This document shows positions 1 to 64,000 of a stretch of DNA of 64,000 bases, in pieces. Each line of letters starts with the position of its first letter. Within the stretch, counting starts at the first letter, position 1. Source of the DNA: Pelobates cultripes (taxonomy: Eukaryota > Chordata > Amphibia > Anura > Pelobatidae); NCBI GenBank assembly GCA_933207985.1, contig OW240913.1, forward strand, positions 361,487,488 through 361,551,487, written 5' to 3'. Below the pieces are notes generated by a model. The model had not been told where the DNA came from. It saw nothing but the letters and a program-made list of their open reading frames with translations, and ran no database searches. A program made the position numbers and the translations under genes.

Positions 1-360
1 TGTGTTTTGGTTGTTATGATGGTCAGAATAACCTTTAACGAAAGTGGAACAGAAGAGTAAATTTAAATTTTACTCAAGTATTAATTCATGATGCATATTT
101 TCTATTTTTAGTGATTTCTTAAAAAAAAAAAAAAAAGCCACAAATATGTATTTGTCTCTAGTTTTACAGATTTGACTATGATTAAGCTGCACTTCCTTCA
201 GACCACTGATTCTTCCTTTTTGTCAGCTACTGTAATGAACGTTGGTATTCCATTCCCCATTCGTTTGGTTCCTCCCGAACTGCTAGGTATTTAGTGATAA
301 TAGCTCGCAGTTTGGGCGCAGATTCCTACGTTCCCAGGAATCAACGTACAGCATACAAGT
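1..360. other. No recognisable feature; poly(A) tract
   Basis: I see no gene or named repeat here. A run of about 17 A lies near 120-136. It could be the tail of an old retroposon, but no matching target duplication or body was recognised. Confidence 0.4.
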
Positions 361-1000
361 AAAGTATAGCAGGGGTTATATCCCAGAATCCTCCCTACCT
401 GGGAAGCAAAGGCTGGAAAAGAGGTCGCTGTTCCTTTGTCTCCCAGTTAGGGGAAGCCCTCCCCCAGCCGAGAAGTCTCTCACACAAAACAGGGGGCTTC
501 TTCATCCCAGGAGACTGTGCCCTGGAGCCAAGTGCGGTAAAGGGGTTACCCCTTAGTCTCCCAGGCACAGAAAAGCCTGCCAAACTAGCCAGTGCCCCCA
601 GAAACGTCCTCGACCAACCACAGGAGTCCCCACCGAGGCACCGACCCTGACCCGGTTCTGTTCGTTTGGCTCAGGTGCTGAAACCTGCAAGGAAAGCGGC
701 TCCTTTTGGGGCACGAATGCTTCCCCTGGTTGGCGTTCATCTATACGAAATGGGGGCCACCCAAGGCAGCACTCATTAATTACTTCCCTTGCAGTTTCAC
801 ACTATGTTGCCAGTGCAATCATTGCGGTTTCGAAACTCATGTTACAGGTGTGAACTTTCTGATAAGTTGGCGGGAATGTTCTAATGGGGCACTGGGGGGG
901 TCTCTGTTTGGGAGACAAATGGAATCTGTTCGTATGAACTCTCGAATGGAGAAACAGGCATAAAATACAAAAATTTAGGGTAACATAGTAACGGGCTAGG
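361..1000. other. Unidentified, probably repeat-derived stretch
   Basis: This GC-richer stretch lies beyond the RNase H end of the Gypsy relic, so it could be later pol sequence or an LTR of that element. Its short open frames (for example 395-583 minus and 706-963 plus) match no protein I recognise. I saw no LTR ends, so the identity stays open. Confidence 0.25.
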
Positions 1001-1139
1001 GGAAACACAATAATTCAAAGGAAGACACAAGAAAGAATGGGGTTCTGCATACAGGCACCTGGTAGTTTAATCACATTGCTCCCCCCAATTCCATGGTGCA
1101 GCATACCCGCCCAGACCCTGACAGGTTGGCTTGGGGATG

Positions 1140-2535
1140 TCCCGGGAAAGCGATCAGGGTTCCAGCTCCGTCTGCCGGGATAGCCCATCGGTGTTGCCGT
1201 TATGCCTACCGGGCCTGGTAAAGTTATAGGGCTGCAGAGCCAAGCTTCAGCGCAGCAAACAGGGATAATCCCAAGCAAACAGTTTCAGCCAGATGAGAGG
1301 GTTGGGGTAGGTCATCAGGGTTAAGGGACGACCGTAGAGATAGGGCTGTAGCTTCCTCAAAGCCCGTACAATAGCCAGGTATTCCTTTTACACTGTGGCA
1401 TAGCTGACCTCCCTGGGTAATAGTTCCCAGGTGAGATATGCCACTTTGTGCTCCATTCCCGTCATCCTCCACTTGACTCAGTACTGCTGCCAGCCCAAAC
1501 ATGAAGGCATCTGTGTGGACAAGAAACCTTTTAGTAGGATCTGAGGCGGCCAACACCGGGCCTCGCTCAGCGCAGTTTTGAGTCTCTGGAAGGCGGCCTC
1601 ATACTCCAGGACCACACTACTTGTTTAGGAAGGGACTTTTTGGTCAGGTCAGTGAGGGGTTTGGTAATGGCGCTATAGTCAGGGACACATTTTTGGTAAT
1701 AGCCCGTGGGAAAATTAATACCTGTAGGTTGGAGCCAGTGGGCAATGGCCTCTACTTTGGCGAGTTCTGGCTTCGGCTTTCCCCGAACCTCCCTATGGCC
1801 GGGATACTATATCTGGGCCATACCAACATGGCACTTGTCTGGCCTCAAAGTGAGCCCGGGCGTCTTAATTTGCCTCAGTACCATAGATAGGCGTTTCCGG
1901 CGGTCCTCCCATGTGCGGCTGTAGATGGCTGTCATCATCTAAATACGAACAAGCAAAGTCCTGAAATCTTTCTAGGAGCCTGTCGGCCATTTTCTGGAAT
2001 GTTGTTGGGTCATTCTTCATCCCAAAAGGCATAACCTTAAACTGGTATAGCCCAAATGGGGTGATGAAGGCAGACTTAGGAATGGCCACCGGTTCCAGGG
2101 GGATTTGCCAATAACCTTTACACAAATCTATGGTAGTTAGGCAATTCACCCAGCCATATGATACAGCAACTCATCTACCTGGGGCATGGGGTAGGCATCA
2201 GTAATGGTCCTGTCATTAAGTTTCTGGTAGTCTATACAGAAGCGAGTCGTACCGTGAGTCGCACCACTGGAGAAGCCCAGGGGCTCTGGGAGAGTTCTAT
2301 GACTCTTAGCACTAGCATCTCCTTAATCTCCCTTCCCATGGTCGCCTAGACTGCTTCAGGGATTCGGTAGGGTTGTTGCCATAGTGGGGTTTCTCCCTAG
2401 GTCTCCACTCGGTGGACCGCAGTGGAGTTGTACCCGGGTGGCGTAGAGAACATGTCCTCATATCCCTGAAGCAATTGGATGGCCTCTGCACTTTCTACCG
2501 GACGTAGGTGTTCCCCTAGCACAGGCAAGGACACA
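1140..2535 (-). pseudogene. Gypsy-type LTR retrotransposon pol relic (reverse transcriptase-RNase H)
   Basis: On the minus strand the order is RT then RNase H, as in Ty3/Gypsy pol. From about 2,520 down come the segment before RT, then RFCIDYQKLND near 2,250, TTIDLCKGYWQIPL near 2,140-2,090, FGLYQFKVMPFGMKN near 2,070-2,010 and the catalytic YLDD near 1,945-1,935. The RT-RNase H connection (VEAIAHWLQPTG, then PLTDLTKK) lies at about 1,760-1,640. RNase H follows with FLVHTDA and GLAAVLSQVEDDGN near 1,535-1,455, ending with a GNTDGLSRQ match near 1,190. The reading moves between frames and meets stops, so this is a dead fragment. No gag, protease or integrase was recognised. Sequence homology ends abruptly near 2,535, where a different repeat begins. 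Confidence 0.85.
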
Positions 2536-2775
2536 AGAAGGAGGATTGTTGAGGAGAAGCCAAAGTCAGAGGATGCCAGAGGTCAGGATAAACGAGGGTA
2601 AGCCAAGGTCAAAGGATGCCTCTGGAGAACACTGGATAAAGAACACAAATACAGGAACCAGAGTCAATGAATTGACACTGCCCTCAGAGAGAGGCAGTGT
2701 TTTAAACCTGGTGATTAGGCATCAGCTTCAGGTGGAGTGAAATGGGCAGGAGCAGTCACAGGAAAAGTCCAACCC
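2536..2775. repeat. Left part of an older repeat split by the LINE
   Basis: This sequence (containing a short inverted pair around a GAGAGAG centre near 2,690) continues in quality with 9,328-9,460. The L1-type LINE inserted between the two, leaving the duplication AGGAAAAGTCCAACCC at 2,760-2,775 and 9,312-9,327. It may be an LTR: a TATATATA lies just beyond the LINE near 9,363. The family was not identified. Confidence 0.45.
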
Positions 2776-2889
2776 CAGGGGCGTGTCTTGGCCACCATCT
2801 TAGATGGCCACGTTATAGAGAGGCTCCTGGACAAGGGGGACAATTTTGTTCCTAAAGTGACAATTCTAATCTGAATGTACCAATTTTAA

Positions 2890-4491
2890 TTGAAAATACA
2901 AAAAGTCAACTTAGCACTGATCATGCAGAAGCAAAAGAAAACAGAAAAATCCGTTCCTGGGACGAAGAAAATGGAAGCAGGAGCGGCTGGGGTGAGTAAG
3001 GGTTCCCAGGCTCGCTCCCCTGCTTCCAAACCCGCCTCGCGGCTTGTTTCGCCGCTTAAACTTTCGTTGGTGGCGTCGGGGAAATCCCTCCCTACCTCCC
3101 TCCCGGTCTCCCTCCCCAAAACTTATGCTTGTGCGGCCGCGACCCGTCCGCAGCTTCCTGAGGGCGGCGGGACCGCGACCGCACTAGCCGGCACTCCTGT
3201 GTGCGGCTCAGAGTGCTCCGAGCACTCGGCATGCTCGGAGCACAGTGCTGTGTCTCCCGCGAGCGGCAAGGACCTCCCTGCAAGCCGCTCGCGGTCTCAC
3301 TCCAGGGCAGCCCGGTCGCTCACTTACAAAAGCGACCGGGTTGCTAGTAAAGGGGAGGGCAGTGCGAGGTCACGCTCCCCGTCGGGATCCTCAGCCTCCA
3401 GGCTGTCGGTCCCGGCGGGGGGGGCCTCTGCTGTCCGACCCAAAGTATTTAAAGGGGCAGCAAGGGCTACAGTAAGCCCAGATGAAAATCTTATGGAAAT
3501 AGGGGCTGAAGTGCTCCAAAAAAGTGCCTTCTCTGCACTACCACAGAGAACACGTTATGTTGCCACAACAAAGATGGCTGACAGTCCAGATACTGTATTT
3601 TCCACTTCCAAGATGGCCGCTGCCACCTCCAATATGGCTACTACCACATTTAAAGCTGCGACCTATAATCCTAATATGCCACTTGAATTGGCAGCAGACC
3701 TGCCACCGTCAGCTGGCATGATAATTCAACTTATTAAAGATTTGAGAGTTGATTTGAAAAATGACTTTAAAAATGACTTTGACACATTATATGGAGCCAT
3801 GGAGGGCATTAATCAGCGTACAGAAATAATAGAGAATAAATTGCATTCTCAAGAGCAATCTCATCTGGATTTGGTTGAAACCGTAAAAGAGCTCCAAAAG
3901 CAAGTGCACCAACAAGCAGAAAAGCTTGCCGACGCTGAAGATAGAAGTAGGCGTAATAACCTAAGGATCAGGGGGATCCCTGATAATATCGACTCCCAGG
4001 AATTACAAAGCTATTTCCAGACAATGGTGAAGTCAGCTCTTCCAAACGCAAAAAATACGGATTTATTACTGGATCGCATCCACAGATTGCCCAAACCCGG
4101 CAATGCTCCTCCAGCTGCACCCAAAGACGTGATAGTGAGATTCCACTACTATCACATTAAAGAAGAATTTCTAGGTGCAGTACGCACGTCAGGTCTCACA
4201 GGAGATTACAGCAGCATGAAGGTCTTTCAAGACTTTTCTGCTCAAACAATGAAGCGACGCAGGGAATTTCAACTTTTCACTGCGGAGCTAAGAAGAAGAG
4301 GGATAAGATATAGATGGGGATTCCCGGTTAAAGTCCTTTTCCGCATGGATGGTCGGAATTTTATAGTCACGTCGCCTGAAGAAGGAATGGAACTCATCAA
4401 TACTATGAATGGACGTCGGGTTTCGCCTCATAGACTCTCGCCATCTACTCCTGTTCAGGCCAGCAAGAGAAGCAAATCAGACACTTCCTGA
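2890..4491 (+). CDS. LINE ORF1 protein (L1-type RNA-binding chaperone), 533 aa
   Basis: In L1 elements this protein trimerises, coats the element RNA in cis and acts as a nucleic-acid chaperone. Residues 1-200 are basic and rich in Ser, Pro and Arg, encoded by a CpG-rich stretch (about 3,000-3,430) unlike the AT-rich surroundings. A coiled-coil region runs from about residue 270 to 350. At 350-361 comes DAEDRSRRNNLRIRGIP, the classic join between the coil and the RRM. The RRM runs to about 450, and the C-terminal domain (RRRGIRYRWGFPV and following) covers about 467-507. The frame is open throughout. The ATG at 2,890 is the first in this frame. Length exceeds human ORF1p (338 aa) because of the long N-terminal region. 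Confidence 0.92.
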   Translation: MKIQKVNLALIMQKQKKTEKSVPGTKKMEAGAAGVSKGSQARSPASKPASRLVSPLKLSLVASGKSLPTSLPVSLPKTYACAAATRPQLPEGGGTATALAGTPVCGSECSEHSACSEHSAVSPASGKDLPASRSRSHSRAARSLTYKSDRVASKGEGSARSRSPSGSSASRLSVPAGGASAVRPKVFKGAARATVSPDENLMEIGAEVLQKSAFSALPQRTRYVATTKMADSPDTVFSTSKMAAATSNMATTTFKAATYNPNMPLELAADLPPSAGMIIQLIKDLRVDLKNDFKNDFDTLYGAMEGINQRTEIIENKLHSQEQSHLDLVETVKELQKQVHQQAEKLADAEDRSRRNNLRIRGIPDNIDSQELQSYFQTMVKSALPNAKNTDLLLDRIHRLPKPGNAPPAAPKDVIVRFHYYHIKEEFLGAVRTSGLTGDYSSMKVFQDFSAQTMKRRREFQLFTAELRRRGIRYRWGFPVKVLFRMDGRNFIVTSPEEGMELINTMNGRRVSPHRLSPSTPVQASKRSKSDTS

Positions 4492-5309
4492 GATCCCAGC
4501 TCAAAGAGACATAGTCTTCCTTTTCTATGGTCATCATCGAGTCCTGCTCCAGTCCGCCGATTTATCGGGATTACTTTGAATATTGATCTGTTTCTCCTTT
4601 TTATGACAGACTTCTGAGTTCTTCCACTAACGGTTATTTGTCCTGTGCCTTTTTCGGTTTATTTTAGAAACTGATCCTTCTATTTAAAACTTTCTATACT
4701 TATACAATCAAAATATTTTTTTATTTTTTTTATATATAATTTCATATTTATTTAATTTTATTATTTTTTTATTTTATTTTATATATTTTTTTTTTTTTAA
4801 TTGTTCTGTGCTTTTTACCCTTTCAATTGTCATATTTAAAAAGTTGCTTTTTGTTTTTTTACTACCTACATTAGCTCCCCCTGCACCCAGTAGCCTTCTC
4901 TCCCCCCAACCTGGGCCTAACACCCTGAGATGGAGAAACTTTTTTTGTTCTCCCTCATGGCCCTCTTTCACTGTTTTTGTTTCACCCCTGATAGGGGTAT
5001 ATATCCAAGTTTTTTGTTCCCCTTTTTTATTTTTTTATATTTTTTGTCCATTCATCATTTAAAGTTCAGTAGAAATGTTTTTAGACCACGAAACACTGCA
5101 ATGCTTCATACAAAAATGCATAATACGTGGCATCAGCAAATTGTAATCATCTGTTTACTCATTATTCCTGTACACACAAGCACACAGCTTGAGTTTGCTT
5201 TAATAGCTTTGTTGGACTTGCATGTTTCTCTCTTGGAAGGTGGTGGCTGGGACTCTCACAAGATTGAATGTTCCTTTACCCTGTATCAGTTATTACTGTT
5301 CTATAAACC
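4492..5309 (+). other. Long T-rich spacer between LINE ORF1 and ORF2
   Basis: The 818-bp spacer is very T-rich, especially 4,700-4,800 and 5,020-5,060. Open frames within it (4,808-5,062; 4,930-5,319) show no domain and are probably chance. Such a gap is much longer than the roughly 60 bp in human L1, so ORF2 would need internal entry, reinitiation or a separate transcript. Confidence 0.6.
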
Positions 5310-8300
5310 ATGGTCTTAAAATATATGTCATTTAATGTGAGAGGCCTGAACACCGCCCACAAGAGACGATTATTATTCAAAGAAGCAAAATCCAACGAAT
5401 CAGATGTGATTTGTGTACAGGAAACACATTTTAAAGATGATAAAGACCATAAAATCATGTCAAAGCTTTTCCCAGTTCAATACCATTGCACTTATAAATC
5501 CAAGTCTAGAGGTACTTCGATTTTTTTTTCACAGGAATGTAGCATGCTTGACAAACAAAGTTATAACGGACGATGACGGGAGGTATTTAATATGGATAGG
5601 ATCACTCAATACTATTGAATATACTATTGTGAACATGTATTTTCCAAACACCGGTCAGTTGCAGTTTTTTAGGAAATTGATGGACTTAGTGAATGAGAAT
5701 GTGAGAGGCAACTTGGTAATGTGTGGTGACACGAATTTTGTGATGGATGGAGAGTTGGATAACGCTAGGGAAGACCGTGATCGACAGCTTAGAGGGGACA
5801 GTGACAGATTAGCGTATAAATGCTCCAGATATATGATTGAATGTGGCTTATACGATCCTTGGAGACTGTTGCATGAGAATGAAAGAGATTTTACGTATTA
5901 TTCTGTCTCTAAAAATATGTATTCCAGGCTGGACCGGTTTATGGTCCAGGGTGCTTTAATTCCTCACATCTTGAAATCTGATATCTTAAACATTAACTGG
6001 TCCGACCATGCTCCAATCATAATGCATATTGACGAAATTGTTTCATCAGCCCCTAACAGAACTTGGAAATTAGGTGATTATTTGTTAAATGATGTTGTGA
6101 ATAAGTCACTGACGGAGAAAGCTTTGTGTGATTATTTTTCGGAGAATGCCTCGCCCGAGGTTCCTGGCGAGGTGACTTGGAATGCGCATAAGGCTGTGTT
6201 AAGAGGTCATTTTATTTCTAGAGCGTCTTACTTGAAGAGAATTAATAGCAATAATTTAAGAACATTGGAAAAAGAACTGTATAATTTGAACCAAGCTAAT
6301 AAATTTGGTCCATCGTCCTCCCTATCAGCAATGATAGGAGAAATTAAGGCTAAAATCAACAAAATTAATTTAGATCGTACATCTCTTATGGTGAGACGTC
6401 TCAGGAAAACATTTTACTTAAAAGGTAACAGGGCCTCAACTCTTTTGGCATCCAAACTCCGGCATGTGAATGCCCAATCAAAAATAGCATATTTAATTGA
6501 TGATCAGGGGCAAAAAGTGTTTCATCCAACTAAAATTAGTGATATGTTCGCAGAGTATTATAGTAAACTTTATAATTTAGAATGTAATTTGGACCTCCCC
6601 CAGCCTTCTACAACAATAATTGATAAATTCTTAGACAGAGTGTCATTGCCTCGGCTGTCTCCAGTACATTTAGAAAGCTTAGAATGTGAAATATCAGCAG
6701 CAGAGATAGCTGAGGCAATTAAACTTATGCCATCTGGAAAAGCCCCTGGTCCCGACGGATTAACTATTTTATATTATAAAACTTTTCCAGAAATTTTAAT
6801 TCCCCATATGACTAAATTGTTCAATTCCTATAAGTCAGAGGGAAAGATGCCAGAGGAGTCCTTGTGCGCACGAATAGTCACTTTGCCAAAGCCGGGAAAA
6901 ACTCCTGATAGATGCCCTAACTTTAGGCCCATTTCTCTGATTAATAATGATTCAAAGATTTATTCTAAGGTTCTCGCTAATAGATTAACCAAACTAATCC
7001 CATTGTTAATTAATAAAGATCAAGTAGGTTTTGTGCAGAATAGACAGGCGCCAGACGGAACTAGAAGATTTATAAACTTGATTCAGCACATCAATATGAC
7101 CAAAACGCCTTCTTTGCTTCTATCTCTAGACGCAGAAAAAGCGTTTGACAGGATACATTGGGGATATTTATGGAGAACATTAGATAGGTTCAACATACCA
7201 TCATCATTTATCACAGCAATTAAGGCGTTATATTGCGCACCCTCCGCCCATGTCTCAGCTTCTGGCTTCACATCCAAAACTTTTTCCCTAACCAACGGGA
7301 CGAGACAGGGGTGCCCTTTATCTCCAATTTTGTTTGTTTTAGCGATAGAACCCCTGGCAGAACTGATTAGGACAACCCCACAAATTGTAGGAATTGCGGT
7401 TAAAGAATCCGTTCACAAAATTGGTTTGTTTGCAGATGATATAATCCTAGCTATTAAAAACCCAAAAGAATCTTTGAGACACCTCAAGGATATTTTAACT
7501 CAATTCGGTGAGATATCGTATTACAAATTAAATGAGTCCAAAACTCAAGCCCTTCCGTTTCATTTAAACAATTTGGAAACCATTGCCCTTAAGAAATCAT
7601 ATTTATTTGATTGGAGAACTGATTATATGGAATATCTTGGCATTAATTTATGCAAAAATTTGGTTAATATGCACAATCACAACCTGAGGAAAGCATGGTC
7701 AGACCTACAAAAAGAGATGGAGAGATGGGGTGGGATGGAGCTTTCATGGCTGGGGAGGGTCGCATCTATTAAAATGACGATACTCCCAAAAATTTTATAT
7801 TTTTTTAGGACCATTCCTCTGTCCATTCCATTATCATTTTTTAATAAAGTTCATTCGACGATGTTGAAATTTATATGGGGGAACAAGCCTGCCCGAGTGA
7901 GGCTCACTTCCCTGCAGCACCATAAATCGAACGGCGGTATCGGTGTCCCCGATATCCGCAAATATTATTTCGCCACTAACGCTGCAGTGGTTGTGAGCTT
8001 TAACAACCAGGATGATAAACCCAGATGGATGGAGATAGAGGAATCAAAAATTTCACCGGTTAGGCTATTAGAATTACCTTGGTTAAATCCCAAGAAAAGA
8101 CCTGGAATTACAAAATTATTTTTATCCACCAGGACTACGCTTAAGGCCTGGGACATTGTTTTTAAAAACGACCAGTCTCCCAGATTATATAGAGCAATGC
8201 CTATTGAATTATTGAAAGATCATATACCATCCTTAAAAATAGAATTATTAAAGGATTGCTCTATAACTAATCTGGACAATTTTTTCTATGGCAATGCTAT

Positions 8301-9117
8301 TCTTTCTTTGGAAAAATTGAAGCTTAAGTATGGATTGTCAAATGCATGTGAACTGGAATGTATGATAATCATTGATAAATTGAAAGAACTATACCAGGTA
8401 CCTGAAACAGATAAAAACTATAAATCACTTGAGATATCTCCTTTAGAGAAAGTTATTTTATACAGCCCCGCTAGTAAAGGTATTATATCCTTATGTTACT
8501 TATCTCATAATGCCAAGCCCTTAGTTAAATTAAAACATATGCTGTCATGGGAGACGGAGTTGGGTGCCCAGTACGATTTAGTAGAATGGTTCGGTTTCTT
8601 TACAGGTTTGAAAGGCATTTCGTACTGCACCGACCATTTTGAAAATCATTATAAAATCTTATATCGCTGGTACCTGGCTCCGTCTAGATTACATAACATG
8701 AACAATATGTATTCTGACCGGTGTTGGAGAGACTGTGGGGGAGTGGGCAATATGGCTCATATCTGGTGGTTTTGCCCCAAGTTAATTAATTATTGGAAAA
8801 TGATCCACGATCTGATTATTAAAGTGAACGGAACCATTAGTATCTTAACCTCGGAACTAGCCTTATTTAAAAAACTCCCGGAGTCTGTTAATAGATCAGA
8901 TAAAATAATCATAGGCCACATTCTGATCGCTGCTACATCCTGTTTACCTAGACATTGGAAGTCTCAAAATGTGCCATCTCTCAGAGAAGTTTTTAATTTG
9001 ATTTTAGAAAATAAGGCACATGAACTATCACACAGAGCCAATATGCATGGTTTCCCAATACTAAAATACAACTGGGATAAATGGGAAGAAAAAATCAAAA
9101 CAGTTTATGGTCTTTGA
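5310..9117 (+). pseudogene. LINE ORF2 protein: endonuclease and reverse transcriptase, one frameshift
   Basis: ORF2p nicks the target and primes reverse transcription there. Reading starts at ATG 5,310 with SFNVRGLN and the catalytic Glu of QETH (5,418-5,429). This frame ends at 5,576; the rest of the protein is in another frame, open from before 5,413 to 9,117. The shift lies between about 5,515 and 5,565, where a T-run at about 5,521-5,530 is a likely slippage site. Downstream motifs: GDTN (5,725-5,736), SDHAPI (6,001-6,018), GKAPGPDGL (6,736-6,762), SLDAEKAFDRI (around 7,129), GTRQGCPLSP (around 7,300-7,326) and the RT active site FADD (7,429-7,440). A CX3CX7HX4C zinc-knuckle-like motif starts at Cys 8,722-8,724 and ends at Cys 8,773-8,775. 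Total length, about 1,269 codons, equals the usual L1 ORF2. Apart from the shift I see no stop. Confidence 0.92.
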
Positions 9118-9327
9118 TATACTTATTGTTAAAGTGCATTGTTGTAAAACATTTTTCCTTTTGCCTTCTACTTTAATATGTTTATTTCATTGATGGATGG
9201 ATACCCCTTCCCATTTCCATGTTACCCCTCCTTTCCTACCCCTAATACAATGTTTGTATTATTATCATTTGTTATAAAAAAAAAAAAAACTTTAATAAAA
9301 ATTATTTGAAAAGGAAAAGTCCAACCC

Positions 9328-9470
9328 ACTAGTGCTGGAGACATAGTCAGATAAAACAGGGCTATATATACTCAGAGGAATAGGAGCTGCTGTGGTTTAC
9401 AGGTAGTAAAGCAGGCGCAAGATTGCAAGGTACCCAGGTTCAAATTCCCTGTTGGGTACTTATGGGCTGA
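9328..9470 (+). repeat. Right part of the LINE-split repeat, with a tRNA-like box B
   Basis: Continues the repeat at 2,536-2,775. It contains TATATATA near 9,363. A GGTTCAAATTCC segment near 9,438-9,450 resembles the pol III box B of a tRNA (GGTTCRANNCC). I could not fold a convincing cloverleaf, so it is not called a tRNA gene. Confidence 0.35.
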
Positions 9471-10798
9471 ACATGTCTGGATGTCAATGGGAGAACTGTG
9501 ACAATTACCTAATGTTTACATTTTCCTGTGCTTTATGCAAATCTACACATTTTCCCATGATTCCTCCATGCCTCCATCTTTCAATTTCTCTAGAGGCCTA
9601 CTTTGAGGCTTGTTTAGAAAGATTGCTGGATAAGATGGGAATTACGGAATACAGAGGTTGGTTTGCATTAAATGTATTTTTTTGTGACTTTTTAGAAGGC
9701 AATAAAAGTGCTACAGCTTTAGACCTTTACTGCACCTCTCATATGTCATCTTGGAGGGGTCTTTGTAAAATATGCCAAGACCCCCCCAAAATGATAGATC
9801 TGTCTTAACGGGCACAGCAAGGATCTTTTTTATTCTTCATCCTCCTTTGATTTTATTACTGTAATAAATCTCTTGCAAATAATTATGAATCAGAGCAAAA
9901 TTCTTCCTAAAGTTGTTCTGAGAAATAAAGGAACTAACTCGCTGTATGTTCAACACTGAATTAAAAATCTATTTAAAAAAAAAAAAGTTTTTGTAACTCA
10001 GCAATAGTTGTATCCAAACAGGGTTATCATCAAACTCAGAATTTTAATTCAAGCAACGCATAGTTGATTTGTGGAGCCTCTCCAATAGTGTCACCTTGGC
10101 CATTTTAGCTTTCATTTTGACATTAAAATTTCAAATACCAAAATCTTAAATTAGGTAAATAACTAAGCCCTAAAAAGAGTCATTTGTCAATGGACACATT
10201 TTACCCATTCTGATTTGAAATACCCATATTTTATAAATAAAAAGTATCTAAAGGGCAGGAAAGCATATTATTGAATCCCCATGCGGCCAGTAACCTTCCT
10301 GTGACATTCATTGCTGCATACCCTCTGTCCTGTTGCCAGTAGCCAGTTTTTAGATCTCTGCCCAACTAGCCTTCAGCCAGGAGCTGTCATACCCAGCGCT
10401 TGCTGAAATTCACTGTTATCTCTGTCCTCTATTTCAATCTGTTATCTCTATCACGTAAGGCTTTTGGAAATCTTTTCATATATTTGCTGTTTTGCATTTA
10501 CATGGGGTACACTAGTCTACATTTCATGTCTACTGTAACTAATGGGACACTCCAGCCACTGGAGTTGTAAGAATGTACTGGAAAAAACATAATGCCAATA
10601 TTATTCTGTCGCAAACACAAAAACTATCTGCAGTTTAACTCCACTCCTTGTATGTCTCTGCAGAGAGATTTATTGAAAATTCAGATAGCTGTACTTTATC
10701 CTATAAACCCCTCTGCCCTGATTTCCCAGTAGTAATTGTGACAGATATACATATTTGTGCAGTGTAGCTCCGGTAATTCATTTTTTTTTTTTGTAACA
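9471..10798. other. No recognisable feature
   Basis: AT-rich sequence without a recognised repeat or gene. A 118-codon open frame at 9,452-9,808 (plus) has no domain, signal or family I know. Poly(A/T) runs lie at about 9,975-9,987 and 10,780-10,793. Confidence 0.4.
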
Positions 10799-11916
10799 TA
10801 TGGCATACCTCCCAAGTGTCTATTTAGGAGGACAGTCCATGTTTTGGACCCAAATCCCTCTGTCCCTCTTTTCTATCCTAATGTCCCGTTTTTCTAGGAG
10901 CTCCATATTGTTGTGTCTGAGTCAGGGCCGGATTAACATAGGGGCTGATGGAGCTGCAGCTCCAGGCCCAGGCCCAGGCCCATGGAATAGGCCCATTGAT
11001 TTAAAAAAAAAAAAAAAATTATTATTATTTTTTTTTTTTTTCACACTACTCTTAGAGTTGCCAGGTATTTCTCATATATTTCTTAGGGTTGCCAGGTATT
11101 TCTCAGAAGTATTTCTCAGGTATTTGAGGCTGCCTCGCTGGTGCCGGTATTGCAGTAATACCAGCAATACAAATGTCTGTCTCAGTATAAACAGAGATTG
11201 TTCTGCAATACCAACGCCGGCCAGTAGGGGTCGCTGTTTGTGTGGAGAGAGACAGTGATAAGAAGTTACAGCATCTCCCTACCTGCCTCTCTCTACTCAC
11301 TGAGAGTCCAGACAGCAGCTCAGAGACATGGGGAAGCTGAGACATTGGGACACTGGGGAACATGGGGAACATGGGGACCCTGAGACAGTAGGGACACAGT
11401 GGCTCCATGTCTCTCAGTGGCCCCTAGTCTGTGTCCCCATGTCTCCCAGCCACTGTCCCTAGTGTTTCAGTGGCCCCATGTCTCCAGTGTCCCCATGTCT
11501 CTAAGTGTCCCCTAGTGTCTTAGTGACATCAGGACACTGGGAGACATGGGGACACAGACTCTAAGGGACACTGGGAGACATGAGGATACAAACACTAGGG
11601 GACACTGGGCAACATGGGGACACTGAGACACTAGGGTACACTGAGAGCCATGGAGGCACTGGGGGACACATGGAGACATGGGGACACTGGGTGACTTTGA
11701 GACCTAGGAAACATGGGGCACTCCCAGTGTCCCCATGTCTCCCAACCAGTGTCCATAGTATCTCAGTATCCCCATGTGTCCCTGGTGTCTCTCAGTGTCT
11801 GTAGTGTGCCAGTGTCCCTAGTGTCTCAGTGTTTCCTAGTCTCCCAAAGTCCCTTAGTCTCCCAATGTCTCCCAGTGTCCCCATGTCTCCTAGTGTCTCA
11901 GTGTCCCCTAGTTTAA

Positions 11917-12010
11917 AAGAAAAAATCTCAGGCACTCACAGTGATAGATTTAGGCAGGTTTATTGGACACTGCAACGTTTCAACCTGTACCCAGATCTTT
12001 ATCAAGTCTC
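11917..12010 (-). repeat. About 100-bp repeat, copy 1 (decayed hammerhead-like core)
   Basis: Nearly identical to 12,133-12,235. On the minus strand it reads a CTTGATAAAG box, a stem-forming segment, then TTGAAACG. This recalls a hammerhead core (CTGATGA, stem II, GAAA) but with mutated box bases. See the findings. Confidence 0.5.
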
Positions 12011-12132
12011 CAATGTCCCTTATGTATTAGTGTACCCTATGTATCAGACTGTTTCAGTGCCTCATGTCTCTCAGTGCCCCATGTTTCTCTGCCCGTAGTG
12101 TCTCTGTGCACGTAGTGCCTCAGTGTCCCCTC

Positions 12133-12235
12133 GTATAAAAGAAAAAAATTTCAGGCACTCACTGTGATAGATTTAGCCAGGTTTATTGGACACTGCAACA
12201 TTTTGACCTGTACCCAGGTCTTTATCAAGTCTCCA
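12133..12235 (-). repeat. About 100-bp repeat, copy 2
   Basis: Second direct copy of the 11,917-12,010 sequence. On the minus strand GACCTG GGTA CAGGTC would form a clean six-pair stem II, but the GAAA box has mutated. Confidence 0.5.
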
Positions 12236-13061
12236 GTGCCCCCTATATCACAGTGTCTCAGTGCCCCATGTCTCCCAGTGTCCCCGCATGTGTCACCCAG
12301 TGTCCCCATGTCTCCCAGTGTCCCCAGGTCTCCCAGTGTTCCCTAGTATCTGTGCCCCCATGTCTCCTAGTGTCCCCATGTCTCTCAATGTCCCCTAGAG
12401 TCCTAGTGACATGGGGACACTGTGAGACATGGGGACACAGACACTAGAGGACTGGGAGACATGGGGACACATGTGTATGTTCACCCTTTCGGCCGTTCTG
12501 GTTATGTGATTTGTGTCAGTGGGGATATGGGTTGACTTGAAAGATGAAAGCGTGAGATTAGCAAAGGGTATGTGTTTTCTCATAGTTGCATCCTATGAGT
12601 TTCCCTCCAGCACCATCTCCATCAGATACATGGCACTTAGGAGGTAGGACTGTTTTAGTGTTTTTGGTCAGTAAGATTTTGTAATTAGGCCCATCATAAT
12701 TATCAGCACCAGGCCCACTGGGCTCTTAATCCGGCCCTGGTCTGAGTGTATAACAGAGCTCCACAGAAATGTGTCTTTAAACTACAATAAATATGTTTAG
12801 AAATCAGTCTGTGTAAATAAGATACATTACTCTAAATTACATTTTAGTTGTATTACTTGTTATCAATAAGACACTTACTATTTCTCAGAACAGCCCAGCC
12901 CCTAACCAGGCGTAAAAGTCAAGTGTCCCTCTTTGTTCATTTAAAATGTTGGGAGGTATGCTATGGGCTTGGCTGCTGAAACATGTGGTTGGCATGATAA
13001 CCCATGTGCCATACGTCAAACAATGTATCATGCTCCTAGGGTAGAAATGCACTTGACAGGT

Positions 13062-13114
13062 TTGTGTGTGTGCGCGTGTGTGCGCGTGTGTGCACGTGTG
13101 CGCGTGTGTGCACG
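13062..13114. repeat. Alternating purine-pyrimidine (GT/GC)n microsatellite
   Basis: About 53 bases of uninterrupted G/T/C/A purine-pyrimidine alternation with many CG steps. Such sequence can take the Z-DNA form under negative supercoiling. Confidence 0.8.
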
Positions 13115-13454
13115 CCTGGGCTTTAGACTTGAGGCCTTGGACAATTTGATTGTATAATCATGTGTTGGGTGACCATTGAGAGAATAGGTATGGCAGGATG
13201 TGGTTTTTCAGGAAAAATCGGATTCCTAAAGAAATTAAAAAAAAAAAGTGTATGTTCAAGGGTAAGTATATTTTTTCTGTTTTACTTTGCTTGCCTAGTT
13301 AAATGCTGAATGTGTTTAATGTGTTATTTAATATGGGTGCTGGATCCTCCTTAGTGCATTGAACACAGCAGGAAGGTGAAAGGTGCCTATGTGATAAGGA
13401 CTTGAGAAGTGCAATTTGGTGAGATATGGGAGCTCATATGACGATTTACATTTA

Positions 13455-13860
13455 ATACAAGGCTCTGTCATTGGTCCCCTTCTATTTTCTCTTTATACTG
13501 CCTCTCTTGGCAAACGTATTGCCTCATTTGGATTCCACTGCCCCCTGTACACTGATGACACTCAGATATATCTCTCCTTTCCGGACCTCTCCCCTGCCGT
13601 CCTGCAACGTGTCACTGCTTGCCTTTCTTCCATCCCTGACTGGATGTCCTACCGTTTTCTGAAACTCAATCTCTCTGAAACTGAACTCCTTGTCTTTCCT
13701 CCTCCTAATACTGATCCTCCTCTTTCGCTCTCCCTTCAAGTTAGTGGTATCTACATAAGCCATCCTTGTAAGCCTGCTGTCTTGGCGTTATACTTGATTC
13801 TGGCCTCACCTTTGAGCCTCACATCCAGTATATTGCCAATCCTTTAGATTTCATCTTAAA
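13455..13860 (+). pseudogene. L2/CR1-group LINE reverse transcriptase fragment, 5' part
   Basis: Reads [18 protein letters not shown], then the RT active-site region [12 protein letters not shown] and [20 protein letters not shown], which are typical of the L2/CR1 group. The usual YADD has become YTDD. The coding part is broken at 13,860 by the L1 derivative and resumes at 15,149. The 5' part of the LINE is missing. Confidence 0.85.
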
Positions 13861-13870
13861 AACATAGCCC

Positions 13871-15138
13871 GCGATTGGGCGGAGCTTAACTGTGGAAGCA
13901 GAAAGTCGCATGGCCGCTGAGCTCCTGACCATTATAGTGGAAAACTACTGCTTTTAATGCTCGGACACAAGCCAAACCCATCACAGGGAGATCCCAAGAC
14001 TCACCCAGGCCCCATGGGTCGGAAACCAAGAGACAAAAGCCGGATAAGCCCTGGCTGGCATGAATATAGGGGAGCTTTGGCGGCAGGCCCACGACGCCTC
14101 CGGCTTTACGATGGTGTCTCTCCACGGATGCTGCTAAGACTTTAACGATGGGACATCAGATGAGGCAGAGGGGGACTTATTACCAACGCTGCCACCGCCG
14201 GCCCGGGCACAGATCCAGCCACCCGCGCCACCACCACACCGGTGACTATGGAGGCCATGGCGGATCACCATAGGAAAATCTCGGCTGACGTGGCCACGAT
14301 CCAGGATGACCTGAAGAGCTTAACAGGCTGGTTTGGGACGGTGGAGGGTACATTCAGCAACTAAACACACCAGATAACAGAGCTTCAGACAGCAATCCAC
14401 GAACTGCAACAGCAGAATCTGTTCCATGAACAGCAATTTGCCACGCAGGAAGACAAACGCCACCAAAAAATCCTGATCGTTAGAGGTGTCCCTGCGACAA
14501 TTCACTTTACTCCTGCGAATGCAACACATCAAGTACCGCTGGGATCCAGCTCATGCTCTGCACATCAACAAAGGAGACACATTGCATGTCATACGTGATA
14601 TGCAGAAGACCACGAGGGTTCTGGGCCTGTTAGACCTCCCCCAAACTCACTTAATCCATCAGTGGCATCAGCAGGGCCCTCACACTCATTTGGATGAGTC
14701 GCAGTCAGCGCTCCGGAGTTTGTGCCGTGCAGCACGACAGCTCAGCCTAGCAAGGGGCTCATGAAACCCTCTCTTAACGTCCCACCTGGAGGACACACCC
14801 GCTGAGCCCCGGCTAACCCCCTCCCCCCTCCTGTTTAACACATTCTTTGAGGATCATCAGTTACAATTTTATTTTATACTAGCTATGTACCCTCTAAATA
14901 CAGCTTAGGTGACCGCAGTGAAGGGTTCCCACCCCTAAGACGATGCAGCTGACTGCACACACCTTTACTATCACCCCACTTATTAAACAAAAAAACAAAC
15001 ACATGTGCACTGACTCCCATGCTGAAATGTTATACTATGTTTACCGTTGTGCGGACACTTGCTGTTGTGGCAAAGTGAGACGCTTTGTAAAATATTTTCT
15101 ATGCAAACAAAAAAAAGAATAAAAAAAACACAAAAAAC
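13871..15138 (+). mobile_element. Internally deleted L1 derivative with ORF1 parts only (HAL1-like)
   Basis: Inserted into the L2/CR1-group LINE with a 10-bp duplication AACATAGCCC (13,861-13,870 and 15,139-15,148) and an A-rich 3' tail (about 15,110-15,137). It holds a 5' region, remnants of an L1-type ORF1 and a 3' UTR. ORF2 is wholly absent. This layout resembles mammalian HAL1 elements, which also lost ORF2. It must have used another element's reverse transcriptase. Confidence 0.75.
14248..14764 (+). pseudogene. L1-type ORF1 remnant lacking the RRM
   Basis: From ATG 14,248 a coiled-coil-like segment (ATIQDDLKSL, then ITELQTAIHELQQQ) reads to ILIVRGVP near 14,470-14,500, with a TAA at 14,362-14,364 inside it. 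About ten bases later the C-terminal domain appears in another frame (HIKYRWDPAHALHINKGD, about 14,527-14,580) and ends at TGA 14,762-14,764. Compared with the intact ORF1 at 2,890-4,491, roughly 110 residues of RRM are missing between RGVP and YRW. Confidence 0.7.
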
Positions 15139-15148
15139 AACATAGCCC

Positions 15149-15870
15149 TCTCTTAATTGGTCTTTCCAAAATCCATGCTGCCCCGCTACAGTCTGTAATG
15201 AATGCCGCTGCCAGACTGATTTTCCTCTCGAGTCAGTCCTCTCACATTTTACCCCTCTGTCAGTCCTTACATTGGCTTCCTGTATCCTATATAAAGTGCT
15301 AACCCATACCTATTAAGCATTGACCAATTCAAGCCGCTCTTATATCTCTTCACAGATCCATAGGTATGCCCCTTCTCAGTCTCTCCGCTCTGCCCGTGAC
15401 CTTCTCCTGTCCGCTGCTCGCACCCATACGGCCAACTCATGCTTGGAGGACTTCTCGCGGGTGGCTCTCTTCCTATGGAATAGCCTGCCTACTGCCATCA
15501 GGCTCTCCCCTAGTCTTCAATCATTTAAAAAGTGCCTCAAAACCCATCTCTTTAGGAAAGCTTATGGCCTCCCAGAGTAACCTCTACCTTACATACCTGT
15601 CTGTTGCTCTCTTCTAAAGGGCAGCACTCTATTCTCTCCTCCAGCTCTGCTTCACTCCCACCTTTTTTGATTGCTATTTCCTGTCCTATTTTGTTTTTTC
15701 CCCCTCTTCCTATAGACTGGAATCTCGTTTGAGGAGGACCCTCTTCAACCTATCATTCCTGTAAGTTTTCTTGTAATTGTCCTACTTATAGTTAAATCCC
15801 CCCTCTAATAATATTGTAAAGCGCTGCGGAATCTGTTATAAATAGAAATGGCAATAATAAATAAATAAAT
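15149..15870 (+). pseudogene. L2/CR1-group LINE fragment, 3' part with tail
   Basis: Continues the LINE interrupted at 13,860. It includes the reading QSVMNAAARLIFL near 15,190-15,230 and the C-terminal stretch SLRSARDLLL, WNSLPTAIRLSPSLQSFKK and LKTHLFRKAYGLPE up to 15,580. The 3' UTR has ATTGTAAAGCGCTGCGGAAT near 15,812 and ends in a short AATA-type repeat (15,852-15,870), the usual kind of 3' end for this group. Related 3' ends lie in antisense at 54,099 and 60,648. Confidence 0.88.
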
Positions 15871-17150
15871 AACATTCTACTGACACTCACCAGGATCTCA
15901 ATGAAAGTATTGCAGGAAGGAAGCACATGCTGCAATCCCACCGTCCTTCCTGACTAATAGAGGGGTGTCCAGTAAAGTTCTGTTCCATAGCACCATCTCC
16001 TAAATGTTACCTGGGGTTACCACCCCTCACCCTAGCTTTGTAGAGTATTATACTAGAGGACTCTTTTTATATAAAATAGATGCTGAAAAAGTAAAAGAAA
16101 AAACAAAAAACTAAAATCTTCCTGATCTACCTGTTGAGATCTCGGGCTGAAGATTCACACATTTGGAACTTCAGCCCCCAGAGCCCACCCCTAGCAATGC
16201 CCATGTCCTCAAGGCATAACAGCAGTCTAGATTTGGCAATATCTTCTTTAGAACATAGCAGGTAACTGCCTCATCCTGCACTGTTAGCTTGCCTAGAGGA
16301 CTGGTGTGGGAATCATTGCAATAGTGTGTCCTTTGGAAATAAAACGATCAGGCTCTCCTTCTCCGTGTCTGTCTCTGTTCACAGTACACAAATAAATATC
16401 TAATGTTGATATGAAGTACAAAGGAACGTATGGTGCTTGACCTTCAAGTCTTCAGAGGGTTAATCCATTTTGGGTAGATGTGACTAATTCATTATACACC
16501 CTGCATTCGTTTTCCCTTATGTGGTTTCTCCAGCCTGCTCTCCAGTCACACATCGCTGAGGCTAAATTAGAGTATAATTTAGGACAGGTGCAACTTAATG
16601 TGAATACTCGTGTGGTGCTCATTTAAATATCGAAGAAGCAGATTAGGAGCCCATCTGCTATGTGCAGCTATTTTTACCAAACTCTAAAATTATTTTTTTA
16701 TATAAGCTGCATGCCATGATAGCAATTTATACTAAGGCTCCATAAATAAGGGTTATAATGTCATGTCAGCGAGGGGGTGTATCAGAACAGTCACCCCAAG
16801 CCCTACAATAGACACTTTACTTGCTAAATACGTGGCTCATGTTATTAACTCTACAGCTCAGAATTAGTATGGTAGCACGGGGAATACTGGGTAATTATTA
16901 TAAATAGACTGGTGGTCTGAATTAAGTGGTAATGTGTCAGTGCCTTGAATTACTGAAGTATCAAAATGCTTGTTTGATTTTAATGTTGTGTATGGGATGT
17001 CCATATGCAAGTGTAAACCCCTCACTAAAACTGTAAGTGAGGTCCTTCCCACCAGTATCGACCTATCACTGCAAACGAATGTTGGCTTAAACTGCGCCTA
17101 AAGAAACACTATTGCGGTAGGAATACAAACGTGTATATCTAATTCTGTAG
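15871..17150. other. No recognisable feature
   Basis: Mixed sequence with A-rich runs near 16,085-16,115. No gene or named repeat was recognised. Confidence 0.35.
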
Positions 17151-17270
17151 TGTCATGACACCTATATTTTTTTGTCCACTTGAGAAAGCCCTAAGGGGAG
17201 AAACGCGTTGTGGAGATTTCAACTAACTGTATTTTAATAAAGGGATTTTGGCCACTTTCTTCGTTGTGAG
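17151..17270 (+). repeat. Short repeat with decayed hammerhead-like core
   Basis: Reads GTCCAC, a degenerate first box TTGAGA, stem II CCC-TAA-GGG, then GAAACGCGTT and GTGGA. The flanks TCCAC and GTGGA pair perfectly as a stem I, and ACGCGT is a palindromic stem III. The first box differs from CTGATGA, so activity is unlikely. An AT-rich tail with AATAAAG follows. Confidence 0.5.
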
Positions 17271-17743
17271 TTAGCCATTTTATCTTTTTTACCATTTTTA
17301 TTATTTTACTACCTGGCATCTGAGTTTTACTTGTTCCAGAGAGATACTACTCCAAAGCATCCTTGGTGGGGATTATACCACTTACGTCCTATCATTCAGC
17401 AGTGTGTCTGCCCAATTAAATGTGAGTAACCATTTTGTATTTTTATACACTCTCCTGGTTTTATCACAGCGAGCACTATTGTTGTTTTTTATATTACATA
17501 TGGTCCCCATCTGACAACATATCTACTTACAACACTCACTCACGTATCCCATAAAACTAGAGCTAGTTTTTAGCTCTCAAAAACGTGAGTAGGACCATAT
17601 AGACCTCTTTTATTGGCTGCTACCTATTTGGGTTTTATTGCACTATAATATTTTCTTTTCACTTTCATACGGATCCCACCTCAGATAGAACTGTGATTGT
17701 TCTCTCATCCAAAGGTTTTACTGGACTCTTTTTGGACAGTTCT

Positions 17744-17748
<5 letters not shown>
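17271..17748. other. Probable repeat-derived sequence, unidentified
   Basis: No gene seen. Its position between the hammerhead-like repeat and the AT microsatellite suggests transposon-derived DNA, but no termini were found. Confidence 0.3.
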
Positions 17749-17781
<33 letters not shown>

Positions 17782-18100
17782 AAAACTGAGATGCTTGCAC
17801 TCCTGGATTAGAGAGTAATTGCCCCGTGCTGGTCAGGCACAAGATACAAAAAAATGATTGGAAATGACCGCACTACAAGGACTTGTTGATGGTAAAAATA
17901 AAATATAACTTTTATTCTATATCATATAAAAAAATATCGACGTTTCAGCCCCAATACATGGGCTTTCATCAGGATGGCAATACTGATGAAAGCCCATGTA
18001 TTGGGGCTGAAACGTCGATATTTTTTTTATATGATATAGAATAAACGTTATATTTTATTTTTACCATCAACAAGTCTTTGGAGGGCAGTCATTTCCAATC

Positions 18101-18139
<39 letters not shown>
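17749..18139. repeat. Foldback repeat flanked by (AT)n tracts
   Basis: Arms of about 120 bp (17,854-17,972 and 17,983-18,102) are near-perfect inverted copies around a 10-bp centre (17,973-17,982). (AT)n microsatellites lie outside at about 17,749-17,779 and 18,109-18,139. Each arm contains CTGATGA, a five-pair stem II (AGCCC with GGGCT) and GAAACGTC, the hammerhead order. The right arm reads it on the plus strand, the left arm on the minus strand. Confidence 0.85.
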
Positions 18140-18142
<3 letters not shown>

Positions 18143-18600
18143 ATTATTATTTTTATTGTTCTTTCTCTGTATTATATGTCATTGTTTATTTCTATATTAC
18201 CACTTACTTATATTTCATTTTATATATTATCTCTGTGGCGCCACCTTTCTCTTTTTCCTCACACTTATATAGCCCTGTCCCCCCCAACCACGTGAGTGTG
18301 AAGGTTTGAAAAGTAAATATTACTTAACTTTCAGACATTGCCCCACTGGTCTCCACAATTGCGCTCTACCTCCTTGGCTGACATCTTCAGTGCAGATGAT
18401 CTCAGCCAATCCAATGTTTACCCGTAGGGGAACATGGGGATTTTAGTGCGCACGTGTGGCAACATTCCATGCTGTGCCAATCAAACGGTGCCTATGAGAA
18501 CATCTGATTAAATAGCAGAGTTTAACTTGGCCACTGATACAGACGTGCTTTTAGTGACTGTCAAGAAGATAGCCATTAGAGGTATGGTAGTTCCATTCCT
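18140..18600. other. No recognisable feature
   Basis: T-rich for the first 80 bases, then mixed sequence with no recognised gene or repeat. Confidence 0.3.
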
Positions 18601-18604
18601 GTAG

Positions 18605-18706
18605 AACGGCAGTGTTTTCAGTTACAGGGTTGAACAGACAGTGACATGGCACCCAGACCACTTCATTGAGATGATGTGGTCTGGGTGTCTATGGGGTTCC
18701 TTGAAT
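18605..18706 (+). repeat. TTAA hairpin MITE, right-end fragment
   Basis: Contains the terminal hairpin GGCACCCAGACCACTTCA, a short loop and its imperfect complement (about 18,645-18,695), as at the right end of 57,464-57,959. The left end and the target duplication are not recognisable. Confidence 0.55.
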
Positions 18707-19357
18707 AATTGGGAAGTGTAGTCTACACATGTGGCTGAAGAGGGGGGCATCAGGCACTGGGGAGTTCTCCATTTTCAGCTAAACTGCTCCAAATTTTTTT
18801 TACATAAATCCAATGATGCAATGGTCCATAGACTCATAGCACCATAACTACTACAATGTGAGATTAGGGGCTTAGGCAGCCCTTTGTATACATAACCCTG
18901 TCACCCAGCCAGCTCAGACTGCACATGAACAAAGTTCTGCACAACAGTTTTTTAATGGGTAGAAATGCTTGAATGGGACATACGCTACGAAACATGCCTT
19001 TGGTGTTACCAGAAGTGTCATATTATGCAGCTTCCTAGGGATACATTAAACCTGATTCTCAAAGTAAATTCGCGGTGTTGAGTCCATAAGAGATCTGCTC
19101 GTGTACAGCCTTGAGTGTGACTGGTAAGGGCGCAATAGGCTGGCATGTCTCCTTACTAGATAACAAACCTAAATAAAATCTAAAATTTATTAGGAAAATA
19201 GAACAGAAAATATTTCACATTATTTAAAGGGATACAATAGAACAGATTTGCAAACTGCAATAAAATGTAAATTAGAGGAGAGATATAGATTAGAAGTATT
19301 ACACGACATCAGACACAGCAGTTGCTTTGCCTGGTCTTGAAACACACAGAGACTCTG
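18707..19357. other. No recognisable feature
   Basis: Nothing supportable was seen beyond short A/T runs. Confidence 0.3.
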
Positions 19358-19559
19358 AAAAAAAATACCCCTTTCTTTCTCATTAGAGATTTTTGCCAGA
19401 GGCTCGAGGAAGCAAGGTGAATGGTTAGAGTTAGGACCCACCTGGGAGGGTCTGCGTTGACATTGGCAGATGGGCTTATCCTCTCATGGCCATTGGAGGT
19501 AATTAAAAAACCTCCATTTGTTTAAAAATACATAGGGATTAAGGAGAGAGCGCAGGTAA
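19358..19559 (-). repeat. Inverted repeat arm 1, paired with 21,121-21,330
   Basis: On the minus strand this reads the same sequence as 21,121-21,330 on the plus strand: GTTACCTGCGCTCTC, then AAATGGAGG, TGGCCA, CTTGCTTCCT and TCTCTAATGAG, with small gaps. It is either one end of a 2-kb element with long inverted termini or one of two opposed copies of a dispersed repeat. Confidence 0.75.
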
Positions 19560-20544
19560 CTTGTTTTTCTTTGGTTTTTACTATATATTGGGGCTTAGAA
19601 ACTGCAACCAAGTCTTTTTTTTGGTTGGATCGTTCCTTTAGGTATTCAGAGCATGAAAATATGATATTATAGAGAGGGAACGGTGCCGCTTTAATGTGCA
19701 GGAAATTGAATATAATATTTATCTGTAACACTCACTCTGTGTTTTTTTTTAGCATAGCAACACTAAAATGTTCTAGCCTAGACTCACTGCAACAATGATT
19801 GCAAACTCAGTATTATGCTGGTTGTTGGGTGTTAATGAATGAAATGACATCATTATCTGTGACATAATGGCATTACATCAGAAAGATTTGTCAAGTTTTC
19901 ACCGAGTTACTAAGTAGCGATCGTGTTTTATTACTACACTGTTTTGTTATCTTCAGACTGTTGTTAAACCATCCCTCTCTACCTATCGGATGCTGAGTTA
20001 TTAGCCGGTTTAAATGAACTCATCCTTTGTTAAGAAATAAACAGTTCACATTTAAAATATGGGTAAGCATTTATAGTTTATGTTATTTTGCCATTAGATT
20101 TTTTTTTAATGGTATTCCTGTATTCCTATTCCTACAGAGGAGAATTGCTTAATTGAATTCATGAATTTATCTCATACCATTATGGTCACAAGCATGTACT
20201 AACCAGCCATATTGGAAATAAATTTTAAAAAATTCTCAATATGTGAAACATAAGAGACAGACGTTCATTACAGAGTCACAAGAAAACTGTCATAAGGTCT
20301 GTATTGGTTGTAGGGCGTAACCCAAAATACAAATGATTAGCCAGATTGGATTAAGCCTCAGGAAAGAGAACACAATACCAATAATATTACCCACAAATGA
20401 GTGAAAATTCCGCAAAATAAGCACAAAAAAACAAACAATAATACAAATAAAGAAAAGTAATGGGTATGAACATAAACATGTGTAAATACTTTATTAACTC
20501 CCACTATAGGCACCGAGACCACTTCAGCTTTTTGAAGACAGAGC

Positions 20545-20890
20545 ACCTGCCTGGAAGAAGGGCTGCAGAGGAATAGGCAGAGGGGACTATACCTGCCTGG
20601 AAGAAGGACTGCAGAGGAATAGGCAGATGGGAAGATACCTGCCTGGAAGGAAAGCTGCAGAGGAATAGGCAGAGGGGACTCTACCTGCCTGGAAGAAGGG
20701 CTGCAGAGGAATAGGCAGAGGGGACTATACCTGCCTGGAAGAAGGACTGCAGAGGAATAGGCAGAGGGGACGATACCTGCCTGGAAGGAAAGCTGCAGAG
20801 TAATAGGCAGAGGGGACGATACCTGCCTGAAACGATAGCTGCAGAGGAATAGGCAGAGGGGATGATACCTGCCTGGAAGGAGAGCTGTAG
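20545..20890. repeat. 46-bp tandem repeat, eight copies
   Basis: CTGGAAG-type unit starts fall at 20,551, 20,597, 20,643, 20,689, 20,735, 20,781, 20,827 and 20,873, exactly 46 bp apart. Each unit includes GCTGCAGAGGAATAGGCAG. It lies between the two inverted arms. An 82-codon minus-strand open frame over it is a by-product. Confidence 0.92.
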
Positions 20891-21120
20891 TCTGGTCGGG
20901 TGGGAAAGCTCCAGGGGGACCTCAGTCAATCCTCGGTGACTGGAGTTGAAGCGATCCAGAGTCCCAGGAAAGCTGCTAGGATGTGAACTGGGTGGTCAGG
21001 GTACAGAAGCTCCATCACAGCAACAATTTGGATTTTAGTAAATAAACCAGTCTGTCAGTTACGAGGGTATTTATGCGTAATGACAGTCAAAAAGTCTAGA
21101 ATAAAAACAAAAGAAAAAAG

Positions 21121-21330
21121 TTACCTGCGCTCTCTGTTTAATCCCTTTGTATATTTAAACAAATGGAGGTCATTTAGTTACTCCAATGGCCACTGGAAGG
21201 AATGCCTGCCTGCGAACATCAAGGCAGACCCCCCTAGACGGGTCCTACTCTGACCCTTCACCTTGCTTCCTTGAGCTTCTGGCAAAAATATCTCTAATGA
21301 GACAGAAAGGGGTATTTTTTATATACACCT
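21121..21330 (+). repeat. Inverted repeat arm 2
   Basis: Partner of 19,358-19,559, in opposite orientation and about 1.6 kb apart. The interior ends also resemble each other (TTTTTTCTTTTG-like beside the arm), which favours a single element with long termini. No transposase frame lies between them. Confidence 0.75.
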
Positions 21331-22600
21331 CAATATACTTATTAACCCTTAATAGGGAATCACTATATTGACGTGCACTAGTTTTGTTGCTAAGTCTGTC
21401 CCATTAAATTCTCATCAAAGGATACTACCCCTCAATGGCTTTATTTAATTTAGAGTAATATTATGTGTGTATGTTAAATCTCTGTGTAGCCAGGATCTGG
21501 TCGTTTGTGTTGTTTTTTGTTTTTACTGTGCTTATTGTTGCGGTTATAGTGTTACTGATTTTTGTCAGACCAGTTTTAATCTGTTTGACTTGAAACGGCA
21601 GTAATCCTCTGAACCCAAAGCCCACCCAGTTAATGTACAACATCATAATGTAGAAGTCTAATTTCGTCTTTACATATCCAAATTCTGAGTGGTTCTGGGT
21701 TAAATGATGACTTCAATATCCTGAATCATGACCATCTTTTTAGTAAAGGAACTTGTTCAAATTATGGTAAAACATGTCAAAATTGCTGTGGCCATTGGTT
21801 TATACTCCACCACATAGTCATTACTAGGGAGGGCATTTGGGAGCTGAAACTTAGGGTGTGGGGCTCTTTAGCTGTATATATCTACTGTTGGAGGAGGGGG
21901 CTTGGGAAGTTGCCACCCCCAGTAGACTTTCAGGAAGGGCTGATGAGGAACAGAGCTTTGCTGACACCCATCTATTAGATAGGTAGAGTGGCAGGATTTC
22001 ATTGAATACTGGAATATGTAGCATGTGTTTGTGTGTGGCTATGCTCACATTGACACAACGAAAAGCATTAGCAGCAGATACCATGGAAAAGTAGAAATAT
22101 GTAACGACACATCAGCACCTCTCTGTTCTTATAAGGATCAATGAGTTATCCCTTGGGCTCCATCTCTAGGGTGTTTTTGGAACTTAGCAACACCCTTGCT
22201 GCACCACTCGGAGACTCCCATTGAATGCTCATGCCACACAAGAGCTTGGATGGAGAATAAGGAAAGTAAGATTTCCTCCTCATAATGTTACAGTTTAAGG
22301 TGGCTGGCTTTGATTTTTGAGGATTCAGGAGAAACTATAATCAGCTACAGTAAATATGATGCTTGGCATGTCCCTTTTAAATAGGGACCATTTCTGGACC
22401 ATTCCTCCATTCCTCATCCCAGTTAATGCATTTGCAGTGTATTCCAAAGTAAATAAACACAACCTTTCTGTAATGTAGAATCAGGTATCTCAAAAGAGAA
22501 AAACACAATAATAGGTGCAATATATCAAAATATTTAAATGGTGTATACTGGTATGATAAAGGCACACTCACACTTTTTTAAACTACTAAGAGCTCTGCTG
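21331..22600. other. No recognisable feature
   Basis: Mixed sequence; short open frames without domains. Nothing was recognised. Confidence 0.3.
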
Positions 22601-22859
22601 TATTTAGTGACGGTACAATCCCCCTCTAAAGATATATGACCTCAGCAGTAGTGATGGTATGTCCTCCAAAGAGTCAAGTATGTGGAAACAAGAATGGTAC
22701 AGTAGGCACAGTACAGTAACTAAATGCAGAGTAAAAGGATGTATCCTATTTTTATGAAGCAGAGCATGGACCTGCTCTGGTATTGTAGAACTTTGGTGGT
22801 ACAATCCCTACCTAGGATTTATGGGACCAGGAAGCCAAAGTAGTATAATGTAAAATTCA

Positions 22860-23400
22860 AAATAAACTAAATTTAAAAGGATTAACTTTATTACAATACT
22901 AAGATAAAATATAAAACAATCCAAATAGGCTATAAAACCCAGTTAACGCGTTCCACCTTGGAGTTTCATCAGAAGTGTTTTGTAGTGCAGCTTAGCATCT
23001 GCTTATATAGGTAACATTATGAAGTAATTAACAAAAACAGATATTCAATAAAGTTTTTCATTGGCTTGTATTATAACTTTTGGTTTTCGGGTGCTGGCTG
23101 GTGGTGACGTCATGGAGGTCGGCATTGATGCGTGTAGAGTGATTGGTGGGTGTTGAAGTATTTTATCAGCAGGTGAAGCATTCCTGGTGACGTCTATGCC
23201 GGCACCATGTTCAGGACCATAATAGGCTTCACCTGCTGATATGGGCATGCGCAAGTCGTCACTCAAGGGTGACGTTCGCAAGGACTATAGAATAGTAAAA
23301 GACTTCAAAGCCCCCCAATCCCATGTGTCGTTGTTGACCCATGTGGAATTGCTTCCGGTCACTGTTCGAAAACCGGAAGTTATGTGACTTCACTTAAGGG
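22860..23400 (-). repeat. Repeat with CpG-rich segment and decayed hammerhead-like core
   Basis: Read on the minus strand it has a CpG-rich part (about 23,400-23,085, including a perfect TGACGTCA near 23,105), then a TATATAAG near 23,010, then CTGATGA AACTCC AAGG TGGAACGCGTT (about 22,972-22,945) and an AT-rich tail. The first hammerhead box is intact but GAAA and stem II are damaged. A 15-bp inverted pair TCAGCAGGTGAAGC / GCTTCACCTGCTGA lies near 23,165 and 23,226. Confidence 0.5.
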
Positions 23401-26400
23401 TCTAATTCTTCCAGAATAAAAAAAAAAGAAAAAAGAAAAAAAAAGTCTAGAACAGATGGAAATCCAGAGTTGTTTTTCAAAGCTAGCATTCCTTAGTTAA
23501 GGAAAGGGTGAGATCCAGTAGAGATCTTATACAGCTGGATTTTATGACTGTGGGAAGACAAGAAGTATATTTCCAGGGATGTATCCATTATTTGTCTTTT
23601 TAATATTAAAAAAAAGAAAAAAATTCCTTTAGTTTAATGTAAACATTCCCAATGGTAACACAAACTCTCGAAGGCTTGAAAACAAAATCTAGCTTTAGGA
23701 ATTAAAATCCTTAGATCTTAAATGGCTATTAAGATATCCATCTCTGATAAAAACAAGAATATGCATTCTAGATCTAAATCTGGTACATCGGAGAAACATA
23801 TCTTAAATTTCGTGTTTAACAATGTATTTAAATTGCTCCTTGCAAAAATAGATTAACTTAATCTTTTTATTGAGGCCATTGTTAGACATATAAACACATT
23901 TCATTACAGTTTATGGAAACAAGATTTTTCCAGCAGATTTAAACCGAAAAACATTAGCTATATAACCAAATATGTAAATCGTTAAAAGGTTACCTCATCC
24001 AAAAATATCCGCATTCCATGTGATTGAATAAAGAAACGGCTAGAACGTTATTAATCTAAATATATAAACAATGTTCCCACCAAGAGATCTTTAGTAAAGC
24101 ATTAATGTCACTTAAATAATAAAAATAGGCTCTATATGAAAAGTCATTGAAATTCCAGCACAAGAAAGCACAATAACTGGAGCCATAAAATGTAGAAATT
24201 ACGATATATGTGAAAGACAAGAGTTGCTATACATAAAAATCTTCCCCAACCAGATTTATAAACAAAGTATTCACGATTATGTAAGCTCTTAGTGGATAAG
24301 CCGCTAGAGCAACAATTTGCTACATTGCCACAATAAACACAGAATTGACAAAAACTATTGGGGTTTTTCTAAGTTTTCCATGCACCTTATGTTCACACTT
24401 AAATGATATTAGATAAACAATGTTTCAAAAGTATCCGGTGCTGCATAAATATATCTAAAGTCCAATATAATACAGTACTGCCAGGCACTCTAAAAGATAG
24501 AAAAATAAATAGTGTGATACCGTAAAATTTATTTGAACAAAATATGGTTAAAAACTCTTACATAGTGTTAATGTGAATTGTGTCTCCAGGATCGACATGA
24601 AAAGCACAGCAAGTAGTGTGTGTTTGGGTTGTTATCACTGGCTCAGAACACCCCGCGATTCTGTACAGCCAAGCCAAGCCATTGAACACAACTGGACAAC
24701 TGGCCACTGCAAGTTACTGTTCGGTAGAAGATTGAATACCAGATAGGAAATGTTCCTCAGTGCCTCATCAACGGGTTTCACCAGTTAAAACTGCGTTTTA
24801 ATTCTTGCTGGAATAAGATGAGAGTTTTGAGGTTTTTTTTAATCGTTTGAATGCTGTGGAGGTAATGGAAAATAGTGTTAGGAATACAGCTTTGTATTAT
24901 TAATAATATAGTGTTCTTATATTAATATATAATTATCATACTTACTATTCTATTGTATATTTTGTATACTTTTCTAATTGGACTGACAGAATTTTGGAAC
25001 GAGTTTTTAGAGAGCCTCTCTTTTTCAAGACTATATATATTATTATAACAGTGTTATTTATGGCTTAAAGGTGTGTTTGGACCAACACATTTCCCTTTTA
25101 TTTATAAAGAATTTGCACATTCTTAACACTATCCGAGTGCCCTACTGTACTTTCTTATCGGCTGTCCATTAAGGGTCATGAGTGCAACCAACACTTAGCT
25201 CTCAGACGTTTCAGGAGGTACTTGGTTCCAAAAATAAAAGACTTGCAAAACAAGGATAATAGATATTCAGCTATGAACCAATTTTGGACCTGAAAACACC
25301 TCAGATAACCAAGCAGGGTTGGGTCTTTAATTTAGGTCCCTTGCCACTGATCTCCTGGTTTACAGAAATTCACTGAAAGGGCTTTGACAGCATTGAGCTG
25401 CCATTAAGTAAATAATTAATAGATTAACAAAATGAATAGTTAAACACAAATACATCACATCTCTGTTATTCAGTTTTCTTGACATAAAATATTTTTTGTG
25501 TATTTTTTTCTGCCAGCATTTGTTGTGAAAGTCAAAGTTTGACTAATCTGTATACTTTTTGGAACACGTTTCCCATTACAGAGTAATGTGTGAGATGTAT
25601 CATCCTGATAATGATGGTTCTAATGCTTTGAATTGTCCTCTGGGTCTACAGACAGCCTCTGAAACTCAATGCACAAAACACAATTAAACCCTCCAGCTCC
25701 GTTCCTCTGATCTACAATGACGTCCAAAAACATGCTGTGAGCTATCACTTCTTTTACAAGCAGGAATAGGAAACTTGAAATTCTCTTTGACAGTGTTTGA
25801 TATTTTACCTAAAAGATCTACGTGTATTCTACAGTTTTAGAAAACAGATACCAAGGTGTGAAGAATACAACACATACCCCAAATATTCCCCAGCTTGTCT
25901 GCCAGGGAAGGTGCTATCTCTCTATGTAAATATGTGGTGGAAAATGTCAATATCTAAGTTCTTTTATAATTAAATTATTTTAAAATGCACTCCTAGCAAT
26001 GGCAAGGCCTCTGTGCACAGGCCTATTTCCCAAACCTACCGCTCAGCTGAGAGAAATATTCATGTAATACCTGGGATATGAAATATTTCCTCGTCCTCTA
26101 TCTCTGTCCACAGGAGGATCTACATATGTCCTTCACACTCAAAATGTGAATCATTCTTCTCGTTTAGTCAAGATAAAGATCTGACATCACTTTAATAGAA
26201 TAGGATGGGTCAGCATATCCTGACATATTGATTAATGTTACATCTCCCAGGTTCTATTACAACACGAGCATCATTTAATTACTGTTTCTGAAAACCCTCC
26301 GCGTTTCACACAGCTTGTTTTATGTTCTCTCACTTTCTCTGCAATATTATTAGAGACAGAGCTTCACGGGTCTCCAGTGAGGACTGTCACTCATCTTTCC

Positions 26401-28580
26401 CAATTCTGTCTTATCGCTTTATGATCCTGTGAATCTAAATGAGTATGGCTTTTGTTTAATAGTGTCCATATTTATGTAACATGAGTTTGTCTTCTCTTGC
26501 CTTCCCTGTCCAGTCACAGGGTCTTTTTTTTTAGACAGGACATACAGGAGCAGAAGGTGCTGAGGGCCCTGTCCAAACAAGTGTAGTAAAATGACAAAAG
26601 CAATAGGATAAGACTTATTTCATGTTGTAGAAAAGTAGTTTGCTAGAATAGTTTCCAAGAAGGCTTCCTATTTCAGGTGACATAGGAGACACAGGACACA
26701 GTAGAGGAAGCAAGGCAGGTTAGTGATGTTTCGGGAGGGAAAGCTGTTAACAGTTTAATCTCCAGGAGCTCATCTTCATCCCCAGATGTGGTCTTTTCTT
26801 GTCTGTTTCCTGGCTAGTGATGGTAGGAGTAAGAGGCTTCAATGTTGTAGGAGTGGGAGCTTAATTACTTGTATTATGGCAGAAATGTGATCAGTCTGAC
26901 GACATGTTAATTCAATAAAACAGCTTCTGACAAGATGACTAACACTGAATGTGGGACCTTTGGTAATTAGGTCCCCTAGTGGGGTACCAGTAGATAGTTC
27001 TATTCCTATCTATCATGTTGCTTTTATGTACTCTCTGCCTCTAAGCATCATGTATCCCATATGCAGAACGTGTGCTATTATAACCAGTGTCAGACACAGT
27101 AAACATTGATTGATTATCAGCAATACCCACGGCACATTCAGTAGCTTCTCTCTTTTTTTAAATTTGCAGAATAAATTGGTTTATTCACCACGAGAAGAAG
27201 AATGCTGTGGAATTTAGAAAAGACTTGTAAATTGGAGGCCAAACTACCCAAAACTGGAAATAGTCTCTTCATTGGCTATTTTTATAACATATCTATTTAG
27301 ATTAACATTTTTCAAAACCCTTTAGTGAAAATATTGAAAAACTGGGTTGACAAACAGTGAGATTTGTTTTTACTAAACCTCTCTACATCATGCTTATAAT
27401 TAAACATTACATTAAATTGTAACTTCAGAATGATCAAAAACAAAGGTACAATAACCTCAGATTGTCAGTGAATTATCATAAACAAAAAAAATCTAAACAA
27501 ATCATAATTCTGGGACAGTGTGTGTGCTTATATTTACAGAATAAGTCTGTGCCCGTTCTATTACTCCCCATGCATTTATCTCGTTAAGTCTATTTATAAA
27601 TACAAAGATGTAAAACATAAAACAACATTTTCTTGGCTAGAAAAAAGGGAAAAAAATGTGGAAAAAAATGATGTGTCTGAACTGATAAAACATAATTTTT
27701 GTGGTTTTGTCTAAATCTTTGTAATCCGTAACGGAAACATTTACAATTTATCTGCTCCGAGTAATAGCCTGAGAGAGCATTTCAATGGACAGAAGAGACA
27801 GAAGCCTCAGAGAAATCCAGAGAAAAGCAGACTCTTTGCATGTTTTCTGGTTTGATAGACTGGAAAAGAATTGTAACCTCTCTGTAACGAGGGAATCTAG
27901 ATTACTGAATTGAAGTGTAAGACTTAATGAAGATACATATTTCTAAAACAATATCAAAATACATAACTTCTTTACTGCGTGTCCTTGTCCCAACCTGCAG
28001 TGATCCAGTCCAAACCAATCTGTGTTTATTCAAACCAGACTGGCCTGCCTGTGCTACCATAAAATACACGGGAGACGTCATTAAAATATGTTAGTATTGG
28101 TATACCTCTGCAAATCAAAGTTCATGCAACCATATTCAACAAAAGTCAAATACTTTAAATGTTTTAGGAAGAGTCACTTAGAGAGGTACCTGAATGACCC
28201 TATTAACTTATAGATAATATTTATTATGAATAATAGAATAGAATGCAGTACTATGAGATATAGAGTCAGAACCACCACGCAGGGATACATTGTAAGAGAC
28301 ACTGCCTTGGTCCAGATCTTGTTGGATTCTGTAAAACTCCCACGTGTGCTGGAGTCGGACATCATGCACTATATAACATGGGACTTTTGGCTTCTGAGAC
28401 AGATAAATGGAAAATGGTATGTGGATTTAGGTGGAATAAAGAGGGTCTGGGAAGGGTAACTGAGTCAGAGAAAAGGAACAAAGATAGTCAGAGGAGGAAA
28501 ATGGAGGGATAGTGGAGAGTGGACTCTGGCAGAACAGAGGAGAATGCAAAGATTTCAAGGGAACATTAAATCAACACAAT
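23401..28580. other. No recognisable gene or repeat; long single-copy-looking stretch
   Basis: About 5 kb of AT-rich sequence without repeat termini, tandem arrays or convincing frames. The sequence at 26,220-26,420 is less simple than its surroundings but shows no codon signal. It may be intron or intergenic DNA. Confidence 0.4.
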
Positions 28581-28583
28581 ACA

Positions 28584-28939
28584 GTAGACTTGTGCAGTTA
28601 CAAATTGATATGGTTTGGATTTAGAAACATTTTCTGTTGAAGAATTTTGTTTGGTAAATTTTTGGTTCGGTCCAAATTTTGATTTGGTATGACAGAGCCC
28701 TACAATGAAAAAGAAATGTGCCGATAGTGACCCTACAAGTCTCACCAAAAGAAGACAAAACAGCTCTCAAACCGTAAATAAGTTTTTTAAAGTTGGTGTT
28801 GAATTACAGTGGCTTCTTGCATTAGCCATCACAAACCAATTCCGAATCAACTGAAACAGTCCAGTTATCGGGCTATTCTGAAATTCAAAACAACACTGAA
28901 TCGGTCGAAATTCATACTGAACCAAATCTCCAAGTCTAC
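28584..28939. mobile_element. Possible MITE with GTAGACTTG termini
   Basis: GTAGACTTG at 28,584-28,592 is matched by CAAGTCTAC at 28,931-28,939. The interior is rich in TTCGGT/AACCGA-type motifs in opposed orientation. No clear target duplication was found, so the call is tentative. Confidence 0.45.
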
Positions 28940-31085
28940 AATAAAGTAAGAGAGGTACAACAGATAAATGTAGGAGGCACTGAAGCTACAGGAGAGGGGA
29001 CACCAGATTAACAGAAGAGGTCTTTAATTGAATGAGGGGAACAGCAGAGGAACTGGCACTATGGAAACATAAAGAGTTAAAAGTGTAGAGAAGAAAAGAA
29101 TAACAGTGATATAGGTAGAATGTGACAGAGGAAATAACAGAAGATGACACTAGACACTTCAGAGACACATGAGAGTGGCCCAAGGGAGCAGAGGGGACAA
29201 TACAGGGAACAAACCAACACATAGTACGATATTGGGATTAAAAAGCACGGGGACATGTTGGTCTGGGGGGAAAGAAATGAGTAATAGAGTCCCAAAACAA
29301 TGCTCTAAATATAGGGTTGAATAATGAATGACTTTAAACATAAAGTTACAGAAAGTTTCTTAGATGGAAACCCTTTCACCATTATTCATACCATGATAGA
29401 TTAATGAATTCATGTTCCTTTGCTTGGAGACAGAAACAACTATATTAAATGCAACAGATGAGGGACAATAATTTTTACAGCTCTAGCATTTGCCCACTGA
29501 GAGCAGGAAATGGATTGGGCAATGTGTGGCCTTGTTTCTTGCATTCCATAAACACAGAATGTTGTTTTGTTTACACTGTGGCATCGTCAGCTCTGTCAGA
29601 GATAGAATGTGTCTCTAAGTTGGCTGATAAAGAATGTTTTCAAAGCTACGGACGCTTTCATAGCTTACAAATAAAATTTGGCTTGCTAACTGGTATCAAA
29701 TGTCCACATATTTAGTCATTTCTTTATTTAACTGTCCCTCAAACACACTAAAACAATACCGTGTGCTCTGTGAGTCATAAGTTTTATATGACAGTAAAAA
29801 CATCTTCTGTGTTCAGTTACTTCTTCTGTATGAATGTCATTTCAGATTGTAAAAATAAAACGTTTCTTTTATTACACCATCAAACCGGATTTCATGCACA
29901 TTTCCGCCGATGATTGCCAGTGTAGACATTAAAGGGGGGAGTGGGTCAAGTGTTAAATATGAGAAGATGTATCCAAGGAACCCTGGGAAATGGAATACTG
30001 TACCAATAACAAAACTCACGCTGTAGGAAAAACAATGGGTCAGGGACAGCTGGTGGTATACAGACAACACATACAATTGCAATGATATTATTTTGAAACA
30101 GGTATTTGTACAATAGGATATAATTAATTGCACACGATATGTGGGAAAGCAATATGTAATACAAAAATAATAATGTGAACTAGTCCACTACACAGTGATG
30201 CTTGTACAAAAAACATACATAGGAGCGTCAGCAGAAGGAAATTGTACTTGAAACGTCATAACAAAACTCAAAGGCTGAAGTACGTAAGCCAGAGGCATTT
30301 TGATACCAAGTGCCATGTCTGATGAAGTGAAAATTAAGTTCTTTGCCTGCAATCACTTAAAGGTACATTTGTCAAACTGTTAACAAGTTCAGTACCTAAA
30401 TCGAGTATAAACATCTGTATGTATTTTACAGATGGAATCTAGTCTATAAAGCCTCAGTCACCCTCATTTATACTGAAATTATGAATACCAGCCTGGAAAG
30501 GAACAAATGTATCTTCCGGAAGTCACTGGTTACTGATTTAATGTCTGAAAGTTTGCTGAAAATGTCAGCTTGTCTCCTGCTTCCAAACAGTAGAGGAAGT
30601 TTCAATAAGTCATATTATTCTTACAGTCACAGAGAGGGGAGGAGAGAATGGACTCTATCATTTCACTGTCAGCATTACATTAGCATTTTGGAGATTGATT
30701 ACGATTGCTATAGAAGTTTTAAATATGTTAAAAATATATGATTTAACGGTATTTACTGTTTGAGGGCATTGTGCTCAAATGAAGACATGAAAATATAAAT
30801 GTTTATACTTGATTTAGGTAGCAAAATGGTTAATGAGCCTCTCTGTGCTCAGCATTGGGAGCCATGGTGGCCCCCATGACAAAAAAATAATGAAGCTCAG
30901 TAAGTGATTGTCGCTCAATATACGTACATCATAAGACACAAAAAAACAAGTTGCTAACATGAAATGTGAAAAACTCATTCAAAAACCACTTACAATACTC
31001 TGTGTATGTCCTTCTTACACAAATAAACAAACAAGAAAAATGAAACGAGTGGAACACAATGAAACAATGTAATATATATATATTT
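28940..31085. other. No recognisable feature
   Basis: A-rich and T-rich sequence with short open frames only. A CTGATGAAGTGAAAA string near 30,319 lacks a stem II and is not counted as a ribozyme. Confidence 0.35.
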
Positions 31086-31363
31086 AAAGGGGCCAAATGC
31101 CATTTTGGCCCTTTTATATATTTTGAATCTGGACTGCCTGTATGGGTGGGACCAGTCTGATATGCTTAAGATATGTTCTCTCTGTAATGGCACAAGATGA
31201 GCAAAAACCAGCTTGAGAACTGAGTGGTTACCCACCGAAGGGCAGGCTATTTCAGTTGCTGCCCGTTCTCAGTATTCTCTTGTGACCCATTTTTTTTGCT
31301 CTCCACAAGTTTAAAGGGATAATCCAGATGTGGACCCCTTGCTCACGGTGCCTAGGGAGATAT

Positions 31364-31420
31364 CAGCTATGCCTCACTGATGATGCCTAACAAGGCTGAA
31401 ACGATCATCTGGGGTTGCTG
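31364..31420 (+). ncRNA. Type I hammerhead ribozyme, unit 1
   Basis: A self-cleaving RNA motif. Core box CTGATGA is at 31,377-31,383 and GAAA at 31,398-31,401. Stem II is GCC (31,385-31,387) with GGC (31,394-31,396) around the loop TAACAA; the closing 10.1-11.1 position is a T-T mismatch. Stem III is the near-palindrome ACGATCAT (31,401-31,408) with one C-A mismatch. Predicted cleavage follows C31,409, giving an AUC triplet. Stem I pairs GCCTCA (31,371-31,376) with TGGGGT (31,410-31,415), has a TAT/T internal loop, then pairs CAGC (31,364-31,367) with GCTG (31,417-31,420). All universally conserved core bases are present. Confidence 0.82.
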
Positions 31421-31693
31421 TGTCTCTTGTGCAGAGAGAACTTGCTGGCATTTCGGATCTGGACTGCCAGTATGAGTGGGACCAGTCTGATATGCTTCAG
31501 AGATGTTCTCTCTGTAATGGCACAAAATGAGCAGAAACCAGCTTGAGATCTGAGCGGGGACCCACTGAAGGGCAGGCTATTTCAGCTGCTGTCCATTCTC
31601 AGTATTCTCTTGTGACCCATTTTTTTTGCTCTCCACAAGTTTTAAAGGGTAATCCAGACGTGGACCTCTTGCTCACGGTGCCTAGGGAGATAT

Positions 31694-31750
31694 CAGCTAT
31701 GCCTGACTGATGATGCCTAACAAGGCTGAAACGATCGTTTTGGGTTGCTG
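31694..31750 (+). ncRNA. Type I hammerhead ribozyme, unit 2
   Basis: Box CTGATGA is at 31,707-31,713 and GAAA at 31,728-31,731, with the same GCC-TAACAA-GGC stem II. Stem III ACGATCGT (31,731-31,738) is a perfect palindrome, so it can pair between two molecules as in other type I motifs with minimal stem III. Predicted cleavage follows T31,739, a permitted GUU triplet. Stem I GCCTGA (31,701-31,706) pairs with TTGGGT (31,740-31,745): both sides differ from unit 1 at pair 1.2/2.2 (G-C there, U-G here) and pairing is kept. Distal CAGC (31,694-31,697) pairs with GCTG (31,747-31,750). Confidence 0.82.
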
Positions 31751-31965
31751 TGTCTCTTGTGCAGAGGGGACTTGCTGGCATTTTGGATCTGGACTGCCAG
31801 TATGGGTGGGACCAGTCTGATATGTTTCAGAGATGTTCTCTCTGTAATGGCACAAGATGAGCAAAAAACCAGCTTGAGAACTGAGCGGGGACCCACTGAA
31901 GGGCAGGCTATTTCAGCTGCTGCCCGTTCTTAGTATTCTCTTGCGACCCATTTTTTTTGCTCTCC

Positions 31966-32698
31966 AGTTTTTTTGTACTTAAACTACTACTCTACCGGCT
32001 AACTCTTCAAAATATTAATACTCTGCTCCTTAATTGGTAAATACAATAATGAAGCCTCTCACATCAAGCATTGGTGGACTTATTGGGTTTCATATTTGGG
32101 GCAATCTGTATTTGTGTTTTGAGTTATTTTCACACACTCTGTAATATTTTGGAAACTGTTGTGATTTTTTTTTTAACCTTGTGTGTTTATGAATGGTTAT
32201 CCCTTCCATTTTACTGTTGGTTTATCCACTCCCATTTTTTTATCCTATATTTCAATTGTTTTATAATTGTTATATTTTTGTTTAAACATGTTTTAAAATA
32301 TTTAAAATATGTTTTAAAAATGTGATCAATATAAATAATTTGAAAAGAATGTGTCTGAACGCCCTAAGAAACCTTTAAAAAGCACTGTAGGTTTAAAAAT
32401 AAATATAGTAATTGTCTCTTTATTGTCTTAAATTTGCCCCCCACCCCTTTCAAAACTGAAAAAAAATGCAAAAAAGTTGCCATAAATCTTTCTGTAATTT
32501 CACATAGTAGTCCTTGCCAAGGCTCTGTCTGCTCCTGGCTCTGTCTGATCCTTGATCATCTTTGTCCAATCCAATGCTTTATATGAATATAGTTGTTTTG
32601 GTGGTTAGAGTACCTATCTTGATAAATGTCCCTGTTCTGGCAGCTTTGGTTTGTTGATGGATTAAGATATAAATTGCTCTCCTTCTGTGGACTATATG
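31966..32698. other. No recognisable feature
   Basis: T-rich, then mixed sequence up to the Tc1-type element. No gene or repeat recognised. Confidence 0.3.
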
Positions 32699-32997
32699 TA
32701 CACTGAACAAAATTATAAACGCAACACTTTTGTTTTTGCCCCCATTTTTCATGAGCTGAACTCAAAGATCTAAGACTTTTTCTATGTACACAAACAGCCT
32801 ATTTCTCTCAAATATTGTTCACAAATCTGTCTAAATCTGTGTTAGTGAGCACTTCTCCTTTGTCGAGATAACCCATCCACCTCACAGGTGTGGCATATCA
32901 AGATGCTGATTAGACAGCATGATTATTGCACAGGTGTGCCTTAGGCTGGCCACAATAAAAGGCCACTCTAAAATGTGCAGTTTTTTCACACAGCACA

Positions 32998-34045
32998 ATG
33001 TCACAGATGTCTCAGGTTTTGAGGGAGCGTGGAATTGGCATGCTGACTGCAGGAATGTCCACCAGAGCTGTTGCCCGTGAATTTGAATGTTCATTTCTCT
33101 ATCATGAGCCGTCTCCAAAGGCGTTTCAGAGAATTTGGCACTACATCCAACCAGCCTCACAACCGCAGACCACGTGTAACTACACCAGCCCAGGACCTCC
33201 ACATCCAGCATCTTCACCTCCAAGATCGTCAGAGAACAGCCACCCGGACAGCTGCTGCAACAATCGGTTTGCATAACCAAAGAATTTCTGCACAAACTGT
33301 CAGAAACCGTCTCAGGGAAGCTCATCTGCATGCTCGTCGTCCTCATCAGGGTCTCGACCTGACTGCAGTTCATCATTTTAACCGACTTGAGTGGGCAAAT
33401 GCTCACATTCGATGGTGTCTGGCACTTTGGAGAGGTGTTCTCTTCATGGATGAATCCCGGTTTTCAATGTACAGGGCAGATGGCAGACAGCGTGTATGAC
33501 GTTGTGTGGGTGAGCGGTTTGCTAATGTCAATGTTGTGGATCGAGTGGCCCATGGTGGGGTTATGGTATGGGCAGGCATATATCATGGACAACGAACACA
33601 GGTGCATTTTATTGATGGCATTTTGAATGAACAGAGATACCGTGACGAGATCTTGAGGCCCATTGTTGTACCATTCATCCACAACCATCACCTCATGTTG
33701 CAGCATGATAATTCACAGCCCCATGTTGCAAGGATCTGTACACAATTCCTGGAAGTTGAAAACATGCCAGTTCTTGCATGGCCAGCATACTTACCGGACA
33801 TGTCACCCATTGAACTAAAAACACAAAAACCAATGTGTGAGCGCTATAAAATCTAATACAGATAGTATGGCAGCGCTCAAAATTACAATGCACAAAAAAT
33901 GTGTAAAGAAAGACAATAGTTACCAAAAAAAGAGCGCTAAATTAATCTGTAAATATGTCACCCATTGAGCATGTTTGGGATGCTCTGGATCGACGTATAT
34001 GACAGCGCGTTCCAGGTCCTGCCAATATCCAGCAACTTCGCACAG
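32998..34045 (+). pseudogene. Tc1-type DD34E transposase pseudogene
   Basis: The intact enzyme binds the inverted repeats with paired helix-turn-helix motifs and cuts and pastes the element. The start (MSQMSQVLRERG) at 32,998 is in one frame; from about 33,083 the HTH and catalytic domain continue in another frame, so there is a frameshift near 33,079-33,083. A TGA at 33,497-33,499 interrupts the catalytic domain after RADGRQRV. The three catalytic residues are recognisable: D (33,449-33,451, in MDESRF), D (33,707-33,709, in QHDN) and E (33,812-33,814, in SPIE), the last two 34 residues apart. The E codon lies at the edge of the 141-bp insertion. Homology ends near 34,043, so the last part is deleted. 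Confidence 0.92.
33814..33954. mobile_element. 141-bp insertion in the transposase gene
   Basis: Flanked by the 14-bp duplication ATGTCACCCATTGA (33,800-33,813 and 33,955-33,968). The insert is A-rich, codes nothing and contains three AGCGCT motifs. A duplication of this length suggests target-primed insertion of a short retroposon rather than a TA, TTAA or 8-bp DNA-transposon event. The family was not identified. Confidence 0.7.
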
Positions 34046-34365
34046 ACCCCCCGAACGCTGCCGGATCCCCTCAATACAGTAAAACTGCACATTTTAGAGT
34101 GGCCTTTTATTGTGGCCAGCCTAAGGTACACCTGTGCAATAATCATGCTGTCTAATCAGCATCATGATATGCCATAGCTGTGAGCTGGATGGATTATCTT
34201 GGCAAAGGAGAAGTGCTCACTAACACAGATTTAGACAGATTTGCGAACAATATTTTAGAGAAATAGGCCGTTTGTGTACATAGAAAGAGTCTTAGATCTT
34301 TGAGTTCAGCTCATGAAATAATGGGGACAAAAACAATAGTGTTGCGTTTATAATTTTGTTCAGTG

Positions 34366-35149
34366 TATGTATATCAATATTCCTAATGCCAGTGCTCTGA
34401 GGTTTTAAAGCAATTCTTATTTTATTATCGCAAATAATCCTAATCGTTGTTTCTGTTCTCTTAAAGAAATATAATATAAAAAACAATATATTTGTTTAAA
34501 TTTTTTTTTCTGTAAAAGCTTTTTTTTTTTTTATTACCATAAAATGATGCTGTGAAATTTGGTAATTTTTCAAGCCTTTGTTTACATAGTAAAGGTAATT
34601 TAAAAGTACTGAAGAGTTCTGGATTGTTAGTGTTTTATTTGAAGGTTTGGTTCAGCTGCTCTATGTGGGTACCGAGTACTACACCACATTGGAGATTGTA
34701 AATAGCCATTTTGCAGGGCTCCTTTTAGGGCAATGTCACAGATCAGCGGGACGTGCTGTCTGTAGATGTACGGGGATGTTCATACAGCTTAATGCTGGTG
34801 TTTGGATTTGATTTGTTTTTGTTATGTTATGGCGATCTTGTGTGCAATCTGTTTGTCCTGTGGATCAGTTGAATTGTTTTCAAACATCCCTTGTAAGCTA
34901 CCGGCTTTACATTAAAAGCTCTCTGAAGGTTGCAAATTCTGACCTTCCAGCAGATTTTATTGGTCAAGTTAAGTAAAAATTATTTTCATGGATCTGTCTG
35001 TTGGGAAAAAACAACTTTAATAGCTGGTGACTAAAATGAGTTATATTATTATGCGTGACATACTTTCCAATGGTGGATATAGGATTAGAATGTGTAGTGT
35101 GTATGTGTGTATCACAGAGCTCCTTGAAAACAAACTTTTCAGTAACGTA
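34366..35149. other. No recognisable feature
   Basis: T-rich tracts near 34,500-34,530, then mixed sequence. Nothing recognised. Confidence 0.3.
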
Positions 35150-35483
35150 GTGCTGTGTGTGTAAATTGAACTTTAATCACATATAGGGGGCTCCTGCAGG
35201 GTCTAGCAAGCTACTAACAGAGCAGGAGATAGGAAATTCTAAATTAAACATAATTTGGAATAAAGGAAGTGTAAATATTAGATGAGTCTTTACAGGAAGT
35301 GTTTAGGAAAGCTGTGTAAGTGGAGGGAGGTGAGGCTTGGGCTGCATAAGCAACGTGATTTAACTCCTAAATGGCAGAGAATCGAGTAGGGAGACTGCAG
35401 GGTCACGATCTATACATCAAAACTGCTTCATTAAGCTAATTCTGTTTTGGTGACTTTAAATAAGCTTTAAATATAGTGGCCCT
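35150..35483 (+). mobile_element. TTAA hairpin MITE, right-hand part
   Basis: Ends in a hairpin (CAAAACTGCTTCATTAAGCT then a complement with TTTTGGTG), then AGTGGCCCT followed by TTAA at 35,484-35,487. It matches the right termini of 37,453-37,852 and 57,464-57,959 in design. The left terminus is not clear. Confidence 0.6.
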
Positions 35484-35544
35484 TTAAATAAGCTGCTATT
35501 GTTCTTTATTTGGATAATAAAATTTTTTTTTAGCTTGTCGTTTT

Positions 35545-35570
35545 GCTATATATATATATATATATATAAA
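35545..35570. repeat. (TA)n microsatellite
   Basis: About 11-12 uninterrupted TA units. Confidence 0.85.
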
Positions 35571-35704
35571 AATAAAAGGGACTAAAATATATACTCCTTA
35601 TTTATTTATCTAATTTAGAACCCCTTTTTTTCTTTTGGTCTTTACTTAACTCTGTGAGTGTCTGTAAGGGAACACTTTTAACTTAAAGGGCCTATTTGTG
35701 CTTT

Positions 35705-36420
35705 GGGAGCATATAATGAATTATTTTTGTGTACTTTTTGCGTAATCCCTCCTCTGTGCCTGGGAGATAATTGGATCAGGAACTGTACTAATCTAATCCA
35801 ATTACCTACAAGCACGGAAAAAAACATATGTTTTCCAAAACACCCCAAAAGTAACCTAAAGATACATAAAATCCCACAAAAGTTACATCCCTTTATAGCC
35901 CTGATCTGGGTGACCAACATATCTAAAAATCACCCAGATCAGTTCAGGGGTTCAGGAATTTCCTGGAAGTCATTTGTTTGTCTGGACGCATAGTCCCATG
36001 TCCAAAACAGTTCTATAGAATCAGGGCTAGCGGTCGGTCTAGTTAGGTAGTTTAAAAACAATGTCAATGTTGTTGCACTAGAGCTTGTTCCCCTTGTTCA
36101 GACGAACGATTCCACCGAACAGTGCCCTTCTAACTTGTGTAGAACCGAACGCAGGCGATGATAGAAGTACAGCAGTGTTCGGGAGTTTCTGTGTCCGATT
36201 TTAGTTTCATGAGATTCATGCCCAAACACCGCTGCGGGCGTTCATGCAAACAAGATGGCCACCAACTCGTTGTCGTCCATAGGAATTGCGGCCACCCAGA
36301 CGAACACTTAGTACACTGAGGTGGAAATTGTTACTATGTAGCAATTAGGCTTAACAAGCTCCAGGGTGGTCTCCAGTTTGTGCGGCTGTTCGGTTCCCGA
36401 ACCACATAATCCAAATACAT
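35705..36420 (-). mobile_element. LTR-like sequence, minus strand
   Basis: On the minus strand it matches parts of 57,985-58,960: the GATCTGGGTGA / TCACCCAGATC inverted pair (35,880-35,945 here), a GGTGGCCGC / GGCCATCTTG segment (36,240-36,300) and GCAGCGGTGTTT. It is shorter and lacks the TATA-like and poly(A)-signal end of the other copy. A solo LTR fragment is the best reading. Confidence 0.5.
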
Positions 36421-37448
36421 GAACCGACTTTTATATCACATTATACAAGGTCCATAGTCTTAAAGTGACAGAGCGAATAAGTACAAGTGTATTATAAGCA
36501 TGCTTTCACTTTTTTTTTGCCTTGTAGATGATTGTGCACAAGCCCCCCCAATCGCCTTCCTCTTTGTTTCATATCTAATTGAAAAAAAACAAATGCATCT
36601 GGAAAGACTACATATTATCCCCTGCACACTATGACAATGTTAATAGTTCAAACTTCATGGCCATATCCAAGCAGCCACAATTGTACTAAGTGCACTACAG
36701 TCAGTATTTCTAAACCTACTGCCATTAACTATAACCATAAACTGGGAAATTTACCATTTCATGTATTTATATGTACAGTATATCTGTTTTGTATGCTGTT
36801 ATTACAGAATCTATGGGACATAATCTAATTGCATGTATCTCCCTAACATTTCCGTAAAAGGATGACTTAAAAAATACTGAAATTGTGTAGATTAAATGTT
36901 TTCAGGAAAATATAGTCAAACATATCTAAAATGACTTTATTATCCCACATCTAATTGCTAGCTCTGCGTCCTACACTGCAAATAAATGTTACGCATTTTG
37001 TAACAAACAGAACATTGTAATGAAGAGGTTAATATATTCGCTGACAGAAATCGCTGCTCCGGCCAATTTAGTGCAGAGCCAGAAACGATGATGATTATGT
37101 CTTTGCTTCAAAAAGTGCCGTGAGCTGAAAACATCTGTCAAGTTATTTTTTATCCAAGTCCTCTTGTGCATAAGGTCATCTTAGATGGAATCGTTTTATT
37201 ACCAAAATGCTCAAAGCTTTCTTTCTGCCTAAAACTACACATTCCTTATTAGCAATATTTGCTGTGACTTTCATCTTTCCTATTTCCAATGACACATTTT
37301 CAGAATATTCGGTGTCTTATTGCTAGTTCTTCACATGTCAATTCGTAGATGATATTTGATTTACTAAGGAAATAAGAGGTGGGGAGCACCGAATGTATAT
37401 TTTCATAGTTATACAGTAATATAGGCTGAAAACGTAAGACCATCAAAT
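36421..37448. other. No recognisable feature
   Basis: No gene or repeat recognised. The 36,955-37,200 part is of mixed composition and free of repeats, so it could hold a conserved non-coding element; nothing in the sequence proves that. Confidence 0.3.
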
Positions 37449-37452
37449 TTAA

Positions 37453-37852
37453 AGGAATGCTCTTGAAACCATAACAACAGCATCATAATGAAGTTGTTAT
37501 GGTACGAGTCTTGAATCTGGTGCCCAGTCGGTCTGCCCAGCTTCTTCTGCTGCAGTCTGAGGCTTGGAAGAGGAAGTCTCGGACTGGATGTCGTTGGTAG
37601 ATTGAGAGTTTTAGCTGACAATCTCAGTCTATCAGCAGCTCTCTATTCTCAAAACGGTTTGAGAAAAATATATGCGACTGGTTTCAGCCTGTTAGCAGCT
37701 TTCAGTCTGAGGTTGCCTGATTCAACCTTTAGACTGTGGTAGAAATAGCTGGGCAGGATGGTTGGGTGCCCAATTCAAAACAATTCGTTAACAGTTTAAC
37801 GGCTTGGGGACCTCTTCACACCATAACAACTTTATTCCAATGAAGTGTCCCT
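37453..37852 (+). mobile_element. TTAA hairpin MITE (400 bp)
   Basis: TTAA duplications at 37,449-37,452 and 37,853-37,856. The left terminal hairpin is ACCATAACAAC... with GTTGTTATGGT (about 37,469-37,504); the right end has ACACCATAACAACTT and a shortened return arm before AGTGTCCCT. No coding capacity. Confidence 0.72.
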
Positions 37853-37856
37853 TTAA

Positions 37857-40800
37857 CCTTTTACACATTGCTGTTTCTGCCACTGATTTTTAAAAAAAGC
37901 AACAAAAAAAACTACAAAAAAATCACAGTTTGAAGGGATTCCCAATCATACCACAAAATGGGAAAAATATCCTTCTTGACGCCAAAATGGCAGTCCTATT
38001 TGTTTTAGGGTCATTAAGCTGCTACTCCACACATAAATAATTATATTTGAATGTCTACTAACAATCAGTCACAATAGGAAAAATAAATAAACTTATACCT
38101 GTTTTTTTATATTTATACATTAGACGCCACAAGTCAATATGTGCTAAAGTAGCACTGTTCGTGAACTTACGTGTCATCTGTTAAAATGTGCTAAAAACAC
38201 TCCATTTGATTAATTTATCTCTACAAGTGCTAAATGCAAAAAATCTACCAGTTGTTCGTTAACAACTTTTTCTGACAATGTATCATCACATGCCTCCCGG
38301 TGTGTGAAAAGAAGCAATAAGGATAATTCTTTCTCATTCTTTCAGTTTTACTAATAACCAAAATGGATTTAAGAAAAATAAAAAAAAATTATAATCGTGA
38401 ATATAATAGCGCTACTGTGAAAACCAATAAATGAAAATGAACGCAGAGAATATCACTTTTAATGCATATAGTGTGTTATAAGAACACAGTAGAGAGTATT
38501 GCTATTGTGTCATCAGCCTGTGTCCTAAAATAGATCTATTTTGTGAATATATTTGCACAAATTTCACATGATGAGCAACTTGCAATATCACGTGCATATC
38601 GCAAATAGAGTTCAACTTTAACACACTAATAGATCCAGGAGGCCTTTTTTGATGTGCATTATTCCACATATATTTGGGCATACTTGTGTATCACAGTCTT
38701 CACCTTAATAGTTTTTTAATTAAATTACGAGCAAGAGAAAAGGGGCAGCCATCTTTGAAGGGCCTCTAAAGGCACCCAGACAACTTTATATCAATGAAAT
38801 AGCCAGGCTCCAGTAGTCATTTAATTTTCCAGACAAACATTATAGATGATCCCCATGTTAGAACCATGTCAGACCTGGTTCTCAATTAAATGCTGCTCTT
38901 TGATGATAGACTGATTGGCCCATTTTCGCACCTTTTTGATTTGTCTGATTAATTTTTCCAAAATGTTTGCATAGATGCAATTTGGACAAGCCAAACCGTC
39001 ACGTGGCTGAAATTAGTTTGTTCTGACATTTCTTCTCTGATGAAGTGGTTCATCAGAAACTATTTTTTTCACTATGCACAAATCTATATGTTACTGTTTT
39101 TTGACAGGGGCTGCAAACTATCTAAAAAAAACGTTTCAACGCCGAGGACAAGGTAAAAGCAAAATGTCAAGTAAGATAATTCAAGTACAAAAGTCAAAAG
39201 GTTAGGGAAGGTTAAACATCCAAATTAAGGTCAAAATCCCCAATTTTAACCCAAGTTGAAAAACAGCCACATTACAGGCAGAATACAAACTAGCCGAAGG
39301 ATTACTCCATCTAGTATACAGGTATACACACAGATCAGTGTGCAGTATAATTGGCAGATGTGAACAGGTGATATTAAAGGTCCATTCAGCATAGAATACA
39401 TTGTGCATTTTCACATTTCACTGGATCTCACTGATATGTTTGCACAACTGGCATCACAGAGATAAAAAAGAATAAACTAATGATTTTTGAATGAGTTGAA
39501 ACAGAATGCTGATATGTGAAAAAAATATGACGTCTGAACTATACTAGGTTGTGATTAACGTGACGATTGTTGTGTGAGAAGCAGGAAATCGGAAACTCAA
39601 ATGTTTCCATTTTCTACGACAATGTCACTGGTTGTTTGTCTCCCTATTAGACGCAAGCTGAATGTTAAATCATGCTCATAAAGCGAGCCGGTGAAGGAAC
39701 AGGAGATGTCTAAAAGATAGGCATGAAATAAAGCAGACGGAAATGGGATGGAGTTGGATTGGTTTAAACAGAGCCTTGTCGTCAGATTTCTGTTTTTAAC
39801 AAGTCAAATAGATTGTTATCATTGTAAATCACACCACTCCCCCCACACTCTGTGCAGCTGCTGGATAAGATCCCAGGCAATTGGTGTAGCCATCACGTAG
39901 CTATTATTGAATGAACCATGTTAGTTTATTCTCACATCGCTGATTGTGTCAAAATATGGCACAGGGGTCACGTATCTGCTAAAACATTATATAATGAAAT
40001 CATTCTTTCAAAACACTAGAGTGTGTAGACTTTTTTTTCTGTAGCGTATAATCCTATTTTGTAGAATTCTGCAGACCTAGCCCACCCGTTGCTCACATCT
40101 TATATAGAAATAGATGCGTGTATTCCATATTACACCCCCACTGTGACATTTAACCCTAGACATTGTAGAGAGATGGCGAAACCATCACACAGCATCGTGG
40201 TTGGCTCACCTGCCTTGCCCAAGGAACTAAGTAGATTCTTGCATCCCATACGACTATGGTATTTTTTTTTATGCTCAATGGGTTAATGTTCTTTCGACTG
40301 TGTCGGCTTCAGCCAGATCAGAACGTTTGAGGATATCATTCTTTTTTCTCCTTCTTCAAATGAATCCAACAGAATCCCTTCCCAAGGGGAGAAGCGAGGG
40401 TTTAAGAATGATCTTACTTATCTTTTCTATCAGATGAAGACAAATGTCTGGGTTGCTTTGTGTGACACTATTTTTGGCTTTTCGCTTTAAGGCAACTGAT
40501 TGTTTTCTTTGAAAGTTTCCTAGTCTTCTTCTTTTCCACTCTCTATATTTGTCAGACTGTCCTGTCTTTTTAATTTACCTTCTTCCATTTGAAACATGGC
40601 TCATGTGTGGAATTATGGTTCCTGATCTTCTCAGCTCTGTCTGAAGCCATACATTCCTAGACAGTGCTTCTCTTCAAAGAATTGTATCACCCACGCACTA
40701 AACAAACCCAGGCTAGTGCTACAATCCTAATCTTATATCTCTCTACAACATTACAATCTCTGTTACAATCTCACCACTTTCTTCCAATTCACACCTGTCT

Positions 40801-43800
40801 GTGCTGTACTCTCCAAATCATTTATCATAGCTAACTCAAACCGTCAGATCCGGTTTTATTGAAATCCATTTAGAAAATAATCTGGATGTATTTAGATCAC
40901 GGACACGGCTATTTATTGAAGTAGGTAGTTTGGGAAATTCAAAGTCAAACTAAGCTTAAATGGAAAGGCCAAACTGGCTTAAAATGAAACATTCTCCAAA
41001 TCAGTTTTGCTATTAATTCAACTACTTTGGTCTTAAATTATAATCTCCCTTTGAATTTATTTTGAATAACCTACGATTTTCATTTTAGTGAATAAACGGT
41101 ATGCGAGTATTGAGGATCCCTTCTCTAGAGAATCTTATTACCACAACGTCCTACATGTCTCCTCAATGGCTCCTTACAACATCAAGGCTCATGTCTCTGT
41201 ATTGCTAAGTACATCAGACATCAAATATCAATTTCTACTAATTGTTTGCATTTAATGCATTTGATCTTGAAGAAACAAACTCGGTTGTCACTCGTTTCAT
41301 ATAGGGTGACCTTGGCCAAGGGAATTCTAATATCAAATTAGGTTGAAAATTGTTTAAATTCACATTTAGCTGCATACGATGTGACCGTTTGATGCAAAAA
41401 GAGGAACCCATAATATTATTTGTAAACAGAACATCTAACATCGAACAAAAGTCCCCATTATATTATCATTTATTTTTTTATATTTTTTAATTCTCTAGAA
41501 AACATGATGGGTGTTTTACATTATAACCTTACCTTGAAGAGGGATTTAAAGCATTCCTAATGCTGGGTTCCAGGAGGAACCAAGTCTTGTGTTACTAAGA
41601 AAATCTCCCAGTACTCACCGAAGGAGTTTACAGAGAGTGCAATACTCCTAAAGTAGAAACGCCCGTAAATCAGTCATACATTTTTAACCAATAAATCAAA
41701 CAATTAGACTGACCATCATTGTGAGATGAACCTCTAACCTTCAATGTCTGCCTTACCTGTTACCAACACAGAGACCTAAATCTAGGGTTGGTATTTGAGA
41801 TCATTGATATTCCAACACAACTTCACCTGACCTTCATCAAAATTTAGGACACGATAGGGAAGGGATGTCTGCTGCTCTGTATTCATATATAATATACGTT
41901 TAAATTTCTATTATACCCATTTGTTTGTGTTTGTGAATTCTGAAAATAAAATTAAATGTATTAATATGCAACGTTGCCCTGAGCTTTCTCTTGCAAATGA
42001 ATGGCTCCGTCTAGGCTCCCTGTCAATCATTTCTGTCACTGAGTAAAGTATGTGGAGGTGAAAGAACAGAAACAATGTTTATATGTCTCCGAAAAGAATA
42101 CAATATATGCCCTGGCTATGCCAGCATTGGCCTGGATTGTGATGCCAGCGGATACATCTTTATACAATAACAAGCCAGGATGTTCACCAAATCTACTGCA
42201 AATGTTACTATGCCTTTATTTACAAAACAATAAGATAATAAGACATACAAAATACATAGTAAGAAGGCTAGAATGTACATATACATATATCACAATATTA
42301 ACATCAATAGCCTACCCGAGCAGGACACAAGACAAAAAAACAACAACAACGTTTCACACAAAAAGATGCCTTTCTCTATGGAAACCTGTTTGCTATTGTT
42401 TTTGACACCTAGGGAAACATCAACTTAGGTTTGCACTTTAATTGTATGATTTAATTACATCGAGTGTACCTTCCTATGCAAATTGTTGTTGAAAAGCTGT
42501 TGCATATTAGGACAGATAATAGATGATTTTCAATATATATTTTTTTTTTTTAAGTTGGTATGATGGTTGAGCAGGTATGCTGGAGAGCATTCAAAGACAA
42601 ATTCCATATGGCATTAAGCAGTTACATATATCACTGATATTGTAATACGCCTTTACTTATATATCATATATTACATGATGTGAAAAAGTATAAGTATTAT
42701 TACATCAATTAAAAAATATATATATACAGAAAGAGAGAGATAAAGAGAGAGAAAGGAAATGGATAACTGTTTGTTATGAGAAAATAATTCTATTGATGGG
42801 TTCTGGGAACATCAAACAAATTATCACCAAACCCTGAGATGGTGTTACATGTACATGCTATGGATTTTTTTATATTCCATAATAAAGTTAGGCTAGTGTT
42901 CATGTTAACTTAGTGTAGGGATTAATGTGCTGCCTGAGATTAGTGGAAGTTACAGCCCTGAGCGGTATCTCATTGAGTTGCAATCATTAATATGGCGAGT
43001 GGTACCGCTTTGAAATTTAACTTCCACTGATAGCAGGCAGTCAATGACATGTGTGTTCTCGTCTGCATGAGATTAGGGCCCCAGAGTGCATGGAGGTGAT
43101 TCATTCACTATTACCCGTTCATTACGGAAAATAATTGCCCGGATGATGTCACTATCTGTACAGTGAAAGACTTAAAAATAGTAGACAGATCACGCACATC
43201 ACACCAATCATAAAATACATATATACATGTGCACATGCATAAATTCACTTTACATTCTTTACATCCACGTAAGAAAATAAGTGTTTTTATTCCATAATTG
43301 TATGCTACCAAACATCATATACTGTTTTTTTATATTTTTTTAGACACCAGTTAGTATATTTCGAGAACTCCTGCTCGAGCTAAAGGCAAGATGTTCATGC
43401 AGAAGACGACAATTCTTGTGAGCATTAAGAGTCACGCTGTTTATTTTTAGCTATACATTCAACTATTATCAACCTCCAGAGATTACTGTGCATGTACATC
43501 ACAGCTGTAAATACTACAGAGTGCCATTTACAATTCCATTCACTGAGCTCTCGTTGTCATAGGAAAAAAAAAAAATCACCTTCAGCAATATTGTCATCAT
43601 TTAACTCCTTCATGACAAGCAGAGAGGGAAATTGATTTTTGTGTGTGTGTGTGTGTGTGTGTGACTGCTGTAAAAAAAATGATCTGTCAAGAGTGTTTTT
43701 AAAAAAACGAAAATACATAAAAATGCTTTTGTTGCAGAATATATTTAACAATATAACAACAAACAGCAAAAAAGGATGAAAACCAATGTAACTTATATAA

Positions 43801-46271
43801 TGTTACTTTATAGCACCATTATATGTACAAAATAGATCTTTTGTCTTGAGTTAATGTGTTGTTTATCACAGATTTCAGACTTGTTTTTTATTTTTTTTAT
43901 TTTAACAAAAAGCACTTGGTAATGAACGAGTTAATAGTAGTCGTTTTAAGGACCCTAAAATGATCAGTTGTTATCGTCTAATTTTATTATTTGTACTACT
44001 GAAACATCTGGAGTAGGCAAGACATCCATTATAATTACAAGAAATCAGTCGGTATTTTTTATTTAGCACTGCGATTATTCAAGTGGACAAAGTCTTAATC
44101 AAGTGCATTGAATATGTTGTGTCAAAGGTTACCTTAAGGAATTGCAAACATGTGTAGATCTGGTTTTACTCATCAAAATGTATTGCTTTTTATTTCTTAA
44201 AGGGAGATTGCACTCAAACATTTTAAGCATAATTACCTTTATGAATTATTATATATTTAGTTTCTCCAGCAAGCCTTTTGTGTATGTTGCAATCCCAGCT
44301 GTCTGTTTCACAAAATGAAAATCAGAAAAATATGTTTACGGAAGGCAGCCATCTTAGTTTTCTGAGTTTTCTACAACAGCTGGTTTCATTGGATTTGGCC
44401 GGGTTAGGGATGATCAATCTTTCTCTTAGTTTAATAACATACCTATGTACAAGGGTGAACCTCAACACTTTAAATGACCTCTCAGTCAATACCTGCATTT
44501 ATTATTTTAAAATTACATCTTGCCGCGTATGTGAGAGAATACACTAAAATGGGAATTTTTCAGAACTGACAAAGGACTTTGTATTTTAGGCTATACCAAC
44601 CGAGCTGTGACAATAGATTTGTTACAGATTTGTTTCCAATTTGGCTATTTTAGCCCAAATATTTCTGCATATTAACTTCAAATGGCCTAATTTATGGCTT
44701 AACTTTTGCCATTAAAAATAAAAACGATTGCAAATTGTATGTTAACCTTTTCACTTACGCTACTGAAGACGTCGCTGTTCCTACTAACACTGCAGCAAAG
44801 AGCATAATTGTAGTATACATAGTAACAGTATACAATTAATTAAAAGTAATAAAGCTTTGCATTTTTGATGATAACTAAATTACCGTTATTATACACAATG
44901 GCTGTCTTTAAATCCCTAGCAACCGTTTGCAAAATGAAATAAGCAAAGTGTAAATGTTTATTAGGAAATATAAGATGAATAAAGATAGCTGTTTGTTCTT
45001 GGTCAAAGCGGGATTTTCCCAAGTGTCCATCTCATTGTTCTCCTGCTTTCTTGGTTCTTATACATCTTCATTGTTTATGTGGGTTTCTGCCATCTGGGTC
45101 TTCGTTACTTGGTGTATTCATGTTTAGTGTATTGAGAGTGACTGCTCACTCACAGGAGTGACCTCTGAGCGTTTGATGTGGCTCGGGGCAAGAGATCTTA
45201 GGTTAAAGTTTGGGGCAATGGTCTGGTGTCCGGATGGTGGTTTAAATGTTCTTGCTTGTACGGGAATGTTTAAAACAAAACTACGGCCAATGGCCTTGTC
45301 CAAATTCCTGTATTAGTGCACTGTTTGGGTGGGAAGACTGAAAATGGACACAGTTAAGAAATAAAAAAATACTTTTTTTTTGGTAACGTTGCATTGTCTG
45401 TGTCAGCTGTAGAATGAGAATTAGAGAGAAGAAAGGAGAAGTCAAACAAAGGTATTGATAAATTAATTATATCGATCCACAGGCCAAGGAACTAACCTCT
45501 GACAAGGAGAAATTATCCCTGACTTTATTTTATTTAAAAAGTATAAAAAAAGTAAGGAAGAAAACATTTCTCATAGGACTTTAAATATATAAAGACTGCT
45601 TTCCTCTTTGATTGCACCAAAGATTTATCAGCACTATTTGTTTCTGTTGAAACTTAATGATTAAATGTTTTTGAAGTCAGCATGTTTAGAAAGATATTTA
45701 GAGACAATAAAAATATATATTTTTTTTCGATTGCCTTTCATGGCAATGACGGCAGGATAAAGACGTTAGAGATAGGAAAATACTATTTTCAATAATTAAA
45801 GATATTAAATAATATTTTGGCATTTTCTGGCTGTTCCTAATCTACGTTACAGGCCTCTCCTCTCCACAATGATATAATGCTTTAATCCCCCCAAGCAGAT
45901 ATTTAGAATTGTTCTGCTCCCCATAGTGCCACATTCTCCATAACGTCACTTTGCCCCTCACATGTGTCATATTGCCCCCAGCACATTGCCCCATATGTTG
46001 ACACATTTCCACAACATCCTATGCAGCAAAGAACCGTCAAACATGTAAGAGACTGTCATGGAGGGAATCAAAGTGAGTGCTTTTTTTTTTAATGTTTTTT
46101 GTTTTATGTAAGATAATAAAAATGTAACGCCATGTAGTTTGGTTTAATTTCTGAGGCCCTCTCAAACCCTATTAGCCCCCATTGTACTGTACAATGCTGC
46201 TTAGACAGCAAATCTTAATCTACAAAATGTCAGCAAATCAGATGAATGAAATGTCATTGCCACAAGCATTC
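37857..46271. other. No recognisable gene or major repeat
   Basis: About 8.4 kb of AT-rich sequence without supportable features except a perfect (GT)n tract at 43,640-43,663 and a degraded hairpin-MITE-like segment near 38,765-38,815. A 117-codon open frame at 42,052-42,405 (plus) has no recognisable domain and is taken as chance. Confidence 0.4.
43640..43663. repeat. (GT)n microsatellite
   Basis: Twelve uninterrupted GT units. Confidence 0.9.
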
Positions 46272-46273
46272 TA

Positions 46274-46552
46274 CAGTGAACAAAATTATAAACGCAACAC
46301 TTTTGTTTTTGAACCCATTTTTCATGAGCTGAACTCAATGATCTACACCTGTAATATGCCACACCTGTGAGCTGAATGGATTATCTCGGCAAAGGAGAAG
46401 TGCTCACTAACACAGATTTAGACAGATTTGTGAACAATATTTGAGGGAAATAGGCCTTTTGTGTACATAGAAAAAAGTCTTAGATCTCTGAGTTCAGCTC
46501 ATGAAAAATGGGGGCAAAAACAAAAGTGTTGCGTTTATAATTTTGTTCAGTG
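46274..46552. mobile_element. Tc1-type MITE, 279-bp deletion derivative of the 32,701 family
   Basis: Flanked by TA (46,272-46,273 and 46,553-46,554). Both ends match the inverted termini of the Tc1-type element (left end CAGTGAAC with one change from CACTGAAC). All transposase sequence and most of the left terminus are missing: the left part stops after about 70 bp and joins the right terminus. It would depend on a related transposase. Confidence 0.92.
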
Positions 46553-46554
46553 TA

Positions 46555-47041
46555 TGTATGTGAGCACCTGTTCATTCCAATGAGGGAATGCTGTGATTCA
46601 CGCAGGCTGGATCACAGATGAGAACGCACTCAGTAACCTCTGTATTTGCTGAAGCACCTAGCGAGCGTCCTGGCAGGTGTGACAGAAGGCAGGTAAAATC
46701 CCAAGGGATACCTGAAAAGTCACACATACAGAGATTACTTTCTACGTTATATTAATAATTATTAATATTGCTTTTTTTTATGGGGTGTTTTAACACATAT
46801 GTAATTGAATTGTCTTTACATTCTGCATTGCAAAAATGAGGATAATCCACCCAGTAGTGTCCATATAATGTGTTTTTCTATCAAGACTGCTGGAGCACAG
46901 GTGTAATAGAGAAATAAACAAATATAATACAATAAAATAAAAGCATTCACCGGTATGAAGTGCCAGGCGAATTGAAACAGAAAATAATTCAACAGGGGTG
47001 AAGGGGGAATAAACATTTGTGATATTGTGATATTTTGCTGT
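46555..47041. other. No recognisable feature
   Basis: Mixed sequence. Nothing recognised. Confidence 0.3.
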
Positions 47042-47045
47042 ATTT

Positions 47046-47380
47046 AAACGGACACTCAACACCATAACCACTGCTACTCATTGACTATGGTGCAAGGTCG
47101 CATTGGGCACCAGCCATGACAGTGATTGGCTGTGAGTGATGGGTGTATTATTTGGGGCAGGTTAGCCCAGTACTTTCAATGCAGTCTAGCATTGGTACTT
47201 AAGGTTGAATGGAGCTGGTTGAATGAATCTTCAGCGTTATCAGAGCAGCTGCAGAAGGTAGTCAGGAGAGCCCTACTCAAAATGTTTTTGACAGAATAAG
47301 CAGAATGGTGTCTATAGCACCATAATCAACGCAATGAGCTGCAGTGGTTATCAAGGAATAGAATTAAAGGGTTAAAGAAT
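47046..47380. mobile_element. Degraded TTAA hairpin MITE
   Basis: Begins at TTAA (47,042-47,045) with CGGACACTCAACACCATAAC and an imperfect return arm GACTATGGTG; the far end has AGCACCATAATCAAC and GTGGTTAT near 47,318-47,355. The right boundary is uncertain. Confidence 0.5.
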
Positions 47381-48390
47381 GAGTGCTTTAATTGGTAGGC
47401 ACACTTGTGGTTTGTTAGTAACTATTTATACATAGCAGAAATACGCTGCATTTAGCATTTATAATATTTTGTTACTATTTGCTATTTTGAGCCATTGGTT
47501 TGAAAGATGATATACGTATGTTGTTATCGGTAAGAGCTGCAGATTCACACAGCACGGAACGCAGACCAGAATGCAATGACATATTGTGAGTTTGCAGGCT
47601 GCCACACTGACATTGCTGGCGAGCCAGACATCTGGCCTGCTCTCCAAAAACACCCCACAGCTCCGTGATATCTATTTGTTGCTACTCCTGGGTGCCGAAG
47701 CGGAGACATTGATTGCAGTTACTGTGACTTCATCCCTCTAGGGGGCCATCTCAAGAAATAATGACATGCGTCCTTGAGAAAACCTTTTCAACTGAATAAG
47801 TAATTGTCCAAATGAAATATTCTTGACATTGTAGCCTGAAAGTGTTTCGTTTCCAGTGGCAGGAATGGTGCACTCGGAAAGTAGGTCCTGGTGTCCACCC
47901 TTTCAGATCCTGATCCATTGCAAACAGGTACCAGTAGCTCTCAGTAATAGTAAACAGTCAAATCTAAACATTAAATGGATATATCAATGTGTTCTGACAA
48001 ATACACCTCTAAGCATGTAACAAACTAATGTAGCACCCTTAGGGTTGTAGCGCAGCTGTATGTCGCTGTATTATCCTGATTGGCCAATCTTGAAGGAAGC
48101 TCTCTAGCTCCCCCTTGTTGGCAACCTGAGGATTTCTGGGATGATGACATCTGTGAGCTTTCCATTTTACTTTAGCCTTAACTTTGCCATTGGGATTTGA
48201 ATTTGCTAAAGTTATAAGTTTAATGAATAACTTTGACACGTGTGAATTGTTGGAAATTTAAAGTGAATGAAATCTGAATTTAAAACTTTAAGGCTAAGTA
48301 GCGGAGTTGGCAAACGTTAACAACTGTGCTTTCTGCTGCGCTATTTTGATTGAAATTCACATTTAATTCACACTCTTAGCGGAATGGGGC
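47381..48390. other. No recognisable feature
   Basis: No gene or repeat recognised. Confidence 0.3.
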
Positions 48391-48638
48391 AATGCTGCTA
48401 AACTAATATTCCAAGCTGATCACTCTCAGCCAATGAGCTAAGCCATAACCTGCTCTCAGCCAATGAGCTAAGGCCAGCTGAGTGCAGCTCTACAGCATTG
48501 GTAGTGGAAGCAGTGACTGATGCCCAGTGGAAAAGCGTTCTAAAAGCAGTTTGACTACTTTCAGTGGGGACTCCATAACAATCCTGGCACAAAACCACTA
48601 CAGGGAGATGAAGTAGTTACGGTGTTTGGAATGTCCCT
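48391..48638. mobile_element. TTAA hairpin MITE, right-hand part
   Basis: Ends ACCACTACAGGGAGATGAAG...GGTGTTTGGAATGTCCCT before TTAA at 48,639-48,642. Inside, CTCTCAGCCAATGAGCTAAG is repeated with one small gap (48,423 and 48,454). The left boundary is uncertain. Confidence 0.5.
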
Positions 48639-48642
48639 TTAA

Positions 48643-51600
48643 ATTATCCAATTGGATTACAAACAATTGCCCTTTAAATATCCTCAATCTCTCACTGTGC
48701 CAGAGAAATGATACTCAGATACATTCATGCAACTGTTAAAATGTGACACATCGAATCTGCCCGTTTAGAGACAGAAAAACAAATGTTGTCAATGAAAAAA
48801 CATTGTGTTTATATTGCTGTCATTTGATTTGTGTTGTTTTTTAAAAAGTGGCATGGGGGGGAGTTACAGTTCAAATATTTAATTTTTAGATAATGGATAT
48901 ACTGCAGTACTATATATTTATTATATATTTACTGTATATTTATTATACATTTATTATATATTTATTGCATGGGGTAAATATTCACTTTATTTTCTTGGCG
49001 GTGTACTAAGTTATGCACTAAAGTTAGACTTGTCAGAAATTCAAATGAAATTTAAAGTGAATTTCTAATTTAAGACCAAAATTTCCAAAATGGAAACAGA
49101 CTTGATGTAGATATCTATGCTAATATTTATGTTTTGGACGATATTTTAAAATTCACTTTGAATTCCAGCCAGTGCTTACTTACTAGTCAATAAACCTGTG
49201 TGATTATTACTCCTATTCACTTGCTATGGTTTGAAGTGTATCTGCAATGCACCCTGCAAGCACTGACTAATCCCTGATTATTGGGGTACAGTGACATACC
49301 CCATAAATACCTTCGCTAATCCCCAGAACCTAAAGTAGAATGTGAACATAATTAATTATTTACAAATAAGAGCAAGAATAATACTCTAACTGCCCCTAAT
49401 TACCCCATAACCCTAACAGATACATTATGCAGCACTCGTACAGCATTATGTATTGTCTTTATAGATTTTACAAACATGGAAAGTGAGAAGCCCCTGTAAT
49501 ATTATTGAATAGTGACCATCACAAGTAACACAATATGGTAGAGAACGTCTGGGAATGAAATGTACATGGATTTGATTTGTGATATATTTAAGCTCAAACA
49601 GAAAAAGAGGATAAATAAAAACATCTCTAATACAGACTCAGGAATGTCTGTTGTTCGCTGTCCAATTCCTACTCCTCGGTTTAATTCAAGAACCAGAGAA
49701 CACGTGAGAGCTTTATCTGAAAATATCGCGGCTGATTCATTCCGACTAAAGTCATTTTTGTCAGCAAGTCTTTTAATAGCTCTTGAAAACAATCATCCTC
49801 AAAATACCTCAGACTTTGTGAGGAATTAAAGTCAGACGTACACCGGAGATTATTAAGATGACTTAGCAAGGCTCAGCGAGGGCCGCGTGAGGCTCACAGT
49901 GGGCTAAAGCAATGTGTGTAGCAGACTGGGTTAATACGTCAGTGACACCTGAAACAGATATTCGTTTATCCTCACTTCTTGTTTTAATTTGCCATGTAGA
50001 TATTACATACACTTTTTATATGTCGACTTCTGAAAATCTCCCAGATCATCATGATTTCAAATCTGCCTCCCGACACATCAGATTCCAATGGAGAACATAG
50101 AGAATGCTTCATGGAATTTTGGGATGAAGGAATGACTCATTTGATTGGTGGGTGGCTGATTAGAAGCTATTCGACCAAACCCTAAATACATCATCATATT
50201 CATTACTGCTGTTCTATCTTACTGTCAATTATATCTGTTGCACCATATCACCATTATACCTGACCCAACATTAAAATATAGCAGTATAATGTTTTCAGTG
50301 GACCCAAGATCAAAAGACACGTGCTTTATATCACATTTTCTAAATCCGTCAAATACTAACCGTACTATACCCTGATTCTATCCAACCTATAGAAGCCACC
50401 AAGCTCACCCAAAGCTCTTACTTACATACCTCCCACCTTGTTGCTGCTATAGTACAAATCTGCCATTGGGTGAATTATGAAAATATCCTGGTATTTTGTG
50501 ATGTTGTGTAGGTATCAATTGGCATGTGTCATCCTTGGATGTGTTCAGTATGATGGGAAGGTGTTGGTGCCAGTATAACAAAGTGCTGGGTAGATAAATG
50601 TGTTGTATACTTTCTATAGCTAACACAAAAATGCTTCACAGTGGACACAAAAGATGGAATTATTACCAAATAAAAGTGGTATTTTAATTTAAGACACAGG
50701 CTCACCAATGGACTAGGGTTTACCAGTATTCCCATTGGAGCACATTTGGCAAATGGCTAAATCCTGGCCTATTGGTGTATTTTGGTGATTGAATTCACAG
50801 TTCTAAGAACTCAGCTGTGAATTTTAGACTAGTACTCATAATAGATATTAAATGACATTACTATTCACACACAGGTCTGTTTCAATACAGTTCCATGGTA
50901 CATGTTCGGATTTTGTTATTTACTGCTGTGTATGTTGATTCTAGATCTCTGTGTTTCTGACGTTTGATTTGTTTACTGAACCTGTCCTCCTAATACATTT
51001 ACTGACAACCATGCTGGCAAATCCTTAATGAGCTTAAAGCAGAGGAAGGACAGACGGCTGCTATTTTGAGATGTCTTCCTGTTACAAAATAACGAAACAT
51101 TTTTCCCTAAAGAATCCGAGTATTGCTATATTGTACTATAAGAGAAATTGCCCAAAAGACAGAAAAGGTTCTAGTCACTAAATTGGGAATTGAGTAGAAA
51201 TGAGAAAATAATCACCAATTGTAGGCCAAAGAACTGGAATTAAATTATCTGAATTTTTTTTTCAGATTTAGATATTATGGCCTATATATACAATTCTCTT
51301 GTCAATTATCTACCACACCAGGTTTCAAGTAACTTTCTTTTCAGCTTTTCCTCAATCCATCCTTACTAAGCCTGTTCCACTGCTTTTAATGTGACATAGA
51401 GGCGCAGATCTCATTCTCCTGGTAAATAAAGAAGTTATTGTGATATCGCATGCTATTTGTTGTCTCGTGGCTATTTAAAATTCAGTAGACGTGTACATAG
51501 AGAAGGTTGCATGTAATGTGACATCCTGATTACCACCCAGTGTATATAAATCTATCACAGACCAAAAATACTTGCGTTATTGCGTGAAATTTATAAGTCT

Positions 51601-52134
51601 GTCACAGAGTTCCACCACAAGCTCAGCAGCAATAAAATATATCTAAATTTGTTAAAATTGTGGCACTTTAACTCCTCACTGTGTACCTATTGGTGATGCA
51701 AATGGTCGTAAAATGGAAGTGACCATCTGGGATGCTCGGCTCCATGTTGAAAGGCAAACAAAGCTCAGAGTGCTGTTCCGCCCTAATTTTGGCAGAAATT
51801 CCCTGGAAGAGCCTAATGTATTAGTAAACTAATTTAAAAAGGTTTTTTATTACTCATTTAATCAGAGGGGCTCAAAATCATGACTCTTAGAATATGCTAT
51901 TATACAATGTCCCACATTCAACACAAGCTAGAGAATATACATAGATATGTTATGTTAGCAAGTGACATTCTCCTAAAACCGTTATTAGCTCGTGGGAGAA
52001 TGCTGTTATATTGCCAGTAGATTGTTTATCTCTAGCACACGTTTGTATAATCTATTATATTTGCAATACGTTTCTATTCAAAAGGCAACGTTTTCACTTT
52101 TTATTTTTTTAGAAGTTTATTACATTTAATGAAC
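48643..52134. other. No recognisable gene or repeat
   Basis: AT-rich sequence, with a short TATTTATTATA-type array near 48,910-48,965. The 49,640-49,860 part is of mixed composition and could be conserved non-coding DNA, but no coding signal was seen. Confidence 0.35.
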
Positions 52135-52138
52135 TTAA

Positions 52139-52208
52139 CGTCTTAAGGACACATGACGTGTGACATGTCATGATTCCCTTTTATTCCAGAAGTTTGGTCC
52201 TTCAGGGG
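52139..52208. mobile_element. Small TTAA-flanked MITE (70 bp)
   Basis: TTAA at 52,135-52,138 and 52,209-52,212. The ends CTTAAGGAC and GTCCTTCAG are inverted with few mismatches, and the inside has ACATGACGTGTGACATGTCATG, itself partly palindromic. Confidence 0.6.
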
Positions 52209-52212
52209 TTAA

Positions 52213-52520
52213 ACAGACACTCCATGCACCAAAACAACTTCATCTAAATTAAGTTGTTATGGTGTCAGGAGGCACTCTTACCTCAAGAACGGTTTAACCC
52301 CAAAGTTGCCTCCAGCGGCAAGGTCCACTCTCCCCTAGGTGGCATCTGGCTTCTGAATTTTGAGATTATGGAAGTGTGGAGTGCTGCCGGGCAGGGGGGC
52401 ATTGGTTGGCTGAGAGTGGTCAGCTGACGCTGTTACTGTTACCGAACCAAGTGCTGCTCTACCTATCTTGCTCTGCATGAAACTGCAGCAGCAGCAAGTT
52501 AGGCTGAGCAGCACTTTGTC
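52213..52520. mobile_element. TTAA hairpin MITE, left-hand part
   Basis: Starts directly at the TTAA that closes the 70-bp MITE. Hairpin CACCAAAACAACTT / AAGTTGTTATGGTG lies at about 52,227-52,266, as in other copies. The right end was not found. Confidence 0.55.
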
Positions 52521-54065
52521 AAAAAACAACAAAATCTAACCCAATATGGATGTTCAGCCAGATAAAAAGTGATCTTTTTTCAAAACAAAAATTCAATCAA
52601 CATGTTTTAAAAAAAATATCATTAGTTCATTAAATGTAATTAACTTTAGAAAAACAAATTGCTTATATTTGATGACATTGAGATGTACACAAATTAGATT
52701 ACCTAACTTTGGCATCCCAGATATTTGTGAATTACATTTCCCACAAAGCTCAGCCAGCCAGTCTAGAGGTTGTGATGAATATAGTCCACCAACATAAGGC
52801 CAAGTTTACCTTTTACTGATTAGAGAGATAGCAAGGACTTGCGCCGATGCCATCAGACTCACCATGCCTTTCTTATCTCATTTAGACGCACTGGCTCTCG
52901 CAGTTTAATCCCTACGGAATTTCACACCATTCTCTGTTAAGTGGTTTGACTGGAATTGTGTAACTTTGACGTGTTTAACCTTATGAAGGTCACTATCACC
53001 AAAATACATTAACAGTTAAACTTCGCTGTAGATGTAGCTTCATGAATGTTACGAGGCTCTACCATTAAGAGAAGGGTTAACTAGCTGGCATTAAAACCAA
53101 CATAACTCATAAAATGATAAGTCAGGAAAACCTTCGATGCTATTTACTAACAATGTTTGAAGTATTAAAAAGGTGCTATTTATTAACAAGCTTTGAGGTA
53201 TTAAACAATGCCAAATGTGTACACCGTACACGTAAGTGAACTGTTGGAGAAATTCTAGAAAACTCACTTCACATTTATAAGATAAGTCAAATTAAATTAA
53301 AAAAATAAACAACTAATTGACAAGCGAAATGCAAATAAACCCATCGTTTATACCTTGCCTTTGTTCATATGTTCGACAAAACAGATCTCAAGAATTGGGA
53401 CTGGAGGTTATAGGTGACTGGAGCTCATATTTTGGATACAGTGGAAGAAATTAGATGAGCATGATACAAACACATAGAATATTTATTTACAAACACTTAT
53501 TCACAGGCACACATTATTTAAAAAATATTACGTATTTATTTATGTGAGGGAGAGACAGAGGGAGGGAGTGAAGTAAGTGGGGGAGGTTTAAAATACTGTA
53601 ATAGTGTCTTTCAGTGATATTAGTAACAGTTCTTTAAGCTATACACTGTGACCCTAAAATAAAAAGGTAGAAAATGCAGTCAATTAATCCTCATGAGGTA
53701 GGATTCTTTTATTTCTCTTTTCCTGTCATTCAGCTGCATAAAGCTGAAATATCTACCTGTATATTCAATGCCTGTTACCGTTATCTTTGACTTGTCTTGT
53801 TAATCGCAGTAAGCCCATTCCTTGTGGTAGAACTGCTTCGACAAATGTCCTCATTCTTACAAATAAATGAATCGGCGTCTTAAGTAGAAACTGTAACTTG
53901 TAACAAATCAGTGTGTTTCATGTTTATCCGTGTGAACGCAGTGCATAACACACCGAGAGGTAATAGTCACCCACTGACATGCAGTGTAATAACTAAAAAG
54001 TAAAACCTGATTCTGGGGGCGATTCTTTCAATTTAGTAAAGGGGCCCTAAAGGCAAATGTTACTA
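52521..54065. other. No recognisable feature
   Basis: Mixed AT-rich sequence. A 35-40-bp imperfect direct duplication containing TGCTATTTA and GTATTAAA lies near 53,138-53,205. Confidence 0.35.
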
Positions 54066-54094
54066 TCGATCTATCTATCTATCTATCTATCTAT
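54066..54094. repeat. (TCTA)n microsatellite
   Basis: About six TCTA units directly beside the LINE 3' end at 54,099. LINE tails of this group often end in or seed short repeats. Confidence 0.85.
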
Positions 54095-54465
54095 TATTAT
54101 TATCGGCATTTATATAGCGCCAACAGATTCCGTGGCGCTTTGCAATATTATGAGAGGGGGGATTTAACTATAAATAGGATAATTACAAGAACACTTACAG
54201 GAACGATAGGTTGAAGAGGTAGCAGAGGCATGATCTACGTGTGGTTGAGAAAAAGAACGGCAAGGTTGAGAGAATTCTTTCCTTAGCTGTTTAATCTTGT
54301 CGGTAAAGTAACATGCAAAGCTATAGGCTCTAAGGTTAGTTTGAAGGGTGGCCACAGCAGGGCGAAGAAGAGAGCTAAAGGTGTCAAAGAGACGCCTGGG
54401 ATTGCGGGAGCATGAACTACTGAGAGAGGAAAAGTATGACTGTTTGGCGAGGGCAAGGGCGGGCT
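54095..54465 (-). pseudogene. L2/CR1-group LINE, internally deleted, minus strand
   Basis: Minus-strand reading from 54,465: [36 protein letters not shown] sequence, then FACYFTDKIKQLR, the linker between endonuclease and RT in this group. Near 54,222 it jumps directly to the 3' UTR, matching 15,740-15,825, and ends with GCGCTTTGCAATATTATGAG on the plus strand and TATAGCGCC near 54,113. The whole RT and C-terminal part is absent, so the copy is either deletion-derived or the product of a template jump. Confidence 0.8.
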
Positions 54466-54603
54466 ATCTATCTGTCTATCTATCTGTCTATCTGTCTATC
54501 TATCTATCTATCTATCTATCCGTCTATCCATCTATCTATCTATCTATCTATCTATCCATCTATCCATCTATCCATCTATCCATCCATCTATCCATCTGTC
54601 TAC

Positions 54604-54668
<65 letters not shown>

Positions 54669-54820
54669 CCTCTGTCTGTCTCTATCTCTGTCTGTCTGTC
54701 TCTCTCTATCCCTCTGTCTGTCTCTATCTCTTTCTGTCTGTCTCTATGTCTGTCTGTCTGTCTATCTATCTTTCCCTCTGTCTGTCTCTATCTCTGTCTG
54801 TCTGTCAGTCTATCTATCCT
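54466..54820. repeat. TATC/TGTC-type tetranucleotide microsatellite
   Basis: About 355 bp of CTAT, CCAT, CTGT and CTCT variants. The purest run is near 54,605-54,665. Open frames of up to 180 codons across it are by-products. Confidence 0.95.
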
Positions 54821-55552
54821 CTTTTGCTTTTTTAGCCTACGATTGGTAATTTCTTGGTCAATTCTACATGAATCCCCAATTCACGAATAAAACCTCAGCC
54901 TTTGTATCTTTGTCTCTGACTCTTTATGTGTTTATTTAAAACATCTGCGTTATACGGGAGTCACCAGAAGGTTAAAAAAAGGAAAGGAGGTGTAGAAAAA
55001 TGTTACAAGCTCATAACTATTTTAGTGAGCTTTATTTTATAATGAAAAACATTTCAATAAAAGGTAAAACTCTTTCTGGTGCCTTTTTAAGGGAAGAATG
55101 TTTGTTGATTGTAGATTTCTGCTGCATGTGTCGTGAACGGAGCATCTGGGCCGTATGAAGTAATAGGCAGTTTGTGTCTCTCCGTGCTTACTTCTGCGGT
55201 CCGTTGGATTCCCATATAATGAGAGGGCAGCGGGAATAGAACCTAAATATAGATTTTATCATGGAATCTTATGGTTGTCAGAATACTTACTAAAAATACC
55301 AGGAGCCTGTTTTTATAAAACAATTCCGAGGGAGAACTCATTATGCAGAAACATACAGGGGCTATTTAAAATTCATTAGTTTACAGGGAAAATTAATGAA
55401 AAGATTTCACCAATACTCACTGTGTGCATTATTCTATTATTCTGCATTTAGCTTTCTGGAAAAACATAATTCATTGCCATTAGTCACCTTTACATTTTAA
55501 TTACTGCATGGTATGTTGGGAGGAATAAAGAGATTACTTTAACAATCCATAC
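54821..55552. other. No recognisable feature
   Basis: Mixed sequence. The part at 55,310-55,515 is rich in ATTA/TAATTA words and free of repeats, which would fit a regulatory element, but this is only a composition remark. Confidence 0.3.
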
Positions 55553-55662
55553 TTCCCAAGTGTCCCTAGTTAGGAGGGACAGTCCCTATTTTGGCTCCAA
55601 ATCCATTGATCCCTCTTTTCTATCCTAAGGTTCCTATTTTCTAGGAGCTGCATATTGTTGGT
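55553..55662 (+). mobile_element. Left end of a second GCATACCTCCCAA-family MITE
   Basis: CATACTTCCCAAGTGTCCCTA and what follows matches 10,804-10,922 closely through TTTCTAGGAGCT, then continues GTGTCTGAGTGTATAACAG across the point where the hAT-type element sits in the other copy. The right end of this MITE is not seen; the sequence turns into the 48-bp array. Confidence 0.8.
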
Positions 55663-57214
55663 GTGTCTGAGTGTATAACAGATGTTCACAGCAATAATAC
55701 TCCCAGTAATGTGTCTGAGTGTATAACAGAACTCCACAGCAATAATACTCCCAGTAATGTGTCTGAGTGTATAACAGAGCTCCACAGCAATAATACTCCC
55801 AGCAATGTGTCTGAGTGTATAACAGAGCTCCACAGCAATAATACTCCCAGTAATGTGTCTGAGTGTATAACAGAGATCCACAGCAATAATACTCCCAGTA
55901 ATGTGTCTGAGTGTATAACAGAGCTCCCCAGCAATAATACTCCCAGTAATGTGTGTGAGTGTATAACAGATGTTCACAGCAATAATTCTCCCAGTAATGT
56001 GTCTGAGTGTATAACAGAGCTCCACAGCAATAATACTCCCAGTAATGTGTCTGAGTGTATAACAGAGCTCCACAGCAATAATACTCCCAGTAATGTGTCT
56101 GAGTGTATAACAGAGCTCCACAGCAATAATACTCCCAGTAATGTGTCTGAGTGTATAACAGAGCTCCACAGCAATAATACTCCCAGTAATGTGTCTGAGT
56201 GTATAACAGAGCTCCACAGCAATAATACTCCCAGTAATGTGTCTTAGTGTATAACAGAGCTCCACAGCAATAATACTCCCAGTAATGTGTCTGAGTGTAT
56301 AACAGAGCTCCACAGCAATAATACTCCCAGTAATGTGTCTGAGTGTATAACAGAGCTCCACAGCAATAATACTCCCAGTAATGTGTCTGAGTGTATAACA
56401 GAGCTCCACAGCAATAATACTCCCAGTAATGTGTCTGAGTGTATAACAGAGCTCCACAGCAATAATACTCCCAGTAATGTGTCTGAGTGTATAACAGAGC
56501 TCCACAGCAATAATACTCCCAGTAATGTGTCTTAGTGTATAACAGAACTCCACAGCAATAATACTCCCAGTAATGTGTCTGAGTGTATAACAGAGCTCCA
56601 CAGCAATAATACTCCCAGTAATGAGTCTGAGTGTATAACAGAACTCCACAGCAATAATACTCCCAGTAATGTGTGTGAGTGTATAACAGAGCTCCACAGC
56701 AATAATACTCCCAGTAATGTGTCTGAGTGTATAACAGAGCTCCACAGCAATAATACTCCCAGTAATGTGTCTGAGTGTATAACAGAGCTCCACAGCAATA
56801 ATACTCCCAGTAATGTGTCTGAGTGTATAACAGAGCTCCACAGCAATAATACTCCCAGTAATGTGTCTGAGTGTATAACAGAGCTCCACAGCAATAATAC
56901 TCCCAGTAATGTGTCTGAGTGTATAACAGAGCTCCACAGCAATAATTCTCCTAGTAACGTGTCTGAATGTATAACAGAGCTCCACAGCAATAATACTCCC
57001 AGTAACGTGTCTGAGTGTATAACAGAGCTCCACAGCAATAACACTCCCAGTCATGTGTCTGAGTGTATAACAGAGCTCCACAGCAATAATACTCCCAGTA
57101 ATGTGTGTGAGTGTATAACAGAGCTCCACAGCAATAATATTCCCAGTAATGTGTCTGAGTGTATAACAGAGCTCCACAGCAATAATACTCCCAGTAATGT
57201 CTCTGAGTGTATAA
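55663..57214. repeat. 48-bp minisatellite, 32 units plus a partial unit
   Basis: Unit starts GTGTCTGAG are spaced exactly 48 bp from 55,663 to 57,199, with no indel. Typical unit content: GAGTGTATAACAGAGCTCC, ACAGCAATAATACTCCC, AGTAAT. Because 48 is a multiple of three and most frames lack stops, the array gives open frames on both strands: up to 590 codons on the minus strand with a 16-residue period, and 16-residue SECITELHSNNTPSNV-type repeats on the plus strand. These are not evidence of a gene. The unit seed is in the MITE itself (compare 12,741-12,775). Confidence 0.97.
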
Positions 57215-57463
57215 AATCCATGTTTAATGTTCAGGATCCCCTTTCCATTGTTCAGAGAGTGGTTATAATAAGAGTCATTGAGCTGGTTAATAATGATGTC
57301 TGCATCTTTCCTGGTAAGGCTGGTAGTTAGTATTTTACTCACAGTTTGTAGTAGAATCTTCAGGCTGTCCTACACATTTCCTTTATAATTTTTTATTTTG
57401 AACATAAAAGGTTTTAGTATGGACTTATGATAAAGACTTTACTGTGAATAGATGTTACCTTAA

Positions 57464-57959
57464 AGGACCACTATAGTGCCAGGAAAACATACTAGTTTTC
57501 CTGGCACTATAGTGCCCTGAGGGTGCCTCCACCCTCAGGGTCACCCTCCCGCCCGGCTCTGGGGAGAGGAAAGGGGTTAAAACTTACCTTTTTTCCATCA
57601 CCGGGCGGGGAGCTCTCCACCTCCGATCCTCCTCCTCTTCTCCCATTTGGCTGAATGCGCACGCGCGGCAAGAGCTGCGCGCGCATTCAGGCGGTCTCAT
57701 AGGAAAGCATTTACAATGCTTTCCTATGGACGCTTGCGTGCTCTCACTGTGAAAATCACAGTAAGAAGCACGCAAACGCCTCTAGCGGCTGTCAATGAGA
57801 CAGCCACTAGATGAATTGGAGGAAGGATTAACCCATTTACAAACATAGCAGTTTCTCTGAAACTGCTATGTTTATAAAAAAAATGGGTTAATCCTAGCTG
57901 GACCTGGCACCCAGACCACTTCATTAAGCTGAAGTGGTTTGGGTGCCTAGAGTGGTCCT
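57464..57959. mobile_element. TTAA hairpin MITE, complete copy (496 bp)
   Basis: TTAA at 57,460-57,463 and 57,960-57,963; termini AGGACCACT and AGTGGTCCT. Beside each terminus is a hairpin: CTATAGTGCCAGGAAAAC with its perfect complement around a 6-bp loop (57,471-57,512), and GGCACCCAGACCACTTCA with a near-perfect complement (57,907-57,948). The TTAA target fits piggyBac- or Kolobok-type transposases, but none is coded here. Confidence 0.82.
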
Positions 57960-57984
57960 TTAATAGTATTCGTCCAGTTGTTCG

Positions 57985-58960
57985 GTAAAAAGACATACAA
58001 TTCTGCATTGAACTGCTGCATTCACCATCCGAACCAAAGTACCAAACAACCGGACCACCCTGATGTAAAGTGTGTGTGTAATTTACCTCCCTGTTCGTCC
58101 ATTACATTCCCCTGGTTAAAAAGCACAAACGCTTGCTGTAATCCCTGGGTGGCCGCCATTTCGGCAGCCGAACACGTGGCGGCAGCCATCTTAACACACG
58201 AACAGCGGTGTTTAGTCGTCGAGTGTCTGGAACTCAAATCGGACACTCGACTACCCGAACACCGCTAGGACCTCCAGGGCTCCAGAAAGTACCAATTGCA
58301 ACTCCCGCACAGCCCGCCGTTCGATAGGATGAATACCACGAACCAGGGGATTCATCCGAATGCCAGCTCAGCCGTGGATGGCATATACTTTCGGGACTTT
58401 TTATGCACGAACAGAGACCGACCGCAAGGCCAAAACTCATGGAACTATTTTCGGCTATTTTGCCGTCGGTCAAATCTTTGCTTCCCCATAACTCATGAAC
58501 CATTGGTCCGATCTGGGTGATTTTTGAATATGTTGCTCACCCAGATCAGGGCTACCAGGGAATACCACATTTATGGGATGTATCTATCATATTTGGGGTA
58601 CATCCAAGAATTGGGGGAAAATATGTACATTTTAATTATGTTAACTGTTAAGCTGAGGGCAGGAGATGTGTGGGAGGTAACATCTATGTGATTGGTTACT
58701 GTAGTAATTATTGTGGGTGTCTCCCTTGCAGGGGAGAACCGCATAAAAGCAGGAATTGTGTCATTAAACCTCAGTTCTACTCCTGATACTGTGTGTCGTC
58801 CAGTAATTGGGAAAGGTGATGGGATATTACTGGATTGTCTTGCTGATTGTGCTTGTTACCCCATTGGATTTACTACGTGTTCCTGAGCCATTCTAGGATA
58901 CCAGCGGGAATAGGCTGTGGGAAATCAGCTCTCCGCTACACAGTTAGTCCACCAGCGGAT
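57985..58960 (+). mobile_element. LTR-like sequence, plus strand (possible solo LTR)
   Basis: Shares several segments with 35,705-36,420 in opposite orientation, including the GATCTGGGTGA / TCACCCAGATC inverted pair (58,511-58,548). A TATA-like GCATAAAAGC (58,740) is followed by ATTAAA (58,764), as in the U3-R order of an LTR. No polymerase sequence is adjacent. Exact ends and target duplication were not found, so the class (ERV or Gypsy) is open. Confidence 0.5.
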
Positions 58961-59869
58961 AGGTATGGTATGTATACAAGAAAGCATCATGTTTTATATA
59001 CTGTATATATTTCAATATTGTGTCCATTGACAATGCATTGATGAACATGTAATTCTGACCCAGCAATATGTTCTAGGCTACTGCCCAGGCTGTATTTGCT
59101 AAATATGTTTATGTATGCATGCATAATATCACGTTTTCTCTTTTGATTTTATATTAAAATATAGTTGTACATGTAAGGACTAATTAAAAGTATTTAGAAA
59201 ATTGAGCAGACTAGATGGGACGAATGGTTGTTATCTGCCGTCACATTCTATGTTTCTATGTTTTGGTAATTTGGTAATGTATGTAAATCATTTTGGTGGA
59301 AACTACTTCAATTAAAACCAATTCACAAGGTCCATCAGTGCTTCAGGGTTTATAAAAACTGTAATTGGAGCAGTTTTGCCACCAATAAACCGTGGATCTT
59401 CTGTGATTCTACGATTCTACTGAGTCAGTTTGAGAAGAGTTGTACAACTTTCAAGACTGATATTTGATCAGATGCACACCTTAAATTAATTTAATCCACT
59501 TGATACATCTAGATACATAATATTGGTGGCAGCATTGGAACTACCGCAGGAATGACCGCACAGGGGCCCACACACTAATAGGTTTCATTGGGTGACCCAT
59601 GCACTTAGGGCCACATGATGAGCATGTGTCTTCAGAGACCCGGTCATGTGCTGCAGCCTTTTAACAGCGCGACTGGGCAACTTTAGAGGAAATGAGAGTC
59701 GATCACTTCCTTCCAGATAACATAAAGCCACGTGGGAGGAGAAGGCAGAGAGGAGGGTGTGCGGATTTGGAGAATCAGCTCCTAACTCCCATCAGTCTCG
59801 TGCAGTAGAAGCCACCCTACTGCACCCAAAAGGTAGGAAACAGGAGGGGGGCTAAAAATTTTTACTTTT
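58961..59869. other. No recognisable gene; possibly left part of a large repeat
   Basis: GTGGCAG near 59,526 and an inverted match near 61,846-61,858 might be the ends of an element enclosing the VNTR and the LINE, but the match is short. Nothing else was recognised. Confidence 0.25.
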
Positions 59870-60640
59870 TGACGTGCATGTGTATGCGTTTATGTGTCAG
59901 TGTTTGTCTCTGTACATGTGTCAGTGTGTGTCTGTGTATCTGTCTGTGGGTATCTGTGTATGTGTGTCAATGTTTGTATATGTGTGTTTGTGTATCTGCA
60001 TGTGTGTACCTGTGTGTCTTTGTAAATCTATGTGTGTTAGTGTTTGTATCTGTATGTGTATCAATGTTTGTATCTGTGTATTTGTATGTGTGTCAGTGTG
60101 TGTTTCTGTATTTGTATGTGAATGTGCGTCATTGTTTGTATATGTATGTGTCAGTGTGTGTATCTGTGTGTCTGTGTATTTGTGTGGGTAACTGTGGGTA
60201 AATGTGTGTCAGTGTTTGTATTTGCATGGGTAACTGTGTATCTGTATGTGTGTTTACGTGTGTCTGTGTATCTGTCTGTCTGTAACTGTGTGTCTGTACA
60301 TCTGAATGTGTGTCAGTGTATTTGTATGTGGGTTAGTGTTTGTATCTGTATGTGTGTCAATGTTTGCATCTATGTGTCGGTGTATTTGCATTGGTCAGTG
60401 GGTTTAGCTGTGTGTCTGTGTATCTGTATGTGTGTCAGTGTTTGTATGTGTGTATGTTTATCTGTATATGTGTATGTATTTGTCTGTGTATCTGCATGTG
60501 TGTTAGTGTGTTTACCTGCATGCCAGTGTGTGTACTTAAGTGTCTCTGTATATGTCTTTGTGTCAGTGTGTATCTGTCTGTTTATGTATCTGCATGTGTG
60601 TGTCTGCATGTGTATCTCTGTATATGCATGTGTGTGTCTA
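59870..60640. repeat. Degenerate TGTGTnn-rich VNTR
   Basis: About 770 bp of irregular units such as TGTGTCAGTGTTTGTATCTG. It resumes after the LINE at about 61,532 (GTGTGTATATGTCTTTGTGC), so the LINE landed inside it. Open frames of up to 225 codons are by-products. Confidence 0.9.
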
Positions 60641-61531
60641 TTATTATTATTATGTTATTTATATAGCGCCATAAAATTCTGCAGCGCTTTACAATGGGTG
60701 GACAATTCGTGGACAAACAGACATGTAGTTGTAACCAGACAAATTGAACACACAGGGACAGAGGGGTTGAGGGCCCTGCTCAATGGGCTTACATGCTAGA
60801 GGGAGTGGGGTAAAATGACACAAAAGGTAAGGATAGTATTAGACTAGTGACAGTTGCAGAAGGGGAATCAGTCGGGAGCTATTACCGGGTGACATGCTAT
60901 TATGAAGAAGTGGGTTTTTAACGATTTTTTGAAGGACTGGAGACTGGGTGAGCATCTAACGGAGGAGAGAAGCGATTTCCACAGGAACGGTGCAGCCCTC
61001 GAGAAATCTTGAAGGCGAGCATCAGAGGTGGAAGTACGGACAGAAGATAGACGTAAGTCTTCAGCAGATCGTAAGGGCCTAGACGGGACATACTTGTGTA
61101 TAAGGGAGGATAGATAGGTGGGAGCAGCATTATGCAGAGATTTGAAAGCAAGAACCAGAATTTTAAATTGAGCTCTATATTTATAGGAAGCCAATGTAGG
61201 GACTGGCGGAAGGGTGAGGCATGGGAGGTGCGGGCGGACAGGAAGATGAGCCTCGCCGCCGCATTCATTATGGACTGTAACGGCGCAAGTTGGGAGCACG
61301 TAAGACCACTGAGAAGTGTATTACAGTAGTCAAGGCGAGAAAGGACAGTGGAATGGTCCAACACTTTAGTCTCCGGATGCGCGCAATGTTTTTGAGATGG
61401 AAATGACAGGATTTGGAGATAGACTGCACATGAGGCTTGAAGTAGAGATCGGAGTCAAAGAGAACACCTAGGCAGTGAGTCTGTGTGGTGGAGCTGATGG
61501 TAGCACCGTTGACTTGGAGGGAGTCTACGTG
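60641..61531 (-). pseudogene. L2/CR1-group LINE 3' fragment, minus strand
   Basis: Minus-strand reading from 61,531: LQVNGATISSTTQ, then LGVLFDSDL, ISKSCHFHLKNIARI, LDYCNTLLSGL, QSIMNAAARLIF and LHWLPI, then in another frame PSLQSFKKSLKTHFF near 60,925. The 3' end has GCAGCGCTTTACAAT on the plus strand and a short ATT repeat (60,641-60,655). At least two frame changes make it non-functional. It differs from the 15,149 copy and belongs to another subfamily. Confidence 0.87.
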
Positions 61532-62767
61532 TGTATATGTCTTTGTGCATAAATCTCAGCATATTGCCAACACTACTCACAGACACACCTCAGCATTCAA
61601 AGTCAACACTAAATACAAACACAACACTGCATTCACTCACATATACTCCATACAAAAACATGTTTACATTTAAACACACAAACATTGCTCAGTGCTAAAT
61701 ACAACCCCACAAGGATGAGCAAATGGTAGATCCGTAACTGTCAAAGCATAGTGGGAGTTGTATGACATATGGGGATCTCCCTTTTGGCCACCTTTGGGAT
61801 GGGAGCTGGTGCCAAAACAATTCTTGCACCAGGGCACTCTCTACATTAGTTCTGCCACTTATCATAGGTCAGTATACAGGTAAGGCTAATGTGCTGTGAA
61901 TCAGCTCATGGAAATTTCTCATAATCTCTCCAATTTCCTTGCTTGTGTCCCATTTCCAGGTCTGTTGCCGGTGAGCTGCTTCCTAATACTCTGATAAATT
62001 AAAACATTACCGCGGACAATCGTTTTCATATGCGTTCTCTTTATTCTTCTGCTTCAGTGATTTACAGCACTTAACAAAATGTTTATTTAAACCACGTTTA
62101 TGGCAGTTAGCCAGAGAATAAATATTGTTAGTGGCTACGCTTGATGTCTTGTCCCCACCCTCCCACCCCACCCACCGCACACCATATCTGAAGAACCAGA
62201 TCTTAGGTTAGATTTGCTTTAAGGGTAAAACGTCTTACTACAGAATCCTTTGATGATTTCACCGTTGATTAGTTTACCGAAAACACAAATCCAGAACTAA
62301 ATCCCATTAAAAATAGCTTTACAACTTAATACTGGTTTTACATTCGGGAATTTCCCTCTGAGAAGGGAGTCTTCAAATTGTGAAGTTGATATTAATTATT
62401 CCTTTTTCACAATAAGTAAGAGATATTGGATTGTTAGTATTCTTTCGTATTGCAGATTATTGGAGATCAAGGTGGCCTCATACATCAGATAATTGGCATT
62501 TAGAGTTCGATAACATTAAAATGCTACCTATATTGAAATAATATATATTTAAAAACAGTTATTGCTAATCTAAAACCTAAAACAATGACACAAACACAAT
62601 GATCTTTGATTTATGGCATGGGTTTATTCACTAAACAGAGAATTGTCAATTCAAAGAAAATTTCAATTTTAAGGTAAAAAAAAGCCGAATTGATAACATT
62701 TCTCCATGACAGTTATGCTTCCCATTTAGCTACTCTAAACTCAAATTTGAAATAAAATTTGGATTCA
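61532..62767. other. VNTR remainder, then no recognisable feature
   Basis: The first 160 bp continue the TG- and then ACAC-rich low-complexity sequence. Beyond 61,700 nothing was recognised. Confidence 0.35.
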
Positions 62768-62771
62768 CTAA

Positions 62772-63260
62772 ACGGCCACTATATGCACCCAGACCACTTC
62801 ATCTAACTGAAGTGGTTTTGGTGCAGTGGCCCTGTAGTTATAACCCTGCAATGTATATCATTGTCATTTAGTAGATACAGCAATGTTTTCATTGCAGAGC
62901 TAAACAGGTCTTCCTGACAGCTACTAGAGAGTGCCTCCCCCGCAATAATTGAGGCAGATTTGGTTTTGAATCAATGCTTTTCATAGAGAGTATATGATTG
63001 GGTGAGTGCGACATTTTGTCGCGCATGCACTTCTTGTCACCAATAGCACTGAATTGGATGAGAATGCGGAAGACAGTATGCTTGCTGATGAAATAGGAGG
63101 TTGTAAAGGAGGTGTATGGGTGCTGGAAGCAGGGCAAGTAAAAAAGCATTTAACTTGAATTTTAAAACACAAAAGGGGGTGGACAGAGGTTACTGTAATG
63201 GAAGGGAACTCATAGTCCTGAAAAAAAAAAGAATATTATTTTCGTCACTTCAGGTTCCCT
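62772..63260. mobile_element. TTAA hairpin MITE (489 bp)
   Basis: Right flank TTAA is at 63,261-63,264; the left flank has become CTAA (62,768-62,771). The left hairpin GCACCCAGACCACTTCA / TGAAGTGGTTTTGGTGC (62,785-62,824) matches the family design. The right end is CAGGTTCCCT. Confidence 0.62.
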
Positions 63261-63264
63261 TTAA

Positions 63265-64000
63265 GCTGTGGTAGTAAAGATTAGAGAGGACCCACCATAA
63301 AATGCATGGGTCATAGTTTGGCCATAAGCTTTTATGTTGCATTGTCTCTAGAGCTCAATTTATATTTAAAGCACCTGTAGGTACAAAGCCATAGGATTCT
63401 CAAACGTTTACCTCCTTTCCCTTCCCTGTATCCCTCCAAAAACATCAGTGTATTAAAGAAGATATTTTAGTTTGTGAATGATTATCGTGTATTTACATGC
63501 TTCAAGGCACCTGTCCTGCCCCAAACAACATTTTATCCATACATTGTGCTAGCAGGTTTTAAAAATAGTTTTTTATCCCATCTGTCAGTCAATGCCTCAG
63601 TGTGCCAAGGTATTAGCTGACAAGGGAAATTACAAAAGGCTCCCCATATGAGGTCCTTCTACTCTCCACCCATAGCAACCACAACACATACTCTGTATTT
63701 GCTATTTGCACTAACATCGCCAGCTAGGGAGTTAAGGAATACGGTGAAGTCACTCCATTCCGATGCCCACACACTGGCAATGAAACCAGACAAGATTTGC
63801 CTTGCATGGTGATGTGTCCAAAGCAGGGCAAGTCAAAGAAGATTTTGGGAGGATCGCCCATGAGGTTGGTGTTACACAAAGAGTAACATTTACAAAGCAT
63901 GAAGATGGCGGCAATGAAACAGAGAAAAGGTGCGTAAATCTTTATATTTTACATTGAATAATCTTTGGGATATATGATGTATTCAATGTATATGGGAGTG
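63265..64000. other. No recognisable feature
   Basis: No gene or repeat was recognised up to the window end. Confidence 0.3.

Follow-up and report, generated by a model that had tools for sequence, protein, structure and literature searches.

The window, a stretch of 64,000 bp from the Pelobates cultripes genome, harbors a tandem array at positions 31120–31966 (period 330, 2.6 copies, 92% matches, score 1480 in Tandem Repeats Finder), and both of its ends were recovered identically when the unit was used as a BLAST query. A preliminary description of this DNA had placed the tandem repeat at 31128–31965; the array is real, while those ends fall 8 and 1 bases short. The array comprises the following features.

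31120–31966, plus strand: retrozyme insertion of 2.6 head-to-tail units, 5′ end at about unit position 41, 3′ end at the fixed 3′ site of the family
31120–31409, plus strand: unit 1, 5′-truncated, with its end at the predicted cleavage site, diverging by 5.8% from the family majority unit
31410–31739, plus strand: unit 2, complete, 330 bp, 7.3% from the family majority unit
31740–31966, plus strand: unit 3, 3′ part only, 7.9% from the family majority unit
31357–31426, plus strand: type I hammerhead 1, core CTGATGA at 31377, predicted cleavage after 31409, with U-U at 10.1/11.1 and a C-A mismatch in stem III (descriptor and pairing layout of the family unit)
31687–31756, plus strand: type I hammerhead 2, core CTGATGA at 31707, predicted cleavage after 31739, with U-U at 10.1/11.1, stem III paired and G-U at 1.2/2.2 (descriptor)
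31279–31305, plus strand: 3′-end motif, internal copy in unit 1, putative reverse-transcription start (sequence and 3′-end position in the family)
31609–31635, plus strand: 3′-end motif, internal copy in unit 2, putative reverse-transcription start (sequence and 3′-end position in the family)
31940–31966, plus strand: 3′-end motif, terminal copy, 3′ boundary of the insertion (sequence, BLAST ends and 3′ ends in the family)

A hammerhead descriptor, which was composed after the motif had been seen and tolerates a mismatch at 10.1/11.1, matched the two array hammerheads and nothing else on both strands of the window, and gave no match in 60 dinucleotide shuffles. The scan agrees with the cleavage predicted earlier after 31409 and 31739, 330 apart, from which release and circularization of a 330-nt RNA would be possible, and the bipartite stem I and palindromic stem III that had been described are present in the sequence and pairing layout of the family unit. 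Both hammerheads had been called complete, which is true of unit 2, whereas the C-A mismatch in unit 1 leaves a single stem III pair compared to three in unit 2. The base of stem II (10.1/11.1) is a U-U mismatch in both units. The proposed check against Rfam returned no match to any family in the window at the gathering score; at a lax threshold, unit 2 alone matched a hammerhead family, HH9 (31692–31758, 14.9 bits compared to a gathering score of 52, E 2.2), and a better-preserved family copy reached 18.7 bits with HH9, which is also below 52. Selection on pair 1.2/2.2, as argued from the change on both sides of this pair in unit 2, found no support: the double change results in a G-U pair, each of the two changes occurs in one of 147 full units of a set that includes unit 2, and the double change is a private event that provides no evidence of selection. 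No stop-to-stop frame of at least 110 aa lies within 31120–31966, and hence no reverse transcriptase or GIY-YIG endonuclease of a Penelope-like element (PLE).

The window units differ from the family majority unit by 5.8–7.9%, and within their overlapping parts 8 of these differences are common to all overlapping units and 31 are not, on which grounds we regard the window copy as older. It is one divergent, old and 5′-truncated member of a dispersed retrozyme family. It also looks decayed, since stem III of unit 1 is broken and a comparison of its flanks for exact direct repeats found no target-site duplication. A palindrome (AAAGGGGCCAAA...TTTTGGCCCTTTT) at 31086–31116 lies directly left of the array. 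Elsewhere in the window, two long open frames at 2890–9117 on the plus strand (533 and 1,235 aa from stop to stop) presumably belong to a Tx1/L1-like LINE, and frames at 33047–33856 are what we take to be pieces of a Tc1/mariner-like transposase. There are two further tandem repeats, one of 46 bp at 20545–20887 (7.4 copies, with a 138-bp higher-order period) and one of 48 bp at 55662–57214 (32.4 copies, 96% matches), the latter with several open frames, as its period is divisible by 3.

Across the genome, the hammerhead-core pattern occurs 3,284 times at no more than two mismatches, and the same pattern read backwards, which served as control, does not occur at all. A search of the 3.09-Gb genome with the unit yielded at least 109 matches on many chromosomes, with 40 of 5,489 candidate places scored. 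From these matches we drew 40 loci (L001 and L009–L047), a set that favors copies resembling that of the window over a long stretch, and added eight further loci (L075–L082) from the core-pattern list on one chromosome. The 147 full units of the 40 loci gave a majority unit of 328 bp, to which they are identical with a median of 98.8% (range 82.6–100%); the unit length of 330 given in the preliminary description is therefore the period of the window array and not that of the family. The units fall into subfamilies A and B. The idea that B arms occur only as second arms of an insertion was rejected, as the B end motif has 1,211 copies and the subfamily also exists apart. The array of locus L023 (383–1947) is split by about 1.5 kb of other sequence, perhaps a later insertion.

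The hammerhead is less variable than the remainder of the unit, with 1.87 compared to 3.53 non-consensus units per site (p 0.002), and this difference persists when subfamily sites are left out (1.24 compared to 1.98, p 0.005). Within the core, variation is highest at position 7 (16 of 147 units), at which hammerheads are described to tolerate any base (PMC3088659). The junction between repeat units is precise at the predicted cleavage site, with no variants at position 1 and two in 147 at position 328. The monomer is predicted to be strongly self-paired (z −5.5, 0 of 100 shuffles). In the ribozyme region, the predicted ribozyme fold (−19.5 kcal/mol) competes with a minimum-energy fold of −32.8 kcal/mol, so that on energy alone another fold is preferred. 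The axolotl ribozyme HHR_Amex2, whose published features the majority unit displays, is reported to cleave to 22% within an hour as a monomer and much better as a dimer (PMC7229834).

The family copies have fixed 3′ ends, which lie at unit positions 209–229 in 63 of 75 arms, where an even spread would place about 5; the 5′ ends are variable. Exact direct repeats of 10–16 bp flank 23 of the 39 testable loci (threshold 10 bp) compared to 0.5% of 1,142 mismatched flank pairs, although two of the 23, L011 and L022, sit in simple repeats. Repeats of 14 and 15 bp are found at larger offsets in L042 and L047. Among the eight extra loci, counted without a mismatched control, direct repeats of 11–16 bp flank L077, L080, L081 and L082 and one of 9 bp flanks L078, L079 is cut by the end of the stretch, and no flanking direct repeat was found at L075 and L076. 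In 13 of the 40 loci, two arrays stand head to head such that both outer ends are the 3′ site, and the arms mostly join with a few bases of overlap or gap; L020 and L031 carry a short inverted piece of the 3′ end, and L080 of the extra set is two-armed. Judged by sequence, the copies thus show the marks of retrotransposition, namely a fixed 3′ end, flanking duplications and head-to-head loci. The identification as a retrozyme is upheld by the dispersal of the family, its type I hammerhead, the fixed insertion ends, the target-site duplications and the strongly self-paired monomer. With respect to the published hallmarks of metazoan non-LTR retrozymes, the hammerhead is of type I by sequence and pairing, the array is free of coding frames of at least 110 aa, the unit length of 328–330 bp lies within 170–400 nt and the duplications (10–16 bp at 23 of 39 loci) are longer than 4 bp, while the G+C content, expected below 45–50%, is 47.9% in the window array and 50.6% in the majority unit.

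The 5′ ends were tallied for 60 of the 75 arms. Omitted were 15 arms: fragments (L016, L024, L035), the first piece of L023, ends at N runs (L030, L039 and both of L046), two arms of L041 and four of L043 that are rearranged or unclear, and the piece of L079 cut by the stretch end. An origin of the 5′ ends at the hammerhead cut was not upheld, as 3 of 60 ends lie within positions 325–330 compared to 1.1 expected, which is not a clear excess; ends near the cleavage site are those of L034 (position 1) and of L021 and L035 (327). In ranges picked post hoc, the 5′ ends cluster at positions 186–216 (17 of 60, 5.7 expected) and 23–48 (15 of 60, 4.8 expected). Six insertions (L014, L016, L017, L040, L047 and L077) consist of two or three whole units plus about 17–29 bp and start at unit positions 196–210, resulting in a short direct terminal repeat, and three of the six begin exactly at position 196. 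Our guess is that such pile-ups and the starts at position 196 stem from stalling of the enzyme at a strong helix or hairpin. Termination of RNA polymerase III at a T-run was set aside since many copies extend past the T-run into CTCTC.

The current view is that retrozymes of animals are mobilized as RNA circles, with the help of an unnamed element. In the published model, an array results when the reverse transcriptase makes several rounds on a monomeric circle as template, in which case no mixed arms would arise at insertion. Three linked sites of the unit form haplotypes (TCG in 54 of the 147 units, CTG in 38, TCT in 34 and others in 21), and at least two of the three main haplotypes are combined in 16 of the 38 arms that contain two or more full units and in 13 of the 18 with three or more. 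B units are moreover interspersed with A units in L020, L029 and L045. One A arm is paired with one B arm in 7 of the 13 head-to-head loci (L011, L013, L022, L024, L025 and L044 as assigned by script, L042 by eye), and A stands on both sides in the other 6 (one arm of L026 judged by eye); the short arms of L020 and L031 are B-like by eye. Since 16 of 38 arms are mixed and 7 of 13 loci have unlike arms, many insertions did not derive from one monomeric circle, and since arms of different subfamilies cannot be explained by the fold-back of one copy, two RNAs took part in such insertions. Dimeric circles are ill-suited as well, as the order of units looks irregular.

Several observations nevertheless speak for a circle. 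The other 22 of the 38 arms show no mixture of the main haplotypes and fit it equally well, no difference at the subtype sites is apparent within either arm of L024, and the units join precisely at the cleavage site. When 24 sites were considered, 133 of 906 arm-sites were mixed compared to 300 (sd 19) for units dealt randomly, and the units within an arm are accordingly related, not identical. Retrozyme circles are also abundant in axolotl, mussel and coral (PMC7229834). Part of the unit mixing could be mimicked by later gene conversion. Distances between units have a median of 0.027 within arms and 0.018 between loci and are thus not smaller within arms; as the within-arm value is swayed by L020, which accounts for 91 of 304 pairs, we based the conclusion on the haplotypes. 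Rare variants in the same order across loci, considered as a sign of a common linear template, were not convincing. Taken together, we regard it as doubtful that the monomeric circle is the template from which the arrays of this family are made.

The enzyme that inserts the copies could be supplied by a LINE, for example of the Tx1/L1-like type, acting through target-primed reverse transcription with twin priming. LINE copies, too, can be fixed at the 3′ end, truncated or partly inverted at the 5′ end and flanked by duplications of 10–16 bp, and the two long frames at 2890–9117 look LINE-like. In LINE twin priming, however, the inverted part is not known to end at the 3′ end of the RNA, whereas 13 of 40 retrozyme loci have one and the same site at both outer ends, and there is no poly(A) or LINE tail among the listed retrozyme ends. 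We hence consider mobilization by a LINE unlikely. That the family is plain satellite DNA with a fossil hammerhead, spread by unequal crossing-over, is highly improbable, since the tandem structure and a unit length near that of newt satellite 2 are outweighed by arrays that are short, dispersed, fixed at one end and flanked by target-site duplications, by the presence of close copies on many chromosomes and by a ribozyme that varies less than the remaining unit.

PLEs were considered as helpers on the basis of their own insertions. The genome contains PLE-like genes, as shown by at least 24 matches to the GIY-YIG endonuclease (150 of 2,774 candidates scored). In one of them, L048, a minimal hammerhead motif lies upstream of a long frame, which we take to be the reverse transcriptase although GIY-YIG was the one domain matched, and a GIY-YIG endonuclease frame follows. 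Copies of the 5′ part of L048 often end near query position 541 (519–558) or at 659–691 (40 of 907 candidates scored). In all seven two-armed PLE insertions picked from the list (L055–L068), one arm ends near query position 541 and the other near 673–686, so that the two target strands seem to use two different start sites. All seven are flanked by direct repeats of 9–15 bp (median 14; counted without a mismatched control and with the interiors unread). The median duplication length is 14 in retrozyme and PLE alike, and the AT content of the duplications is 77% and 73%, respectively, when the two retrozyme loci in simple repeats are excluded and 21 of the 23 are used. The purified PLE protein of Anolis is described to cut and extend both strands, starting internally at two adjacent sites (PMC11167929), and in rotifers, Penelope copies are described as being arranged both as direct and as inverted, head-to-head repeats accompanied by short duplications (PMC3846280). 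What the retrozyme copies have in common with such insertions, that is, both strands primed at an internal site, head-to-head arms and duplications, is confined to architecture.

Insertions of the PLEs in this genome resemble those of the retrozyme in architecture and in the length of their duplications, which makes a PLE the prime candidate for the helper of the family. No sequence common to the retrozyme end and the PLE ends was found. The motif CCCATTTT at one PLE end was rejected as a common motif (shuffle p 0.26), as scores just as high are reached in 179 of the 1,060 windows into which the PLE stretch was divided. A second PLE family compared to the retrozyme end likewise gave nothing, in a weak test whose query lay partly in an inverted arm, and when the majority unit was compared with seven GIY-YIG loci by BLAST, the matches were short throughout (E at least 1.4). 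As no common sequence was found and the PLE has a separate end site for each arm whereas the arms of the retrozyme end in the same region, the helper is one that we infer.

The explanation that we judge to be the probable one combines transcription of multimers, PLE-type insertion at a fixed site and copying of mixed templates. The units of genomic arrays would be transcribed as multimers, part of which the type I hammerhead would cut. A PLE-type reverse transcriptase/endonuclease may then make two cuts in an AT-rich target, one per strand and about 14 bp apart, in line with the duplications observed, and would begin copying at the fixed internal site about 215–225 nt downstream of the hammerhead cleavage site. 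Often both cut strands would act as primers, giving rise to two head-to-head arrays with the same outer end that join in the middle, which is the architecture found. In many insertions the RNA template may have been a multimer of mixed units, or several RNAs copied in succession, and the two arms may derive from different RNAs. A more specific form of this scheme, for and against which we see about equal grounds, is that a PLE enzyme uses each cut strand as the primer on a separate retrozyme RNA, beginning at one fixed site, with the arrays copied from mixed multimers that are in part uncut or by switching between RNAs, and that monomeric circles are by-products and not the usual template.

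The family bears on the questions of helper and template, as its insertion anatomy is PLE-like and its mixed-unit arrays do not fit one monomeric circle. It also bears on the self-priming that has been put forward for inverted Penelope copies (PMC3846280), since the arms of a folded-back copy are expected to be alike and arms of different subfamilies occur here. The titles and abstract openings of the open-licence papers surveyed describe no retrozyme with this insertion anatomy or a mixed-unit test.

We finally compared the family to known systems. PLEs, including L048, resemble it in the type I hammerhead, fixed internal ends, head-to-head copies and duplications with a median of 14 bp; they differ in that they encode an enzyme, which the retrozyme does not, and in that L048 has a minimal hammerhead and arms ending at two sites. 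Interspersed repeats with hammerheads were described in 2011 for Xenopus tropicalis, and an ancestral amphibian element was suggested as the source of two conserved vertebrate hammerheads (PMC3088659). Those repeats are likewise interspersed, amphibian and equipped with a hammerhead, and the nearest Rfam family here is HH9; by the description given, that study discarded matches with a mispair next to the core, such as the window family has (PMC3088659). Newt satellite 2 with its ribozyme HHR_Amex1 has a unit of about 330 bp and a type I hammerhead. The label satellite 2-like is apt for the unit length, in which the family agrees with newt satellite 2 and axolotl Rtz_331, but not for the ribozyme, which is of the HHR_Amex2 type, nor for the loci examined, which are short dispersed insertions. 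In the descriptions compared, HHR_Amex1 has a 1-bp stem III and U-U is given for Amex2 only (PMC7229834), and the majority unit does not show a 1-bp stem III without U-U. Axolotl Rtz_353 carries HHR_Amex2, which by its description is of type I, has a stem III of 2 bp capped by a 4-nt loop and shows U-U at the stem II base, as in the majority unit, and its units are tandem, dispersed and non-coding (PMC7229834); it differs in a unit of about 350 bp compared to 328–330 and in a number of about 60,000 compared to 3,284 cores at the stringency used here. Since the ribozyme carries these published HHR_Amex2 features, we classify the family, on its sequence features, as a non-LTR, non-autonomous retrozyme, which is ordinary as a locus and useful as a family.
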